From: Collinsella sp. AM18-10
GTDB taxonomy: Bacteria; Actinomycetota; Coriobacteriia; Coriobacteriales; Coriobacteriaceae
Assembly (NCBI RefSeq): GCF_003471585.1
Contig: NZ_QRJO01000001.1
Coordinates: forward strand, 186,001-250,000
Direction: 5' to 3'
DNA length: 64,000 nucleotides
Part shown: piece after piece, positions 1 through 64,000 of the stretch
How the letters are laid out: the number at the start of each line of letters is the position of its first letter
How positions within the stretch are numbered: the first letter of the stretch is position 1
Program-made: the position numbers and the translations under genes
Notes under the pieces: model-generated
What the model was told of the DNA's origin: nothing
The model's input: only the letters and a program-made list of their open reading frames with translations
The model's database searches: none

Positions 1-608
1 TCCAAATTGACCAGATAGCTGCGATGAACGCGAATAAAGCCCTCGGAGCTCAAGCGACGCTCGAGCGAAGAGATCGACTCATTGATCAGGTACGTTCCCT
101 CGGCGCAGATGGCGTTGCAAAAATCGGCGCGCGCCTCAAAGTAGCAGACGTCTGCGGCGGGAATGAACACCTTTTTGCCCCCGCGGTCCACCGTCAGACG
201 CAAAGGCTGGCGCGGAGCGTGGATAACACGACGGGCACCCAAGGCTGCCTCGATCTTGTCGAGTGCCTTTGACAGGCGTGCGTCCTCGACCGGCTTGACG
301 ACATAGTCGACCGCATCAAGGTTATACGCATCGGCGGCAAACTCGGCAAACGCCGTCACAAACACAACCACCGGCGGCGTCTTTAGGTTCTGCAGCGTCT
401 CGGCAAGCTCAATTCCCGAGCGGCCGGGCATCGTGATGTCCAAAAACAGCACGTCAGGTTTGTTCGACAGAATCGACTCCACGGCTTCGGTGACATTGCC
501 CGCCTCGGCAATCTGGCCCACACGCGCATCTTTTTCCAACAGATAGCGTAGCTCAGCCCTAATAGGAGGCTCATCGTCAACTACCAAGATGTTCCAGCCT
601 TCGGACAT
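1..608 (-). CDS. LytTR-family response regulator (3' end outside window)
   Basis: About 202 residues are visible, reading from ATG at 608 to the window edge with no stop. The first 120 residues form a receiver domain: the acidic pair in ILVVDDEP, the phospho-acceptor Asp in LFLDITMPG, and the conserved Lys in DYVVKPVED. The C-terminal part is a LytTR DNA-binding domain, ending with FIRVHRSYLVNL. The sensor kinase lies immediately upstream on the same strand (stop at 646), so the two form a LytS/LytR-type two-component pair, probably co-transcribed. Family members commonly control cell-envelope, peptide or nutrient-uptake genes; the target here is not evident. The last residues of the LytTR domain lie outside the window. 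Confidence 0.9.
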   Translation of the reverse strand, partial: MSEGWNILVVDDEPPIRAELRYLLEKDARVGQIAEAGNVTEAVESILSNKPDVLFLDITMPGRSGIELAETLQNLKTPPVVVFVTAFAEFAADAYNLDAVDYVVKPVEDARLSKALDKIEAALGARRVIHAPRQPLRLTVDRGGKKVFIPAADVCYFEARADFCNAICAEGTYLINESISSLERRLSSEGFIRVHRSYLVNL

Positions 609-645
609 ATGCGCTTCCCCTCTTTTTTCTCAATCCAACCGCGTG

Positions 646-2037
646 CTACACCGTCAACGGCGCCGGTTCATGCGGCTCGCCGTTCAATTCAACGATGACC
701 TGTGTTCCCACGCCTTCCTGGGACTTCACGCGCATGCCGGAATCTTCTCCGTAAAAGAAATGGATGCGCTGAAGCACGTTGAAGAGCGCCAGGCCGCAAC
801 CTCGCTTGATGGATCCGTCGGCGGTAATGCTCTCGGGCTCCTCTCGGCGATGCTGCTCAAACAGATGCGCGCAGACTTCTTCGCTCATACCGATGCCGTC
901 ATCTTCGACGATGATCTCCAAGCCGTCATCGGTCTCAAAAGCCCTAACACGAATAGAAAGCGGCTCGGTCTCGCGCTGCGCATGCTTGATGCAGTTTTCG
1001 AGCAGCGGCTGCAAGATAAACGGCGGCACCAGGCTGTCGCGCACCTCAAAGTCGATATCGACCGAAACGCGCAGACGGCCGTCGCCATATCGGGCCTGCA
1101 TAAGGTTGATGTAACGAGTGCCCTGTTCCACCTCGTGCTCGAGCGTTGTGAGGGTATCGGAATCGGACAGTGTCTGACGGTAGTAATTGGAAAAGTCGAT
1201 GAGCAGCGACCTGGCCTTGTCCGGCTCGGTACGCACGAGCGACACGATGGTGCTGATGGTGTTAAACAGAAAATGAGGATCGACCTGCGATTGCAAGGCG
1301 CGCAGCTCCACGCGAGCTGTAAGCTCGTCCTGGCGCTCGAGCTCAAAGCTCGCAAGCTGCGTGGAAATGAGGTCGGCAAAGCCCGAGGCAAGCGCCGTCT
1401 GGCGCATATCGATGCTGCTCAGACGGGGATAATACAGCTCGAGCGTGCCCACGCAATGCCCGCGCACGGTGAGCGGTGCGACGATACCGGCGCGCAGGCG
1501 CGGAAAGTAGCCACCCGTCTCAGTCGAGGCATCGCGCGAAAATACGCTTTGCTCACCGCTGTTGATCACGTTGAGCGTAGTCCGCAGCACAACCGGAGTG
1601 CCCGCGGGGCATTTTGCCGAGTCCTCGCCCCAGCTCGCCAGCACCTGCTTGCCGTCGGTAAAGCAGATGGCCGAGGCAATGGTCTCGTAAAGGATGATTT
1701 TGGAAGCGCCCAGGGCCGCTTCGGGCGTAAGGCCTCGCGACGTATAGGCGAATATTTTCGATGCGATGGCGAGTGTGCGGTCGGTAGCGCTCGACGTGAG
1801 GTCGTCGGGAACGACAAAGACGTACGAGAAGAAGAAGCACAGCATGACCAAGCCGGCAATGACGACAACGCCCGGGACGGGGTTGGGATTATCGGTCAAA
1901 TCCCAGATAAGCAACAGGATAAGCGCCGGAACGACAACACCGAGCAGGATGGCCTGGACCACATGCTGGGCCGTACGAAAGACCTTGGTAGAGTTGTAGC
2001 TCTTGCCCAGAATCAGCCTGTTTAAATCCACCGTCAT
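646..2037 (-). CDS. LytS/YpdA-type sensor histidine kinase
   Basis: A 463-residue membrane kinase. Two hydrophobic segments lie at about residues 27-46 and 55-75, followed by a GAF-like region (about 95-230) and a His-kinase dimerisation segment whose phospho-acceptor is His255 in QVDPHFLFNT, the signature of the LytS/YesM class. The ATPase domain has an N box around Asn348 (LLENCIKHA) and a G box at about 379-384 (DDGIGM). It should autophosphorylate and pass phosphate to the response regulator directly downstream. The ATG at 2037 touches the AAGGGG ribosome site, so GTG at 2031, six bases further on, may be the true start. The signal sensed is unknown. Confidence 0.9.
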   Translation of the reverse strand: MTVDLNRLILGKSYNSTKVFRTAQHVVQAILLGVVVPALILLLIWDLTDNPNPVPGVVVIAGLVMLCFFFSYVFVVPDDLTSSATDRTLAIASKIFAYTSRGLTPEAALGASKIILYETIASAICFTDGKQVLASWGEDSAKCPAGTPVVLRTTLNVINSGEQSVFSRDASTETGGYFPRLRAGIVAPLTVRGHCVGTLELYYPRLSSIDMRQTALASGFADLISTQLASFELERQDELTARVELRALQSQVDPHFLFNTISTIVSLVRTEPDKARSLLIDFSNYYRQTLSDSDTLTTLEHEVEQGTRYINLMQARYGDGRLRVSVDIDFEVRDSLVPPFILQPLLENCIKHAQRETEPLSIRVRAFETDDGLEIIVEDDGIGMSEEVCAHLFEQHRREEPESITADGSIKRGCGLALFNVLQRIHFFYGEDSGMRVKSQEGVGTQVIVELNGEPHEPAPLTV

Positions 2038-2065
2038 CCCCTTTTATCTACCGCACCCATAGCAA

Positions 2066-2089
2066 TAAAGAGGGCCGCAAGCGACCCTC
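2066..2089 (-). terminator. Rho-independent terminator after the amidohydrolase
   Basis: A GC-rich hairpin (GAGGGTCGC paired with GCGGCCCTC, loop TT) followed on the minus strand by TTTATTG. It lies between the amidohydrolase stop (2149) and the sensor-kinase start, so the two-component pair probably has its own promoter. Confidence 0.6.
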
Positions 2090-2148
2090 CCCATTGCATT
2101 ATGCAATCAAAAACTGTGTTTTACATCCAGCCATCGACAAACGGTATC

Positions 2149-3426
2149 TTAGGCGCTGTATTTGTTGGCCTCGCCAAAGGTGCCAGCCTCGACGATCCAG
2201 CCGTCCTTCATGATGACGTCCATGTTGTCGGTGTTGAGCACGTGAATGTCAGCGGCGACGTCACCGTTGACGACCAGCAGGTCGGCGCACTTGCCGGCCT
2301 CGATGGAACCGGTCTCGTCCTCGATGTGGCACATCTTGGCACCGTTGAGGGTGGCGCAGGTGATGGTCTCGACCGGGGTGAAGCCGATCTTGTCGACGAA
2401 CTCGTACATCTCCTCGATGGAGCAGGTGCCGTACGGGGTGACGAAGGAGAAGGAGTCGGAGCCGATCGTCATGACGACGCCACGCTTCTTGGCCTCGCGC
2501 AGGCAGTCGTAGTTGCGCTGCAGCTCCTTCTCGACCAGGGTGCCCTCGTACTTGTCGTGCAGCTCGGGGACGTAGACGGGCGGATAGGTGGCGTACCAGG
2601 TGGGCAGGAAGGCGATCGTCGGGGTGAAGAAGGTACCCTGCTCGGCCATGAGGTCCATGGTGCGCTCATCGATATCGAAGCCGTGAATCAGCTGCTCGCA
2701 GCCAAAGCGGACGGAATCGTAGGCAGCGGCGTGGTTGTTGTAGCAGTGGCTCCACACGGGGATGCCGACCAACTTGGCCTCTTCGATCACGGCCTGGATC
2801 TCCTCGGAGCAGTAGTGCTGGTCGCGGCCGGAGTCCCAGCGCCAGATGCCGCCACCGGTAGCCCAGATCTTGATGGCATCGGGGTTCTCGCGCAGGCGAC
2901 GACGGACGGCCTTACGCAGATCCCAAGGACCGTCGACCTGGTCGCCCCAGGGGTGCGATTCCTTGTTGAGCTCCTGGCTGCAGTGATGAGAATCACCGTG
3001 GCCGGCAACGCGGCAGAAGCCGAGGCCGGTGGCCAGAACGCGCGGGCCCTTGAAGACGCCCTTGTCGATGCAGTCGCGGATCTGGATACCAAAGCGGCCG
3101 ATCTCGCAGACGGTGGTGAGACCGTGGGTGAGGCAGTCGTAGGCCTGCTTGACGGCGACGGCCTGCTTCTCGAGGAGCGGCTGCATGACCCAGTCGGTGT
3201 CATCGTCGGTCAGGTTGCCCGAGAAGTGCAGGTGGGTGTCGATCAGGCCGGGAAGGACGGTCTTGCCGGCGGCGTCGATAACCTCAACGCCCTCGGGAAG
3301 GTCCTGCATGACACCGGCGTACTCGATCTTGCCATTGTCGTCGACGAGAACGAGGGAGTTCTCGACCGGCTCGGCACCGGTACCGTCGATGAGCTTGCCG
3401 CCAACGATTGCATACTTAGTGGACAT
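2149..3426 (-). CDS. Metal-dependent amidohydrolase (imidazolonepropionase/prolidase-like)
   Basis: 425 residues, usual for the amidohydrolase superfamily. The metal-binding HxH is at residues 65-67 (DTHLHFSG). Further candidate ligands are the Lys region AIKIWATGG, His in PVWSHCYNN and QLIHGFDID, and the late Asp in TIGSDSFSF. The N-terminal beta-sandwich (about 1-58) and the C-terminal strands are present. A strong AAGGAGG site fixes the ATG at 3426. The amino-acid permease lies upstream on the same strand, suggesting import and cytosolic hydrolysis of an amide, cyclic imide or dipeptide-like compound. The family has many substrates and the exact one cannot be read from the sequence. Confidence 0.85.
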   Translation of the reverse strand: MSTKYAIVGGKLIDGTGAEPVENSLVLVDDNGKIEYAGVMQDLPEGVEVIDAAGKTVLPGLIDTHLHFSGNLTDDDTDWVMQPLLEKQAVAVKQAYDCLTHGLTTVCEIGRFGIQIRDCIDKGVFKGPRVLATGLGFCRVAGHGDSHHCSQELNKESHPWGDQVDGPWDLRKAVRRRLRENPDAIKIWATGGGIWRWDSGRDQHYCSEEIQAVIEEAKLVGIPVWSHCYNNHAAAYDSVRFGCEQLIHGFDIDERTMDLMAEQGTFFTPTIAFLPTWYATYPPVYVPELHDKYEGTLVEKELQRNYDCLREAKKRGVVMTIGSDSFSFVTPYGTCSIEEMYEFVDKIGFTPVETITCATLNGAKMCHIEDETGSIEAGKCADLLVVNGDVAADIHVLNTDNMDVIMKDGWIVEAGTFGEANKYSA

Positions 3427-3508
3427 GGTTCCTCCTTATGGATCCATATAGTGGGCGAGGCCGCGTTGGGTTAAGGCCTCACAAAACTACCCAAGTGGTG
3501 CCGGGTTC

Positions 3509-3537
3509 GGTGCGCGGGAGAGAGGGCCCCGCGCACC
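3509..3537 (-). other. GC-rich hairpin between permease and amidohydrolase genes
   Basis: Ten-base perfect arms (GGTGCGCGGG and CCCGCGCACC) around a nine-base loop. There is no T-run on either side, so it may stabilise or attenuate transcript rather than terminate it. Confidence 0.4.
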
Positions 3538-3557
3538 CGATCCACCCCGGCTAGGCG

Positions 3558-5009
3558 TTATTTTTTGCGGGAATTGGTGAAGGCCATGAGGGCCAGGCCA
3601 ACAGCCAGCCAGCCGATCACGATGCTCCACTCCACCATGTTGAGGGAGGCGGGAGAGAACGGGATCACGAGCAGGCCAATGATGGTGCCGCAGGCAACGA
3701 TAGCGAGGCTGATGCCAAACTTGCCGCCGGGCACCTCGTAGGGACGAGGCAGGTCGGGCTCGGTGAAGCGCATGCGCAGGCAAGCGAGGGCGACCATGCC
3801 GCAGGAGAAGATGAAGGCGAGAGCCGACACGTTGGTCAGAGGGATGAGCATGTTCTTGCCCAGGAACGGACCGACGACGGTGATGACGCCCAGAACGACG
3901 CAGGCGAGCTTGGGAGCGCCGGACTTGGGATCGACCTCGGCGAACTTCTCGGGCAGCTGGCCCTTTCGGCCCATGGCGAGCATGATGCGGCTCGTGGCGC
4001 CGTAGAAGGAGTTCATCGGGCCCATGGGTCCAAGCGTGGCGATGACGAGCATGGCCAGGTACAGGAGCATGTTGATGCCCTTGAGGCAGGCAAGCGCGGG
4101 AACCGGGCTCTTAACAAACTCATGCCAGTCGAGGATGGTGCCGAACGAGTAGATGCAGACCATGTAGAAGCCGCCGGCGGCCAGCAGGGCCAGGGAGATG
4201 ATCTTACCGAACTTGTTCCAGTTGAGGCCCTCGGCTGCTTCCTCAGCCTGCTGAGGAATGGTGTCGAAGCCGGCGTAGAAGAACGGGGTCAGAACCAGGA
4301 CCGACACGATACCGGCGAACAGGCTGGCGCCCTCGGTAGCGGGCTTGCCGCCGCCAGCACCGGTGACCTGGGAGAACACGGGCATGGCGTTGTCCGGCGA
4401 ACCGGTGAACAGCGAGACGCCCATGGCGAGCAGCATGCCGCAGAGCAGGGCCTTGGTCAGGAAGGCCTGGAGCTTGGCGGCCGAGCTGGCACCGCGGAAG
4501 TTGAGGAAGATGACGTAGACTGCAAAGCCGAGCGCGATTAGCGTCGGGAACAAGTAAACGTCGGCGCCCAAGATGGTGTAGAGCTTGACGGCGCGCAGCC
4601 ACTCAAGACCGGGCAGGCTGCCGAACATCTCGGACACGAGGGTCGAAATGGCGATGGCCTCCCACGGGCACAGGATGCCGTTGCCCAGGGCCAAAAGCCA
4701 TCCGGTGATGTAGCTCAGCGTACGGCCAAAGCTACGGTCGACATACTCGACGATGCCGCCCGAGATGGGGATAGCAGCCGTGAGCTCACCGAAAACAGCT
4801 CCGACGGGCACGAGGAAGATTGCACCCAAGAGGAATGCGATCATAGCGGGAACGGGACCGCCGCCCACGACCATCCAGTCGCCGACCTGCAGGACCCAAC
4901 CAGTACCGATGATGGCACCGAAACCGATGGTGAAGAAGTTCCAGAGCGAAAGCGTTTTCTTCATGCCGCCGTTACCTTCGACTGCAACTTCTGCGTTCTT
5001 GTCCGCCAT
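3558..5009 (-). CDS. APC-superfamily amino-acid permease
   Basis: A 483-residue integral membrane protein with about twelve hydrophobic segments. The N-terminal stretch LSLWNFFTIGFGAIIGTGW carries the GxG signature of APC-type transporters in the first unwound helix. AGG-rich Shine-Dalgarno bases (AAGGAGGGG) precede the ATG at 5009. It should import an amino acid or amine by proton or sodium coupling, or act as an exchanger; the substrate is not predictable here. The downstream amidohydrolase on the same strand probably handles the imported compound or a derivative. The gap between the two genes (131 bp) holds a hairpin without a clear T-tract. Confidence 0.88.
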   Translation of the reverse strand: MADKNAEVAVEGNGGMKKTLSLWNFFTIGFGAIIGTGWVLQVGDWMVVGGGPVPAMIAFLLGAIFLVPVGAVFGELTAAIPISGGIVEYVDRSFGRTLSYITGWLLALGNGILCPWEAIAISTLVSEMFGSLPGLEWLRAVKLYTILGADVYLFPTLIALGFAVYVIFLNFRGASSAAKLQAFLTKALLCGMLLAMGVSLFTGSPDNAMPVFSQVTGAGGGKPATEGASLFAGIVSVLVLTPFFYAGFDTIPQQAEEAAEGLNWNKFGKIISLALLAAGGFYMVCIYSFGTILDWHEFVKSPVPALACLKGINMLLYLAMLVIATLGPMGPMNSFYGATSRIMLAMGRKGQLPEKFAEVDPKSGAPKLACVVLGVITVVGPFLGKNMLIPLTNVSALAFIFSCGMVALACLRMRFTEPDLPRPYEVPGGKFGISLAIVACGTIIGLLVIPFSPASLNMVEWSIVIGWLAVGLALMAFTNSRKK

Positions 5010-5365
5010 TGTTCCCCTCCTTTCCTTATTGACGCCTCTTTGGCGTCACCCCTTGCGCGGTCTGTTTTGCCGCGCGCTTTTATTTCGTGGCTTTAAGATA
5101 CGGCCTTGGCACAGCAGCGCCGCTTGTGGCTCGACCGAAGGCAGAACTGCAAAACGAGCGGCGCCGTTTTTGGGACGAACGGCGGAAGACGTCATTCGTC
5201 TTGGACGCTTTCATCTTGTCTGCTTTTGAATACCTGTTGCCGTGACGCTTGGCGCGCGGCGCGGCAACGTTCATACCATTTGTCAGGCTTTTGGCGCACA
5301 TACCCATGTGTCGCGCCTCTTTTTATGTAGGATAGACAAGTTACACATGAGGCAAGGTGATTCGA
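5010..5365. other. Intergenic region between divergent permease and peptidase genes
   Basis: 356 bp holding the 5' regions of both genes. I see GC-rich imperfect inverted repeats around 5060-5090 and 5150-5190 but no convincing RNA motif, promoter pair or small gene. Confidence 0.4.
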
Positions 5366-6367
5366 ATGGCATATGGATACAATGACGGCGACCAACGGCC
5401 ACAAAGCGTGCGCCTTGCCGGCCGCACCACGCCAACGCCCAGAAGCACCTCCGACAACGACAACCCGCAGCGCCCCCAAGAGCAGCTCGGGGCTTCTTCG
5501 CGGCAACAAAGCCGTACCGTGCAGCAGTCAGACCGCATGAGTACGAGCACACGCCAACGCCAGACCGACACATCGCAGCCACGCCGCTACGATCGCCGTA
5601 AGACCGACTACTACGTTAAGCGCTCCTTTTCGCGACCTCAACGCGATCGCGGCAATTCCGCCCCTCGCCCCGCGTCGCATACCACAAGCCACGCGCTTCC
5701 GGCCCGCCGCCTGCGCCTTGCGCTTTGCTCCATCGCCGCCTGCCTCGTCTTTGTGTTTTTGGGATCCTGTATCTCTCACGGATCAGCCGGTCTCGAGCCC
5801 ACTGCCGAGGACAAGCTGCTTAAAGCTCCCGTCGCACCCGGTTACTCCTTTGCGTTCTCGACCCCACGCTCGCAGTGGAGTGCCGGCACCATGCCCCACA
5901 TCTACCAAATTGACCCCGCATGGTCGGAGCTGCCCTATGCCGGTGGCACTATTCGCGAAAACGCTTGCGGTCCCACTTGCCTCACCATGGTCTATATCTT
6001 TAAGACCGGCCACACCGATAAGACGCCGGTCGATATATGCGCACTGGCCGAAGCCGGCAACTACGCCCCCACTGGTGCCACCGAGTGGTCGTTTATGACA
6101 GGCGGTGCGTGGCAGCTGGGGCTCAACGGAACACAGCTCTATAACAATCGCGAATCGATTACCCAAGCACTTCGCTCGGGTGCGCCCGTCATCGCCGCAG
6201 TGCGCCCCGGCACGTTTACCAACGTAGGCCACTATATCGTGCTCTACGGCATCGACGATGCCAACCAGATTGGCGTCTACGACCCCAACTCGGCCAGCCG
6301 CAGCGCCCGCCGCTGGGGCGTGGTGGAGGTCCTCAACGAAATCGAAGCCATGTGGGCCTACTACTAG
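5366..6367 (+). CDS. Membrane-anchored C39-like cysteine peptidase
   Basis: 333 residues. The first 110 are polar, rich in Arg, Gln, Ser and Thr and probably disordered; a single membrane segment follows at about 117-135 (LALCSIAACLVFVFLGSC). The outer part is a papain-like C39_2 domain with the catalytic Cys at about 201 (ENACGPTCLTM), a His in GHYIVLYGID, and an Asp/Asn element in VYDPNSASRS. It probably cleaves peptides or acts at the cell surface. ATG 5366 was chosen over the in-frame GTG at 5357 because AAGGTGA sits six bases before it. It is divergent from the permease. Confidence 0.82.
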   Translation: MAYGYNDGDQRPQSVRLAGRTTPTPRSTSDNDNPQRPQEQLGASSRQQSRTVQQSDRMSTSTRQRQTDTSQPRRYDRRKTDYYVKRSFSRPQRDRGNSAPRPASHTTSHALPARRLRLALCSIAACLVFVFLGSCISHGSAGLEPTAEDKLLKAPVAPGYSFAFSTPRSQWSAGTMPHIYQIDPAWSELPYAGGTIRENACGPTCLTMVYIFKTGHTDKTPVDICALAEAGNYAPTGATEWSFMTGGAWQLGLNGTQLYNNRESITQALRSGAPVIAAVRPGTFTNVGHYIVLYGIDDANQIGVYDPNSASRSARRWGVVEVLNEIEAMWAYY

Positions 6368-6378
6368 TCATTGGGGAC

Positions 6379-6474
6379 ACTCATTGGGGACAGACTTAAA
6401 TGAGTAGTCATTTTTTGACCAGTCGTTTAAGAACGTCCCCAACGGCTACTCATTTAAGTCTGTCCCCAATGAGT
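6379..6474. repeat. Palindromic repeat, family E (29-bp perfect arms)
   Basis: Arms at 6379-6407 and 6446-6474 are perfect reverse complements (ACTCATTGGGGACAGACTTA... and its partner). The 38-bp centre contains a second motif, GTCGTTTAAGAACGTCCCC, which recurs at 45407-45422 and 63597-63616. It lies just after the peptidase stop and may act as a bidirectional hairpin. Confidence 0.8.
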
Positions 6475-6485
6475 ACCCGCAGAAT

Positions 6486-6549
6486 GAGAGTGGATAATCT
6501 CCCGTTTTTGGCCTGTTTGCAGGCTCAAAGTGGGAGATTATCCACTCTC
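6486..6549. repeat. Palindromic repeat, family F (18-bp perfect arms)
   Basis: GAGAGTGGATAATCTCCC at 6486-6503 pairs perfectly with its reverse complement at 6532-6549, enclosing 28 bp. Directly adjacent to family E. Confidence 0.75.
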
Positions 6550-6599
6550 GTCATTTTGGCGCTGCCCGCAGCACTACCCATGAACAGCTACCTCAATAG

Positions 6600-6633
6600 C
6601 AAAAGCCCCGCAGTCGGAGCGGACTGCGGGGCT
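6600..6633 (-). terminator. Terminator of carbamate kinase gene
   Basis: AGCCCCGCAGTC pairs with GACTGCGGGGCT, followed on the minus strand by a short T-run (GCTTTTGC). It lies 65 bp after the arcC stop. Confidence 0.8.
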
Positions 6634-6698
6634 CATGAAGAGAGGCTAGTTTGTGGGCGCTTTGCCTGGCGCCCACGAGAGATGCAACAGAGTAGAGA

Positions 6699-7661
6699 CT
6701 ACTCGTGGATGCGGGTACCGGAGAGACCGGCCATGGTCTCGGCGGCCTTGTCCAGAGCGCCGATGATGCAGGTGCGGCCCTTGCGGGAACGGGCAAACTT
6801 GATGGCAGCGCGGACCTTGGGCTCCATGGAACCCTTGCCGAACTGGCCCTCGTCGGCCAGGCGCTCGGCCTCGTCGGCGGTGAGGTCCTCGAGCTCCTCC
6901 TGGTTGGGCTTGCCAAAGTTGATGGCGACATGCTCAACGGCGGTCAGCAGGAACAGGACGTCGGCGTCGCAGTCCTCGGCCAGCAGCTCGCCGCCCAGGT
7001 CCTTGTCGATAACGGCGGGAACGCCCTTGTAGCAACCCTTGTTCTCGTAGTCGCGGACGACGGGGATGCCGCCGCCACCGCAGGCGATGACGATGAACTC
7101 GTTGTCGAGCAGGTTGAGGATGGAGTCAGCCTCGACGATCTTCTTGGGATCGGGGGAGGCGACGACGCGACGCCAGCCGCGGCCGGAGTCCTCGACGAAG
7201 ACCTTGGAGGGATCCTCGGCCATGAACTCCTTGGCCTGCTCCTCGGTGTAGAAGGGGCCGATCGGCTTGGTCGGGTTCTTGAACGCGGGATCATCCGGAT
7301 CGCACTCGATCTGGGTGACGACGGTGGCGGCGTGCCAACGCTTATAGCGCTTGTGCATCTCGCGGCCGATGCCCTGCTGCAGGTGATAACCAATGTAGCC
7401 CTGGGACATGGCGCCGCACTCGGGCAGCGGCATCTCGGGGGTACCGATGGCATCGTGGGCAGCGGCGAAGGCGTTCTGGATCATGCCGACCTGCGGGCCG
7501 TTGCCGTGGGTGATGATGATCTCGTTGCCCTGCTCGATAAGACCAAGGAGAGCGTGGGCGGTGTTGCTCACGGCCTCGATCTGCTCGACGGGGTTGTTGC
7601 CGAGGGCGTTGCCGCCGAGGGCGACGACAATACGATCGGGCTTGCCAAGAGGCTTAGACAT
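6699..7661 (-). CDS. arcC: Carbamate kinase
   Basis: 320 residues, close to the family norm of about 310. It makes ATP and carbamate from carbamoyl phosphate and ADP, the energy-yielding end of the arginine deiminase or ureide pathways. Family motifs are clear: VVALGGNALG at the N-terminus, ITHGNGPQVG for substrate and nucleotide, and VIACGGGGIPVV near the middle. ATG 7661 has AGAAAGGA eight bases upstream; a longer in-frame start at 7697 lacks such a site. No arginine deiminase or transcarbamylase gene is next to it, so the source of carbamoyl phosphate lies elsewhere. A strong hairpin terminator follows. Confidence 0.95.
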   Translation of the reverse strand: MSKPLGKPDRIVVALGGNALGNNPVEQIEAVSNTAHALLGLIEQGNEIIITHGNGPQVGMIQNAFAAAHDAIGTPEMPLPECGAMSQGYIGYHLQQGIGREMHKRYKRWHAATVVTQIECDPDDPAFKNPTKPIGPFYTEEQAKEFMAEDPSKVFVEDSGRGWRRVVASPDPKKIVEADSILNLLDNEFIVIACGGGGIPVVRDYENKGCYKGVPAVIDKDLGGELLAEDCDADVLFLLTAVEHVAINFGKPNQEELEDLTADEAERLADEGQFGKGSMEPKVRAAIKFARSRKGRTCIIGALDKAAETMAGLSGTRIHE

Positions 7662-8022
7662 TGCTGAAATCCTTTCTGTAAAAGGCCTACAACCCATTAA
7701 TAACCCGCGTCCGTGCGATACGCGAGTTTATTAAGGTTTATATTCTCTTTATCGCTCATTTTATTCATTTTGAAAATACCTAAGCGGCGAACGGTCGATT
7801 TTACCCGCTCAGCGTAAAGAAGCCCAGTTCAGGCATATCTACGCCATTTACGTGCAACTTTATTTAAATAGAGCAGGGATTAGACCAGATTATGCAAACT
7901 ATATCTTTGCTAAACACAAAACGGACAGCGCAATATCTTACTCGCACTATACGCGATTCTATACATTAATTTGACGAGTATGCACCCCTGCAAAAACATG
8001 GGGCTTTTCATCCAACATAAGG

Positions 8023-8246
8023 GATAGCCGATCGCGCTTCACCCCGCGGCAAGCGACTGCGAGTTCGCAGTATGGAACTTTACCGTCGGCTTCTGCATGA
8101 ACGCTGCCGACGCCCTTTCGCTCCTGCGCGCCCAAGCAGCCGAGAACGCTAACGGCGCCACTGTCAACCTGGCCACCCTCAACAACGGCGCCGCCAGCCT
8201 TTTCGCAAAGTACCGTGCTGGTTCGCTGGCTTTGAGGCCTAAGTGA
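8023..8246 (+). pseudogene. Possible gene remnant, unrecognised
   Basis: A plus-strand frame running from an in-frame TAG just before 8023 to TGA at 8244-8246 reads as protein-like (AVWNFTVGFCMNAADALSLL, then ...AAENANGATVNLATLNNG). Its composition is much less arginine-rich than the opposite strand. It has no start codon with a ribosome site; an internal ATG at about 8095 would give only some 50 residues. It looks like the 3' end of a lost gene. I do not recognise the family. Confidence 0.3.
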
Positions 8247-8252
8247 GCTTTG

Positions 8253-8339
8253 CTATTTGCCAATTTTTGTATGATTTGGGTCAAATCTATTTGTCAATTT
8301 TTGTATGATTAGGGGCAAATCTATTTGCCAATTTTTGTC
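8253..8339. repeat. 34-bp iterons upstream of the DUF4143 ATPase
   Basis: Two full 34-bp direct repeats (8253-8286, 8287-8320) and a third partial copy (from 8321), each starting CTATTTG(C/T)CAATTTTTGT. The first two contain TATGAT, which resembles a -10 box. They end 14 bp before the ATPase start, so they are good candidates for operator or promoter repeats. Confidence 0.75.
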
Positions 8340-8353
8340 AATGAGGTGTTTTA

Positions 8354-9715
8354 ATGCTACGCCGCAAAGTCACTGATAGGCTTTTGAGCTGGAAGAATAA
8401 CTCCCATAAGGCCCTGCTTGTTACCGGTGCGCGTCAGATTGGCAAGAGCTATGCGATTCGCGCGTTTGGAAAGAGCAACTACGCTTCGTATTATGAGGTC
8501 AATCTGCTACTTGATGCCGAGGCAAGAGACGTACTTGTTGGCGCTAAGAACTCCATTGACTTCATCAACCGTGTGGCCCTTCTTGCGGATGCACCGCTTG
8601 TTGAGGGAGATACGCTTATCTTTGTCGATGAGATTCAGGAGTATCCGCAGATCGTTACACTTATGAAGGCGCTGGTCGAGGACGGACGCTTTAGCTATGT
8701 CTTCTCGGGGTCTATGCTTGGGACTGAGTTTAAGGGGATCTCTTCTTTCCCGGTGGGGTATGTCGAGCACATTGTTATGCGGCCAATGGATTTTGAAGAG
8801 TTTTGTTGGGCAAACAGCATCAGCGAGAATGTGCTTGCAGACATCCGCAGCTGCCTTGTCGAGAGGCGTCCCGTCGAAAATTTTATTCATGAGGCGATGC
8901 TCAAAAACTTTAGAGCTTATATCGTTTGCGGCGGCATGCCGGAGGTCGTTCAGAACTATATCGATTCGGGCTATTCGCTCGTGAGAACGCGTGAGCTTCA
9001 AATTCAGCTAGTCGATCAGTACAAAAGCGATATCTCTAAATATGCATCGACTCGAGCGTTTAACGTTCGCTCCATTTTCGAGCAAATTCCCGTTCAGCTT
9101 GAGGCGGAGTCCCATCGCTTTATCGTCTCGTCTCTAGGCGAGGGAGCTCGTCTTCAAAAATACGAGCAGGATTTCCTATGGCTGGTGAACGCAGGCGTTG
9201 GATTGATGGTCCCCCAGGTGACGGAGGCACGAAGTCCTCTCAAGAGGACGGAGAAAACGACGGCCTTTAAACTGTACGAGTCCGATACAGGTATGCTCGC
9301 ATCGCGGTATCCCGGCAGCACGGCACGCGCCGTCTACCTTGACATGAAAACCCCCAACCTCGGCGGCCTCTATGAGAACGTGGTCGCACAGGAACTCGTT
9401 GCCCTCGGAGCAGATACGTGGTACTACCAAACGCGTGAGGTCGGTGAAGTCGACTTTGTAATCGAAGGTGCCCGCGGGCATGTTGTCCCAATCGAAGTCA
9501 AATCGGGCAAGAAAGTTCGAGCACATGCAGCCCTCGACCGTTTGATGAGTGTGGGCGAGTACAAAATTCCCGAGGCCGTTGTGCTGAGCCACGAAAACCT
9601 TTGCAAAGAGGGCAAGATCCTTTACGTTCCAATCTATATGACATTCTGTCTCGATGAGTTTATGGAAAAGGACGACCCCAACAACGATTTCTCGTTTGCA
9701 CCCATATCTCTCTAG
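8354..9715 (+). CDS. AAA_14/DUF4143 ATP-binding protein
   Basis: 453 residues. The N-terminal AAA_14 ATPase has a Walker A at about 24-32 (GARQIGKS), Walker B in TLIFVDEIQE and a sensor-like FSGSML. The C-terminal DUF4143 part carries an EVDFVIEG...IEVKSGK pattern like the PD-(D/E)xK nuclease core. Such proteins are common, scattered and poorly understood; some are near toxin-antitoxin or defence genes. GAGGTG before ATG 8354 supports the start. A paralogue of the same architecture lies at 52369-53721. Codon use is more AT-rich than that of the neighbours, which suggests relatively recent acquisition (inference). Confidence 0.85.
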   Translation: MLRRKVTDRLLSWKNNSHKALLVTGARQIGKSYAIRAFGKSNYASYYEVNLLLDAEARDVLVGAKNSIDFINRVALLADAPLVEGDTLIFVDEIQEYPQIVTLMKALVEDGRFSYVFSGSMLGTEFKGISSFPVGYVEHIVMRPMDFEEFCWANSISENVLADIRSCLVERRPVENFIHEAMLKNFRAYIVCGGMPEVVQNYIDSGYSLVRTRELQIQLVDQYKSDISKYASTRAFNVRSIFEQIPVQLEAESHRFIVSSLGEGARLQKYEQDFLWLVNAGVGLMVPQVTEARSPLKRTEKTTAFKLYESDTGMLASRYPGSTARAVYLDMKTPNLGGLYENVVAQELVALGADTWYYQTREVGEVDFVIEGARGHVVPIEVKSGKKVRAHAALDRLMSVGEYKIPEAVVLSHENLCKEGKILYVPIYMTFCLDEFMEKDDPNNDFSFAPISL

Positions 9716-9739
9716 GTCATCTGAGTCCGCAAGCCAGCC

Positions 9740-9980
9740 CCCACGCCCAAAGTACTGCGCCTTTCGCGCCAAAGGCGCGAAACAGCAAGGGGATAGAAGG
9801 CAGCGACAACCAACTCCCCCACTATGCCCAAAGTGCTGCGATGTTTCGCGCAAAGCGCGAAACAGCACTGGGGCAGCAGAAGGCCACAATCAGCTAGCCC
9901 TCCATGCCCAAAGTGGCGCGTGGTTTCGCGGCCACGCCGCGAAACAGCGACCGGGACAAGGCACCCCCACAGCCACGTCC
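9740..9980. repeat. Three tandem copies of an ~80-bp hairpin repeat (family G)
   Basis: Copies begin with GCCCAAAGT at 9745, 9826 and 9906. Each holds a short perfect hairpin: TTTCGCGCC/GGCGCGAAA (9762-9782), TTTCGCGC/GCGCGAAA (9844-9862) and TTTCGCGGC/GCCGCGAAA (9924-9944), each followed by CAGC. Hairpin loops and flanks have diverged while base pairing is kept. Confidence 0.8.
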
Positions 9981-10015
9981 TTCATTCAGCCCCACAATCC
10001 GAGGACGTAGTCGTA

Positions 10016-10140
10016 GCAGGATCTGAGGGCTGACCTTCGCGGACATTCCGCAGGACGAAAGAACCCCCGCCGCACGAAGTGCGCAGCGGGGGTTCTTTCA
10101 TGTCCGAGGACGTCCGCGAAGGTCAGCCCTCAGATCCTGC
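10016..10140. repeat. Large inverted repeat enclosing the nifJ terminator
   Basis: Perfect 29-bp arms at 10016-10044 and 10112-10140 (GCAGGATCTGAGGGCTGACC...) surround an inner hairpin (GAAAGAACCCCCGC at 10057-10070 with its complement at 10086-10099). The whole could fold into a cruciform or a very long stem just after nifJ. Confidence 0.8.
10057..10099 (-). terminator. Terminator of nifJ
   Basis: GAAAGAACCCCCGC/GCGGGGGTTCTTTC hairpin about 50 bp after the nifJ stop. The paired TTTC ends make it workable in either direction. Confidence 0.65.
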
Positions 10141-10150
10141 GGTGAGAGGC

Positions 10151-13690
<3,540 letters not shown>

Positions 13691-14100
13691 ATACCCCTCT
13701 CCTCTCATATAGGTATACAGGCCCCGGCGATTGCCGGGATATTGGCGTGATGGGATTTACGCTGTTGCTTCCAATCATCTGGCAGGCAGGCTCAGCAGCA
13801 GGTACGTGGCGTGGAGAGAAGACATGCCGAGGCGAGGGGCAACTGATGCGCCCCACAGACCCGACCGCCCGTCTTGCACATGACCGAGCGCCGCAAAGGC
13901 CGCATGCCGGATGCTCCCGGGCACGCCCCGGCGATGGGAAGCGCCCGCAACGGAAATCCGCATGCGGGTTTATTGTACCCCGCCGTCAAGTGTAATTTCG
14001 GCAAATATAGGCGGGCGGTAAAGGTTTACCTCGGGTCCTCGGGTGACTGCCGGGAGCAAAATGATCCCTTGGGGACGGAGGGACCATTTGGCGGGACTGG
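13691..14100. other. nifJ upstream region
   Basis: 410 bp. A short hairpin (CCCGGCGATTGCCGGGA, 13723-13740) lies in the predicted nifJ leader. I find no known riboswitch. The terminator of the FHA gene occupies 14059-14089. Confidence 0.4.
14059..14089 (-). terminator. Probable terminator of the FHA gene
   Basis: AAATGGTCCCT pairs with AGGGATCATTT (one G-T mismatch) over a nine-base loop, and runs into TTTTG on the minus strand just after the stop at 14101. Confidence 0.55.
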
Positions 14101-15039
14101 CTAGAGGGCACCGAAGAGGATGGCGTAGGTAGTGGATTCGCCGAGCTTGAGCTCGTCGCCGGGATTGAGTTGGGCGGAACGGCCGGGCTCGACCTGAATG
14201 CAGACGCGCGTGGCCCCGTTTACCACCACGGTTCCGTTGGTGGACGACAAGTCCTCGACGTGCCAGATATTTTGAGCATCGCACCAGATATGGGCATGGC
14301 GGGCCGAGACATCGTCGCCGACGTCGGTAATATCGCCCTCACCAGTGGCCAGCGCGCCAATCTCAACACCCTGCTCGCTCGGCTGAATCCAGCGCGGGGC
14401 GCTCACGACAAAACTGTTTTGTACGCGCAGCAAGCCCAAGGGGTGCGCCGGGGCGGGTTCGCGTTCGCCCGCGGTCATCGACATGCCAAGCGAACGCGGC
14501 GTGGAGGTGCCTCCGCCACAGGTCGCGTGCGCGTAGTCGATGGCATAGTTCACCGAGGACCGCACATCCGCCGAACAACCGACGGCGACAAACAGCACCA
14601 GCACGGCCTCGGCGCGCTCGGCGGGCATGAGTTCCGCCGCCTGGGACAGGCGATCGAGCGCGTTGCGATAGAGATTCGTGTCCTGGTGGCACTCTTCGAG
14701 CGCGCGTACCATCGGTTCACCTGCAGGGCCGCACACCATATTGATCACAGCCGTGGAGTCCATGGGATTGCGCTGGCGCAGGGCCAGTTGCGACATAATA
14801 CGCGCAGCCGAGGTACCGTATTCGGCAAAGTAGCGCTGCTGAAGCGTGCCGACCGGCGCGCGAACGATAAAGCGGGAAACCCAAGAGCGATCGGCGGCTC
14901 GGCTCTGCGGGCTGCGGCCGTCGGCGAGCGGACGGGACGAAAGCACCAAGCCGCACAGCTCGATATGGCTCAGATGCGCCGCGCGCTTAAAGATGTCAAA
15001 CATGGCCCCGCATGGGGTGAGCTCAACTTGAGATGCCAT
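14101..15039 (-). CDS. FHA-domain protein of a kinase cassette
   Basis: 312 residues. The C-terminal 90 residues form an FHA phosphothreonine-binding domain (VSARHAHIWC, then LSSTNGTVVVNG). The first 200 residues are a mostly alpha-helical unrecognised domain. The start lies three bases after the kinase stop, and its ribosome site AAGGAGG overlaps the end of the kinase gene, so translation is coupled. The protein is a likely phosphorylation target or adaptor of that kinase. No membrane segment or signal peptide is seen. Confidence 0.85.
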   Translation of the reverse strand: MASQVELTPCGAMFDIFKRAAHLSHIELCGLVLSSRPLADGRSPQSRAADRSWVSRFIVRAPVGTLQQRYFAEYGTSAARIMSQLALRQRNPMDSTAVINMVCGPAGEPMVRALEECHQDTNLYRNALDRLSQAAELMPAERAEAVLVLFVAVGCSADVRSSVNYAIDYAHATCGGGTSTPRSLGMSMTAGEREPAPAHPLGLLRVQNSFVVSAPRWIQPSEQGVEIGALATGEGDITDVGDDVSARHAHIWCDAQNIWHVEDLSSTNGTVVVNGATRVCIQVEPGRSAQLNPGDELKLGESTTYAILFGAL

Positions 15040-15042
15040 GAC

Positions 15043-16887
15043 CTAGGCCTCCTTGGTCGTAGAAATAGAATCGGACGATACTTCGACAGGTCCGCCAAAA
15101 GTACGGGCAGCTGCGGCTCCACCGGCAAGCGGAGTCGCCATCTGGGCTTTTGTGCGTCGCGGTGCCGAAACGGGAAGTTCAAAGGCAAAGCCCATCGCAA
15201 GCAAAAACCACGTAAGCGTATAGGTTGCAACCAGAGCGGCAACAAGGCCACCCATCACGGCGCGTTGGGAAAATACGCTACATACAGCCACAACCAGCAC
15301 CGGAACCTCGCAGGCAGAAAGCGCAAGCACACCCTGCAGGAACCCCGAGCGCCGATCGCGCGCAAGTGCCCCCGCGGCAACGCCGGCTATGCCTGGCAGC
15401 GCCAACGCCAGTGCGGCAATAATACCCGGTAGCGGCCCAGACCACACGAGCGATCCCAAAGTCACCGTCACGCGAGCGCCCGACGCCAGCAGCGCGGCCG
15501 AGACCACGACCACAGCCCAAACCACGCCGCAGGCGACCGTCGCGCCGACCATCAGCGCGCGACGAACCGCGCGGCCGGACGCATCCATGGGGCACGGCGT
15601 GAGCGGCTCGCCGCGGAGCGAACGACCGACATTTTGCGCATAGTGGTCACAAAACGCCGAGAGCGCCGCCTCGACCGCCGCCGGCTCGGGACGATCTTTT
15701 TGATGGCTGGACAGACAGGCCATCACCACGTCGAACAGCTGGGCATCGACAAACGCCAGCGCATCGCGTAGCTCTTCGGAATCCGGCTCAAGCCCTAGCT
15801 GCTGGGCCTGCTCGGCCGCGGCGAGCGCCACATCGGGCTCACGACGAAGCAGCTGAGTCAAATCACAACCGGGCGCATGGGCACCAATGGGATAGTCGGG
15901 CCGCGTGTCCATCTTGAGACGGTAGGGGCTCGCGATGTCGCGTGTCTTTTTGCGCGAACCCGAGGTGCCCGAAGTGCTCGGCGCGGCTTCGTATGGCGCG
16001 ACGCCGGCAATGAGCTCGTAAACCGTGCTTGCCGCGGCATAGACGTCGATCGCCGGCGACATACGCAAAGCGCGCAGGTCGGGAATATCGTCGGTGAGCA
16101 TCTCGGGCGGGGCATAGGCAACCGTCGCGCGACGCAGCGTGGCATAACGCTCCGTAAACGACGCCTTGCCGCCGGTACCGGCCACGGCCGACGCAGGCTC
16201 GAGCGCCAGCGACGAGCCAAAGTCGATCAGACACAGGTCAAAGGTGCCCTCGGCAAGCTGCCGGTCAAGCGGTAGACGCGCCGTACGCACCATAATATTA
16301 GCGGACGAGATATCGCGATGGACAAAGCCCTCACCCACCAGGCTCATACGGCAGAGCAGATCGAACAGGTCGCGACCCAGACGCGCCGCCACAAGCGGCG
16401 ACAGGCGTCCGGCATCGTCCACGGCGAGTCGCGAACGCAAGCGGGCGAGCGTCTCGCCCTCGACCCATTCCATGACAATTGCAGGCACACCGTCGACCTC
16501 GCCCCAGCCATAGAGGCGGGGAAAGCCCTTAAGGCCCGAAAGGGCGCGATGGCATTCATATTCCTCGCGAAACGCCGCCTTGAACTTGGCGACCAGTGCC
16601 TCGTGAGTTGCATCGTCGTCAAACTCATCGCGCGTCGGCAAGATGAGCTGCTTGAGCGCCACGGCCTCGCCTTGGGCGTTGACGGCGCGCGTTACGCGGC
16701 CGATGCCGCCACGGCGCATGGTGGCATCGTCGGCAAACAGCATCGTAAAACGACGCAGATAGGCAGGCAGTTCGTCCTGACCGAGCGCAATGGCCGGCTC
16801 AAACCCGTCGACACGCGCCAGGCGCAGGCCGACCATGGGATCGCGACCGAGCGATTGTGGTGTGGTGGATGCAAGATCGGTCATCAT
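15043..16887 (-). CDS. Membrane Ser/Thr protein kinase, atypical catalytic loop
   Basis: 614 residues. A kinase domain occupies about 50-400: Gly-rich loop GGIGRVTRAV, ATP-binding Lys in AVALKQL (about 79), catalytic loop HRDISSANIM and DFG in CLIDFGSSLA. The usual HRDxKxxN lysine is replaced by Ser, so activity may be reduced or unusual. The C-terminal 170 residues hold about four membrane helices, without PASTA repeats. The start overlaps the stop of the upstream secreted-protein gene (ATGA), and the FHA gene follows after three bases. The three genes therefore form one operon, distinct from the PknB operon at 23.8-33.9 kb. Confidence 0.87.
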   Translation of the reverse strand: MMTDLASTTPQSLGRDPMVGLRLARVDGFEPAIALGQDELPAYLRRFTMLFADDATMRRGGIGRVTRAVNAQGEAVALKQLILPTRDEFDDDATHEALVAKFKAAFREEYECHRALSGLKGFPRLYGWGEVDGVPAIVMEWVEGETLARLRSRLAVDDAGRLSPLVAARLGRDLFDLLCRMSLVGEGFVHRDISSANIMVRTARLPLDRQLAEGTFDLCLIDFGSSLALEPASAVAGTGGKASFTERYATLRRATVAYAPPEMLTDDIPDLRALRMSPAIDVYAAASTVYELIAGVAPYEAAPSTSGTSGSRKKTRDIASPYRLKMDTRPDYPIGAHAPGCDLTQLLRREPDVALAAAEQAQQLGLEPDSEELRDALAFVDAQLFDVVMACLSSHQKDRPEPAAVEAALSAFCDHYAQNVGRSLRGEPLTPCPMDASGRAVRRALMVGATVACGVVWAVVVVSAALLASGARVTVTLGSLVWSGPLPGIIAALALALPGIAGVAAGALARDRRSGFLQGVLALSACEVPVLVVAVCSVFSQRAVMGGLVAALVATYTLTWFLLAMGFAFELPVSAPRRTKAQMATPLAGGAAAARTFGGPVEVSSDSISTTKEA

Positions 16888-17789
16888 AGGGCAAGCGCCG
16901 CCACGTTATTGTTGAAGTTACCGAGCGCGACGTCATCATCGCCGTAATGGCCGACCCATTGACATAGGTTGGTGTAACAACCCCACAGATTGGCATACTG
17001 CTGATACCACTTTGACCGGGGCGAGAATGTCTGACGACCGAACTCGGCTCGAATGACAAACATCTCCCCGACCAGGCTGTCGCACGGCCTGGGATCTCCC
17101 GTAGAGTTATAGGTCGAAACCACGTCATTGGCACGAGAAACATAGCCGTCGAGCATGTTGTACTTGGTCACAAGCCAACGGTGAATGCTCTCTTCCTCAG
17201 CAGCGGAAAGGCCACCGGAGCTTGCATCGTTATCAGTGTTGCCGCCCGTCGATCCGCCGTTTCCAGACCCTCCGGTAGAGGAACCCGACCCAGAGCCGCC
17301 GCCCGAACTCGATGAATCCGAGCCGGAGCCAGAAGTATCCGAGCTACCGGGCTTTCCGGAATGCTGGGCGTCCTGCTCCTTCTGCTGCTCGACCTTATTC
17401 ACCGTTGCCGCCACGCTATTGTTGGACAACCGATCGATGATCTTGGTGTTGGTGAGCACGATGGTTTTGCCATTGGCAAGCGTGACTTCGTTGTCCGGGG
17501 CCTCGGCGCCGTCCGCGTCGTCAGTGCCAAACACAATATGCGCGACCACACTTGCCCAAGCATATCCAGTCGTGGTGCCCAGATCACTTTTGACTTCATG
17601 CCCCACGCGCGGTTCGCGTGCGGCATGCGCCTGCATCATGGACGGCACGGTCATGCCATAGACAGAAACGCCAGCTATGACCAGTACCAGCGAGCAAGAC
17701 AGCAGTGCGTACGCCCGCGGCGCCAAGCCCAGTCGGCGTCGCATGCGCATCGCGGCGCCGCGCTTTGTCTGAGTGCCACCGGGCCGCAT
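16884..17789 (-). CDS. Secreted or membrane-anchored Ser/Gly-rich protein, unknown function
   Basis: 301 residues from ATG 17789, chosen because GGAGG lies seven bases upstream; longer in-frame starts lack one. A basic start (KRGAAMRMRRR) and hydrophobic segment (ALLSCSLVLVIAGVSVYG) give a signal peptide or anchor. The middle is a low-complexity Ser/Gly/Thr linker (roughly residues 155-205), and the last 100 residues form a compact domain rich in Trp and Tyr with three Cys (CDSLVGEM, LWGCYTNLCQW). It is the first gene of the kinase-FHA operon and could be the surface partner or substrate. No known family was recognised. Confidence 0.75.
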   Translation of the reverse strand: MRPGGTQTKRGAAMRMRRRLGLAPRAYALLSCSLVLVIAGVSVYGMTVPSMMQAHAAREPRVGHEVKSDLGTTTGYAWASVVAHIVFGTDDADGAEAPDNEVTLANGKTIVLTNTKIIDRLSNNSVAATVNKVEQQKEQDAQHSGKPGSSDTSGSGSDSSSSGGGSGSGSSTGGSGNGGSTGGNTDNDASSGGLSAAEEESIHRWLVTKYNMLDGYVSRANDVVSTYNSTGDPRPCDSLVGEMFVIRAEFGRQTFSPRSKWYQQYANLWGCYTNLCQWVGHYGDDDVALGNFNNNVAALAL

Positions 17790-18033
17790 GCGTTCTCCTC
17801 CAACAAAAACACGCCGCTCGGGAGCGGCGCATTCATTCGAATCCATATTTGAGTGTATCAGCGAACCCAAAAGGTTGCGCAACGAATGGGCAAATTAAGG
17901 ATGCGAGTGGAAGCATCCATGCGATAAGCGGATATAAAGCATCTTTGTTGCACAACAAACTTACAGTCGCACGGGGAATTATGACTACCCCGTGCGTCGC
18001 AATGAAGACATACGGCAGGAGCAGGCTCGCCAC

Positions 18034-18630
18034 CTAAATCGTGCGACGGGCCTCGATGGCGCGTCCAAGCGTAAGCTCGTCGGCATACTCCAAGTCGCCG
18101 CCCACGGGCAGGCCGCTCGCCAGACGCGATACCTCAACGCCCAGCGGCTTGATAGTGCGGGCCAGGTAGCTCGCCGTGGTCTCGCCCTCAATATTGGGGT
18201 TGGTGGCGATGATGACCTCGTGGATGTCCTCGTGGCCCAAGCGTGCCAGCAGCTCGCGAATGTGCAGCTGCTCGGGACCAATCTTGTCCATGGGACTGAT
18301 CACGCCGCCCAATACGTGGTAGAGGCCATGGTAGCTGCCCGTGCGCTCGATTGCCTGGACGTCGCGCGGCTCGCCCACCACGCAAATGCGAGTGGTGTCG
18401 CGCATCGAATCCTGGCAGATGGAGCACTCGTCGGCCGTGGCGTAATTAAAGCAGCGGCTGCAAAAGTGGACCTCCTGCTTGACCTCCAGGATGGCCTCGG
18501 CCAGGCGGCGTGCCTCCTCGGCGTCGGCCTCCAACAGGTAATAGGCGATGCGCTGAGCCGACTTGGGGCCAATGCCCGGCAGGCGACCCAGCTCATCGAG
18601 CAGTTTTTGCAGGCTATGGTTGGCACTCAT
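18034..18630 (-). CDS. recR: Recombination mediator RecR
   Basis: 198 residues, as expected. RecR loads RecA at gaps together with RecF/RecO. The helix-hairpin-helix is at [20 protein letters not shown], the C4 zinc finger at about 55-71 (FCSRC...CSIC), and the Toprim domain follows ([10 protein letters not shown], then [13 protein letters not shown]). The start MSANHSLQ at 18630 lies 13 bp after the ybaB stop. The ribosome site is weak, so translational coupling with ybaB is likely. Confidence 0.96.
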
Positions 18631-18643
18631 ATATATGCGAGTC

Positions 18644-18964
18644 TTAGAACGGCATGCCCGGGATGTTGAGGCCGCCGGTGATGGCGCCCATCTGCTTGTT
18701 GGCGAGCTCGTTGACGCCGCGGACGGCCTCATTGACGGCAGCCATGATCATGTCCTGCAGCATATCGACGTCCTCGGGATCGAGCGCATCGGGGTCGATG
18801 GTGAGGTTGATGAGCTCCATCTCGCCGTTAACGGTCACCTTGACCATGCCGCCGCCGGCAGAGGCGTCGACGGTCTGGGACTTGAGGTTCTCCTGCGCGG
18901 CGGCAAGCTGCTCCTGCATCTTGCGAGCCTGCTTCATCATCTGCTGCATGTTCATACCGGCCAT
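18644..18964 (-). CDS. ybaB: YbaB/EbfC nucleoid-associated protein
   Basis: 106 residues with the family pattern: a helical Met/Gln-rich N-terminus ([17 protein letters not shown]), the central strand region [18 protein letters not shown], and a C-terminal helix. It binds DNA as a dimer. The recR-ybaB pairing is conserved in bacteria. In many genomes dnaX precedes it directly; here three small genes intervene. A second Met three codons in is an alternative start. Confidence 0.95.
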
Positions 18965-19303
18965 GATGGCTCCTTTACGTGCGGCCGCACGCCGAGCTGC
19001 AAGGGCAGCCGGAGCACGGCGGGACTTTCAAACTCAAAAATCGTACCACGGCGCGAAGCCAGAGAGCGGGGCGGACACGCTACCTCAGTCGATATACATG
19101 TCCTCCAATACAAACCACGCGCAAAGATTATGCAAGGCCGAATTATGCAAGGTTGCATAATATCGCATACTCAATCTAGTAGAGCCGAATCCGGCATTTC
19201 ATGTGTGCCACTAAATAGCTAAATGCCAAACCGCTGCTCGAGGCGGAGCACATGGCGGCAGGGTATAATTTGATTGTCATAGATAGCAATTTGGAGGTGC
19301 CCC
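18965..19303. other. Intergenic region between ybaB and a divergent membrane-protein gene
   Basis: About 340 bp with no coding signal. Its main feature is the TTATGCAA palindrome at 19143-19160 and a matching half site at 19128. Confidence 0.45.
19143..19160. promoter_or_regulatory. Perfect 18-bp palindrome, operator candidate
   Basis: TTATGCAAGGTTGCATAA pairs as TTATGCAA-GG-TTGCATAA. A half site with the same spacing partner (TTATGCAAGG) lies at 19128-19137, so the motif appears as a palindrome plus direct repeat between divergent genes. Confidence 0.5.
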
Positions 19304-19780
19304 ATGAATGCCCCCGACGCGCTCCAAAACATCCGCTCAAAACACCCCGTTGCATATGTGGTTCTCTATCTCTTTGTCGGCTGGGCATTGCTGGTTGTCA
19401 TCACCCATGCTATAGCCTTTGGAGCAGAACTGCTGATAACCAGCTCGGACCAGCCCACCGTCAAATGGGAAGCGACCGATGAGTGCACCGATGGAACCCG
19501 AACCATTTACTACAACAGCCCGTCCCTCTACCAAGAGTTCAAGGTCAAGATAAAGGACTCCAAGATTGTCGGTGCCGAACCAGGCGCTTTCTTGACAATC
19601 GGAGCAACCCTCGACGCCGAGCAAGTCGAGTACACGGACAGCCGCGCGACGTATCGTGTCGACCTCAGCACCCTAGGCCGACCGTCACGCATCTGCCTGC
19701 TCGAATGCGAGACACGCGGTACCACGCTACACATGTCCGAAATTCAAATGCGCCCGGATAAAGAGCCCCTAAAGGGCTAG
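19304..19780 (+). CDS. Small membrane-anchored protein, unknown function
   Basis: 158 residues with GGAGGT five bases before ATG 19304. One membrane helix at about 17-43 (VVLYLFVGWALLVVITHA) is followed by an extracellular domain rich in beta-forming residues (TRTIYYNSPSLYQEFKVKI). It has two close Cys residues near the C-terminus (CLLECE). No family recognised. It sits in opposite orientation between ybaB and the gene pair downstream of dnaX, which supports a later insertion into the dnaX-ybaB-recR group. Confidence 0.7.
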   Translation: MNAPDALQNIRSKHPVAYVVLYLFVGWALLVVITHAIAFGAELLITSSDQPTVKWEATDECTDGTRTIYYNSPSLYQEFKVKIKDSKIVGAEPGAFLTIGATLDAEQVEYTDSRATYRVDLSTLGRPSRICLLECETRGTTLHMSEIQMRPDKEPLKG

Positions 19781-19805
19781 GGGTCCTAAGCCCAGCAAGC
19801 GATTC

Positions 19806-20078
19806 TCAACAGTAAAACGACAGCCCACCGGTTGTTTCTTTCCAGCGTTTGCAAATCAGCGCATGGTTAGATGAAACAAACTGCATGATATCGCGTAAAT
19901 CCCGAGCAGGAATATCGCCCTTGTTATGGGCCAGCTTGCATCCGCCGGAGCGGGTAAGCCATATCCTGGTTGCCTCGGCAGTGGGGTGCTTGACCGCAAC
20001 GTAAACATGGACAGGTTCGCCGTTCTCCCCCGTCCAGAAAAAGATGATGTACGGCCCGAGTCGAAACAGACTAGGCAT
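19806..20078 (-). CDS. DUF4160-like small protein
   Basis: 90 residues from ATG 20078, which lies inside the last codons of the upstream gene (8-bp overlap). The pattern MPSLFRLGPYIIFFWTGENG, then EPVHVYVAVKHP, matches the DUF4160 layout (N-terminal PTI/PSLFR, conserved HxHV-like strand, C-terminal helix before a Trp). DUF4160 genes usually pair with a small DUF2442-type gene and are suspected toxin-antitoxin modules; that role is inference. A much longer open frame upstream is out of frame with the partner gene and was not used. Confidence 0.6.
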   Translation of the reverse strand: MPSLFRLGPYIIFFWTGENGEPVHVYVAVKHPTAEATRIWLTRSGGCKLAHNKGDIPARDLRDIMQFVSSNHALICKRWKETTGGLSFYC

Positions 20079-20331
20079 AGACTCGTCCGCCTTCGTAGGC
20101 AAAACGCAGGATGAGCGGGGCATTGTTGCGCACGAAATCATCGAGTTCTTTGAGGTCCGCTTCGCTAAAGCCCTCGCGTGACACCCAATTGAATGCCGGC
20201 AAGATGCACTCCGCCGTGTCAAAACCCCAATCGCGCGGGCGCTCCACAACAACCTTCACCGTGTTGTCCTCCCGGACTTCGGAATACGAAACTTGCGTAT
20301 CGTCCTCAAGGCGGACATATTCCCACATCAT
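20071..20331 (-). CDS. Partner of the DUF4160-like gene, unknown function
   Basis: 86 residues, acidic, beginning MMWEYVRLEDDTQVSYSEV and ending LRFAYEGGRVYA. It overlaps the start of the DUF4160-like gene by 8 bp, implying coupled translation. In position and size it matches the DUF2442-type partner, but I cannot confirm the family from sequence alone. The start lies 54 bp downstream of the dnaX stop with no terminator between, so it may be read from the dnaX promoter. Confidence 0.6.
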   Translation of the reverse strand: MMWEYVRLEDDTQVSYSEVREDNTVKVVVERPRDWGFDTAECILPAFNWVSREGFSEADLKELDDFVRNNAPLILRFAYEGGRVYA

Positions 20332-20385
20332 AAGCTCGCTCCGTTCAAAGACGTCTCTTCTTGAGCAGTATACCCGCCTGTACAG

Positions 20386-22869
20386 CTACTCCACCGGTTT
20401 GAAGATGGTGGACTGACCGAAGACGCTGCGGATGAGGGCTTTGGCCTCGTCCTCGGTCTGCGGGATGCTTGGGGCTGCGCCCTGATGGCCGAAGGGACTG
20501 CCCGCGCCGGGGTTGGACTCCCAGGGAGCTGCAGGAGCGTCCTCCTCTTTGGGGGCAGTTGCAGCGGGCTTGGGCGCGGGCGTCGCACCCGGCACGTCGA
20601 ACGGAGGCAGATCGTCCCCGCTCGCATCGCCTGCAAAGCCGCCGACCATGGCGTCATCGTAGGGCACCTGCTCGGATTCCCACGGTGCAGGCTGCGCAGA
20701 CGGCTGAGCCTTGGGAGCGGACGCGCGCTCGGGCGCTCGGGGTGCGGGCTCGGTCGGGAGCTTGCCCGTGGCAGGAGCGCCAGCGGGGTTGTCGGAGCGC
20801 AGCCAGGGGGCTTTGCCCAGGTCGGATGACTTGGGCGCAGGCGCGGCGGCGGGCTTGGGCACGGGGACCGGAGCAGCCTGTTTGGGCGCAGCGGGTTCAG
20901 GCGCCGACGGGGTCGGTGCCGCTACCGGTGCCGCTTTTGGCTGCGTCGCGCTGACGTTCGAGGATGCAGGGGCCGCCGAGGACACGGGTTGCGGGTCCGC
21001 AGATGCCGCAGCCCGTGCAGATGGAGAATGCTCCTCATGTTGAGGAGCCAGCGTGCCACCTCCATCCAGGACGTAGTCGACGGTGCGACGACCGAAGACC
21101 GCACTGACTGTCGGCAGGACCACCGACTGCGTGTCGGCGCGTCCGAGCATCTTGATGGCAAAGGTCGAGCCCGCGGGGAACGAGACCGTGAGCTTGGAGC
21201 CGTCGTCTGCTGTGGCGCGGGCATTGAGCAAAAGCCCTGCGTAGGAGGCCTGACGAGCCTTGACGCGTTCGACGACCTCGGCCCATTTGCGCTGGAGCTC
21301 ACCGGCATCCTCGACCGCGGGGGTCTCGGCGGCACCAGCGGCAGCAACCTGGGCGGCGGTGTTGGGCTGGGGCTTAGGTGCCGGAGCGGTGGCAGGCGCG
21401 GGGGCTGCAACGGGCTGAGGCGTCGGAGCCGGCGCAGACTGAGGTGCAGACGCTGCAGGCTTGGAAGCCGACACGGACGCAGAACGGGGCGCAGGCTGAG
21501 CCGCCGGAGCGGCAGCACCACGGTCCCAAGGCATACCGCCCTGGCGCGCGGACGTATCAGCGGTGGTAGCAGATGCCGCCGGAGTAGCGGCTCGGGCACC
21601 CGAGATCAGCGTCGGCTGCTGGGCAGCAGCGGGTACGGATGCTGCAGGCGCGGTGGCCTGAGCAGCAGCCACGCTCGCCGGCACGGCGCCGTTGGCAACC
21701 ATGGCCTCCAGACGCGCCACGCGCTCGGCCAATGCCTCAATCGTTAAATCAGCCTCGGGACGTGCCAGACGCGTACAGGCAATCTCGAGCACCAGGCGCA
21801 CGTCGCTCGCGCCCCTCATCTCCAGTGCGGCATCGTCGAGCACCGTCAGCACGCGGGCCAGGCGGTCGGCAGGATGCTCGCCAAAGGCAGCGGCCTCGGC
21901 AGCAAGCGCCTCGGCCTGCTCGGAGCCGCCCTCAAACAGCTCGGCACGGGCACCGGCAACGCAGGCAACGTACACGTCACGCACATGCGCTACCAGGTCG
22001 CGCGTCAGCTCCAGCAGGTCGTTTCCTTCCTCGACCTGCGCACGGATCAGTCCATAGAGCTCGGCAACATCGCGATCGGCAATGGCGCGGGAAAACTCGC
22101 CCAGAATCTGGTCCGAAACCTCGCCTAAAAGCGAGCGGGCATCGTCCGCATGCACAGAACCGTTGCCAAAAACGCTCAGCTGCTCCAGCGTGGAGAGCGC
22201 GTCGCGCATGCCGCCCTTGGCATGGCGCGCCACGATGGCGAGCGCCTCGTCGTCGTAATCGAAGCCCTCCTGCTCGCATACGTATGCCAGGCGATGCTCA
22301 ATATCCTCGTTGCCGATGCGATGGAAATCGAAACGCTGGCAGCGCGAGAGGATGGTCTCCAGAATCTTTTGCGGGTCGGTGGTGCACAGCACAAAGATCA
22401 CGTGTGCCGGCGGCTCCTCAAGCGTCTTGAGCAGCGCGTTGAACGCCGCCGTCGTGAGCATGTGGACCTCGTCGATGATATAGATCTTGTACTTGCCGCG
22501 CACCGGGGCAAAGTTGACGGAGTTGATGATCTCCTCGCGCACGTTGTCCACGCCGGTACGGCTTGCGGCATCGAGCTCGTAGACATCGGGGTGGTTGCCC
22601 TCGGCAATGAGCTCGCACTCCTCGCAAGTACCGTCGGGCATGCAGCCGCTTGCACCCTCGGCGCGCGCCGCCTCGGCATTGCGGCACAGCAGCGCCTTGG
22701 CAAGGATGCGCGCCATGGTGGTCTTGCCCGTGCCGCGCGGTCCGCAGAACAGGTAGGCGTGGGACAGGCGTCCCTCGGTGATAGCGTGCTCGAGCGTCGA
22801 GACGATATGCTGCTGGCCCACCACGGAGTCGAAGGTGAGCGGGCGATACTTTCGGTACAACGATTCCAT
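20386..22869 (-). CDS. dnaX: DNA polymerase III subunits gamma and tau
   Basis: 827 residues. The clamp-loader ATPase starts MESLYRKYRP, has Walker A at 43-51 (GPRGTGKTT), zinc-binding Cys62, Cys76, Cys82 and Cys85, Walker B in YIIDEVHML and the SRC motif in LSRCQRFDF. Domain III follows to about 370. The rest is a long Ala/Pro-rich linker with a tau-like folded segment (AGELQRKWAEVVERVKARQA, about 510-600) and a C-terminal tail. GGGGGAG before ATG 22869 fixes the start; an upstream in-frame start at 22980 adds non-conserved residues. I see no slippery heptamer that would make a separate gamma form. Confidence 0.95.
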   Translation of the reverse strand: MESLYRKYRPLTFDSVVGQQHIVSTLEHAITEGRLSHAYLFCGPRGTGKTTMARILAKALLCRNAEAARAEGASGCMPDGTCEECELIAEGNHPDVYELDAASRTGVDNVREEIINSVNFAPVRGKYKIYIIDEVHMLTTAAFNALLKTLEEPPAHVIFVLCTTDPQKILETILSRCQRFDFHRIGNEDIEHRLAYVCEQEGFDYDDEALAIVARHAKGGMRDALSTLEQLSVFGNGSVHADDARSLLGEVSDQILGEFSRAIADRDVAELYGLIRAQVEEGNDLLELTRDLVAHVRDVYVACVAGARAELFEGGSEQAEALAAEAAAFGEHPADRLARVLTVLDDAALEMRGASDVRLVLEIACTRLARPEADLTIEALAERVARLEAMVANGAVPASVAAAQATAPAASVPAAAQQPTLISGARAATPAASATTADTSARQGGMPWDRGAAAPAAQPAPRSASVSASKPAASAPQSAPAPTPQPVAAPAPATAPAPKPQPNTAAQVAAAGAAETPAVEDAGELQRKWAEVVERVKARQASYAGLLLNARATADDGSKLTVSFPAGSTFAIKMLGRADTQSVVLPTVSAVFGRRTVDYVLDGGGTLAPQHEEHSPSARAAASADPQPVSSAAPASSNVSATQPKAAPVAAPTPSAPEPAAPKQAAPVPVPKPAAAPAPKSSDLGKAPWLRSDNPAGAPATGKLPTEPAPRAPERASAPKAQPSAQPAPWESEQVPYDDAMVGGFAGDASGDDLPPFDVPGATPAPKPAATAPKEEDAPAAPWESNPGAGSPFGHQGAAPSIPQTEDEAKALIRSVFGQSTIFKPVE

Positions 22870-22985
22870 GGGTGCTCCCCCGGGTATACTGAGACTTGTT
22901 GCCGCGACGGCCATGCGGTCGCACGGCATACTGCATTCCATAATAACCCGTACGGCGAGCCCGCCGCGATAGGAGTCCAAAGAGC

Positions 22986-23702
22986 ATGGCAGACGCAGAG
23001 AGCAACCTCATTCCCTCCGAAGCAGCCGACCAGGTCGAGGTCGCGCTCGAGGCGCAGGCCGCGGCCGATGACGGCATTCTGTACCTCAACGAGTATCAGT
23101 ACGAAAACGACCTCGTCACCGACTTTGCGCGCCTGGTCGCCTCGCCCAGGCGCCGTGGCTCCCTGTACGTCGCCGCCGTGATTGCCGCGCTCATCGGCAT
23201 CGGCATGCTGGTGGCCGGCGGCAGCTGGATCAAGTTCGGCGTCGTGCTGATCGTGTTCGGCGCCTTTTTGGCCTGGTGGAGCAAGAACCTGCACCACACG
23301 CTCGCCCGCGACTTTATCGACGCCGTCGAGGCCGACGAGTCCATGGGTGGCCGCTATCGCCGCGTCGCCGCCAACGAGGACGGCCTGATGGTTTGGGGCA
23401 AGAGCGGCAAGTCGCAGTTCTTCCCGTTTGACAAGCTCGACCACGTACTCGACGGCGAGCGCATCTTTGTGGCCATGTTCGCCGACCAGGGCGTGACGAT
23501 CCCCAAGGACACCTTCGTCCGTGGCGATGCCGAGCAGTTCGGTCCCTTCCTCAAGGCCCGCATCAACAAAAAACTCCGCATCGAGACCAAGAAGAAGAAA
23601 ATGAAGGCCGAGAAGGCCGCCGCCGAGGCCAAGCAGGGCGACAAGCCCCAGGAGACCAAGGGCAAGCAGCGCAAGCAGAAGAAGAACAAGAAGAAGCACT
23701 AA
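22986..23702 (+). CDS. YcxB-like membrane protein
   Basis: 238 residues. Acidic N-terminus, two membrane helices at about 60-95 (GSLYVAAVIAALIGIGMLVAG, then GVVLIVFGAFLAWW), then a YcxB-type domain (RRVAANEDGLMVWGKSGKSQ, FFPFDKLDHVLDG). The last 35 residues are a highly basic Lys-rich tail that may bind nucleic acid or membrane lipid. Divergent from dnaX with about 115 bp between. Function unknown. Confidence 0.7.
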   Translation: MADAESNLIPSEAADQVEVALEAQAAADDGILYLNEYQYENDLVTDFARLVASPRRRGSLYVAAVIAALIGIGMLVAGGSWIKFGVVLIVFGAFLAWWSKNLHHTLARDFIDAVEADESMGGRYRRVAANEDGLMVWGKSGKSQFFPFDKLDHVLDGERIFVAMFADQGVTIPKDTFVRGDAEQFGPFLKARINKKLRIETKKKKMKAEKAAAEAKQGDKPQETKGKQRKQKKNKKKH

Positions 23703-23846
23703 GGCCAAGCCAGACAGGCAGCCTCACGTCCCGTTATCCTCGCCATCCGCCCGAGCGTGCTACACTAGCAGCATCTATGCCACCGCGAACGGCTCGGCTC
23801 CGCGCCCGCCACTCGCAAACGAACTTTAAACGCACGAGGGTTGGCC

Positions 23847-25700
23847 ATGCCGCTTTTCTCGCAACATACCGCCCGGTTCTCGCCGGACGTTCCTTTGGAG
23901 GGCACCAGCTCTCGCGAGCTGCTCAAGCGGTACCAGCCGCTCGAGACACTTGCGACCGGCGGTTTTGGCTCCATCGAGATTTGCCGCGACACGCACCTGC
24001 GCCGCCGCGTCGCCATTAAGCGCATCCCCCTTATCAACGGCGCCGGCATGCCCGCCAGCGACATCATGGATGTCCTGCGCGAGGCGCACACTGCCGCCAT
24101 GCTTCAACATCCCAATATCGTGCAGGTCATCGACTTTACGCATGACACCGCCTATGCCTACCTGGTCATGGAGTATGTCGACGGTATGTCGCTGGCCGAG
24201 TTTTTGCATCGCGTGGACGGCCACTCGCTCACCTTTGACGAGGCCGCGGCCATTGCCGATGCCCTGGGCCAGGCGCTCACCTTCGCCCATAGCAATGGCG
24301 TACTCCACCTGGACATTAAGCCCGCCAACGTGCTCATCGACCACTCGGGCAATGTAAAGCTCACCGACTTTGGCATGGCGCGACTGTCGTCCGCCGGTGG
24401 CTTTGGCGGCTCGCGCGGCGGCACCATCGGCTACATGCCGCCCGAGCAGCTCGATATCGAGACCGGCACGGTCGACGAACGCGCCGATGTCTTTGCCCTT
24501 GCCTGCGTTATCTATGAGGGCTTGTGCGGCAGCGCTCCCTTTATGGCGGCCACGCCCGCCGACTCGCTCGACCGCATCATCGGCGGCGCCACCTATCCCA
24601 GCGAGCTGATACCACACTTTCCCCCGGGAGCCGAGGCCGCGCTCATGAGCGCGCTCTCCCCCATGCCGCAGGACCGCCCCAACAGCATCGAGGCATTTTG
24701 CGACCAACTCCTTGCCGGTCTGGGCAGCGTGCGCGAGGGCCGTCGCAGTCTGGAGCAAATGGTTGGCGAGCTTTCGGATGACGAGCAGGAGCTCGACGAT
24801 ATCGAGCCGTCGTACTACGAGGACGACGCCATCGAGGTCGACCCCGCGCTCGGCTGGGCGGGCACGCGCTGGAGCCATGCGCGCGACTACACCATGCACG
24901 CTATCTCGGCGCTAACGTGCGGCGCCTTTAGCTTTTTGCTGATGCAAACGGCCGGGGTCGCGGCGCTTCCCGGCCTAGTCATTGCGGCTATCGCGATCGG
25001 AGCGGCGGCTGGCCTGGCCCCCCAGATCGGCTCGGCCATCTCGGCTGTGGGCTTTTTGGTGCTCATGGCCAACGCCACCATGCAGGCGCAGGGCATCCTG
25101 TCGATGTTGCCCGTCGCGGTGATCTTTGCCGCTGCCATGTCCGGTTGGTGGATCGCCTGGGGTCGCACCGAGGCTGCCGCGAGCGCCGCGCTCACCTGTG
25201 CACTCGCGCTTGGCTGTCTGACTGGCAATACCTTCCTGGCAGCTGGGGTCGCCGCCGGCGTCGCGTCATTTTGGCTCGGCCCGGCAAGCGCCGCCGCGGC
25301 AACGGGCATGGGCGTGCTTTTTGCCCGTCTGGCGACGGTCGCGCTTTCAGCCGGAGGCGTGCTGGGGCTCGGTAACGTTGCCGCAGCGCTGGAAGACCCG
25401 CTCCTTTGGGCTGCCTTTGTGCTGGTCGCGACAACTGCCGCAGCGTCATCTGCACTGCTCAATGCCCATGCCAAGCGTGCCGACCAGGGCTCAAACCTTG
25501 CCGCAATCGCCGCCATCGCCGTCACCGGCATCGGCTGCGCAGCGGCATCCTGTCTTGCACACCATATGGAAATTGCCAGCCTTGCAGCCGCGGTCGCCGC
25601 CAAGGCGGCAGTTGCGGGAACCCTATCCTCTATAATCGTTGGGATATGCCTATATTTGCTCGGATACCAAAGAACCTATACGGAGAGTGATCTTTCGTGA
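23847..25700 (+). CDS. Membrane Ser/Thr protein kinase (first gene of the wall-growth operon)
   Basis: 617 residues. Kinase domain at about 25-290: Gly loop LATGGFGSIEI, Lys in RVAIKRIPL, catalytic loop VLHLDIKPANVL (HRD is HLD), DFG in LTDFGMARL, and the activation segment ending GTIGYMPPEQL. The C-terminal 260 residues have about six to eight hydrophobic segments rich in Ala and Gly. There are no PASTA repeats. ATG 23847 is six bases after GAGGG; the in-frame TTG at 23841 abuts that site. Its stop overlaps the next start (GTGA), so it heads the FHA-PP2C-FtsW/PBP-PknB operon. Confidence 0.88.
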   Translation: MPLFSQHTARFSPDVPLEGTSSRELLKRYQPLETLATGGFGSIEICRDTHLRRRVAIKRIPLINGAGMPASDIMDVLREAHTAAMLQHPNIVQVIDFTHDTAYAYLVMEYVDGMSLAEFLHRVDGHSLTFDEAAAIADALGQALTFAHSNGVLHLDIKPANVLIDHSGNVKLTDFGMARLSSAGGFGGSRGGTIGYMPPEQLDIETGTVDERADVFALACVIYEGLCGSAPFMAATPADSLDRIIGGATYPSELIPHFPPGAEAALMSALSPMPQDRPNSIEAFCDQLLAGLGSVREGRRSLEQMVGELSDDEQELDDIEPSYYEDDAIEVDPALGWAGTRWSHARDYTMHAISALTCGAFSFLLMQTAGVAALPGLVIAAIAIGAAAGLAPQIGSAISAVGFLVLMANATMQAQGILSMLPVAVIFAAAMSGWWIAWGRTEAAASAALTCALALGCLTGNTFLAAGVAAGVASFWLGPASAAAATGMGVLFARLATVALSAGGVLGLGNVAAALEDPLLWAAFVLVATTAAASSALLNAHAKRADQGSNLAAIAAIAVTGIGCAAASCLAHHMEIASLAAAVAAKAAVAGTLSSIIVGICLYLLGYQRTYTESDLS

Positions 25701-26710
25701 ACTTCCTGAACATCTTCGAGGACCACGTGGCCGGCATCTTCGGTGCCACCCGTGCCCCGTTCTCCTTTAAGAAGCTTGCCAAGCAGGCCGCTCGCGACAT
25801 GGAGGATCAGACTCTGGTGATCAACGGCGTCAACACGGCGCCGGCACTCTATACCATCCTGATCGCCGCCGACGACGATCCCATGCTCGCCCCGTTCTAC
25901 CCCGAGCTTTCGCGCGAGGTCCGCGAGTTTGTTAAAGCGCAGGCCGAAAAGCGCCGCTATGTCTTTGTCGGCGAGCCCCTCGTGCGCTTTATGATCGATC
26001 CGCAGCTGCGCGCCGGCAAGTTCTCGGTCTTTGCCGAGAACGTCGATGCCCCCACGCTCGGCCGCCTGTACGAAGAAGAGCGCGCCTATCAAAACGGCCT
26101 GGGCCAGAACAACTCCGCGGCAAGCCGTGCCGCCAGCGCCCCGCGCGCCGGCCAGCAGCAGTTTGCTGCCCCGCAGCAGCAGCGCCCCGCTGCCATGCCC
26201 CAGCAGCAGCCGACGCCTCGCACCGCCGCTCCCGACCCGCTTGCCGTGGCAGACCCCTTCGCGCCTAGCGTCCCCGACCCCGCCGCCGCACCCATCCCGG
26301 TGCCGCAGACCGTCTCGCGCGACTCGCTTGCCGGCATGGGCGGAGCCGCCGCGACCGGTGCCGCCGTGGGCCTAGGCGCCGCAGCCGGCATCGCCTCCAA
26401 CATGGCGAGCACTCGCACACCGCAGCGCCCGCTCGCCCAGCTCGTCGACGTCGTGAGCGGCGAGAGCCATAGCATCACCTCCGCACAGGTGACTATCGGT
26501 CGCGAGCGCTCAGTTTCCGACATTGCCCTGCGCGACCCCAACGTGTCGCGCCGCCACGCCCAGCTCACCTTTACGGGCTCGGATTGGTCGATCGAGGACC
26601 TCAATTCCACCAACGGCACGCTCGTCAACAACCGCCGCATTACGCGCTGCCCGCTGCGCAACGGCGATCTGCTGACGTTTGGCCTGAGCACCTTTGAATT
26701 TAGGGGATAG
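25697..26710 (+). CDS. FhaA-like protein (DUF3662 plus FHA)
   Basis: 337 residues from GTG 25697, overlapping the kinase stop by four bases and preceded by GGAGAG. The N-terminal 125 residues match DUF3662 (FEDHVAGIFGATRAPFSFKK), the middle is a Gln/Pro/Ala linker, and the C-terminus (about 245-335) is an FHA domain (VSRRHAQLTF, LNSTNGTLVNNRR). In actinobacteria FhaA-type proteins bind phosphorylated partners of PknB and influence peptidoglycan synthesis. The same operon context supports that role here. Confidence 0.9.
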   Translation: MNFLNIFEDHVAGIFGATRAPFSFKKLAKQAARDMEDQTLVINGVNTAPALYTILIAADDDPMLAPFYPELSREVREFVKAQAEKRRYVFVGEPLVRFMIDPQLRAGKFSVFAENVDAPTLGRLYEEERAYQNGLGQNNSAASRAASAPRAGQQQFAAPQQQRPAAMPQQQPTPRTAAPDPLAVADPFAPSVPDPAAAPIPVPQTVSRDSLAGMGGAAATGAAVGLGAAAGIASNMASTRTPQRPLAQLVDVVSGESHSITSAQVTIGRERSVSDIALRDPNVSRRHAQLTFTGSDWSIEDLNSTNGTLVNNRRITRCPLRNGDLLTFGLSTFEFRG

Positions 26711-26716
26711 TCGCTT

Positions 26717-27133
26717 ATGAACATCGATATCGTCCTTTTTGCAGGCCGCATCGTCCTGGTCGCCCTGCTCTATATCTTCCTGTTCGCCGTCATGAAGACC
26801 GGCGTGGGACTTGTGCGCGGACAGCGCCGCGACTCGGCTATCTGGACGATCGATGTGGACAAGGGCCCGCGCGGCATCCGTGGCATCCACGTAGACATGC
26901 TCGGCCCCGTCATCGTCGGTCGCTCGCCATCTTCGGACATCTGCATCAACGAACCGTTCGTCTCGGCCTCGCATGCGCGCTTTTCGCTGCAGGGCCCGGC
27001 GCTCATCATCGAGGACCTCAACTCGCTTAACGGCACGCTCGTCAACGGCCGCCAGCTCGTGGAGCCCGCGACGCTGCGTGAGGGCGACGAAGTCCAGATT
27101 GGCGACGTGGTCATGAAGGTGAACCGTCGATGA
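26717..27133 (+). CDS. FhaB-like membrane FHA protein
   Basis: 138 residues. One N-terminal membrane helix (IVLFAGRIVLVALLYIFLFA, about 4-23) and a C-terminal FHA domain (VGRSPSSDICI, SASHARFSLQ, LNSLNGTLVNGRQ). This is the FhaB/FipA layout known next to FtsW/RodA and PBP genes. It should recruit phosphorylated division or elongation proteins to the membrane. The stop overlaps the phosphatase start by four bases. Confidence 0.9.
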   Translation: MNIDIVLFAGRIVLVALLYIFLFAVMKTGVGLVRGQRRDSAIWTIDVDKGPRGIRGIHVDMLGPVIVGRSPSSDICINEPFVSASHARFSLQGPALIIEDLNSLNGTLVNGRQLVEPATLREGDEVQIGDVVMKVNRR

Positions 27134-28929
27134 TCGACGAGGAGAACAAGTCCGCAACTATGACCGAGGCACCGGCCGCCGCCACAGCTGCGCCGGCCCA
27201 CGCCGCTCCGGCGGGCTCCGCACCCGTGGAGCCCGAGGACACCGTGTTCTCCCTGCCTCTTTCGCATGTAACGCATGATATTTCGGATCTCGCCGATAAC
27301 GAGGACGAAGAGGATGCCGTAGCGGCGCCCATCGGCGCACATGCTGCGGAACAGCCCACAGCGCCCGAAGCAACCCCGGCGCCGGCTCACTTTGCAGAGC
27401 CCGTCGCCGCGGCAATCAACGAGAGCGCTGCGGTGTTTGCGGCACCCGAGCCCGCCGCGCCGGCGTTTCCCATAGCCCCGGCATCCGAGGTTGCGTCCGC
27501 GTCTACGCCGACGCCCGAGCCTATAGACGTCAGCCCGCAAGACGATGAGTCGACCGCCCGCGTGTCCGAGGAGTCCGACTCCCCGGACACCGGCGATTCC
27601 GAATCAAACGCCGAGACCGACACCGTCTCTCCCGGTGACACAGCCGAAATCGATGTTGCCGCCGTTGAGGCCAAGCTCAAAGACCCCGGCTCGACCATGA
27701 GCTTTGAGCCCCTGACCGAGGAGCGCATCGAGACCGACTCGACCTATGATGCCGGCACCACCACGCAACTCATGTGGGGCGCCCGCTCCGACGTTGGCTG
27801 TGTGCGCCCGCACAATGAGGATTCCTACCTGGTGCAGTCGCCGCTCTTTTGCGTATGCGACGGCATGGGTGGTCACGCCGCCGGCGAGGTGGCCTCTTCT
27901 ATCGCTGTCGAGACCATCGCCAAGACAGCTCCTCAGTCTGCCGACGCCGCACGCCTGGCGGCAGCCGTCGAGGCCGCCAACGCCGCCGTAATCGAGGCTG
28001 CCCTGAACGGCCTAGGCAAGCCCGGCATGGGCTGCACAGCCACTTGCGCCTATATCGAAAACGACACGCTCGCCATCGCCCACGTGGGTGACTCTCGCGC
28101 CTACCTGCTCCACGAGGGCACGCTCATCCGCGTGACCCGCGACCACTCCTACGTGGAGGAGCTCGTGGACGCCGGCGAGATCACGGCAGATGAGGCTCGC
28201 GTCCACCCCAACCGTTCGGTCATCACCCGCGCGCTGGGCTCGGACCCCGCCATGTATGCCGACCACTTCACTCTGCATATCGAGGAAGGCGACCGCCTGA
28301 TCCTGTGCTCCGACGGCCTTTCGAGCATGATTCCCGATAGCGATATCGAGAACATCGCCACGCAGTCCTCAACCGCGCAAATCTGCGTCGACAACCTAGT
28401 GGACGCGGCGCTTGCCGCCGGCGGCCACGACAACGTGACCGTAGTAGTCGTTGACCTGGTTGACGATGGCGTTATGCGCGAGGCGCAGCGCGTGCGTCGC
28501 CGCAACATTACTATCGCCGCCATCCTGGCCCTCGTCTTTGTGCTGGCAGCTGGCATCTGGGCCTACACGGGTGTCACCGGCTCGTACTACCTGGGTACCT
28601 ACCAGGGCAATGTCGCCGTCTGGCGCGGCCTGCCCGGCAAGCCGCTCGGACTCAAGCTCCACTGGCTCGAAAGCGAAACCAGCATTAAGCTGTCCGACCT
28701 GCCCGAAGACACGCAAAACCGCCTCAAGGCGGGCATTCCGCAAACAAGTGTCGACGATGCGCAGGACACGATATCCAAGTACCGCCACCAGATCGATGAA
28801 GAGCAGACCCGCCAGGTGATCGACGCGCAAACGATTCGCGACAACACCAATCAGGGATCGACCTCCGAATCAGATTCCGAGAAAACCGCCGAACAGTCCG
28901 CCGAGGCCGAAGCCTCCGATAAGAATTAG
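27130..28929 (+). CDS. PP2C-family Ser/Thr phosphatase (PstP-like) with acidic N-terminal extension
   Basis: 599 residues. The PP2C domain lies at about 216-445: SDVGCVRPHNEDSYL, VCDGMGGHAAGEVASS, LAIAHVGDSRAYLL, LILCSDGLSSM and GGHDNVTVVVVDL give the metal-binding Asp residues. A membrane helix follows (about 460-480) and an outer tail rich in Ser and Glu. Actinobacterial PstP usually begins directly with the phosphatase; here some 215 Ala/Pro/Glu-rich residues precede it. It should reverse PknB phosphorylation. ATGA overlap couples it to the FHA gene. Confidence 0.92.
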   Translation: MIDEENKSATMTEAPAAATAAPAHAAPAGSAPVEPEDTVFSLPLSHVTHDISDLADNEDEEDAVAAPIGAHAAEQPTAPEATPAPAHFAEPVAAAINESAAVFAAPEPAAPAFPIAPASEVASASTPTPEPIDVSPQDDESTARVSEESDSPDTGDSESNAETDTVSPGDTAEIDVAAVEAKLKDPGSTMSFEPLTEERIETDSTYDAGTTTQLMWGARSDVGCVRPHNEDSYLVQSPLFCVCDGMGGHAAGEVASSIAVETIAKTAPQSADAARLAAAVEAANAAVIEAALNGLGKPGMGCTATCAYIENDTLAIAHVGDSRAYLLHEGTLIRVTRDHSYVEELVDAGEITADEARVHPNRSVITRALGSDPAMYADHFTLHIEEGDRLILCSDGLSSMIPDSDIENIATQSSTAQICVDNLVDAALAAGGHDNVTVVVVDLVDDGVMREAQRVRRRNITIAAILALVFVLAAGIWAYTGVTGSYYLGTYQGNVAVWRGLPGKPLGLKLHWLESETSIKLSDLPEDTQNRLKAGIPQTSVDDAQDTISKYRHQIDEEQTRQVIDAQTIRDNTNQGSTSESDSEKTAEQSAEAEASDKN

Positions 28930-28945
28930 AAAGGGAGTGCCGCTT

Positions 28946-31816
28946 ATGAGTCGCCGCAACACCGAGCTGCTCTTGCTCATCGCCTCGGCGTTCCCCGTCA
29001 TCCTGCTGTATGCGATGTACGTGCTCACCGCGGGCGCTGCCATCTCCTTTGAGACGCTCGCCGTACCGATCGGCCTCTTTGCCGCCTTTGCTGCGGCCCA
29101 CATTGCCGTGCGCATCTTGGCGCCCGGTGCCGACCCCGCCATCCTGCCCATTGTCTTTGTGCTTTCGGGCATCGGTATCACGTTCGTGACGCGTCTCGCA
29201 CCCGCTCTCGCGATCTCACAGCTCATCATCCTGTTTGTCTCGGTGGCCCTGATGGTGGGAACGCTCGCGTTGGTTAAGAACCTCGACGTAGTCATGCGCT
29301 ACAAGTACACCTTTGGCATTATCGGCATCATTCTGCTGATGCTGCCTATCTTTATCGGCACCACGATCTCGGGCTCCAAGCTGTGGATTCGCATCGCGGG
29401 CTTTACCATCCAGCCCGGCGAGTTCGCCAAAGTCTTTATCGTGCTGTTCCTGGCCGGGTACCTGGCCGAGAACCGCGAACTGCTCTCCATCTCCAACCGC
29501 AAGATCCTGGGCTTTAAGATCCCTCGCCTGCGACTGCTGCTGCCGCTGTTTGCCGTGTGGGGTGTGTGCCTGCTCGTCGTCGTCTTCGAACGCGACCTGG
29601 GTTCGGCCGTGCTGTTCTACACCATCTTCTTGCTGATGCTCTACGTTGCCACGGGGCGCTTTTCGTATGTCGTTATCGGCCTTGCGCTCTTAGCCGTTGG
29701 AGCCGTGGGCGCCTACAAGTTCCTGTCGCACGTTCAGGTGCGTTTCCAGGTTTGGGTCGATCCGTTTAAGGACGCCCAGGGCCAGGGCTACCAGATCGTC
29801 CAGTCGCTCTTCTCGCTTGCCGATGGCGGTCTGGTCGGTGTTGGCATCGGCAACGGCATGGCCAACAACATCCCTGTCGTCGAGTCCGACTTTATCTTCT
29901 CTGCCATCGGCGAGGAGATGGGCCTTTTGGGCGGCGGCGCCGTGCTCATCCTGTTTATGCTCTTTGCCGTGCGTGGCCTCACCACGGCTGCCCGCGCTAA
30001 ATCCGACCTCGCCGCCTTTAGCGCCACGGGCCTTACGGCCGCCATCAGCTTCCAGGCCTTCTTGATCGTGGGCGGCGTTACCCGCCTGATCCCGCTGACC
30101 GGCGTCACCCTGCCCTTTATGAGCCAGGGCGGTTCCTCACTGCTGGCAAGCTTTATCATCGTCGCGCTCCTGCTGCGCGCCGGTGACGAAGCGACCGGAC
30201 GCGAGGCCGAGCTTACTGGCACCGGCACCATGACCGCCATCACCGATGATCAGGTCGCATCCGCCGCCGCCCCGACGGGCACGCGCTTTGCCACCTCGTC
30301 TTCCTACGGCAGCGGCAGCCATTCCGTCGGCTCGCGCATGCGCCGTCGCCTGCTCGACACGCCTGAATCCGGTGTGCTCGGCCGCGTTGCGCTCGCCAAC
30401 CGTCTAACCCGTGCGGTGCTCGCCTTTACGGCGCTGTTCGCCATCCTTATCGGCAACCTCACCTATGTCCAGGTCATCAAGGCCAAGGACTATCAGGATA
30501 TGCCGACCAACAACCACACTATCGCCCGCTCCAAGTACATCCAGCGCGGTTCTATCATCACGTCCGACGGCGTGACGCTGGCCGAGTCGCTGCAGCAGGA
30601 GGACGGCACCTACGTACGCTCCTACCCCAACGGCAACCTGGCAGCGCACGTGGTTGGCTACGTGAGCCAGCAGTATGGCACCACCGCCATCGAGAGCGTC
30701 ATGAACGACACGCTCACCGGCTCTAAGGATTACTCCAGCTGGAACAACGCCATCGCGTCGCTCGCGGGCCAGACCCAGCCGGGCAACACCGCCAAGCTCA
30801 CCATCGACTCGCGTATCCAGACGGCGGCCGAGCAGGCGCTCAAGGGCTTTAAGGGCGCTGTAGTGGTCATCGACCCGCGTACCGGTGCGGTGCTCGCATG
30901 CGCCAGCTCGCCCACCTATGACAACACCAACATCGACGCCCTGCTGCAGGCGGGCGGCGGCGAGGACGGCTCCATGTACAATCGCGCCATGGACGCGCTG
31001 TACACGCCGGGCTCCACGTTTAAGGTCGTTACGCTTTCCGCGGCACTCGAGACCGGCACCGCCAGCCTTACCAGCACCTACCAGGCGCCCGGCTCCATGG
31101 ACATCGGCAACGCGCCGGTCACCAACTATGCCAACGAGAGCTACGGCACCATCAGCCTGCAGCAGGCCTTTGCCGTGTCTTCCAACGTCGTCTTTGGCCA
31201 GGTGGCAAACGAAGTTGGCGCAAACACGCTCGTGCAGTTTGCCAACGCCTTTGGCTACGGCCAAAAGCTCGGCCAGGACCTGACCTCCGCGGCTTCCATC
31301 ATGGCCGACCCGTCGCTCATGACCGAGTGGGAGACCGCCTGGGCCGGCGCCGGCCAGCCTGTCGGCATGGACCACACGCCCGGGCCGCAGACCACCGTCA
31401 TGCAAAACGCCGTGATTGCCGCCGCCATCGCTAACAGTGGCGTGGTCATGGACCCGTACTTTGTAGCCCAGGTACTCGCCCCGGACGGAACTGTGGTCAA
31501 GACCACGCAGTCCCGCTCGCTGGGTCAGGCCGTCAGCTCCGCCACGGCCGACCAGGTCAAGCAGGCCATGCTCGCCGTCGTCCAGTCCGGTACCGGCACC
31601 GATGCCCAGGTCCCCGGCGTCAAGGTCGCCGGCAAGACCGGCTCGGCCGAGACCGGCGGCACCAACGTCAACTCGATGTTCGTTGGCTTTGCACCTTATG
31701 ATTCACCCACGGTCGCCATCTCGGTGGCCTTGGAGGATTACGACAAACACGACGTCAAGGCGGCCAAGATTGCCGGCATCGTCCTGACCGCGGCGCTCGC
31801 CGCACAGGGAGCGTGA
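28946..31816 (+). CDS. Natural FtsW/RodA-PBP fusion (SEDS glycosyltransferase plus class B transpeptidase)
   Basis: 956 residues in one reading frame. Residues 1 to about 415 are a SEDS protein: about ten membrane helices, the segment GSKLWIRIAG, the loop RFQVWVDPFKDAQGQGYQ, and LPFMSQGGSSLLA. A linker and a new membrane anchor (about 487-512) lead to a class B PBP: QRGSIITSDGVTLAES, active-site Ser690 and Lys693 in PGSTFK, SSN at about 744, and KTGSAE at about 895. Most actinobacteria encode these as two adjacent genes (rodA and pbpA). ATG 28946 has GGGAG eight bases upstream. It should both polymerise and crosslink peptidoglycan. Confidence 0.95.
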   Translation: MSRRNTELLLLIASAFPVILLYAMYVLTAGAAISFETLAVPIGLFAAFAAAHIAVRILAPGADPAILPIVFVLSGIGITFVTRLAPALAISQLIILFVSVALMVGTLALVKNLDVVMRYKYTFGIIGIILLMLPIFIGTTISGSKLWIRIAGFTIQPGEFAKVFIVLFLAGYLAENRELLSISNRKILGFKIPRLRLLLPLFAVWGVCLLVVVFERDLGSAVLFYTIFLLMLYVATGRFSYVVIGLALLAVGAVGAYKFLSHVQVRFQVWVDPFKDAQGQGYQIVQSLFSLADGGLVGVGIGNGMANNIPVVESDFIFSAIGEEMGLLGGGAVLILFMLFAVRGLTTAARAKSDLAAFSATGLTAAISFQAFLIVGGVTRLIPLTGVTLPFMSQGGSSLLASFIIVALLLRAGDEATGREAELTGTGTMTAITDDQVASAAAPTGTRFATSSSYGSGSHSVGSRMRRRLLDTPESGVLGRVALANRLTRAVLAFTALFAILIGNLTYVQVIKAKDYQDMPTNNHTIARSKYIQRGSIITSDGVTLAESLQQEDGTYVRSYPNGNLAAHVVGYVSQQYGTTAIESVMNDTLTGSKDYSSWNNAIASLAGQTQPGNTAKLTIDSRIQTAAEQALKGFKGAVVVIDPRTGAVLACASSPTYDNTNIDALLQAGGGEDGSMYNRAMDALYTPGSTFKVVTLSAALETGTASLTSTYQAPGSMDIGNAPVTNYANESYGTISLQQAFAVSSNVVFGQVANEVGANTLVQFANAFGYGQKLGQDLTSAASIMADPSLMTEWETAWAGAGQPVGMDHTPGPQTTVMQNAVIAAAIANSGVVMDPYFVAQVLAPDGTVVKTTQSRSLGQAVSSATADQVKQAMLAVVQSGTGTDAQVPGVKVAGKTGSAETGGTNVNSMFVGFAPYDSPTVAISVALEDYDKHDVKAAKIAGIVLTAALAAQGA

Positions 31817-31948
31817 TGCCCATGATCGAATCGGACACCCGAGGCGCGCCGCGGCCGAAGAGTTAGCGGCAACGCGCCACACGGCCCCAGCGGCCACATC
31901 GTAGGTACTACACACATCGTTGAGCGAATAGTTATGTTAGGAGCAGGA

Positions 31949-33916
31949 ATGGAACAGAGGGTCCTCGGGGGAAGATACCTCCTCAAGGATAAGGTGGGGA
32001 CAGGCGGTATGGCGACCGTCTACCGTGCACAGGACCAGGTCCTTGACCGCACGGTGGCCGTCAAGATCATGCTGCCGCAGTATGCCGGCGACGCCACCTT
32101 CGCCGCACGCTTTAAGCAGGAGGCCCAGGCAGCAGCCGGCCTCTCCTCCCCCTATATCGTAGGCGTCTACGATTGGGGCAAGGACGGCGACACCTATTAC
32201 ATCGTCATGGAGTACCTGCGCGGCACCGACCTTAAGAGCGGCATCAAGAGCCACGGCGCCCTCGACCCCAAGAAGGTCGCCCAGATCGGCTCGCAGATCA
32301 GCTCCGCGCTTTCGGTCGCCCACAAGCACGAGATCATCCACCGCGACATTAAGCCGCAAAACATCATGGTGCTGCCCGACGGTAACATCAAGGTGATGGA
32401 CTTTGGCATCGCGCGCGCCAAGAACAGCCACCTCACGCAAGACAACAACGTGCTGGGGACCGCCCACTACGTCAGCCCCGAGCAGACCCGTGGTCAGGAC
32501 CTCGGCCCCACCTCGGATATCTACTCGCTGGGCGTCGTGATGTACGAGTGCGCCACCGGCCGCGTTCCCTTTGACGGTGACGACGCCATCTCGGTCGCAC
32601 TCAAGCAGGTCAACGAGCTGCCTATTCCGCCGAGCCAGATCAACTCCGGTGTCGACGCCGACCTTGAGCGCATCATCCTCAAGTGCATGGAGAAGGACCC
32701 GGCAAACCGCTTCCAGACCGCCGACGAGCTGCGTCAGGTGCTCAACAGCTACCTGTCGGGCCGTGCCGTAAACATCTCGGAGCCCACACGCATCATCGGT
32801 GCCCCCGGTGAACTGGGCGCCACCAAGACTCGCGAGCTTTCCGATCAGACGCGCGCCATGGTGCGTCCCGTCTCGGGCGTGAGCGGCCAGAATACCGCCC
32901 GTAGCTCGGTTTCGGGCTCCACCGGCTCCTACGAGGTCGAAAAGCCCAAATCCAACAAGAACAAGATCATCGCCGCCGTGGTGGCGGCCGTTGCCGTCAT
33001 CGGTATCGTGGTGGCCTTTGCCACAGGACTCTTTGGCGGCGAGCAGGTCACCGTGCCCGATGTGCTGGGCAAGGACCAGCAGACTGCCGTCGAGCAGATC
33101 AAGGAAGCCGGCCTCGAGGTCGGCACCATCGACCAAAGCTACAACGACGATATCGACGAGGGCAAGGTCGCCGAGCAGACGCCCAACGGCAAAACCAAGA
33201 AGGCCAAGGGCACCAAGGTGAACCTGGTAATCTCCAAGGGCCCCAAGCCCTCCGAGAAGGTTGAGGTTCCCCGGCTTGTCGGCCTGACCAAGGACCAGGC
33301 AGAAGCCGCGCTGGCAAGCGTTGGCCTGAAGGGCAACGCCTCCGAGGAGGCCAACGAGGCCGATGAGGGCCAGGTCTTTGAGCAGGGCACCGAACCCGGT
33401 AAGGAAGTCGAGAAGGGCACGACCATCTCGTACAAGGTCTCCAGCGGTCCTGACACCACCTCCGTCCCCGATCTGACCGACATGACCGAGGCTCAGGCGC
33501 GCAACGCCCTCGATATGGCAGGCTTTGGCGTCGACGTGAGCTACCAGGAGAACGATTCGGTTACCGAGGGCACCGTGATTAGCTGGAACCCCAGCGGCAA
33601 GCAGAAGCCCGGCGCCACGATTACCGTCGTCATTGCCAAGAAGTCCGGCAAGGCCTCCGTCCCGGGCAACCTATACGGCAAGAGCATTTCCGCCGCCGTT
33701 ACCGCGCTCAACAACGCCGGTTTCTATAACATTGGCTTCTGTGACCAGAACGGCAATCCCGTGAGCGGTAACGAGGATGCCACCGTTACGGGCGTCTCCC
33801 CCACCGGCAAGCAGTCCACCGACAGCACGATTACGCTGACGGTTGCACTTTCTGGCTCGGGTTCGGGTTCGGGCTCGGGCTCGGGCACGGGCGGCGATTC
33901 CGGTACGACCAACTAG
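31949..33916 (+). CDS. pknB: PASTA-domain Ser/Thr kinase, PknB type
   Basis: 655 residues. Kinase domain at about 10-270 (GTGGMATVYRA, VAVKIM, IHRDIKPQNIMV, MDFGIARA, GTAHYVSPEQ). One membrane helix lies at about 338-360. Outside are four PASTA repeats (about 369-436, 437-507, 507-571, 571-640), the first beginning VPDVLGKDQQTAVEQI, then a Gly/Ser tail. PASTA repeats bind muropeptides or lipid II and tune the kinase to wall synthesis. ATG 31949 was chosen over 31934 because AGGAG lies five bases before it. It is the last gene of the operon. Confidence 0.96.
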   Translation: MEQRVLGGRYLLKDKVGTGGMATVYRAQDQVLDRTVAVKIMLPQYAGDATFAARFKQEAQAAAGLSSPYIVGVYDWGKDGDTYYIVMEYLRGTDLKSGIKSHGALDPKKVAQIGSQISSALSVAHKHEIIHRDIKPQNIMVLPDGNIKVMDFGIARAKNSHLTQDNNVLGTAHYVSPEQTRGQDLGPTSDIYSLGVVMYECATGRVPFDGDDAISVALKQVNELPIPPSQINSGVDADLERIILKCMEKDPANRFQTADELRQVLNSYLSGRAVNISEPTRIIGAPGELGATKTRELSDQTRAMVRPVSGVSGQNTARSSVSGSTGSYEVEKPKSNKNKIIAAVVAAVAVIGIVVAFATGLFGGEQVTVPDVLGKDQQTAVEQIKEAGLEVGTIDQSYNDDIDEGKVAEQTPNGKTKKAKGTKVNLVISKGPKPSEKVEVPRLVGLTKDQAEAALASVGLKGNASEEANEADEGQVFEQGTEPGKEVEKGTTISYKVSSGPDTTSVPDLTDMTEAQARNALDMAGFGVDVSYQENDSVTEGTVISWNPSGKQKPGATITVVIAKKSGKASVPGNLYGKSISAAVTALNNAGFYNIGFCDQNGNPVSGNEDATVTGVSPTGKQSTDSTITLTVALSGSGSGSGSGSGTGGDSGTTN

Positions 33917-33968
33917 TCATCAAGACGTTGCCCACAGCGGCTGCTGACGTAAATACATTCGCTCAATT

Positions 33969-34003
33969 GCGCCCGTTTGCTCCCCCTGCAAACGGGCGCT
34001 TTC
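33969..34003 (+). terminator. Operon terminator after pknB
   Basis: GCGCCCGTTTG pairs perfectly with CAAACGGGCGC over a nine-base loop, followed by TTTCTT. Confidence 0.9.
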
Positions 34004-34047
34004 TTCATCTGAAGTAGCGAAAACCACGGCATACCTTTAAACCAGAA

Positions 34048-34076
34048 GAGCCCGGCACCGTGGTGGTACCGGGCTC
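34048..34076 (-). terminator. Displaced original terminator of tRNA-Arg
   Basis: GAGCCCGGTACC pairs with GGTGCCGGGCTC (one mismatch), followed on the minus strand by TTCTGGTTT. It lies nine bases beyond the duplicated tRNA 3' end, where the tRNA terminator should have been before the island inserted. Confidence 0.7.
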
Positions 34077-34084
34077 GGCAAATC

Positions 34085-34132
34085 TCTGGTGCCCCCGGGC
34101 GGATTCGAACCGTCGGCACCCGCTTTAGGAGA
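34085..34132 (-). repeat. Attachment site: duplicated 3' half of tRNA-Arg(CCU)
   Basis: 48 bp identical, except one base, to 41384-41431 in the intact tRNA gene. It covers the anticodon loop, T arm, acceptor 3' strand and CCA. The 5' half of the tRNA is missing here, so this is an attachment-site copy, not a working tRNA. The true tRNA lies 7.3 kb away on the same strand. Confidence 0.9.
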
Positions 34133-34243
34133 TATGATTTAATGCTACCCCCTGTCATTCATCAAGCAACATTGAACAACATATAACCGCAGATAAAAAG
34201 ACCAATTTGCTTGCGTCCTTCTGCTGGGCCTTTCATGAAAATA

Positions 34244-34279
34244 GGGACACCGAGCGCAACGCGTTGCGCTCGGTGTCCC
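34244..34279. repeat. Perfect 36-bp palindrome
   Basis: GGGACACCGAGCGCAACG is followed directly by its exact reverse complement, with no loop. It lies between the left attachment site and the small peptide gene. It could be a recombination or replication site, or a transcription barrier. Confidence 0.75.
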
Positions 34280-34456
34280 AAGGCTGTTGCAATGAGAATG
34301 AGAATCAAGGCTTCGATAGCAGGATGACAACGCGGGCATAATTTGATTTTTGAAATATGGACGAATTCCTCGTCAGGAGGGTAAAATGATGCCGACGGCA
34401 GCCCAAGTTGTAGAGAGCTGGGCAGAGCCGTTGCTTAATGAAGTTGGGTCATCGTC

Positions 34457-34582
34457 TTAGCGACGGTGGCCTTTCTTTTTGGGCTTCGAACCCTGCTTGA
34501 GTGCCTTGGAAAGGCCGACAAGGGCCGTGAGGAGCGAGACCATAGCGGTCAGGAGCTTCACGAGCTCGGTGAAATCGGTCAT
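34457..34582 (-). CDS. 41-residue membrane peptide (holin-like or toxin-like)
   Basis: ATG 34582 lies eight bases after GGAGG in a strong ribosome site (GGGAGGTGAT). The product begins MTDFTELVKLLTAMVSLL, continues with a second hydrophobic stretch (TALVGLSKAL) and ends with a very basic tail (KQGSKPKKKGHRR). A short acidic start, one helix and a Lys/Arg tail are typical of small membrane toxins and holin-like peptides. An inverted repeat (GGGCAGAGCC at 34420-34429, complement at 34608-34617) flanks the gene. An alternative start at 34588 is too close to the ribosome site. Confidence 0.6.
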   Translation of the reverse strand: MTDFTELVKLLTAMVSLLTALVGLSKALKQGSKPKKKGHRR

Positions 34583-34793
34583 GGGCATCACCTCCCATCG
34601 AATGGAGGGCTCTGCCCGGCACGAGGGCTGCCGACAGCGAGGATGATTTTATCAGAGTGGTTGGCCCTCTCCGATCAATCCACGCTCCTCACCCTCGCGA
34701 AGAGTGCGAGCATGGCAGAATCGGCACTAAACGGCAGTGCGTTAGGGCACCGACGACGAGCTTTCAAAAACTAGCAAGGCGTGTCGCCGTTGC

Positions 34794-34837
34794 GGTACCG
34801 GGCTCGACAAGCCTCTGGTGCCCCCGGGCGAATTCGA
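34794..34837 (-). repeat. Second, degenerate attachment-site copy inside the island
   Basis: 44 bp matching 34065-34108 with about four differences. It includes the distal terminator arm (GGTACCGGGCTCG) and the first 24 bp of the tRNA 3' end (TCTGGTGCCCCCGGGCG...), after which similarity stops. Because it contains sequence from beyond the tRNA, it points to an earlier or tandem insertion. Confidence 0.65.
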
Positions 34838-34881
34838 CCCCCCCCGCGGGAAATTGGTGACGCGGGCGCCGGCGGCCCGAA

Positions 34882-35104
34882 TTGGCCGAGCGCGACATGG
34901 CCTGCAGGGGACAGACCAAGCGCTTGGAGAGCGCCCGCGTACGCGTCGCGGTTGCCCGCCGGATCGAGGAGGTCGGACACATGCGCGACTACCCCGACCG
35001 AATGGGCGAACTTGAGCGGCGGCTCAGGAGGGATGGCATCGAGCTCGCGAGGTCGAAGGGCGGAGCCTCCAGTATCGCTCCCGCCGAAGGCGGGCAAGAT
35101 GATT
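34882..35104 (+). pseudogene. Remnant resembling a relaxase C-terminus
   Basis: The plus frame reads SARVRVAVARRIEEVGHMRD, then PDRMGELERRLRRDGIELAR and SKGGASSIAPAEGG. This resembles the C-terminal segment of mobilisation relaxases, where a helical stretch leads to 'LRxxGIxxxRxxGGxSYxxP'. The similarity is judged by eye. The frame then runs into the hairpin at 35094 and loses protein character. If correct, the island once had mobilisation genes. Confidence 0.3.
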
Positions 35105-35126
35105 CCGTGCAACGGAATCATCTTGC
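35094..35126. repeat. Perfect 15-bp hairpin with 3-base loop
   Basis: GCAAGATGATTCCGT, loop GCA, then its exact complement. No T-run follows on either strand. It lies at the end of the relaxase-like remnant. Confidence 0.7.
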
Positions 35127-35482
35127 TTGCATGGGGCGAGCCGGTTGGCCAGGCAATGCGAGCCCAGGCAGATGTGCGCCGGTTGAGCCGACGCCGAGAA
35201 GACGCGATCGATGGGGAGCGTCGCACGACGGCGCTCGGCGGCCCGGCGCGAGAGGCCCCGCCCGGCGACTACGGCGGAGCGATGGCGACTACTGGAAGCC
35301 ATCGAGCGAAGCCGTTCGGCGAACGGGGCCGGTGTGAGCGGAGGCGGACGAAACGCGACCCTGGGGAGCGTTGCCAGGGAACCGTAGCGAGAGCGGCGCC
35401 ATGCGTCGCGGGGCCCCGCCCATAAGCGGGACCCATCAGCCGCGAGGCCAATTGTTTTGGCGGCCCTACGATGGAAGCCGGT
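35127..35482. other. GC-rich non-coding stretch of the island
   Basis: About 355 bp downstream of the SEFIR gene. All frames are open for long stretches because of high GC, but none has a convincing start or protein-like composition. It looks like decayed mobile-element sequence. Confidence 0.4.
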
Positions 35483-36400
35483 CTAGAAGTCTATCGTCCC
35501 TGCAACGTCCTCGACTTTCTTCCGATAGGCTGACCGAGCAGCCTCTTCGCGAGCTTGGCGCTTCCGTTCCTTCTCAAGATATTCGGTCTCAAGTTTGTTG
35601 GCCTCTTCCACGCACAAGACGAGGGTGTCACGGTGATAGTCCCTAGCTTCTTCGATGGTGGTCCCATTAAGGATTATTTCGTCGCCGACGACCGATGCGA
35701 TATGGGGCCTATGCATGGTGGTAAATCTTGGCGGCAAGTCCCAGGACTTCAAGAAGAGCTCGCACCACAGAGAGCTGGGGCGTCTCGACAATCGGAACGG
35801 CACTTCGTACAGGGCACTTCCCCTCGTTCCGTCGTTCCTCGGTTCTCCCACCTCATCGACCACAATACCGATGATTCTGATGGGCTCAGAGCCCTCGCCC
35901 TCTTCTTCGCGTTTTTTCGAAGTCGTCTGAGCGATGCGGCGCTTGGGCACAACCGACGGCTTCTTCTTGACCCCATAAAGGGTCGCAAGCAAATCGTTAT
36001 AGCCACGAGACTCGACCCCATCGCCCAAGTCGACCGCCAATTTCCCCTTGAGGAAGGTCGGGAGGCTTTCCTCAACGCCCCCTTCCTTTATTACCGGGAT
36101 AAACTTCCTCTCATTATGCCCAGAGAACAGTTCTCCGCTGATGATATGGCCCTCGTATCCAACCCCACCGATTCTCGCATCGGCCTTCTGCTTATATGCT
36201 GGGGTGCAGACGATAAGAACATAGTCCGACGACCTGACCGACTGCTCCATGAACTGCGGCAACCTGTCACCCAGTTCGAGATCATATTGGTCCAGGACTG
36301 CATCGATCCCGTCCGACAGAAGGCGGTTGGCCAGCGCCTTTACCCATTCGCGGTGTTCTTCGCTTTCCCATGCGTAGGATATGAAAACCTTAGTCAACAT
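35483..36400 (-). CDS. SEFIR/TIR-like domain protein, predicted defence effector
   Basis: 305 residues from ATG 36400. The N-terminal 130 residues have SEFIR/TIR features: KVFISYAWESEEHREWV (box 1), LLSDGIDAVLDQYDLELGD, SSDYVLIVCTPAYKQKAD and RKFIPVIKEGG. The second half (about 165-305) is an unrecognised domain that may sense or bind something, with a charged helical tail (EEANKLETEYLEKERKRQA). SEFIR and TIR proteins occur in phage defence, often degrading NAD. It is the last gene of a three-gene operon, 24 bp after the DUF262/HNH gene. Confidence 0.85.
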   Translation of the reverse strand: MLTKVFISYAWESEEHREWVKALANRLLSDGIDAVLDQYDLELGDRLPQFMEQSVRSSDYVLIVCTPAYKQKADARIGGVGYEGHIISGELFSGHNERKFIPVIKEGGVEESLPTFLKGKLAVDLGDGVESRGYNDLLATLYGVKKKPSVVPKRRIAQTTSKKREEEGEGSEPIRIIGIVVDEVGEPRNDGTRGSALYEVPFRLSRRPSSLWCELFLKSWDLPPRFTTMHRPHIASVVGDEIILNGTTIEEARDYHRDTLVLCVEEANKLETEYLEKERKRQAREEAARSAYRKKVEDVAGTIDF

Positions 36401-36424
36401 GACCCCCAAAGACTAGTCCGAAAT

Positions 36425-38194
36425 CTACAGTCGCTCATATGCCCTCTTCACGAGCTCACCCATTAGCCTCCTGCGCCGACCGAGGAAGTCCTCGTAATCA
36501 AGCTCTTCGAATCCGAGGGGCAGGGCGTGTTCCTCGCAGTTGCGGCGATACTCGTCCTCCCCCAGCGCGTCGCGATACCTACGAACGTACTCATTCGGGG
36601 CATCATCCGAGATGTAGATATTGTTCTGGTAGTCAACGAGGGTGAAGTTACCTCGGTTGCTGCGCTGCGAAAGGTAGCCCTTGACCCTCAGGTAGTTATC
36701 TGGAAACAGATGGTGCTTGTCCAGGGCCTTCTTGGAGCCCGACGAACCGGTAAGCAGCAGCTGAGAAAGAGGGGCCGTGCTGAACAACGCCTTGGCACCG
36801 AGCACGACCTGAGCCGCGACGAAGCCCCACCAGGTCGGGCCCGTCGCCTCGTTTGCGTCGAGGGAGCTGGGCAGCGTGATGGAGAAATAATCGTCCGTCA
36901 TGATGGCGGCGAGCCTACGGTCGAAGTACGCCCGGAACTCATCGGCGGTCTCAAGGCGCGAGACGTCGTTAAGCTGCTGCTCGAACTCGGATTCGAAGGA
37001 CCCCACATAGAGCCCCGTTATGGCTGCGGCGAAATACCAGCGCCGCACGAGCCCGCGCACAGCCAGTGGCTCCATGTCGAACTCATAGCGCCCGATAAGG
37101 TAGAACGCATAGCAGAACATGAGCGCGTTGCCCGACCCCACCTGGTCAGAGCAGACGTAGCCCGCCTCCGCCAGCGTGTTGATGAAGGCATGCCAGTTGT
37201 TCAAGTCAAGCACGAGATCGAGGGCGCGACCGAACGTGGCAAAGTTCTCAGCTCGCGTCTCGGGCGTCGTTTCCTTTGTCTTGAGATCTCGCCCGCGAAG
37301 AATCTGGTAGGCATAACGCAGGCGACCCCTCTTGAACCCCACGCCCACCGTGGCGCGAATGATATGCGTCGGCGAGACGGTCATGAGCGGGTTGTATGAG
37401 GTGCCCTTTGCGGGCGCATGGCTCATGGCGCAGAACTCCTCTATACGCTCCCTCATGGCAGGTTCGTAGACCGAAAGCAGGGTCATGATGAAGTCATCCT
37501 GCTTAAGCGCCTGCCCTTGCGAGTTCACACGCACAAAGATGTCCGATACGGTCTCCTCGTCGGCCGATTCGGAAATCTCCAGCGTCGGCAGAAGATAACG
37601 CTCAAGCCCGAGTAATGCGTTGAGCCCGCTCTCGACGGCATCCTCGCCGCCATCGTCGAGTTCGGGTTCTCCCTTTTTGGCATTCGCCTCGTTAAGGCGC
37701 TTGATGAACGCCCTGCGATAGGCGCTCAGCTTGTTGTCGTGGTTCGCCGCGAAGGCCTCGGATACGTCCGGCACATAGCGCGAATCCTTCTCGGTCGAGG
37801 CGTCGGCATTCTTGAATGAGCGTGCGATGGGGTCGTAGGCGACCTTCACCGTTCGCTCCCTGAAGTTCTTGTCTCGCACGGACACGCCGTACAGGGAGCT
37901 CAGAAGGGCAGTGAGTCTCTGCTGTCCGTCGATGACAAGGGACTTGGGGACGGCATACACCTTTTGGTTCGAGCCTATGCCAGACTTCTTGCCCGCGTTG
38001 TCGCTCGGAGAGTCCCACAGCATCACATAGCCAATAGGGTATCCGCGGAGCATGGAATCAAGCAGGTCGCGGACCTTTTCGTTGCCCCACACGAAGGGTC
38101 GTTGCAGGTCGGGCAGACCGATCTTGCCCGTCTGAACGTCCTTCAGGATGTTACCAACCTCCAGCGATATGGGGTTATAGATGGAATTTGGCAC
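36425..38194 (-). CDS. DUF262/HNH (GmrSD-like) protein
   Basis: 589 residues from GTG 38194, which shares its first base with the stop of the upstream MmeI-like gene (TAGTG). The N-terminal DUF262 ParB/Srx-like NTPase domain has DLQRPFVWG (29-37) and IDGQQRLTALL (88-98). The C-terminus carries an HNH/DUF1524-type nuclease motif, DKHHLFPDNYLR (about 490-501), followed by NFTLVDYQNNIYISDDAP. GmrSD-type enzymes cut modified phage DNA; many DUF262 proteins act in defence islands. Here it is placed between a restriction-methyltransferase and a SEFIR protein, so it may act with them or independently. Confidence 0.85.
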   Translation of the reverse strand: MPNSIYNPISLEVGNILKDVQTGKIGLPDLQRPFVWGNEKVRDLLDSMLRGYPIGYVMLWDSPSDNAGKKSGIGSNQKVYAVPKSLVIDGQQRLTALLSSLYGVSVRDKNFRERTVKVAYDPIARSFKNADASTEKDSRYVPDVSEAFAANHDNKLSAYRRAFIKRLNEANAKKGEPELDDGGEDAVESGLNALLGLERYLLPTLEISESADEETVSDIFVRVNSQGQALKQDDFIMTLLSVYEPAMRERIEEFCAMSHAPAKGTSYNPLMTVSPTHIIRATVGVGFKRGRLRYAYQILRGRDLKTKETTPETRAENFATFGRALDLVLDLNNWHAFINTLAEAGYVCSDQVGSGNALMFCYAFYLIGRYEFDMEPLAVRGLVRRWYFAAAITGLYVGSFESEFEQQLNDVSRLETADEFRAYFDRRLAAIMTDDYFSITLPSSLDANEATGPTWWGFVAAQVVLGAKALFSTAPLSQLLLTGSSGSKKALDKHHLFPDNYLRVKGYLSQRSNRGNFTLVDYQNNIYISDDAPNEYVRRYRDALGEDEYRRNCEEHALPLGFEELDYEDFLGRRRRLMGELVKRAYERL

Positions 38195-41022
38195 TATAGT
38201 TCACCGACCTTCTTGGCGTACAGGTTGAAAAGATGGGCGACTATCTTCTCCTCGTCCCCACCGAAGTCGACGCCATAGGCAGCTTCGACAGCAGCGTCGA
38301 GCGCCTTATGCGCAGACATCAGCTCGGGGAAGAACGTTTCGTTCTTGGGATCGTACATGTCCGCGAGCGTCGCACCTTCTTGGGCATCCCGGGCGTCGAG
38401 CACGGCTTGGGCGCAACGCTCAACTTCTTCGCGTTGGGATTCCGTGGGCTCGGGCCAGACGAAGTTGTTGTAGTCAATACCAGCCGAGTACTGATAATCA
38501 TCTTTCAGTCTTCCGGTCACGACCCTAACCCATGCATTATGAAATTGGGACTGCAACACCCCATATTGATAGAGAGTTGCATTTGGGATAAGACGAACTT
38601 TATTGCTACAAAAGACCTCAGCATCGACGAACCCCATTGGGATGTATCGCCTTCGGCTTGATGAAACCTCTGGTATCAAGATTGAATCTGTATCCGACAG
38701 GATTTCAGTTCCAAAATGGGCAGGGCACTCTGCAGCCTTAACGGTCTGACTTCTCTTGCTCTTGAGCCGATACCGGCGCACCGCTTCAACCCTTTCCCTG
38801 CATTTAGGCAGATTCTTTAGCTCATCCCAATTTGCGTTCCCAAGCCATAAACACCAACGGCTTTTGCCACGGATAAATTCTTGTGATCCAAGCCACTTGT
38901 GAAAGAATTTCTCTGCACCAGGTTCAATTTGCAAGAATTCGATTTTCTGCTCATCAGTGAAAAGGTAATTGCCGTCGTCTATAGGCTGGGAGCCTATTCC
39001 CATTTCCGGAACATCTGATAATGGCTTACTTCTGCTGTAGACAAAAACGTCCGGAGCGTCTTTAAGATACGCATTGATTCTGGCTACGGAAATCTGCTCT
39101 TCGTCAGAATCGGGCGTTGCGTGATAGAAGAGCGTCTTGGCCCCAACCTCGCGCGAGAAGCCCACGATGACGCAGAACACGTGTGCCTTGTCTGCCGCCT
39201 CGTTGTCCCAGCGGAAGGTGTTGTGCGCGAAGTCGATATGGATTCCCAGGTCGTACAGGGGTTTCCAGAGGTTGGCGACCTGCTCCCCCTGGCAGATGGA
39301 GTTGGTCGAGACCAGGGCGCAGCGCGTGCGCTTCCCTTGCGTGAACCTCGCGGCCTTCATGTACCAGGCCCCGCAGTAGTCGATGTTGCCCGCGTTCTTC
39401 GCGCCATCGAAGACCTCAAGGAGTTCGGCCTTCTGCTCCTTGGACTGGTTGCGGGCCCCGAGGAAGGGCGGGTTGCCCACGAGGTACGTGAGGTCATCGG
39501 GGAACACCTCGGACCAATCGGTCTTGAGGGCGTTGCCCTCATGGAGGTTGCTGAGGCTCCTGAGCGGCAGGAAGTCGAAGTCATAACCGACGTATATCTC
39601 CTGCGTCTTTCGGAGCATCTGCTCCTCGGTGATCCAAAGGGCGGTCTTGGCGACCGAGACGGCGAAGTCGTTAATCTCGATGCCGTACAGTTGATCGAGA
39701 GATACGCGGACGGGGCTGTCCTGCGCAATGACGAGGGACGTCTGCCCCGCGTTGCCGGTCTCCTCGCTGAGCTCGTCCTCGATGATTCGGTTCTCGATGG
39801 TGCGCAGCTGCCGGTACGCCTCGGTAAGGAAGTTGCCCGAGCCGCACGCGGGGTCGCCGATGGTGATGGAGGCAACCTTGTCGTGCAGCCTCGCCAGGGC
39901 CTGCTTGCGTTTCGCCGCCGTCCTTTCGCCCTCGGCCTCGTGCAGCTCATCCCACAGCTCGTCGAGGAAGAGCGGCCTGAGGCAGCGCTCAATGTTCTCG
40001 ACGCTCGTGTAGTGCATGCCCCCGGCATGGCGGGTCTCGGGGTTCAGCGTTCCCTCGAACACGCCGCCGAAGATTACGCCCGAGATCTCGCGCCAGTCGA
40101 AGTCCTGGGACGCGTCGGTGATGGCCTCGAGGATCTCCGGGGTCATCTGCGGGACGATGATGGAGGAGTCGGCGAACAGACCGCCGTTCACGTACGGGAA
40201 GGCCGCGAGGTCCTCGTCCATGTACTCGTCCCTCTGCTCTAGGGGTGTGTCGATCGTCTCAAACAATTCGACCAGTTTGCGGCGGAGCTTCGCGGGGTCC
40301 CCCTCGCAGTACCTGCCGAACGCCTGGTGCGATTGCAGGAGGTCGGCGTCCTCGGCGTAGAGCAGGAAGATGATTCGGGTGATGAGCACGTTGAGGGAGC
40401 GCTGCTCCTCTTGTGCCCGCTCGTCCTTCTCCTCAATATGGTGATACTGCTTGGCGAGGGCATCGTAGAGCCTGGAGACGTAGGCCCCGGCCTCGATGGA
40501 GAGCTGCTGCTCCTTGTGCAGACGGCTCGTCTCGTTGGAGGTCAGGAAGGACAGGAGATACAGGCTGTCCTGGAGCTCTTCGAGGGAGAACTCCTGCACG
40601 GTGTCCTCGGGCCGCTCGTTGTCGAGATCGTAGAGGCGGAAGGTCCCGAAGTTGCACGTCATTACCCAGCGGGGGCGCTCGGAGTACGGCAGGTGCCGCG
40701 CGTACCACATGGCCTGCTGGAGCGGCGTCTCCATGCCGCCGTTCCTGGGTTCGGGCTTGTCGAGGTCGATGCCCCACGACTTCTGCTCACACAGGAAGTT
40801 GTGGTCGGAGACGAACACGTCGATGCGGCGGCCTCTCACCTTCCGCTCGAAGTCGACGAAGCTGTCTATGGTGTTGGACGGGATGCCCAGGACGTTGATG
40901 AGCAGGTCGACCCAGAACTTCTGCGTGTCCTGCTGCTCGTTGTTGGAGCCCGCGGGGATGGCGGCAAGGCGCTTCTGCCACCGCTTGACGAACTCCTTTG
41001 CCTCTTTCTTGCTGGCAGGCAT
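38194..41022 (-). CDS. MmeI-like type IIL restriction-modification enzyme
   Basis: 942 residues. A single chain with nuclease and methyltransferase functions. The N-terminal PD-(D/E)xK-like site is RRIDVF...CEQK, Asp68, Glu79 and Lys81. A helical spacer follows (about 150-380). The gamma-type N6-adenine methyltransferase has DPACGSGNFL (about 391-400) and the catalytic NPPF (about 515-518). The target-recognition domain (about 620-860) and a C-terminal helical region end the protein. In MmeI enzymes one recognition domain directs both cutting and protection, so no separate methylase is needed. AGGAGG before ATG 41022 is strong. It is the first gene of the operon. Confidence 0.88.
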   Translation of the reverse strand: MPASKKEAKEFVKRWQKRLAAIPAGSNNEQQDTQKFWVDLLINVLGIPSNTIDSFVDFERKVRGRRIDVFVSDHNFLCEQKSWGIDLDKPEPRNGGMETPLQQAMWYARHLPYSERPRWVMTCNFGTFRLYDLDNERPEDTVQEFSLEELQDSLYLLSFLTSNETSRLHKEQQLSIEAGAYVSRLYDALAKQYHHIEEKDERAQEEQRSLNVLITRIIFLLYAEDADLLQSHQAFGRYCEGDPAKLRRKLVELFETIDTPLEQRDEYMDEDLAAFPYVNGGLFADSSIIVPQMTPEILEAITDASQDFDWREISGVIFGGVFEGTLNPETRHAGGMHYTSVENIERCLRPLFLDELWDELHEAEGERTAAKRKQALARLHDKVASITIGDPACGSGNFLTEAYRQLRTIENRIIEDELSEETGNAGQTSLVIAQDSPVRVSLDQLYGIEINDFAVSVAKTALWITEEQMLRKTQEIYVGYDFDFLPLRSLSNLHEGNALKTDWSEVFPDDLTYLVGNPPFLGARNQSKEQKAELLEVFDGAKNAGNIDYCGAWYMKAARFTQGKRTRCALVSTNSICQGEQVANLWKPLYDLGIHIDFAHNTFRWDNEAADKAHVFCVIVGFSREVGAKTLFYHATPDSDEEQISVARINAYLKDAPDVFVYSRSKPLSDVPEMGIGSQPIDDGNYLFTDEQKIEFLQIEPGAEKFFHKWLGSQEFIRGKSRWCLWLGNANWDELKNLPKCRERVEAVRRYRLKSKRSQTVKAAECPAHFGTEILSDTDSILIPEVSSSRRRYIPMGFVDAEVFCSNKVRLIPNATLYQYGVLQSQFHNAWVRVVTGRLKDDYQYSAGIDYNNFVWPEPTESQREEVERCAQAVLDARDAQEGATLADMYDPKNETFFPELMSAHKALDAAVEAAYGVDFGGDEEKIVAHLFNLYAKKVGEL

Positions 41023-41090
41023 ACCGGACCTCCTGCGTCGTCATCTCTTTCGGACAATTTTAAGGGGTAAGGGTGGCACCACGGACGGAA

Positions 41091-41170
41091 GGGCGAGTTT
41101 TCGACGGTCCACGGTGTCGCAGGGTCCCAGGCAAAACCCGAAGACGCCGGGGACCGTTGGAAACTCGCCC
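41091..41170. repeat. 80-bp inverted repeat upstream of the defence operon
   Basis: Arms at 41091-41110 and 41151-41170 (GGGCGAGTTTTCGACGGTCC against GGACCGTTGGAAACTCGCCC) with two mismatches. It lies 70-150 bp upstream of the MmeI-like start. Confidence 0.7.
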
Positions 41171-41192
41171 ATCTCACAGCAACGTCATCCTA

Positions 41193-41261
41193 GGTTTTCA
41201 ACGCTTTCCATGGCCGAAGGGCTTCTTATAAGCCCGTAGGCTGTGGGAAGGGTTGGAAACC
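41193..41261. repeat. Second inverted repeat upstream of the defence operon
   Basis: GGTTTTCAACGCTTTCC (41193-41209) pairs imperfectly with GGAAGGGTTGGAAACC (41246-41261). The arms share the GTTTTC-AACG core with the neighbouring 80-bp repeat. Confidence 0.55.
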
Positions 41262-41293
41262 GGACTTTGGGCATAGCCCTTCACAAAAAAACT

Positions 41294-41314
41294 TTCTACC
41301 CAAATTCTACCCAA
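41294..41314. repeat. Direct repeats resembling integrase arm sites
   Basis: TTCTACCCAA occurs at 41294-41303 and 41305-41314, an 11-bp step, 70-90 bp from the tRNA end. Such short direct repeats are typical arm-type sites of tyrosine integrases. Confidence 0.45.
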
Positions 41315-41344
41315 CTGACGTTAACGATGCCCTTATATAAGAAA

Positions 41345-41376
41345 GCAGGTCAGACGATTTATACCGTCTGACCTGC
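41345..41376 (-). terminator. Terminator of tRNA-Arg supplied by the island
   Basis: GCAGGTCAGACG pairs perfectly with CGTCTGACCTGC over eight bases, followed on the minus strand by TTTCTT. Confidence 0.85.
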
Positions 41377-41385
41377 ATTTACTTC

Positions 41386-41461
41386 TGGTGCCCCCGGGCG
41401 GATTCGAACCGTCGACACCCGCTTTAGGAGAGCGGTGCTCTATCCCCTGAGCTACGGAGGC
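41386..41461 (-). tRNA. tRNA-Arg(CCU)
   Basis: 76 bases with encoded CCA. The acceptor stem is GCCTCCG with CGGGGGC (one G-T pair), the D arm GCTCAGGGGATAGAGC, the anticodon stem CCGCT/AGCGG with loop CTCCTAA (anticodon CCT), and the T arm GACGGTTCGAATCCGCC region with TTCGAAT. Its 3' half is duplicated at 34085-34132, which makes it the integration site of the island. Confidence 0.95.
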
Positions 41462-41539
41462 ATGTTGTACTAGTGTAGCAGATTTACACGTTGTGATGCA
41501 GCGTGTAGCCACTCTTCGAAGTTGCGGTGGAACAGCCCT

Positions 41540-41741
41540 CCGGAAAGTGCGTCCCACTATCCAGGCAAATTCTGGGTCAGACTTTCCCCATGGGACCTCG
41601 CTGGGAAACTGTGTCCCAGAATTTCGACTCGAAACGGGACACGGTTTCCCAAACGGGCCCGTTCCGGAAACTACATCCCGCAATCGGCACTCGAACCGGG
41701 ATGCACTTTCCCGATCGAGCCTCATGGGAAACCGCGTCCCA
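41540..41741. repeat. Regular array of a 17-mer in alternating orientation (family H)
   Basis: Seven 17-bp motifs of form (T/C)GGGAAACTGTGTCCCA alternate in orientation at 41540(+), 41573(-), 41602(+), 41635(-), 41664(+), 41697(-) and 41725(+). Gaps alternate 16 and 12 bp, giving a 62-bp period (last step 61). The motif itself is also partly self-complementary (GGGA...TCCC). It fills the space between tRNA-Arg and the DUF956 gene. Confidence 0.8.
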
Positions 41742-41765
41742 CTTTAGGGGGGCGCTCTTTAATGG

Positions 41766-42164
41766 CTAGTTGCCTTTGTGGAAAAGGTTCTTGATGACGG
41801 AGGGGATGCTCTTGGCGCCCTTGGCCGTCACATCGATAAAGTCGGGCGAACGAACGAGCCTGTCCTCGTCAATGTACTTACGCACCGCGCGAAGCGTTTC
41901 CTTGTCATTGCGCGTCGAAAACGTAAAGTGGCCATTCTCTTTGGTAAAGATGGCAAAACGCGTAATCTTCTTGGTGCCGCGCAAAACCTCGGCGGCAATA
42001 TAGTCGACCTCGTCCCACGGGATTTGGATATAATCCTCGGGATTACGCTCGTTATAGTACTCAAACGCCTTATTGCCCACCATCACGTTACCGTGACTGG
42101 TAAGCCCCATCAGGCAGGTTGCCGGCGTTGCCAGATCGACCGTGCTGTTCTGAGATTGCGCCAT
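41766..42164 (-). CDS. DUF956 (ManO-like) protein of the mannose PTS
   Basis: 132 residues from ATG 42164. DUF956 proteins occur almost only with mannose-family PTS operons and are thought to modulate them. Visible pattern: STVDLATPATCLMGLTSHGN, VMVGNKAFEYYNERN, YIQIPWDEVDYIAAEVL and ITRFAIFTKENGHFTFSTRN. It follows manZ after a hairpin-T-run element that may reduce read-through, so it could be expressed at a lower level than the transporter. Confidence 0.85.
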   Translation of the reverse strand: MAQSQNSTVDLATPATCLMGLTSHGNVMVGNKAFEYYNERNPEDYIQIPWDEVDYIAAEVLRGTKKITRFAIFTKENGHFTFSTRNDKETLRAVRKYIDEDRLVRSPDFIDVTAKGAKSIPSVIKNLFHKGN

Positions 42165-42181
42165 ACGCGCCTCGCCCTCCA

Positions 42182-42228
42182 ATAAAAACAATCGGACCGC
42201 ATCCAGTGTACCCACCGGGTGCGGTCCG
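42182..42228 (-). terminator. Attenuator-like terminator between manZ and the DUF956 gene
   Basis: CGGACCGCA pairs with TGCGGTCCG (42193-42228) around an 18-base loop with further pairing; on the minus strand it is followed by TGTTTTTATT and then the ribosome site of the next gene. Confidence 0.65.
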
Positions 42229-42284
42229 TTTCAATGGCTCAAAAGCCCTTGCCTAGCAACTCTCGGTCTTAAGCCGAAGCGTGC

Positions 42285-43205
42285 TTACATGAAGCCGCAG
42301 ACGCGACCGATGATGCCGACGGCGAAGAGAGCCAGGATGATGACGATCGGGCTGACCTTCTTCTTGAGGAGCTTGCAGACCAGAAGGGTCAGGCACACGG
42401 CGGCAAGGCCGGGGATGAGCTGATCGAGGTTGGCCTGAAGCGTGGTGACCTTCACCGGGTCGAGTGCGTTGGCACCGACAGAGTTGTACATCGTCAATGC
42501 CTGCTTGATGCCCTCAGAACCGGCGGGCAGGTTGGCCCAGTCGATATAGGCGCCAGCGGACTGCGTGACCTTGGAGACGACCGGGGTGAAGGAGATGGAC
42601 ACCCAGCGCTCGACCAGGGCGCCGATGATGAACATACCCAGGATGGAAGCACCCTCGGTGACCTTGCCCATCAGACCGCCGGAGAGGTCCTTGGCGATGG
42701 AGGAGCCGACCTTGTAGCCAAACTCCTGCGTGTACCACAGGAAGGCGTAACGGATGATGTTCCACGCGAAGAAGAACAGCAGCGGACCAGCGATGCTGCC
42801 GGACAGGGCCAGGGAAGCGCCCAGTGCGCCCAGAATCGGGCGAAGGGTGAACCAGAAGGCGGGGTCGCCGACGCCGGCGAGCGGGCCCATCATACCGACC
42901 TTAACGCCCTGAATGGCGACGTCGTCAATCGGAGCACCGTTGGCGCGCTCCTCCTCGAGAGCGAGGGTAACGCCAATGACGGGGGCGGAAACATAAGGGT
43001 GGGTGTTATAGAACTCCAGGTGGCGCTTAAGAGCGGCAATCTGGTCATCCTTGCTGGTGTAGAGCTTCTTGATCGCAGGGATCATTGCGAAGCACCAGCC
43101 GCCGTTCTGCATACGCTCGTAGTTCCACGAGCCCTGAAGGAACTGATGACGGAAGCAAACCTTCTTACGGTCAGCCTTGGTGAGCTGAATCTTGTTCTCT
43201 GCCAT
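42285..43205 (-). CDS. manZ: PTS mannose/fructose/sorbose-family IID component
   Basis: 306 residues from ATG 43205, with GGGGAG eight bases before it. IID proteins span the membrane with IIC and share in sugar transport. Signs are the N-terminal KKVCFRHQFLQGSWNYERMQNGGW, the stretch PYVSAPVIGVTLALEEERANG and GPLAGVGDPAFWFTLRPILG, plus a C-terminal hydrophobic end. Third gene of the manXYZ operon. Confidence 0.95.
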   Translation of the reverse strand: MAENKIQLTKADRKKVCFRHQFLQGSWNYERMQNGGWCFAMIPAIKKLYTSKDDQIAALKRHLEFYNTHPYVSAPVIGVTLALEEERANGAPIDDVAIQGVKVGMMGPLAGVGDPAFWFTLRPILGALGASLALSGSIAGPLLFFFAWNIIRYAFLWYTQEFGYKVGSSIAKDLSGGLMGKVTEGASILGMFIIGALVERWVSISFTPVVSKVTQSAGAYIDWANLPAGSEGIKQALTMYNSVGANALDPVKVTTLQANLDQLIPGLAAVCLTLLVCKLLKKKVSPIVIILALFAVGIIGRVCGFM

Positions 43206-43221
43206 ATGTATCACTCCCCTC

Positions 43222-44040
43222 CTACTCGTAATCGTTCAGAATGTCGCCGAGCGGATCGCCGGAGCCACCGCCCATGCCGCCACCCTGCTTGGCCAGATCC
43301 TTAAGGCCAAGGTAGATGAGGGCAAGGGAGATGCCGATGAGGCCAAGGGCGATCAGCGTGAGCTGAGGGATGGCAGCAAGGACAAAGCCGAGGATGAAGA
43401 ACGGCCAGGTCTCCTTGGTGGCCATCATGTTGATGACCATGGCGTAACCGACGGAAGCGACCATGCCGCCGCCGACGGCCATGCCGCCGGACAGCCAATC
43501 GGGCATAGCGTTAAGCGCGTTGGTAACGGCCTCGGCCGGGATGATGCACAGAAGTACTGCCGGGATGGCGATACGAACACCCTGCATGAGGATGCCGGCG
43601 TACTGCCAACGCTCGATGCCGGCGAAGTCGCCCTTCTCGGCGCAGGCGTCCATGCCGTGAACCATAGCGGTAGCCAGGGTACGGCAGATCATGGTCAGGA
43701 ACAGACCAGCGACCGACAGCGGGACGGCGACGGCGATGGCGGCGGTAACGGCCTTGGCCGAATCGGTGGCGCCACCGTTGAGGGCGAGCACCATGATGAT
43801 CGAAGAAGCGACCGAGGCCAGAGCGGCGTCAGGCGCGACGGCGGCGCCGACGTTAGCCCAGCCAAGGGCCATCATCTGGAGCGAACCGCCCAGGAGGATG
43901 CCCTCCTGAAGGTGACCGGTTACGAGACCGATAAGCGTGCATGCCACGAGCGGCTGATGGAACTGGAACTCATCCAGAATGCCTTCCATACCGGCAAGCA
44001 ACGCGACAATCGCAACAAGCAGAATAGTGATTGCAGACAT
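43222..44040 (-). CDS. manY: PTS mannose/fructose/sorbose-family IIC component
   Basis: 272 residues, strongly hydrophobic with eight or so membrane segments. Family marks include DEFQFHQPLVACTLIGLVTG, LGGSLQMMALGWANVGAAVAPD and GGMVASVGYAMVINMMA. It forms the sugar channel with IID. Spacing to manX (18 bp) and manZ (16 bp) shows one operon. Confidence 0.95.
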   Translation of the reverse strand: MSAITILLVAIVALLAGMEGILDEFQFHQPLVACTLIGLVTGHLQEGILLGGSLQMMALGWANVGAAVAPDAALASVASSIIMVLALNGGATDSAKAVTAAIAVAVPLSVAGLFLTMICRTLATAMVHGMDACAEKGDFAGIERWQYAGILMQGVRIAIPAVLLCIIPAEAVTNALNAMPDWLSGGMAVGGGMVASVGYAMVINMMATKETWPFFILGFVLAAIPQLTLIALGLIGISLALIYLGLKDLAKQGGGMGGGSGDPLGDILNDYE

Positions 44041-44058
44041 GTATCGGACCCTCCTTTA

Positions 44059-45048
44059 CTATGCTTGAGCGGCCAGTTCGGCCTTAGCTTTCTTCAACAT
44101 GGCGTCGAGATCCTCGGAGGAATCCGAAGGAACCTTGCGGACCTCGAACTTGACGCCCTTGGCCTTGAGAGCCTCGATGGTCTTGACGTCGTCATCGCCC
44201 ATGGCGACGGCGTTAGTGACGACGACCTTGCCCTTGGAGTGGGCCATGGAACCGATGTTGGCTTCCTTGATGTCGACGCCGGCCTCGATGGCCCTGAGCA
44301 GATCCTGCGGGTTCTCGAAGAGCAGCATCGCCTTGGTGTCGCCAAAGCGCGTGTCCTTGACGACCTCGGCCATCTTCTTGATGGGCACGACGTTGGCGTG
44401 GACTCCCGGAGGGGCAGCCTGCTCGATCATGGTCTTGCGGAGCTCGTCGTGAGCAACGCCGTCGGAGACCACGATGATGCGGTTGGGGTTGATCTGCTTG
44501 GTCCACGTGGTGGCCACCTGACCATGCAGCAGACGCGTGTCGATACGGACGTGGGCGATCTTGATGTGCCCGTCGCCGATCACCGTTCCCGGAGGAATGG
44601 CACCCGCAGGAGCAGCGGCGGCCGCAGCCGGCTTCTTCTCCTCGGGCTCCAGAGACTCGGGCTTGACGCGCACGCCGGCCTTAGCCTCAGTCACGAGATG
44701 TTTTGCGATCGCATGTGCAGTGTTCTTTGCGTCAAAGCGCTGCGAATATGCCTCGATGAGCATAGGCAGGTTGACACCGGTGACGATAGCCCAGGAATCA
44801 TGGCCCTCGATGAGACCGCTGATCTGGTTGAAGGGCGTGCCGCCCCACAGATCAACGAGGAAGAGCACCTGCTCCTGGTCCTCGAAGGAAGCGACTGCTT
44901 CCTCGACCTTGGCTCGGAAGTCGTCGGGGCCCATGCTCGGCTCGAGCGAGACCACGGCTACAGACGGCTGATCGCCAAAGACCATCGAGCCCGTCTGCTT
45001 GATTCCAGCCGCCAAGTCACCATGGCTAGCAAGAACAATACTTACCAT
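44059..45048 (-). CDS. manX: PTS mannose-family fused IIAB component
   Basis: 329 residues from ATG 45048 (AAGGAGG seven bases upstream; an in-frame GTG lies one codon earlier). IIA domain with phospho-His9 in VLASHGDLAAGI, an Ala/Pro linker at about 145-165 (EEKKPAAAAAAPAGA), and IIB with the phospho-His near 181 in RIDTRLLHGQVATTW. It passes phosphate from HPr to the sugar. It heads the operon after a 380-bp leader. Mannose, glucose, fructose or an amino sugar are all possible substrates. Confidence 0.95.
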   Translation of the reverse strand: MVSIVLASHGDLAAGIKQTGSMVFGDQPSVAVVSLEPSMGPDDFRAKVEEAVASFEDQEQVLFLVDLWGGTPFNQISGLIEGHDSWAIVTGVNLPMLIEAYSQRFDAKNTAHAIAKHLVTEAKAGVRVKPESLEPEEKKPAAAAAAPAGAIPPGTVIGDGHIKIAHVRIDTRLLHGQVATTWTKQINPNRIIVVSDGVAHDELRKTMIEQAAPPGVHANVVPIKKMAEVVKDTRFGDTKAMLLFENPQDLLRAIEAGVDIKEANIGSMAHSKGKVVVTNAVAMGDDDVKTIEALKAKGVKFEVRKVPSDSSEDLDAMLKKAKAELAAQA

Positions 45049-45431
45049 CACATAACCTCCTTTTTGTCTACGTATTTCCTACACGACAAAAAAGAGTATA
45101 GCCGCAAGCGTGGCAAAATTATAGGAAAAAATGTGAACGGTTGGATTATTTGTTTAAACGTCCTGCTTTGTTACAAATTGGTTACATCGCTGGTTTTCAG
45201 CTATTCCTCGCTAAACATAATTAGTTTGACCATCTTAGAAAACAGATACAAGCACAGCATTCATTAATACCGATTTAAATCGGATAAGAACCTGCTTTAC
45301 TCTTCGATATTTTGTTTAAACAGACGTGACTTGACTAATTTCGTTAGTTATGCTCTAGCAAACCGTCAAAAAAGAATAGTCATTGGGGACGTTCTTTAAT
45401 GACTAGTCGTTTAAGAACGTCCATGACTAAG
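45049..45431. other. AT-rich leader of the PTS operon
   Basis: About 380 bp. Two copies of ATTTTGTTTAAAC / TTATTTGTTTAAAC lie near 45148-45159 and 45310-45321, 162 bp apart, each holding the 8-bp palindrome GTTTAAAC. TATAAT- and TATACT-like boxes occur in the 80 bp before manX on the minus strand. I found no convincing sigma-54 -24/-12 pair. The repeat 45380-45427 is listed separately. Confidence 0.45.
45380..45427. repeat. Palindromic repeat, family E (second copy)
   Basis: TCATTGGGGACGTTCTTTAA pairs imperfectly with TTTAAGAACGTCCATGA around GACTAGTC, just downstream of the hypA stop. It is related to the centre of the element at 6379-6474. Confidence 0.7.
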
Positions 45432-45857
45432 TTAGGCGATGTGGAGGGGGTTGGCGGCGTCGACGGCGTCAGGAGCAGCGGGACCATCAGGGGCAGCGTC
45501 TGCCGGGTCCTCGTCGGGGGTCTCGATCTGCTTGATCATGACCTCCTGGCCCTGCAGCAGGTATGTCTCGCCGCTGCCGCAATAAGGGCAGGTCTTGCCG
45601 TGCTCGACCGTCGCGTAGTCGCGGCCGCACGCACCGCAATGTGTCACGGCTTCAACGGGCTCCACGATAAGCTCCGAGCCCTCGGTGATAGGCTTTTTAT
45701 CTGCTGCCCAGCGCCAAGCGTCGAGCAGCAAGTCGGGAACGACGCCCGAGACCTCGCCCAACAGCAACGTCACGCTCGAAACGCGACGCACGCCATGAGC
45801 GCGCGCCACGTTCTCGACATCGCGAATAATGTGATAGACGATTCCGAGCTCGTGCAC
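45432..45857 (-). CDS. hypA: HypA/HybF hydrogenase nickel-insertion protein
   Basis: 141 residues. It starts MHELGIVYHI, where Met1/His2 binds nickel in the family. The zinc-binding loop has two CxxC motifs, HCGACGRDYATV and TCPYCGSGE. The last 30 residues are an extra Ala/Pro/Asp-rich tail. HypA delivers Ni(II) to [NiFe] hydrogenase, or to urease in some organisms. It lies 30 bp after the oxidoreductase gene and probably shares its transcript. No hydrogenase subunit or other hyp gene is in the window. Confidence 0.93.
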   Translation of the reverse strand: MHELGIVYHIIRDVENVARAHGVRRVSSVTLLLGEVSGVVPDLLLDAWRWAADKKPITEGSELIVEPVEAVTHCGACGRDYATVEHGKTCPYCGSGETYLLQGQEVMIKQIETPDEDPADAAPDGPAAPDAVDAANPLHIA

Positions 45858-45887
45858 TTTTTCCTCCGCCGTTCCCGTTATGACTAC

Positions 45888-48665
45888 TTACTTGCGACCG
45901 AATTTAATCTTGATGGCACGCTTGAGTGCGTACTTGCCCAAGCTGGGGAGCTTTTGCTCGTATTTGACCATCGTTGAGCACTCGGGGCGGTCGCGATCCA
46001 GATGGATGGCGTCGAACGCGCACTTGGTGGTGCACAGACCGCAGCCGATACACTTGTTGGGGTCGACGATCGAGGCGCCGCAGCCCAGGCAGCGAGCGGT
46101 CTCGGCGCGCACCTGTTCCTCGGTAAAGGTCTCGACGTACTCGCTAAACGGCGCGGCCTTCTCGCGTTCGCGGTCCACATGCGCAACCTCGCGGCTCGCG
46201 TTGTCGTAGCTCTCGAGCACAACGTCGTCGCGGTCGAGCGCGGTGTAGCGGCGCTGGTTGCGGCCGATGGTGAGCGTGGAGCCCGGCTGCACAAAGCGAT
46301 GGATGGACACCGCGGCCTCATGACCGGCGGCGATGGCGTCGATGGCAAAGCTGGGGCCGGTGTAGACGTCGCCGCCCACAAAGATGTCTGGCTCGGCGGT
46401 CTGGTAGGTCTGAGGATCGGCAAGGGCACCCTGACCGCGGCCAAGCTCCACCTTGGAGCCAGCCAGCAGGTTGCCCCACACAATGGACTGGCCGATGGAC
46501 ATGACCACGCGGTCGGCATCGACACGACGCAGGTCGTTCTCGTCGTACTCGGGCGCAAAACGGCCCTCGTCGTCAAAGACACGCGTGCAGCGCTTGAAGG
46601 TGATGCCGCGCACATGACCGGCCTCGTCCAGGTGAACCTCCTTGGGGCCCCAACCGCAGCTGATGTGCGCGCCGTCCTCGATGGCCTCGCGACGCTCCTC
46701 CTCGCTGGCGGGCATCTGGGCCTCACTCTCCAGGCAGAACATCTCAACGTGCTCGGAACCCAGACGGCAGGCGTTGCGCGCGACGTCGATGGCCACGTTG
46801 CCGCCGCCCACCACGATGGTGCGGCCGGGCAGCGCGTCGATCTTGCCACTGTTGACCTCGCGCAAAAAGTCGACGGCCACGGTCACGTCCTCGGCCGCCT
46901 CGCCCGGAATACCGGCGAGGCGGCCGCCCTGGCAGCCGATGGCAACATAAAAGGCCTTAAAGCCCTGCGCGCGCAGCTCGTCGAGCGTCACATCGCGACC
47001 GACCTCCACGCCATAGCGGAACTCGGCGCCCATCAGGCGAATGATCTCGACCTCTGCCTCGATAACGTCCTTCTCCAGCTTAAAGCTGGGAATACCGTAG
47101 GTGAGCATGCCGCCCGGGCGCTCGTTCTTCTCGAACACGACGGGCTTGTAGCCCTTCTCGGCCAGATAGAAGGCGCAGGACAGACCGGCCGGGCCGGCAC
47201 CGATGATGGCGATCTTCTGATCGAAGCCGCCAGCGCGTGTCGGCGTCACCACGGGCGGGACATAGCGGGTCGCGGCATCAAGATCGCGCTGGGCGATAAA
47301 CTTCTTGACCTCGTCGATAGCCACGGCGGCGTCCACACGGCCGCGGGTGCAGGCATCCTCGCAGCGGTGGTTGCACACGCGGCCGCAGATAGCGGGCAGC
47401 GGGTTCTCGCGCTTGATGAGCGCCAGCGCCTCGTCATAGCGCCCCTGTGCCGCAAGCTTCAGATAGCCCTGAACGGCAACGTGCGCGGGGCAAGCCGTCT
47501 TGCAGGGCGCGGTGCCGGACTCGTGCGTCTCGATACGGTTATCGTTGCGGTAGTTGGGCGACCACTTGGTGTGGTCCCACTTGGTGGCATCGGGCAGCTC
47601 CTGGCGCGGATACTCAGGCACCTGTCCGCCGGCCTTTTTGCTGCAGAGCTTCTGGCCGAGCTTGGCGGCACCGGCAGGGCACACCTCAACGCAGCGACCG
47701 CAGGCCACGCACTTGTCCTTCTCGACCTTGGCGACATAGGCCGAGCGCGACAGGTTGGGCGTGTTGAACAGCTGCGAGGTGCGCAGGGCGTAGCACACGT
47801 TGACGTTGCAGTTGCAGATGGCGAAGATCTTGTTCTCGCCGTCGATATTGGTGATCTGGTGCACAAAGCCGTTGTCCTCGGCCTGGCGCAAAATGTCGTA
47901 GACCTCCTCGCGCGTCACATAGTGGCCGCGGTCGGTCTCGACCACGTAGTCGGCCATATCGCCCACGGCAATGCACCAGTCGGCGGGGTCGTCGGCGCAG
48001 CCCTCGCCCATCACACGACGGCTCGCGCGGCAGCTGCAGGTGCTAGCGGCATACTTGCCATCGTATTTGTCGAGCCAATGCTCGATATGCTCGATCGGCA
48101 CCGACGTGCTCGCGGCGTCAATGGCCTTCTCGACCGGAATGACGTGCATGCCGATGCCGGCGCCTCCGGGTGGCACCATCGGCGTAGCACGGGACAGCGG
48201 GCCTTTGGATGCCTGTTCAAAGAACTTGGCGTAGACCGGGTGTTCCTCGAGCTGGCTCACGCGCATGTTGAGGAACTCGGCAGAACCCGGCACCAGCATG
48301 GGCAGCACCCACTGCTTGGCGCGCTCGAGGTTTTCCCAGTTGTACTCGAGCAGACCCGTGTAGCTCATATTGTCGAGCATCTTCTCGATATCGGCCTCGG
48401 GCATGCCGGTGAGCTTGACCATCTCGGGCAGCGTATAGGGACGGCGCATCTTCATCTTGCAGAGTACCTCGGCCTGCTCGTCGGTTGCGGCCTCGGCAAA
48501 CGACCAGTACTCGTAGCCCAGCAGCTCGTCGCGATGCAGCAGACGGTTGGTGCAGTGCTCGCACAGCTTGACGATTGCCTCGCGCGGATGCTCCGGCAGC
48601 GGCGGCACAAACTCCGCGCCGATATCGGGCTCGGTGTAACTAATCCCCGGTCCGTTGAGAATCAT
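45888..48665 (-). CDS. Multidomain Fe-S/FAD oxidoreductase (GltD-like)
   Basis: 925 residues from ATG 48665, after AGAAGGGACAACC; longer upstream frames cross the operators. The first 330 residues form an unusual domain with Cys motifs (CEHCTNRLLH, STCSCRASRR, ICNCNVNVC) and a ferredoxin motif CVACGRCVEVCP. A GltD-type region follows: cluster-binding CKTACPAHVAVQ and CGRVCNHRCEDAC, FAD motif IIGAGPAGLSCAFY, and NAD(P) motif VVGGGNVAIDVARN. The end has another ferredoxin-like segment (CLGCGASIV...CIGCGLCTTKCAFDAI). It probably moves electrons between NAD(P)H and ferredoxin or an organic substrate. Confidence 0.87.
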   Translation of the reverse strand: MILNGPGISYTEPDIGAEFVPPLPEHPREAIVKLCEHCTNRLLHRDELLGYEYWSFAEAATDEQAEVLCKMKMRRPYTLPEMVKLTGMPEADIEKMLDNMSYTGLLEYNWENLERAKQWVLPMLVPGSAEFLNMRVSQLEEHPVYAKFFEQASKGPLSRATPMVPPGGAGIGMHVIPVEKAIDAASTSVPIEHIEHWLDKYDGKYAASTCSCRASRRVMGEGCADDPADWCIAVGDMADYVVETDRGHYVTREEVYDILRQAEDNGFVHQITNIDGENKIFAICNCNVNVCYALRTSQLFNTPNLSRSAYVAKVEKDKCVACGRCVEVCPAGAAKLGQKLCSKKAGGQVPEYPRQELPDATKWDHTKWSPNYRNDNRIETHESGTAPCKTACPAHVAVQGYLKLAAQGRYDEALALIKRENPLPAICGRVCNHRCEDACTRGRVDAAVAIDEVKKFIAQRDLDAATRYVPPVVTPTRAGGFDQKIAIIGAGPAGLSCAFYLAEKGYKPVVFEKNERPGGMLTYGIPSFKLEKDVIEAEVEIIRLMGAEFRYGVEVGRDVTLDELRAQGFKAFYVAIGCQGGRLAGIPGEAAEDVTVAVDFLREVNSGKIDALPGRTIVVGGGNVAIDVARNACRLGSEHVEMFCLESEAQMPASEEERREAIEDGAHISCGWGPKEVHLDEAGHVRGITFKRCTRVFDDEGRFAPEYDENDLRRVDADRVVMSIGQSIVWGNLLAGSKVELGRGQGALADPQTYQTAEPDIFVGGDVYTGPSFAIDAIAAGHEAAVSIHRFVQPGSTLTIGRNQRRYTALDRDDVVLESYDNASREVAHVDREREKAAPFSEYVETFTEEQVRAETARCLGCGASIVDPNKCIGCGLCTTKCAFDAIHLDRDRPECSTMVKYEQKLPSLGKYALKRAIKIKFGRK

Positions 48666-48758
48666 GGTTGTCCCTTCTCTTGCCGCAGCCCAACGAGGCC
48701 GCAGCGCCCCTCTTTTTTTGCAGGCCGGGCATGCCCCCATGCCGTTCACCCGCCATTG

Positions 48759-48773
48759 TTGACATTGTGTCAA
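48759..48773. promoter_or_regulatory. TetR operator candidate 1
   Basis: TTGACA-TTG-TGTCAA, a perfect 15-bp dyad in the gap between the oxidoreductase and the TetR gene. Confidence 0.7.
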
Positions 48774-48781
48774 AAATAGTA

Positions 48782-48796
48782 TTGACGAACCGTCAA
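48782..48796. promoter_or_regulatory. TetR operator candidate 2
   Basis: TTGACG-AAC-CGTCAA, the same dyad design as the first site, centre-to-centre 23 bp. On the minus strand it overlaps a possible promoter for the oxidoreductase (TTGAAT, 19 bp, TACTAT). Confidence 0.7.
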
Positions 48797-48854
48797 CAAT
48801 ATTCAAGACTGTTAGGCGAACGGTCCGGCAAAAGAGGATGAAAGGCGGCAAAAC

Positions 48855-49517
48855 ATGGGCAACAACGCAGCAGGTACCTCTGCGGTCGATGCCGTCCCCG
48901 CATCCGATAGCGCGGCAAAGCGCTTGACGGGCGACGAACGCCGTCGCGAGATTCTCGATGCCGTGCGCACCGTAAGCTCCGAGCTGGGCGTGTCCCACCT
49001 ATCGGTATCGGCTGTGACCAAGCGAGCCGGCTGCACGCGTTCATTGTTCTACCACTACTTTGCCGATATGGACGCCGCCGTCACCGCTGTCATGGACGAG
49101 GCAATCGACGGCTTCATTACCGAGCTCGAGCAGTGGAATGCCAGCCGCACGGTTGGCGACATCGAGGGGGCGCTCGACACCGTCGCCCCGCTCTTTAAGC
49201 GCCTGGTCGCCAGCGGCCACGAACTGCCGAGCACCCTGACCTCCAGCAGCGGCGCGCTCTACGGCGGCTTTTTGCACAACGTGGTCCAACGCGTGGCGCA
49301 GTATATCTGCGACACCACCGTGGTGGATTTTGTCGCCCATCATGAGCTACGCATCGACCATGTCTACGAGACGTTCTACACCCTCATCATGGGGTTGTTA
49401 ATGTATATCCGCACGCACCCCGATGTGCCCGACGAGACGGTCAAGGAAATCATCGCCTCGACACTCCACATCGAGGGCTATACCGCCAAGTATCCCGAGC
49501 GCAAGCCCCAGAACTGA
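48855..49517 (+). CDS. TetR-family transcriptional regulator
   Basis: 220 residues. The N-terminal helix-turn-helix is RREILDAVRTVSSELGVSHL, then SVSAVTKRAGCTRSLFYHYF; the C-terminal 150 residues are a helical ligand and dimer domain. It is divergent from the Fe-S/FAD oxidoreductase and lies beside two matched 15-bp dyads, so it very likely represses both itself and that gene. A DUF5692-like membrane-protein gene follows 63 bp downstream. Confidence 0.92.
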   Translation: MGNNAAGTSAVDAVPASDSAAKRLTGDERRREILDAVRTVSSELGVSHLSVSAVTKRAGCTRSLFYHYFADMDAAVTAVMDEAIDGFITELEQWNASRTVGDIEGALDTVAPLFKRLVASGHELPSTLTSSSGALYGGFLHNVVQRVAQYICDTTVVDFVAHHELRIDHVYETFYTLIMGLLMYIRTHPDVPDETVKEIIASTLHIEGYTAKYPERKPQN

Positions 49518-49580
49518 CGACATTTGGCCAAACTGCCCGCGATCGGAAGAGGGGCCGCGGGCGTGTGAAAGGAGAGCAGC

Positions 49581-50588
49581 ATGCTGTTCGATGTTTGGGG
49601 TAGCAATACCCTTATCCACTGGGCCGGCTGGGCCATGGTCTTTATCGGCCTCATCGTGCTCAACGAGGTCGGCCGCCGCACCAAGCTCGGCGCGGCCATC
49701 ATCTTTGGCGTGGCTCCGCTGGCCATGACCATCTACTGCGTCGCCATCGCCATCGGCGTTTCACAGGGTGCCGAGTGGGCGCTCACCAACCCCACCCATG
49801 TGTACCAGAACAGCTGGTTCCACTACGCCAAGGTATACGCGGCGCTCGCCGGCTGCTGGGGCTTCATTGCCATTAAGTACCAGTGGGGAAAGATCGGCAA
49901 GGCGCATTGGTTCCGCGCGTGGCCGTTTGTGATCGTCGCCATCAACATCATGATCGCCGTCGTGTCCGACTTCGAGAGTGCCTATCACTTCTTTGTCCTG
50001 GGCGAGTCCACCTGGGTCACCTCCGAAGGTGCTATGCAGCTGGCCGGCTGGAACAACGTGTTCAACGGCATCGCCGGCATCATCAACATCTTCTGCATGA
50101 CCGGTTGGTGGAGCGTCTACGCCTCCGAGGATCAGACCGACATGCTGTGGCCCGATATGACCTGGGTCTACATCATCGCCTACGATATCTGGAACTTCTG
50201 CTACACCTACAACTGCCTGCCCACCCACTCCTGGTTCTGCGGCTTTGCACTGCTGCTGGCGCCCACCGTCGCCGCCTTTATCTGGAACAAGGGCGGTTGG
50301 ATCCAGAACCGCGCCTTTACGCTTGCCATTTGGTGCATGTTTGCGCAGGTGTTCCCCTACTTCCAGGGAGAGTCCATCTTTGTGACCCACTCCACGCTCG
50401 ACGCAGGCGCCGCCACCGCGGTCTCGATCGCCGCACTGGTCGCCAACATCGCCGCGATCATCTACATCGCCTACCGCGCCAAGAAGCTCGGCCGCAATCC
50501 CTACAAGCAGGATGTCTTTGAGGGCACCAGCGATTGGGAGAAGGCTACCGCCCGCCGCGCCAAGGTCGATTACGCGCACGCCGAGTAA
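49581..50588 (+). CDS. DUF5692-like membrane protein
   Basis: 335 residues, with about nine hydrophobic segments. AAAGGAGAG before the ATG is strong. The protein is rich in Trp and aromatic residues (HVYQNSWFHYAKVYAALAGC, WVYIIAYDIWNFCYTYNCL, THSWFCGFALLL), a pattern I associate with DUF5692. No catalytic motif is obvious. It follows the TetR gene on the same strand and may be under the same control. A terminator lies 65 bp after the stop. Confidence 0.7.
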   Translation: MLFDVWGSNTLIHWAGWAMVFIGLIVLNEVGRRTKLGAAIIFGVAPLAMTIYCVAIAIGVSQGAEWALTNPTHVYQNSWFHYAKVYAALAGCWGFIAIKYQWGKIGKAHWFRAWPFVIVAINIMIAVVSDFESAYHFFVLGESTWVTSEGAMQLAGWNNVFNGIAGIINIFCMTGWWSVYASEDQTDMLWPDMTWVYIIAYDIWNFCYTYNCLPTHSWFCGFALLLAPTVAAFIWNKGGWIQNRAFTLAIWCMFAQVFPYFQGESIFVTHSTLDAGAATAVSIAALVANIAAIIYIAYRAKKLGRNPYKQDVFEGTSDWEKATARRAKVDYAHAE

Positions 50589-50653
50589 CGCGCTCGTCGC
50601 CCACATTTGTATGTAGGCACGCCCCGTTGGCACCGCGATCTCGCGCTATGCGC

Positions 50654-50695
50654 AGCCCCCGGAAAGCGATTCGTCCGCTTTCCGGGGGCTTTTTG
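50654..50695 (+). terminator. Terminator after the DUF5692-like gene
   Basis: AGCCCCCGGAAAGCG pairs perfectly with CGCTTTCCGGGGGCT over seven bases, followed by TTTTT. Confidence 0.92.
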
Positions 50696-50827
50696 CTGCC
50701 GCGCGTGCATTCACGCACATATTCACAATGTATCGCGCAGATAAAATCATATTTCCGACCGCATGCCAGCTCTATCTGGCCCCAATTTTGGGTACATTGT
50801 TGTCCCGATATTGAGCTTGGGGGATGT

Positions 50828-52324
50828 ATGAAAGATGAAACGAGGGGCCAAGAAGACGCGGCCCAAGATGCAGAGGCGTGTGCCGAGGCCCTGGAGAGCC
50901 TAGACCGAGTTTCGCTTGGCGAGATTGCGTTTGACGATTCGGGCGTTGACGTGCAGGATGAGCCGGAAGCCGAGGCGCAGTCCGATGATCAGGATGCAGA
51001 CGACGTTGAGCCTGCCGAGGATGAGGCGGATCACGAAGACACCGAAAGCGAGGCCGACAACCAGCCCGAATCCGACACAGGCGAGGAAACCGTCTTGCTC
51101 AACAGCTTGCCGGTCGAGGATTCGCTGACCCGTGAGCTTCCTGGCCTAGGTTCCGCACCAGCCGTGGACGAGACCATCGCCATGGGCGATATTCCCCTGC
51201 CGTCCGTTCCCTCGGCACGCGAAGCTGAGATCCGCCATCGCAAGATGTCGCCCAAGCGCCGCAATCTGATGGTCGCCGGTGTCGTGGCCGTCGCGCTTGT
51301 CGCCGGCGGCGCAGGCTATGCCGCCTGGAACGGATACCGGCAAGAGCAGGCTGCCATCACCGCCGCCAATGCCCACACGATGATGTCGGTGCAGATTGGC
51401 GTACATGCCGCGGGGCTCGACTGTTCCGCCGGCTCCAAGATTCCCGTACAAGTGAGTGGCCAGGATTCTGACGGCTCCTCCGTGAGCGAAACGCTCTATG
51501 TTGACGAGCACGGCCACGGCATCAAACTGCTGCCCGGCGATTACACGCTCTCCATCGCTGCCTCCCCCATCGCGGCCGACGGCACCATCTACACCGTCCC
51601 GACCACCAAGGCCCAGGTCACCATTAAGAGCGACGGGCAGGACCTGAGCGCCCAGGCCACCTTTAAGCTTAAGGTGCCCTCGGCCGACACGGTCACTGCC
51701 GACCAGATCGATACCGCCGCCAAGTATGCCGAGGAGGGAGGCGCGAGCTCCGCCGCCACCGCCAAGGTGCTCCAGCAGGCGGCAACCGCGTGGCGCGACG
51801 CCGCCGTCAATGCCGTGAGCGCGCAAAAGGCACAGGCAGCCCGCGATGCTGACGCTCGCCACAAGGCAACCGACCTTTACCAGCTCGATATCCCCGTCGA
51901 GTGGTACGGCAAGGTCGAGACTTGGCAGAATGGCAGCACGCTATGCATCTATCTTGCCGGCGACAGCAATACGCCGATCGTGACGCTCGTCGCGGTGCGC
52001 GAGGGCGAGAGCTTTACGCCCGATGAGGGCGATACGGTTTTGGGTGCGGCCAATCTAGGCAACGGTTATACCGTCTACGCCAGCGGCCCCGTCTATCCGT
52101 ACGTGGTGCCCCAGACCATCAACGGACGGACGCAGAATCCCGTGTCAACCTACCCCATGGACACGGCCATTGAGCTTGTCGAGCTTACGACCGGCAACCG
52201 CTACACCTATAGCCAGATCAAGAACGTACTGGTCGGCAAAGACGGCAAAGCCGACGCCGCGACCAAACTCGAGACCGACTATCTCGCCCAGATTCTCCTG
52301 CCGAGCATCAAGGCCCAGGACTAG
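50828..52324 (+). CDS. Single-pass membrane protein with acidic cytoplasmic region, unknown function
   Basis: 498 residues from ATG 50828 (GGGGGATG just upstream; longer frames cross the terminator). Residues 1-130 are very acidic and repetitive. A basic stretch (RHRKMSPKRRN) precedes a membrane helix at about 148-167. The outer part has a beta-rich segment (PVQVSGQDSDGSSVSETLYV, then HGIKLLPGDYTLSIAASP), a helical section, and a final domain (IPVEWYGKVETWQNGSTLCI). The layout, acidic inside and a domain outside, resembles proteins regulated by Ser/Thr kinases, but no family is recognised. Confidence 0.7.
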   Translation: MKDETRGQEDAAQDAEACAEALESLDRVSLGEIAFDDSGVDVQDEPEAEAQSDDQDADDVEPAEDEADHEDTESEADNQPESDTGEETVLLNSLPVEDSLTRELPGLGSAPAVDETIAMGDIPLPSVPSAREAEIRHRKMSPKRRNLMVAGVVAVALVAGGAGYAAWNGYRQEQAAITAANAHTMMSVQIGVHAAGLDCSAGSKIPVQVSGQDSDGSSVSETLYVDEHGHGIKLLPGDYTLSIAASPIAADGTIYTVPTTKAQVTIKSDGQDLSAQATFKLKVPSADTVTADQIDTAAKYAEEGGASSAATAKVLQQAATAWRDAAVNAVSAQKAQAARDADARHKATDLYQLDIPVEWYGKVETWQNGSTLCIYLAGDSNTPIVTLVAVREGESFTPDEGDTVLGAANLGNGYTVYASGPVYPYVVPQTINGRTQNPVSTYPMDTAIELVELTTGNRYTYSQIKNVLVGKDGKADAATKLETDYLAQILLPSIKAQD

Positions 52325-52368
52325 CGGACCATGACACCTGAGTCCTGGCCTCGCAAATCCATAGACGA

Positions 52369-53721
52369 TTAGGAAAGGAGCCACTTCCATGCGGGCACAG
52401 CATGTACCACGCCGTGTTTGCATGGAATATCGGCCTGCTCATCCATGGTAACGATTACCGACTCGCCAAGATCAAACTGGGCCATCGAGGCATCGAGCGC
52501 GGCAATTTCGCGTTCGCGCGTTTTCTCGCTTGCCATATCCACACTCACCTGAGTCAGGCTATAAGCCTGCATGAGAAGTGCATCCCCAGCCACAAAGTCA
52601 ACCTCATGGCTTTTATTCTTATCTTTAATCAGCAGGCGGCAAACCGAACCGGGCCGCACGGCGGGGGTCCTTCTTCTGAGCGCATTGAACACCGCGGTCT
52701 CTAGCCTCTGACCCTGATCCAATGCCGATGCGGGGGAGAACGCCCCGAACATCGCAGGATCGACAGCGTAGACTTTAGATGCAGACCGCGTATTATTTGC
52801 AAGTGAACGCGTAAACTCCGGCACAGAAAACAGCAGGTAGGCGTCCTCGTAATACTCAAGTAAGTCGCTGAGCGAATTACGACTGACGGGTATCTGCCTG
52901 CTCTTGAACTCGTTGTACACCTTGTTCACTGACAGCTCTCGTCCCGAAGATGCCATGCACCGCGCCAGAAACAGCGAGGCCAAACGGGGGTTCTTGACGT
53001 CGTAACGTTCAACGACGTCCATGGCGACCGTTCGCGACGCATATTCCTGTAGCAGCTGAATCGCGTCTGCGGGCGTCTGCTCAAGTGTCGCGATGAATCC
53101 CCCTCGCTCGAGATATCCGACCAGATGGTGTCGAAGCAGCGCTGCATCGCTCGGGGAAAAGGTCGCATCTGGCTCGGGAACACTCCCCGTCTTATATCGA
53201 ACGTATTCCGAAAAACTCAACGGAAAAAGCTCTCGCACAAGAGAACGGCCCCTGAACTCGCTCTTAAGTTCTGAGGACAGCATCTTAGAAGAAGATCCCG
53301 TCACGTAAACGGTCGCCTTCTCCGTATCGACCACGCGTCGCAGAAACGCACCCCATTCGGGTATTTCTTGGATCTCGTCAAAGAAAAGGTAGGCGCCCTC
53401 GCCTCGAGCAGCAGGATATAGTGCATAGAATGTATCGAGCACGTCCGCTAGTAGCGATGGCTCATACGGACGCAAGCGCTCATCCTCAAAATTGAAATAT
53501 AGCATCCGGTCAAGCTCGACGCCTTGGCCCTGAAGCCGCCGCATCTCCTGATACAGGCGATACGTCTTTCCACAACGACGGGCGCCCACAATCACATATA
53601 CGATGTTGTCGCGCTTTGGCTCCTGCGGGTTGCCCAGATCAAGGTCGCGCTCAAAGACCTGCGGAATCCCCTGTTGCTCAAAGTCCTTTATTTTTTGAGC
53701 CACCAAGTCGCTGAATGCCAT
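52369..53721 (-). CDS. AAA_14/DUF4143 ATP-binding protein (second copy)
   Basis: 450 residues. Walker A GARRCGKT (about 44-51), Walker B AYLFFDEIQE and sensor YVTGSSSKML define the AAA_14 domain; the C-terminal DUF4143 region has KSHEVDFVAGDALL but lacks a clear ExK, unlike the paralogue at 8354-9715. A strong inverted repeat precedes it (53736-53783). It ends convergently with the membrane-protein gene 45 bp away. Function unknown. Confidence 0.85.
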   Translation of the reverse strand: MAFSDLVAQKIKDFEQQGIPQVFERDLDLGNPQEPKRDNIVYVIVGARRCGKTYRLYQEMRRLQGQGVELDRMLYFNFEDERLRPYEPSLLADVLDTFYALYPAARGEGAYLFFDEIQEIPEWGAFLRRVVDTEKATVYVTGSSSKMLSSELKSEFRGRSLVRELFPLSFSEYVRYKTGSVPEPDATFSPSDAALLRHHLVGYLERGGFIATLEQTPADAIQLLQEYASRTVAMDVVERYDVKNPRLASLFLARCMASSGRELSVNKVYNEFKSRQIPVSRNSLSDLLEYYEDAYLLFSVPEFTRSLANNTRSASKVYAVDPAMFGAFSPASALDQGQRLETAVFNALRRRTPAVRPGSVCRLLIKDKNKSHEVDFVAGDALLMQAYSLTQVSVDMASEKTREREIAALDASMAQFDLGESVIVTMDEQADIPCKHGVVHAVPAWKWLLS

Positions 53722-53735
53722 AATTCTCCAATCTT

Positions 53736-53783
53736 GCTCTCCTGCTAATCAAGATTATAACGATTCTTGATTAGCAGGAGAGC
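53736..53783. promoter_or_regulatory. 18-bp-arm inverted repeat upstream of the ATPase gene
   Basis: GCTCTCCTGCTAATCAAG (53736-53753) and its exact complement (53766-53783), 12 bp apart, directly before the ATPase start (53721). A further TCTTGATTAATGG lies near 53797. This is a likely operator or leader hairpin. Confidence 0.7.
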
Positions 53784-53931
53784 CAGATTATGCGTATCTT
53801 GATTAATGGATAAGCAAGTTTTCTATTAGTGGCCCCTCTCGGAGGATATCGAGCGGCCGAGGGGGGGGCAGGCATGAACGCCTCTAGCCGAAAACAAAGT
53901 AGCTAAAAAAGCCCCGTCCCAAATGAGCTAC

Positions 53932-54126
53932 TTAACGCCAGGGGTCAGCTTCGAAGAGGGGCTCGCGCTCGGGGCGACGATCGCTATAAGGATCGTAGCC
54001 GTCGTCATCCTCGTTCTCGGCGCGAATATAGGGGTCGCGCGGCTTGGGTGCCGGCTTAGGCGCAGGCTTGGGTGCGGCGGGTGCGGCATCGGTCGCCGGC
54101 GTGTTCGTCTTGTTCTTGTCTGTCAT
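53932..54126 (-). CDS. Small Pro/Ala-rich acidic protein, unknown function
   Basis: 64 residues from ATG 54126, with AAGGAG eight bases upstream. The first half is MTDKNKTNTPATDAAPAAPK followed by PAPKPAPKPRDP; the second is acidic (AENEDDDGYDPYSDRRPERE). Probably disordered. It lies after the clpB terminator. No family recognised. Confidence 0.6.
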   Translation of the reverse strand: MTDKNKTNTPATDAAPAAPKPAPKPAPKPRDPYIRAENEDDDGYDPYSDRRPEREPLFEADPWR

Positions 54127-54173
54127 CTGCGCATCTCCTTGCATCGCATCCGTTCAACATCATCGATTGTCGC

Positions 54174-54213
54174 ACGAAAAAGGGCGGCGGATCCAATTGG
54201 ATCCGCCGCCCTT
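54174..54213 (-). terminator. clpB terminator, a 34-bp perfect palindrome
   Basis: AAGGGCGGCGGATCCAA followed directly by its exact complement (54180-54213), then TTTTTCG on the minus strand, 44 bp after the clpB stop. Confidence 0.9.
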
Positions 54214-54256
54214 GGCGTTTTGCGATGGGGGGCGGTTTTAAAGCCGGCCCCAAAAT

Positions 54257-56884
54257 CTACTCGGCATCGGGAACCTCGTAGGTGGCCGTCGGCGTGTTGT
54301 CGCACACGACGGTAAAGCCGCCGTCCTTGTCGGCATCGACCGTCACCTGATCGCCCTCGCGCACCGTACCGTCGATAATAGCGGCGGCAATGGCATCCAC
54401 GACCTCGCGCTGCACGAGACGCTTGAGCGGACGGGCGCCAAAGACCGGGTCCAGGCCGCCCACGGCGAGCATCTGCTTGGCCGCCGGGGTGATGGCAAGC
54501 GTCATGCGCTCCTTGGCCAGACGTGCGCGGACGTCGGCGAGCTGAATATCGACGATCTTTTCGATCTGCGCCATGCCGAGCGGATGGAACACCACGATAT
54601 CGTCGATACGGTTGAGAAACTCGGGGCGGAAGGTTTGAGCCATGGCCGCGTCGACCTGATGGCGCATCTCCTCCTCGTCCTTGCCGGACAGATCGGCGAT
54701 AGCCTTGGAACCCACGTTGGACGTCATGATGATAATCGTGTTCTTGAAGGACACTTGGCGACCCTGGCCATCGGTCAGACGGCCGTCGTCGAGCACCTGC
54801 AATAGCACGTTAAAAACATCCGGATGAGCCTTCTCCATCTCGTCGAGCAAGATCACGGAGTACGGACGACGGCGCACGGCCTCGGTGAGCTGGCCGCCCT
54901 CGTCGTAGCCCACGTATCCCGGAGGCGCACCGATCAGACGCTGGACGCTGAACTTCTCCATGTACTCGGACATGTCGATACGCACGAGCGCGCGCTCGTC
55001 GTCGAACAGGCACTCGGCCAGTGCCTTGGCGAGCTCGGTCTTGCCCACGCCGGTGGGGCCCAGGAAGAAGAAGCTGCCGATGGGCTTGTCCGGATCGGAG
55101 AGGCCCGCACGGCTGCGGCGCACGGCCGCGGCCACGGCGGAGACCGCCTCGTCCTGGCCGATGACGCGCTTATGCAGCTCGTCCTCCAAGCCCTTCAGTT
55201 TGTCGAGCTCGCCCTGCATCATCTTGGACACGGGCACGCCGGTCCAGGCGCTCACGACCTCGGCGATCTCATCGGAGGTCACCTGCTCGTTGAGGCCCTC
55301 GCCGTCCTGCTGCTTTTGTGCCTCGAGCGCAGCCTCGGAATCCTGAATCTGCTGCTGCAGACCCGGGATCACGGAATAGCGCAGCTCGGACGCACGGCCC
55401 AAGTTTCCGTTGCGCGTCGCGCGCTCCTCTTCACTCTTGGCCTCGTCGAGCTGGCCTTTAAGCTCCTGCACGTGGTCGATGGCGTTCTTCTGGTTGAGCC
55501 AGCCGGCCTTTTGCACGTTGAGCTTTTCTTGGACCTCGGCAATCTCCTGGCGCAGGGCCTCCAGACGCTCCTTGGAGGCGTCGTCGGTCTCCTTCATGAG
55601 CGCCTGCTCCTCGATCTGCAGCTGGGTGAGCTGACGCGTGGTGGCGTCAATCTCGACCGGCATGCTGTCGAGCTCCATGCGCAGGCGGCTTGCGGCCTCA
55701 TCGACCAAGTCGATGGCCTTGTCGGGCAGGAAGCGGTCGGCAATGTAGCGATCGGAGAGGTCGGCAGCTGCCACGAGCGCGCTATCGGTGATATGCACGC
55801 CGTGGAAGATCTCGTACTTCTCCTTGAGGCCACGCAGGATCGAGATGGTGTCCTCGACGGTAGGCTCGCTCACCATAACGGTCTGGAAACGACGGGCGAG
55901 TGCCGCGTCCTTCTCGATGTACTTGCGATACTCGTCGAGCGTAGTCGCGCCGATTGCGTGCAAGTCGCCACGGGCGAGCGCCGGCTTCAGGATGTTGCCG
56001 GCATCCATGGAGCCCTCGGTGGCACCCGCGCCCACGATGGTGTGGAGCTCATCGATGAACAGGATGACCTTGCCCTCGGACTTTTGCACTTCCTTGAGCA
56101 CGGCCTTCAAGCGGTCCTCGAACTCGCCGCGATACTTGGCGCCGGCGACCAGCGCGCTCATGTCGAGCTCGATGAGGTCGCGGTCGCGCAGGGTGCTCGG
56201 CACGTCGCCGGCCACGATACGCTGGGCGATGCCCTCGACGATGGCCGTCTTGCCGACGCCCGGCTCGCCGATGAGCACGGGGTTGTTCTTGGTGCGGCGG
56301 GACAGAACCTGGATGGTACGGCGGATCTCGTCGGTACGGCCGATGACCGGGTCGAGCTTGCCGGCGCGGGCCAGATCGCAGATGTTGCGACCGTACTGCT
56401 CCAGCGCCTCAAACTGGGTCTTATCCTCGGCAGACGTCACGCGGTCATCGCCACGCAGCTCCTCGTAGACCTGCTCGATGCGCTCCTTGGTGACGCCGGC
56501 GTCACGCAGTACACGACCAGCCTCGCCCTTGTCCTCGGCAAGCGCCATCAGCAAATGCTCGGTCACCACAAAGCTGTCGCCCATCTTGGTGGCCTTCTTC
56601 TCGGCCTTCTCGATCACGCGGACGAGCTCATTGGACAGGCCCATCTGCTGGCCCTCGCCCGAAACCTTGGGCGCGCGGTCGATGGCATCTTGTGTGGAGC
56701 GTGCAAGCTGGGCCGGATCGGCGCCGATGCGCTCGATGATCACGGAGATATTGCGCTCGCCGGCACCGAGCAGGGCGGACAGCAGGTGAATCGGCTCCAC
56801 CGCGCCGGCCTGCGCGTCGGCAGCCGTGCTCATGGCGGTCTGCAGCGCCTCGCGCGACGTCATTGCTAGCTTATCGATTCTCAT
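54257..56884 (-). CDS. clpB: ATP-dependent protein disaggregase ClpB
   Basis: 875 residues, typical length. The N-terminal Clp repeat domain is followed by the first AAA module (Walker [14 protein letters not shown], Walker [11 protein letters not shown]), a coiled-coil middle domain at about 405-530, and the second AAA module ([28 protein letters not shown]). With DnaK it rescues aggregated proteins after heat stress. GAGAGGTGATTCC precedes ATG 56884. I see no CIRCE and no complete HAIR element in the 480 bp upstream. Confidence 0.97.
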
Positions 56885-57062
56885 GGAATCACCTCTCTTG
56901 GGGCGGCCGCCCTACGGGGCGGCTTCACGTTGTTCGAGAAGTATTGTTGCCAGCTTTGTACGATCTTATACACAAATCTAAGTCTCTATATATAAGATTT
57001 TCTGAGTGATTGAAAGATAGGACTTGAGAGTGTCGGTCCGGCGCGACCGTGGAACCCAACTG
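56885..57062. other. clpB upstream region
   Basis: AT-rich around 56950-57005 (TATATATAAG) and presumably the promoter. ACTTGAGAGTGT at 57024 resembles half a HspR (HAIR) site but has no partner. Confidence 0.4.
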
Positions 57063-57240
57063 TCTCAATCTGTAACATCTGGCCGCCCTTTTCGGTCCCA
57101 GGTGTTACAGATTGAGATGGAGCGCGGAGCCCCGCCCAAAAATCTCAATCTGTAACACCAGGCACGCTTTTAACAGCCCAGCTGTTACAGATCGAGACAA
57201 ACGGAACCACCACAAAGGGGACAGGCACCTTTGTGGTGGT
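57063..57240. repeat. Alternating 15-mer array, units A and C, with D hairpin
   Basis: 15-mers TCTCAATCTGTAACA / TGTTACAGATTGAGA start at 57063(+), 57103(-), 57143(+) and 57183(-), exactly 40 bp apart. They make two 55-bp hairpin units separated by 25 bp. A 35-bp D hairpin (ACCACCACAAAGG with CCTTTGTGGTGGT) follows at 57206-57240. Confidence 0.9.
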
Positions 57241-57365
57241 CCACATCAACATCGAGCTCGCTCCTAATATCCGTTATTCCTGCTCGTATTGAGGTTAAAA
57301 TGAACTGTGATTAAAGCATATTCATTTCTCTCGTTCTTGATAGCTCTTCGTCTCAAGGAGCAGAT

Positions 57366-58034
57366 ATGAAGTCGTCTTATTCTACTGCTCGCAACGTCAT
57401 TGCCATTCTCGCCATACCCATCGTGATGCTCTTTCTTATCGTCGTCACACCCTTTTCCCTGGGTATCGCCTCGCCCTTCGATTTGTGCGGGATGGTCGAC
57501 GCCGGCTCGCGTGCCACCTCGCTCTCCTTTATCTGCCGCGGTGTGCTCTACGAAGATGCAATTCCCACCGGGCTTTGGCGGTCAAAGCTGCCGCTGCTCG
57601 GTCAGGTCGACGGACGTTCTCCCTACTTCAACCTTGAACCTCAAGCGATGAACTATCTGATCGATGACCAACCCCTTGCCTCCATCACCCTCGCTTACGA
57701 CTATGCTCCAAACACCGATGAGCGTCACATGAACCAAGTCCTCGACAAACTGCTTGAACAGTGCGGGCTCACCGATGAGGTCGGCCGAACCGTCGACAGC
57801 GACCAGAAATTAAAGCGGACAGAACTCCGCCGCATTGGAAAAATCAGAGAGCGAGGCAGAGCTGCCTACTGGCAGGCCTGGGCGATACGCGACAAAAGCG
57901 AATTTGGGCACAGCACCTATACGGTCACCGTCTTCACTAAAGATGGAATCAAGGACAATGTTGACGATTTCGCATCGTCCAAACTCGGCATCCCCAAAAC
58001 GACCAAATCCGCCAGCCCGGACGAAATCCTGTAG
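57366..58034 (+). CDS. Membrane-anchored protein, unknown function
   Basis: 222 residues with AAGGAG before ATG 57366. An N-terminal membrane segment at about 9-30 (NVIAILAIPIVMLFLIVVTP) is followed by an outer domain of about 190 residues with mixed helices and strands (NYLIDDQPLASITLAYDY, WQAWAIRDKSEFGHSTYTVT). Three Cys residues. It lies between two repeat arrays. No family recognised. Confidence 0.65.
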   Translation: MKSSYSTARNVIAILAIPIVMLFLIVVTPFSLGIASPFDLCGMVDAGSRATSLSFICRGVLYEDAIPTGLWRSKLPLLGQVDGRSPYFNLEPQAMNYLIDDQPLASITLAYDYAPNTDERHMNQVLDKLLEQCGLTDEVGRTVDSDQKLKRTELRRIGKIRERGRAAYWQAWAIRDKSEFGHSTYTVTVFTKDGIKDNVDDFASSKLGIPKTTKSASPDEIL

Positions 58035-58086
58035 AGGTTTTCATCGAAATGTTGCTCAACCCGAACGGCGACATCGAGCTCGCTCC

Positions 58087-58121
58087 CCACCACCACAAAG
58101 GTGCCCGTCCCCTTTGTGGTG
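58087..58121. repeat. Family D hairpin
   Basis: 35 bp, ACCACCACAAAGG with CCTTTGTGGTGGT, followed by TTTTCGG. The same element follows each alternating array. Confidence 0.75.
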
Positions 58122-58154
58122 GTTTTCGGCGATCATTTCCGCCCTACGATGCAA

Positions 58155-58192
58155 GAAGCCGCCGCAGGAACCATCCCTGCGGCGGCTTCTTT
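58155..58192. terminator. Bidirectional terminator
   Basis: GAAGCCGCCGCAGG pairs perfectly with CCTGCGGCGGCTTC, followed by TTT on the plus strand and TTCTTG on the minus strand. It separates the convergent membrane-protein and AAA ATPase genes. Confidence 0.85.
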
Positions 58193-58279
58193 GGGTTGGC
58201 AGGGACCAATCGCCGGCGTTGAAGGCCGTTTTTAGTCTCTGACGTTGGCTTTTGGCCCCTTCAAGCTATCCGACAAATA

Positions 58280-59404
58280 TCAATATCTTGATAGGATTTC
58301 ATTCGAGCTCTTAAGCAGATATTCGCGCAGCAATGGAATCGAGAACCTCACCATGCCGCGTGAGGGCGCATCGATAACCTGTGCCTTGATAAGTTGCCGT
58401 CGTGTCGCTGTCAGGCTCGCGGGGGGCAAGGAGAGCCCCGCTGCGATCTCTTTGGTCGGCACATTCCCCTCATGCTTGGCCATGGCAATGAGGTACTCAA
58501 TCGCGCGAAGCGGCAAATCGGCAAGGGCAACGTCGAGCACGGAGCCCTCAAACTCCCCATACGCATCTTCAATGCCCTTCTGGGCATCCTCAAGTGAAAT
58601 CGACGCATCGCGGTCGGCATGCCTGCGCGCATTCGCGAATACGCGATAGCCCACGAGTTGCACGAGATACGCATATCCCCTCGTAGCACAAGCCGTCATT
58701 TCAAGCGCCTTGCCATCCAAGTGCAAACCGGCACCTTCCACGGTTGAAGCCATCGAATCCGAAACATCCGACAGCGGAATCGAGGCGAGCTCCTCAGCCT
58801 TAGCTCGTTGTAGAAATGTAAGGGCACGGCCGTTGATGAGGTCCATTACGCCCATGGTCAAGCCAGCAAATACAAACGCGATATTCTTGCGTTCGCGGAT
58901 AAGGTGCTGCACGGCCGCTGCAACGAGCCGCACGTCATCAGCATCCGCATCCTGTATTTCATCGACCGTCACCAGCAGACCGGCACCATGTTGCGTTTCC
59001 TGCGACGCCACGCGCGTCAAGACGCCCCGCAACGTCTCAGGCCCGGTCGAGGACTTAGATACGCCCGCTTTCACCACACCAAGACTTGCTTCTAAATGAA
59101 GCTCGGTATTGTCCGAGGTGCGTGCGAGCTCATGTTGGATGGCGTCGACGATACTGCCCGCCGCAGTCACGTCAACCACGCGCCAACCATACGACTTCGC
59201 AATATCGCCGAGCTCTGTCAACAGCGCCGTCTTGCCCGACCCGCGCGGGCCGGTAATGCGCATGAGCCTTCCGGGGGCGCCCACGCCTTCTTCGATGCCG
59301 TCCCTAAAATCATCAATAACCCGCTCGCGTCCGATAAGGACCGGAGGTTCAGCGCCAGCGGTCGGCTTAAACGGGTTGATTATCGTGCGCTTCAATGTCC
59401 CCAC
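58280..59404 (-). CDS. AAA ATPase with C-terminal winged helix (Orc/Cdc6-like architecture)
   Basis: 374 residues. Walker A GPRGSGKTALL (about 51-61), Walker B LLVTVDEIQDAD, sensor region AFVFAGLTMG, lid domain, and a C-terminal winged helix (GNVPTKEIAAGLSLPPASLT). The architecture resembles archaeal Orc1/Cdc6 or AAA_16 proteins, which in bacteria are often mobile-element or regulatory ATPases. The start is uncertain: GTG 59404 is close to AGGAAGG, while TTG 59395 has better spacing. Five 9-bp iterons lie just upstream. Confidence 0.8.
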   Translation of the reverse strand: MGTLKRTIINPFKPTAGAEPPVLIGRERVIDDFRDGIEEGVGAPGRLMRITGPRGSGKTALLTELGDIAKSYGWRVVDVTAAGSIVDAIQHELARTSDNTELHLEASLGVVKAGVSKSSTGPETLRGVLTRVASQETQHGAGLLVTVDEIQDADADDVRLVAAAVQHLIRERKNIAFVFAGLTMGVMDLINGRALTFLQRAKAEELASIPLSDVSDSMASTVEGAGLHLDGKALEMTACATRGYAYLVQLVGYRVFANARRHADRDASISLEDAQKGIEDAYGEFEGSVLDVALADLPLRAIEYLIAMAKHEGNVPTKEIAAGLSLPPASLTATRRQLIKAQVIDAPSRGMVRFSIPLLREYLLKSSNEILSRY

Positions 59405-59432
59405 CTTCCTACCGTCGTCGTTATCGTGATTA

Positions 59433-59477
59433 TAGTATCAATAGTGCAAATAGTGAAAGTAGTGAGAATAGTTCAAC
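59433..59477. repeat. Five tandem 9-bp iterons upstream of the AAA ATPase
   Basis: TAGTATCAA, TAGTGCAAA, TAGTGAAAG, TAGTGAGAA and TAGTTCAAC follow each other without gaps, then TATTT. They lie 30-75 bp before the ATPase start. On the minus strand they contain the TACTATAAT -10-like sequence. Confidence 0.75.
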
Positions 59478-59570
59478 TATTTAATCATGCGGCCGTTTCC
59501 CGCCGCTAACAACTAAAGGTGCCAACAGTCCGCGTTGGACTCTAACAGGAAAACATTTGGCCCCTCAAAA

Positions 59571-59878
59571 ACCACCGCAAGGGGCCTTTGTGGTGGTTTT
59601 CGCTCCAACACACCCCGCTGTCTCAACCTGTAACATCCAGCGGCCCTTTTCGGTCCCAGGTGTTACAGATTTAGATGAAGCGATCGACGGCAACCGTTTG
59701 TCTCAATCTGTAACAACTACTCGGCAAATTGGGGTCCAGATGTTACAGATCGAGATTAACCGCGGAGCCCCGTCCGAAAATCTCAACCTGTAACACCAAA
59801 CCCGCTTTTTGCAGCCCAGCTGTTACAGATTGAGACAAATGAAACCACCACAAAGGGGACAGGCACCTTTGTGGTGGT
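59571..59878. repeat. Full alternating array: D', A, B, C, D
   Basis: 15-mers start at 59621(+), 59661(-), 59701(+), 59741(-), 59781(+) and 59821(-), exactly every 40 bp, making three 55-bp hairpin units (A, B, C) with 25-bp spacers. A shorter D-type hairpin (59571-59597) precedes them and a 35-bp D hairpin (59844-59878) follows. Confidence 0.9.
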
Positions 59879-59887
59879 TTTCGACAA

Positions 59888-59917
59888 AAAGAAGCCGCCC
59901 CAATAAAAAGAGGCGGC
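59888..59917 (-). terminator. Copy of the hydratase terminator
   Basis: GCCGCCTC pairs with GGGGCGGC (one G-T), then TTCTTTTTG on the minus strand. It is nearly identical to the terminator at 60950-60984 although no minus-strand gene ends here, which suggests a duplicated block. Confidence 0.55.
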
Positions 59918-60067
59918 ATCAAGCCCAGCCTACGTTTGGCGACCCCAAATCGAAGCCCAATGGGGCCTTTCAGCCCCCTCATTCCGGGCGGTCGCTTTCT
60001 TTTGGATATTGTCGTAAGCTGGTATCACTTATCTTAATGAATGCATACTGTTTGCGAGGTACTCGCC

Positions 60068-60715
60068 GTGAAACGCTCCACCTATATCGGCCTACTCGTC
60101 TTAGCGTTTGCGATTACCGCAGTCGGCGTAGGAATTATCTATCTCGCATTTCTCCCCGCCTCTGCGACGCAGGCGGCGATTGAGACCGTAAGCTATCCCA
60201 TCGAGGTCCTCACCGATATCGTCAAACCCGATTCGATCACCGTCGATTTTGACGGTACGCCCGCAGCGCTTGGGGTCAGCAACTATCCCCGTATCGAACT
60301 TGGGGCCACGCGCTATACCAAAGATGAGCAGCTTATCGGTAAGGCAGCCGAGTTGCTCAAAGGCAAGACGTTTAAGCGGTGGTACGGCGCCGCAACATAT
60401 CGAGCCAAGAATGGCCAAATGGTTGGCGGGTATTATTCGACCCTTGAGCTCGATGCGGCAAACGGGAGCAGACTGTGTAACGTCTCATACGACCCCGGCT
60501 ATGTGGACAATGAAGGGCCGGGGGTCTATATATCGGATGGCGACGTAATCTACGTCATGGAGGGCGACCAGACAGCAGTCGTCGATTTTATGGATCGGTG
60601 TACCGAGGATGCCTACGAACAAACCTGCGAGCCCGATCCGCAGACAGCGCGCGACAGTGGCTCGGCACGCACTTGGCTATTTGACGATGAAATAACCTGG
60701 ACCCCATCGAAATAG
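60068..60715 (+). CDS. Membrane-anchored protein, unknown function
   Basis: 215 residues from GTG 60068, with GAGGT seven bases upstream; the in-frame ATG at 60041 lacks a ribosome site. Membrane segment YIGLLVLAFAITAVGVGIIY at about 5-24, then an outer domain (ITVDFDGTPAALGVSNYPRI, GPGVYISDGDVIYVMEGDQ). Two Cys near the C-terminus. It lies between two copies of the repeat-terminator block. Not similar in sequence to the protein at 57366-58034. No family recognised. Confidence 0.6.
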   Translation: MKRSTYIGLLVLAFAITAVGVGIIYLAFLPASATQAAIETVSYPIEVLTDIVKPDSITVDFDGTPAALGVSNYPRIELGATRYTKDEQLIGKAAELLKGKTFKRWYGAATYRAKNGQMVGGYYSTLELDAANGSRLCNVSYDPGYVDNEGPGVYISDGDVIYVMEGDQTAVVDFMDRCTEDAYEQTCEPDPQTARDSGSARTWLFDDEITWTPSK

Positions 60716-60764
60716 GGTGTCACCGGGCACCTTTGTGATGGTTTTCGGCTCCGATGTTCCACTG

Positions 60765-60944
60765 TCTTGATCTGTAACATCTAGCGGCCCTTTTCGGTCC
60801 CAGGTGTTACAGATTGAGATGAAATGATCGGCTGCGGACGTTTGTCTTGATCTGTAACAACTACTCGGCAAATTGGGGTCCAGATGTTACAGATCGAGAC
60901 AAACCAAGAACCACCACAAAGGTGCCTGTCCCCAATGTGGTGGT
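60765..60944. repeat. Alternating 15-mer array, units A and B, with D hairpin
   Basis: 15-mers start at 60765(+), 60805(-), 60845(+) and 60885(-), exactly 40 bp apart. Left arms have changed to TCTTGATCTGTAACA in both units. Unit C is absent, and a D hairpin (60910-60944) follows B directly. Confidence 0.9.
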
Positions 60945-60949
60945 TTTCG

Positions 60950-60984
60950 ACAAAAAAGAAGCCGCCCCAATAAAAAGGGGCGGC
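60950..60984 (-). terminator. Terminator of the hydratase gene
   Basis: GCCGCCCC pairs with GGGGCGGC, followed on the minus strand by TTCTTTTTTG, about 140 bp after the hydratase stop. Confidence 0.75.
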
Positions 60985-61122
60985 ATCAAGCAAGTCTATT
61001 TATTAGCGTCCCTCAAGACCCAACGAGAACGTCGCGGTAGCCCCGACCACACCTTTCCCTCGGGCGACCCTCGCGAAGCGCGTGAGCACGAGGGAACGGT
61101 GTGGCCGGGGCGTACAGCAGCG

Positions 61123-63423
61123 TTACTCGGCAGCGGTCTTGAACTTGTTGTAGTTGATGAGGCAGCCGGCCTTGACGATGGCACGCTCCTCGGCCGTCAT
61201 ATCGGCAATGTAGAGCTCGATCTGCTCGACCGCACCGTCGGCGCGCACCACGTAGGCAGCGATGTTCTTCAGGTCGCCATCGAGCGCGGCGCGGATACCC
61301 GGCACAAAGACGTAATCGCCCACCTCAAAGTTGGGCTCGGCCTCCATCTGGAAGGGCACCATGCCCCAGTTCATCACGTTGGAGCGATAGCGCTTGGTAG
61401 CGTACTCGTGAACGATGTTGGCCAGGCCGCCGATCACTCGCTGGCAGCTCGCGGCCTGCTCGCGGGCAGAACCGTCACCTGGCTTCTTGGCATAGAGCAC
61501 GGAGCCGTACTCGGTCGCCTTGGCATCGGCCGCGACACCCGCGCCGGCCAGTGCTTCAAACACGCCTGCAAGCTCGGCATCGAGCGCCGCCAGGTCGCCC
61601 GCGGCCTCTCCGGCCACGCGGCGCTTTTCCACCGCGTCGACCTCCTTGGAGCGGCCCACGTAGGCCGGATCGCGGCGGCTGAGCGTAAACTCGGCCAGAC
61701 CCAGCGGGTTGGAGCGGAAGGAGCTCGTCTCGCCCGAGGGAATGAGCTCGTCGGTCGTGGTGACCGGGTCCATGATCTTGGAGCACACCTTGAGCAGGAT
61801 ATCGTCGCCGAGGGGCTCCATCGCGGGCCACGGCTTGATGTTGGGACCCTCGACCAGCTCGTCGGCAGGCTCCGCCTTGCCAAAGCCCCAGTACACACGC
61901 TTTTTGTACGGTGCGTCATCAAAGGTGTACTCGCAGGCCTCGTCCCAAGTCTCCTCGGGCAGGTCGGTCGCCGGCGTCAGAACGCCGCCGTTGGCAGCCG
62001 TCGCCGCAATGGAGCGGGCGTCCATCAGGGCCACGGCGCTCAGCTGGCCATTGCCCGGCTTGGAACCCTCGCGGTTGGGGAAGTTGCGCGTGGTGTGGCG
62101 AATGGACAGGCCGTTGTTGGCGGGCGTGTCGCCGGCGCCGAAGCACGGGCCGCAGAACGCCGTGCGCACGATCGCGCCGGCCTCCATGAGGTCGTAGATA
62201 TAGCCGCGACGCGTGAGCTCGAGCGCCACAGGCTGGCTCGTGGGATAGACCGACAGCGAGAACTCACCGCAGCCGGTGTTGGCGCCCTTGAGCACGCGGG
62301 CAGCCTGGACCACGGAGTCGTAGTTGCCGCCCGAGCAGCCGGCGATAACGCCCTGCTGCACGTGCAGCTTGCCGTCGACGATTTTGTCGAGCAGGCTAAA
62401 GTGCGTCTTGCCCTCGCCGATCTTGGCGGCCTCGAGCTCGACCTCGTGCAGGATGTCCTCGAGGTTCTCGTTGAGCTCGTCAATCTCAAAGCCGTTGGAA
62501 GGATGGAACGGCAGCGCGATCATGGGCTTGACGCTCGACAGGTCGACCTCGACGCAGCCGTCATAGTAGGCGACATCGGCGGGCCTGAGCTCGCGGTAGT
62601 CGTCACCGCGGCCGTGCATGGTCAAAAACGCGTGTGTGTCCTCGTCGGTAGCCCAGATGCTCGACAGACAGGTGGTCTCGGTGGTCATGACGTCGACGCC
62701 GTTGCGGTAGTCGGTCGTCATGCTCGCGATGCCGGGGCCCACAAACTCCATGACCTTATTCTTGACGTAGCCCTTGGCAAAGACGGCACGGATGATGGCG
62801 AGTGCCACATCGTGCGGGCCAACGCCGGGGCGCGGGGCGCCCGTGAGGTAGATGGCGACGACGCCGGGATAGGCGACATCGTAGGTGTCGCGCAGCAGCT
62901 GCTTTGCCAGCTCGCCGCCGCCCTCGCCCACGGCCATGGTGCCCAGAGCGCCGTAGCGGGTGTGCGAGTCGGAGCCCAGGATCATCTTGCCGCAGCCCGC
63001 GAAGTTCTCACGCATAAAGGAGTGGATAACGGCGATATGCGGCGGAACGAAGATGCCACCGTACTTCTTGGCAGCCGAGAGGCCAAAGACGTGGTCGTCC
63101 TCGTTGATGGTGCCGCCCACGGCGCACAGCGAATTATGGCAGTTGGTGAGCACGTAAGGCAGCGGGAACTGCTCCATGCCCGAGGCGCGCGCCGTCTGGA
63201 TGATGCCGACGAAGGTGATGTCGTGGCTTGCCATGGCGTCGAAGCGAATCTTGAGCGCCTCGGGATCGCCGGACGTGTTGTGTGCTTGAAGGATCGAATA
63301 CGCGATGGTGCCGCGCTTGGCATCCTCGGGCGTCTGCGTAATACCGCGCTCGGCAGCCTCGGCCGCAGGCACAACCTCGCTGCCACGGCGCAGGTAGATG
63401 CCGTCCTCGTACAGCTTGACCAT
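61123..63423 (-). CDS. Aconitase-family hydratase (YbhJ-like)
   Basis: 766 residues from ATG 63423, which has GGGAG five bases upstream; a longer frame to 63525 lacks one. Aconitase superfamily signs are [14 protein letters not shown], the cluster Cys residues in [10 protein letters not shown] and [18 protein letters not shown], and the swivel-domain end ([15 protein letters not shown]). The arrangement resembles the aconitase-like hydratase YbhJ rather than AcnA/AcnB. The substrate is unknown; a citrate, homocitrate or methyl-citrate-like acid is possible. The gene is alone, with a terminator. Confidence 0.88.
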
Positions 63424-63581
63424 ACTGTCTCCCACTCTGCCCAAACGATTTGGGCGCATAGCATACATTCGTTCAATATCGTGCCATAGAACGGTTGCCA
63501 GTGGGCTACGAATCTGCACGTTCACTTTATCTCAGTAAAGTAAAGGACGAGCCCAGCGTGGGCCGGCAGATTTGGTGCAAG

Positions 63582-63625
63582 AGTGTCCCTTTCGACTAGT
63601 CATTTAAGAACGTCCCCAATGACTA
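63582..63625. repeat. Degenerate family E repeat (third copy)
   Basis: GACTAGTCATTTAAGAACGT followed by CCCCAATGAC matches the right arm of the other copies; the left arm (GTGTCCCTTTC) is decayed. Confidence 0.6.
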
Positions 63626-63698
63626 CCGCATCCGGAGCAAGGCAACGCCGCAGGTAGAGGACGGACAGCGAGCGACGTCCAGAGCGAACAAGTTGGCA

Positions 63699-63740
63699 TG
63701 AAAAAGGCAAGGCATAGACCTTCTGGTCATGCCTTGCCTT
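63699..63740 (-). terminator. Terminator of the coiled-coil gene
   Basis: AAAAGGCAAGGCATGACC pairs with GGTCTATGCCTTGCCTTTTT, one bulge, ending in a T-run on the minus strand, about 70 bp after the stop at 63813. Confidence 0.8.
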
Positions 63741-63784
63741 TTGAATGACAAATTGTCGCTCTGGGCGGCGCGCAGCGTCGAGCC

Positions 63785-63812
63785 GTTACGCCGTTCGGTA
63801 GAACGGCGTAAC
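63785..63812. repeat. Hairpin directly after the stop codon
   Basis: GTTACGCCGTTC, loop GGTA, then its exact complement, ending at the base before the stop codon of the coiled-coil gene. No T-run, so it is probably an mRNA-stabilising stem. Confidence 0.6.
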
Positions 63813-64000
63813 CTACAAGTCCCCGCCGGCGCCCAAAAGCTTGCGCATGACTTGCTCGGGGTTGACTGAGCCGTCGCGCGGGGCCAGGGCGGTGATCTTC
63901 TTCTGCATCTTATACTCGTGCAGCTCGTCCTCGAGCTGGCGTACGCGGGCGCGGAGCTTCTCGTTCTCGCGCTCGCGCTCCTCAGCACGCTCCTTCATAT
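63813..64000 (-). CDS. Coiled-coil protein, partial
   Basis: Only the last 61 or so residues are in the window: a charged coiled coil (ENEKLRARVRQLEDELHEYK), then a small end (NPEQVMRKLLGAGGDL). A Met at 63998 is possible as a start, but its ribosome site would lie outside the window, so the gene may be longer. Function unknown. Confidence 0.55.
   Translation of the reverse strand, partial: MKERAEERERENEKLRARVRQLEDELHEYKMQKKITALAPRDGSVNPEQVMRKLLGAGGDL

Follow-up and report, generated by a model that had tools for sequence, protein, structure and literature searches.

An operon of an MmeI-type restriction enzyme and two replaceable followers at a Collinsella tRNA gene, probably stacked defense layers

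Do three defense genes packed into one operon form a single machine, or do they act as separate layers of protection? The question is raised by a locus within the window, by which we mean the whole 64,000-nucleotide stretch of Collinsella sp. AM18-10 DNA that was analyzed. Three intact open reading frames, all on the minus strand, lie there in the following order of transcription:

38194..41022, minus strand: first gene, MmeI-type bifunctional restriction-modification (R-M) enzyme, 942 aa (five MmeI Pfam domains)
36425..38194, minus strand: second gene, DUF262 (GmrS-like) plus His-Me/HNH protein, 589 aa (PF03235)
35483..36409, minus strand: third gene, SEFIR/TIR protein of the bSEFIR family (TIR_2 and SEFIR in Pfam; bSEFIR in PADLOC)

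The first-pass annotation had described a packed unit of MmeI-like, DUF262/HNH and SEFIR/TIR genes on a tRNA island, and each part of this description holds. Pfam assigns the MmeI domains, GmrSD_N, TIR_2 and SEFIR. The start of the DUF262 gene and the stop of the MmeI gene overlap by one base (TAGTG). The SEFIR gene may begin at a TTG at 36409 (308 aa) or at an ATG at 36400 (305 aa). The ATG, which leaves a gap of 24 bp after the DUF262 gene and coincides with the beginning of homologue P0001, is the likely start; the TTG is a possible one. A search of the operon strand gave no promoter-like match, and the number of terminator-like matches within the three genes did not exceed chance. The three genes would share one transcript.

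The island measures 7.3 kb and is delimited by a 48-bp repeat of the end of a tRNA-Arg gene, present at both edges. Its other features are:

41386..41461, minus strand: tRNA-Arg(cct), the integration site (ARAGORN; Rfam tRNA)
41384..41431: boundary repeat D1, copy within the tRNA gene
34085..34132: boundary repeat D1, far copy, 48 bp, 98% identical to 41384..41431
41088..41173, minus strand: long hairpin in the leader upstream of MmeI (inverted repeat I1)
35075..35454: non-coding flank immediately after the follower genes (sequence identity)

Four smaller open reading frames of the island (34466-35425) gave no match in a Pfam scan, so no integrase was recognized. The leader (41023-41260) is predicted to fold with a z-score of -3.7, and an alignment of four Collinsella loci shows that its hairpin is kept in all of them.

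The first gene encodes a complete single-chain enzyme. Nuclease, helical, methyltransferase, target-recognition and C-terminal domains follow one another in that order, residues 6-938 align to the solved MmeI structure 5hr4 (E 1.3e-182), and the CEQK, DPACGSGNF and NPPF motifs are intact. With these motifs, the enzyme would mark host DNA and cut DNA that is unmarked.

The second protein carries the QR, DGQQR and FxxxN motifs in its GmrSD_N domain, as listed for the GmrSD/BrxU family (PMC11411939). Its HNH part is not reached by Pfam GmrSD_C. The putative HNH assignment is based on H494, H495, N516 and N525 (HH...N...N), invariant in 20 aligned sequences, together with the predicted structure, whose best match is BrxU and whose fold match extends to residue 587. 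The rmsd to BrxU is large, indicating that the domains alone match and not their arrangement. The best PADLOC models, those of the candidate families HEC-05 (E 2.3e-30) and PDC-M55C (E 5.4e-26), cover approximately residues 11-256 of 589; HEC-05 has been equated with BrxU (PMC11411939).

We asked if genomes with this DUF262 protein avoid C5-cytosine methylation. A C5-cytosine methyltransferase is present in 12 of 20 such genomes and in 39 of 60 others (Fisher p 0.79), the latter hand-picked from three families (f1, f3 and f5) outside the 47 genomes of the DUF262 search and including at least one, G089, with another GmrSD protein (L131). The two sets do not differ, and avoidance of 5mC as a sign of what the protein targets thus receives no support. 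The similar frequency is evidence against broad cleavage of 5mC DNA in the manner of BrxU. By analogy with BrxU and TgvAB, the protein is predicted to cut phage DNA bearing other modifications in a nucleotide-driven reaction.

The third protein matches the PADLOC bSEFIR model (PDLC03957) over residues 4-266 with an E-value of 7.4e-71. Its predicted structure resembles a solved bacterial SEFIR domain, and the structure matches are almost confined to residues 4-148. The remaining C-terminal part had been regarded as an extra, unrecognized domain that might sense the other two proteins. Neither idea finds support. The bSEFIR model runs well into this part, which is a regular piece of the family, and a TIR or SEFIR Pfam domain also occurs in 114 of the 120 proteins listed among 998 matches to the C-terminal region. 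This is a fairer check than our alignment of 19 homologues, which were picked for near-full length and point the same way. The part is also present in homologues on Enterococcus plasmids that have no MmeI or DUF262 partner, in a Thoeris-like operon and behind a type ISP enzyme. A new sensor domain is therefore rejected. SEFIR is listed with NAD depletion in PMC12322248, and the protein would likely kill or stall the infected cell by consuming NAD.

The three parts fit the roles originally proposed for them, namely protection against unmodified phage, protection against modified phage and an abortive response. A fixed three-gene system is not what the genomes show. By the co-occurrence check that the first-pass annotation itself suggested, the full trio occurs in 1 of 396 Coriobacteriia genomes besides the window, in C. 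bouchesdurhonensis, where a fourth gene is inserted; as a general statement, the fixed system is thus rejected. Our literature search, with most subscription journals outside its scope, found no report of MmeI with DUF262, of SEFIR with DUF262, or of bSEFIR with NAD and phage.

What recurs is a position after MmeI that takes accessory genes. Four Collinsella loci share the tRNA site and MmeI but differ in what comes next: a HEPN-like gene (encoding 150 aa) in one; DUF262 in another; HEPN-like, DUF262 and SEFIR genes in a third; and DUF262 and SEFIR in the fourth. Two of these relatives, G315 and G077, have MmeI without SEFIR, and the flank at 35075..35454 also lies behind their followers (87% and 90% identity). 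The two add-ons are absent or replaced in relatives. Because related strains share the first gene and its location yet differ in the genes behind it, the trio is likely a swappable set of separate defenses rather than one machine.

Could the genes be chance cargo, side by side in a defense island with nothing in common beyond a mobile site? The trio is rare, its members are found apart, and other tRNA-Arg(cct) islands hold different cargo, such as a C5 methyltransferase in G079. The arrangement argues otherwise: same strand, a one-base overlap and a 24-bp gap. In addition, the same DUF262 gene is joined directly to MmeI in G315, one encoding a 69% identical protein is so placed in G342, and other DUF262/GmrSD or Mrr proteins occupy this place behind other MmeI genes. 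We consider chance cargo unlikely.

The place behind MmeI was surveyed at 49 loci, one of which (L143) had no C-terminal match, leaving 48. By Pfam, a DUF262/GmrSD or Mrr protein follows directly at seven of them, window included, with two Mrr followers partial (Mrr_N only at L127, Mrr_cat only at L106); L131, where a canonical GmrSD frame behind MmeI probably has a wrongly listed start, is outside the seven. At 27 of the 48, no open reading frame starts within 9 bp of the MmeI stop, and some contigs end shortly after MmeI (L117). One close follower is a thymidylate synthase. Followers were chosen mechanically as the longest frame, and a few of them, such as the 67- and 70-aa frames at L128 and L139, may be spurious.

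The DUF262 protein also has partners of its own. R-M genes lie just upstream at 14 of 21 loci and none lie close upstream at the other seven, in a set that leaves out shorter pieces of at least 49% identity (G162, G199, G373 and G374); of the plasmid matches, 3 of 14 were read. We conclude that this protein is a general restriction companion. As background only, MmeI and this DUF262 occur in one genome six times against 2.2 expected (p 0.016, uncorrected for kinship). Between loci with differing MmeI target-recognition domains, the DUF262 proteins are 95-97% identical. From these domains, the MmeI enzymes of the window, G315 and G161 are predicted to have three different sites.

Since the followers have other partners and DUF262 stays nearly constant while the target-recognition domains differ, the parts are most likely separate layers. 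Based on these observations, we suggest, with a probability of roughly 60%, that the locus consists of independent defense layers stacked by cassette exchange: a closely packed operon of MmeI and two replaceable add-ons. The suggestion is built on gene order, packing, domains, conserved motifs, fold matches and the differing followers at one tRNA site.

SEFIR relatives are few in the genomes searched, although a further search for relatives gave 2885 matches. They were found in 4 of 396 Coriobacteriia genomes, two as partial matches; in 1 of 43 genomes of the genus; in 1 of 140 and 1 of 65 in the family searches, with no loci beyond those already known; and in 2 of 396 genomes in the phylum search (33% and 39% identical). 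The full-length loci known in the class, those of the window, G161 and G362, all have SEFIR last behind a single-chain restriction enzyme, MmeI or type ISP. This raises the question whether MmeI holds SEFIR silent (in relatives, the HEPN-like protein) until a phage blocks restriction and so releases it, as with PrrC and its type I enzyme. A metagenomic protein, P0121, fuses the start of MmeI with the end of SEFIR, and PrrC is the worked case of a published hypothesis in which R-M loci are coupled to toxins (PMC3506569). Several loci do not fit. SEFIR is not immediately behind MmeI, G315 and G077 retain MmeI without it, and one relative sits within a Thoeris-like operon. Two Enterococcus plasmids, the regions read out of 127 records with matches, carry SEFIR relatives approximately 540 bp from the next gene with no R-M gene in view, although the gene table is incomplete. 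It is doubtful, somewhat more so than chance cargo, that MmeI silences SEFIR in this way. If the SEFIR family did guard single-chain R-M enzymes as a fail-safe, which we hold to be similarly improbable, its members would be NAD-consuming effectors set off by phage anti-restriction, and one short operon would restrict unmodified and modified DNA and punish the blocking of restriction.

The Thoeris-like operon came from viral sequences, where a single SEFIR query found no relative and an alignment query gave 36 loci, two of which were read. In one (L148), a 494-aa protein among phage-like genes is 31% identical over residues 7-277. In the other (L144), a full-length relative (57%, residues 5-308) lies 6 bp behind genes for a ThsB-like TIR protein and ThsA-macro. 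Named phage records gave five matches, none spanning 80% of the query. The L144 arrangement is what one would look for if SEFIR produced an ADP-ribose signal that acted on an effector encoded at another place in the genome, without killing by itself. Against this, ThsA-macro was found in none of four genomes, G161 and G362 among them, in a search whose control gave a signal in 1 of 14 genomes, at a level under the cut-off. A search for SIR2-type ThsA (STALD) was likewise empty in the four genomes; its control matched nowhere either, making it uninformative. Such signaling appears very unlikely.

One genus and one insertion site offer a natural series in which the same restriction enzyme is combined with varying followers and target-recognition domains. 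If this holds, a few constructs would suffice to ask whether genes behind restriction enzymes are independent layers or enzyme-dependent guards.

The locus is a variation on a known design, in which accessory defense genes accompany methylating loci (BREX with BrxU, type I R-M with TgvAB, R-M with PrrC). One such case is BREX with embedded BrxU (PMC8565348), also a methylating defense locus containing a DUF262/His-Me type IV enzyme; there the two complement each other, protecting against phages with unmodified and with modified DNA. The present locus has a single MmeI-type enzyme as the partner and an added SEFIR gene; BrxU cuts 5mC, 5hmC and glc-5hmC DNA, whereas the present DUF262 family coexists with C5 methyltransferases. 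TgvAB in the type I R-M locus of VPI-2 (PMC11411939) and RloF of C. jejuni (cited in PMC11411939 and PMC4619093) are likewise GmrSD-family genes embedded in R-M loci. TgvAB requires two proteins; in the present operon an MmeI gene is followed by the gene of a single fused protein, and type I genes are absent. The SEFIR protein shares with bSEFIR (PDLC03957) the SEFIR domain and most of the C-terminal part; the model has 412 positions, whereas the window protein has 308 aa and is the third gene of an R-M operon. Finally, PrrC (PMC3506569) likewise links a suicide-type gene with an R-M locus, of type I. Its toxin fold and R-M type differ from those described here, where the link observed is one of gene position.

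The MmeI-type, DUF262 and SEFIR genes form a real operon, for which a shared single transcript is predicted. The first-pass annotation had described three tightly packed genes on a tRNA island, and its ORFs, order and packing are borne out by the ORF coordinates, the TAGTG overlap and the 24-bp gap between the DUF262 stop and the SEFIR ATG. The genes sit in a 7.3-kb island, bounded on one side by a tRNA-Arg(cct) gene and on the other by a 48-bp repeat of the tRNA end.

Features of the operon and island (window positions)
41192-41262, second, shorter leader hairpin
41088-41173, long hairpin in the MmeI leader
41022-38194, minus strand, MmeI-type enzyme gene, first
38194-36425, minus strand, DUF262 protein gene, second; TAGTG, one base common with the MmeI stop
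36400 (ATG) or 36409 (TTG) to 35483, minus strand, SEFIR protein gene, third
34085-34132, 48-bp copy of the tRNA-Arg(cct) end, far island boundary

Four smaller island ORFs were scanned and none matched Pfam, so no integrase was recognised. In a consensus scan, nothing on the operon strand resembled a promoter, and the 10 terminator-like matches over both strands (7.2 expected) do not exceed chance. A degenerate second copy of the tRNA end and its upstream stretch (34768-34840, 79% over 73 bp to 34039-34111) is perhaps the trace of an older insertion.

The class-wide search covered 396 Coriobacteriia genomes, with E-value cut-offs of 1e-10 for DUF262, 1e-8 for SEFIR and 1e-40 for MmeI. DUF262 was found in 47 genomes, MmeI in 44 and SEFIR in four, two of them partial; within the genus, SEFIR is present in 1 of 43. 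All three occur together in Collinsella bouchesdurhonensis (G161) alone, with a 147-aa gene inserted between MmeI and DUF262. The proposal of a single defence system had been tied to frequent co-occurrence of the homologues, and this rarity therefore tells against it: the three genes do not make up a conserved system, and the operon illustrates modular stacking well.

It is the slot behind MmeI, rather than the trio, that recurs. MmeI occupies the same tRNA-Arg site in four genomes, with different genes behind it.

Genes behind MmeI at the tRNA-Arg site
G077: 150-aa protein
G315: DUF262
G161: 147-aa protein, DUF262, SEFIR
Window: DUF262, SEFIR

In G077 and G315, a flank resembling window 35454-35075 directly succeeds the followers. 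At this site the MmeI nuclease and methyltransferase domains are 97-99% identical, and the recognition domains fall into three types (63-71% between types), one of them common to G161 and G077 (97%). In contrast to these differing recognition domains, DUF262 is 95-97% identical between loci.

The 150-aa protein (G077, L077 8314-8763) and the 147-aa protein (G161, L001 9565-10005) lie directly behind MmeI. The former has no Pfam match and 21 relatives; R82, R84, I85 and H87 in its ERNRIIHSFP string are invariant in seven sequences. This R...H string presumably corresponds to the HEPN RNase motif Rx4H, making the protein a candidate small HEPN-like effector.

Among 49 MmeI loci, 48 with a readable end and the window included, an ORF starts from 8 bp before to 9 bp after the MmeI stop at 21; the other 27 have no start that near. 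DUF262/GmrSD or Mrr proteins account for 7 of the 21; followers absent from the list below are unassigned.

Close followers of MmeI, by locus
Window, L078, L130: DUF262 of the window kind
L084: canonical GmrSD
L106, L127, L134: Mrr domains
L001, L077: 147/150-aa protein
L080: DUF3644 plus restriction-like domain
L111: YhcG nuclease
L113: endonuclease VII match, sub-threshold
L110: DUF6414
L141: DUF2971 match, at threshold
L138: thymidylate synthase, not a defence gene

The leader upstream of MmeI (238 nt) has a better fold than any of 200 shuffled versions (z -3.7). The whole leader is present in 3 of 42 genus genomes, each time ahead of the same MmeI, and its long hairpin is kept in four Collinsella loci. 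The shorter hairpin recurs in G145 and G079 (L207, L208) near tRNA-Arg(cct), in islands whose cargo differs (a C5 methyltransferase in G079), and may be a recombination site of such islands.

DUF262 was followed through 21 loci in 20 class genomes (near-full-length match, at least 49% identity). At 14, an R-M gene is among the three upstream same-strand genes: type III at seven, MmeI at three, fused HsdR_N/N6-methylase at three and type I at one. Three of the remaining seven are near-identical copies behind an acetyltransferase ORF. R-M genes adjoin DUF262 at 9 of the 10 loci read, of 24, in the viral collection. The three plasmid matches read, of 14, lie between methyltransferase and HsdS genes, behind BREX genes and near a phosphorothioate restriction gene. 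That DUF262 proteins accompany R-M, mostly type I, is already established in published accounts (PMC4619093, PMC11411939).

Full-length SEFIR relatives have other neighbours. One lies 33 bp behind a 1678-aa type ISP enzyme (G362, L079), and on two Enterococcus plasmids ~540 bp separate the relative from the next listed gene. On a viral-collection contig (L144 6530-8909), ThsB-like TIR, ThsA-macro and SEFIR genes stand in a row, the last after a 6-bp gap, as if SEFIR were an additional Thoeris TIR protein. A 210-aa metagenomic protein, P0121, consists of residues 1-95 from an MmeI and the last ~129 of a SEFIR protein; the junction falls in a short stretch of similarity that both window genes show. 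It is either an operon deletion relic or a mis-assembly; either way, it hints that a further strain had MmeI and SEFIR close together. Separately, G046 holds, at L085 ~7899-8300, a stretch that resembles the SEFIR C-terminal part (46% identity) but comes with no match to the SEFIR domain; its region also contains Eco57I-like methyltransferase genes.

Each part occurs without the others, which suggests that MmeI, DUF262 and SEFIR are separate layers. MmeI is predicted to mark the host at its own site and cut unmarked DNA, and SEFIR would likely act last, through NAD consumption; PMC12322248 lists SEFIR with NAD depletion. The boldest reading, a SEFIR effector kept silent by the restriction enzyme and set off by phage anti-restriction, is improbable. 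C5 methyltransferases are as frequent in genomes with DUF262 (12/20, G161 among them) as in comparison genomes (39/60, p 0.79). Thus, if DUF262 is type IV, either it does not cut 5mC broadly or the host's own sites elude it; this counts against the simplest form of its mechanism. BrxU and TgvAB use nucleotide to sense and cut modified DNA (PMC8565348, PMC11411939); by analogy, the DUF262 protein likely does the same to DNA carrying other modifications.
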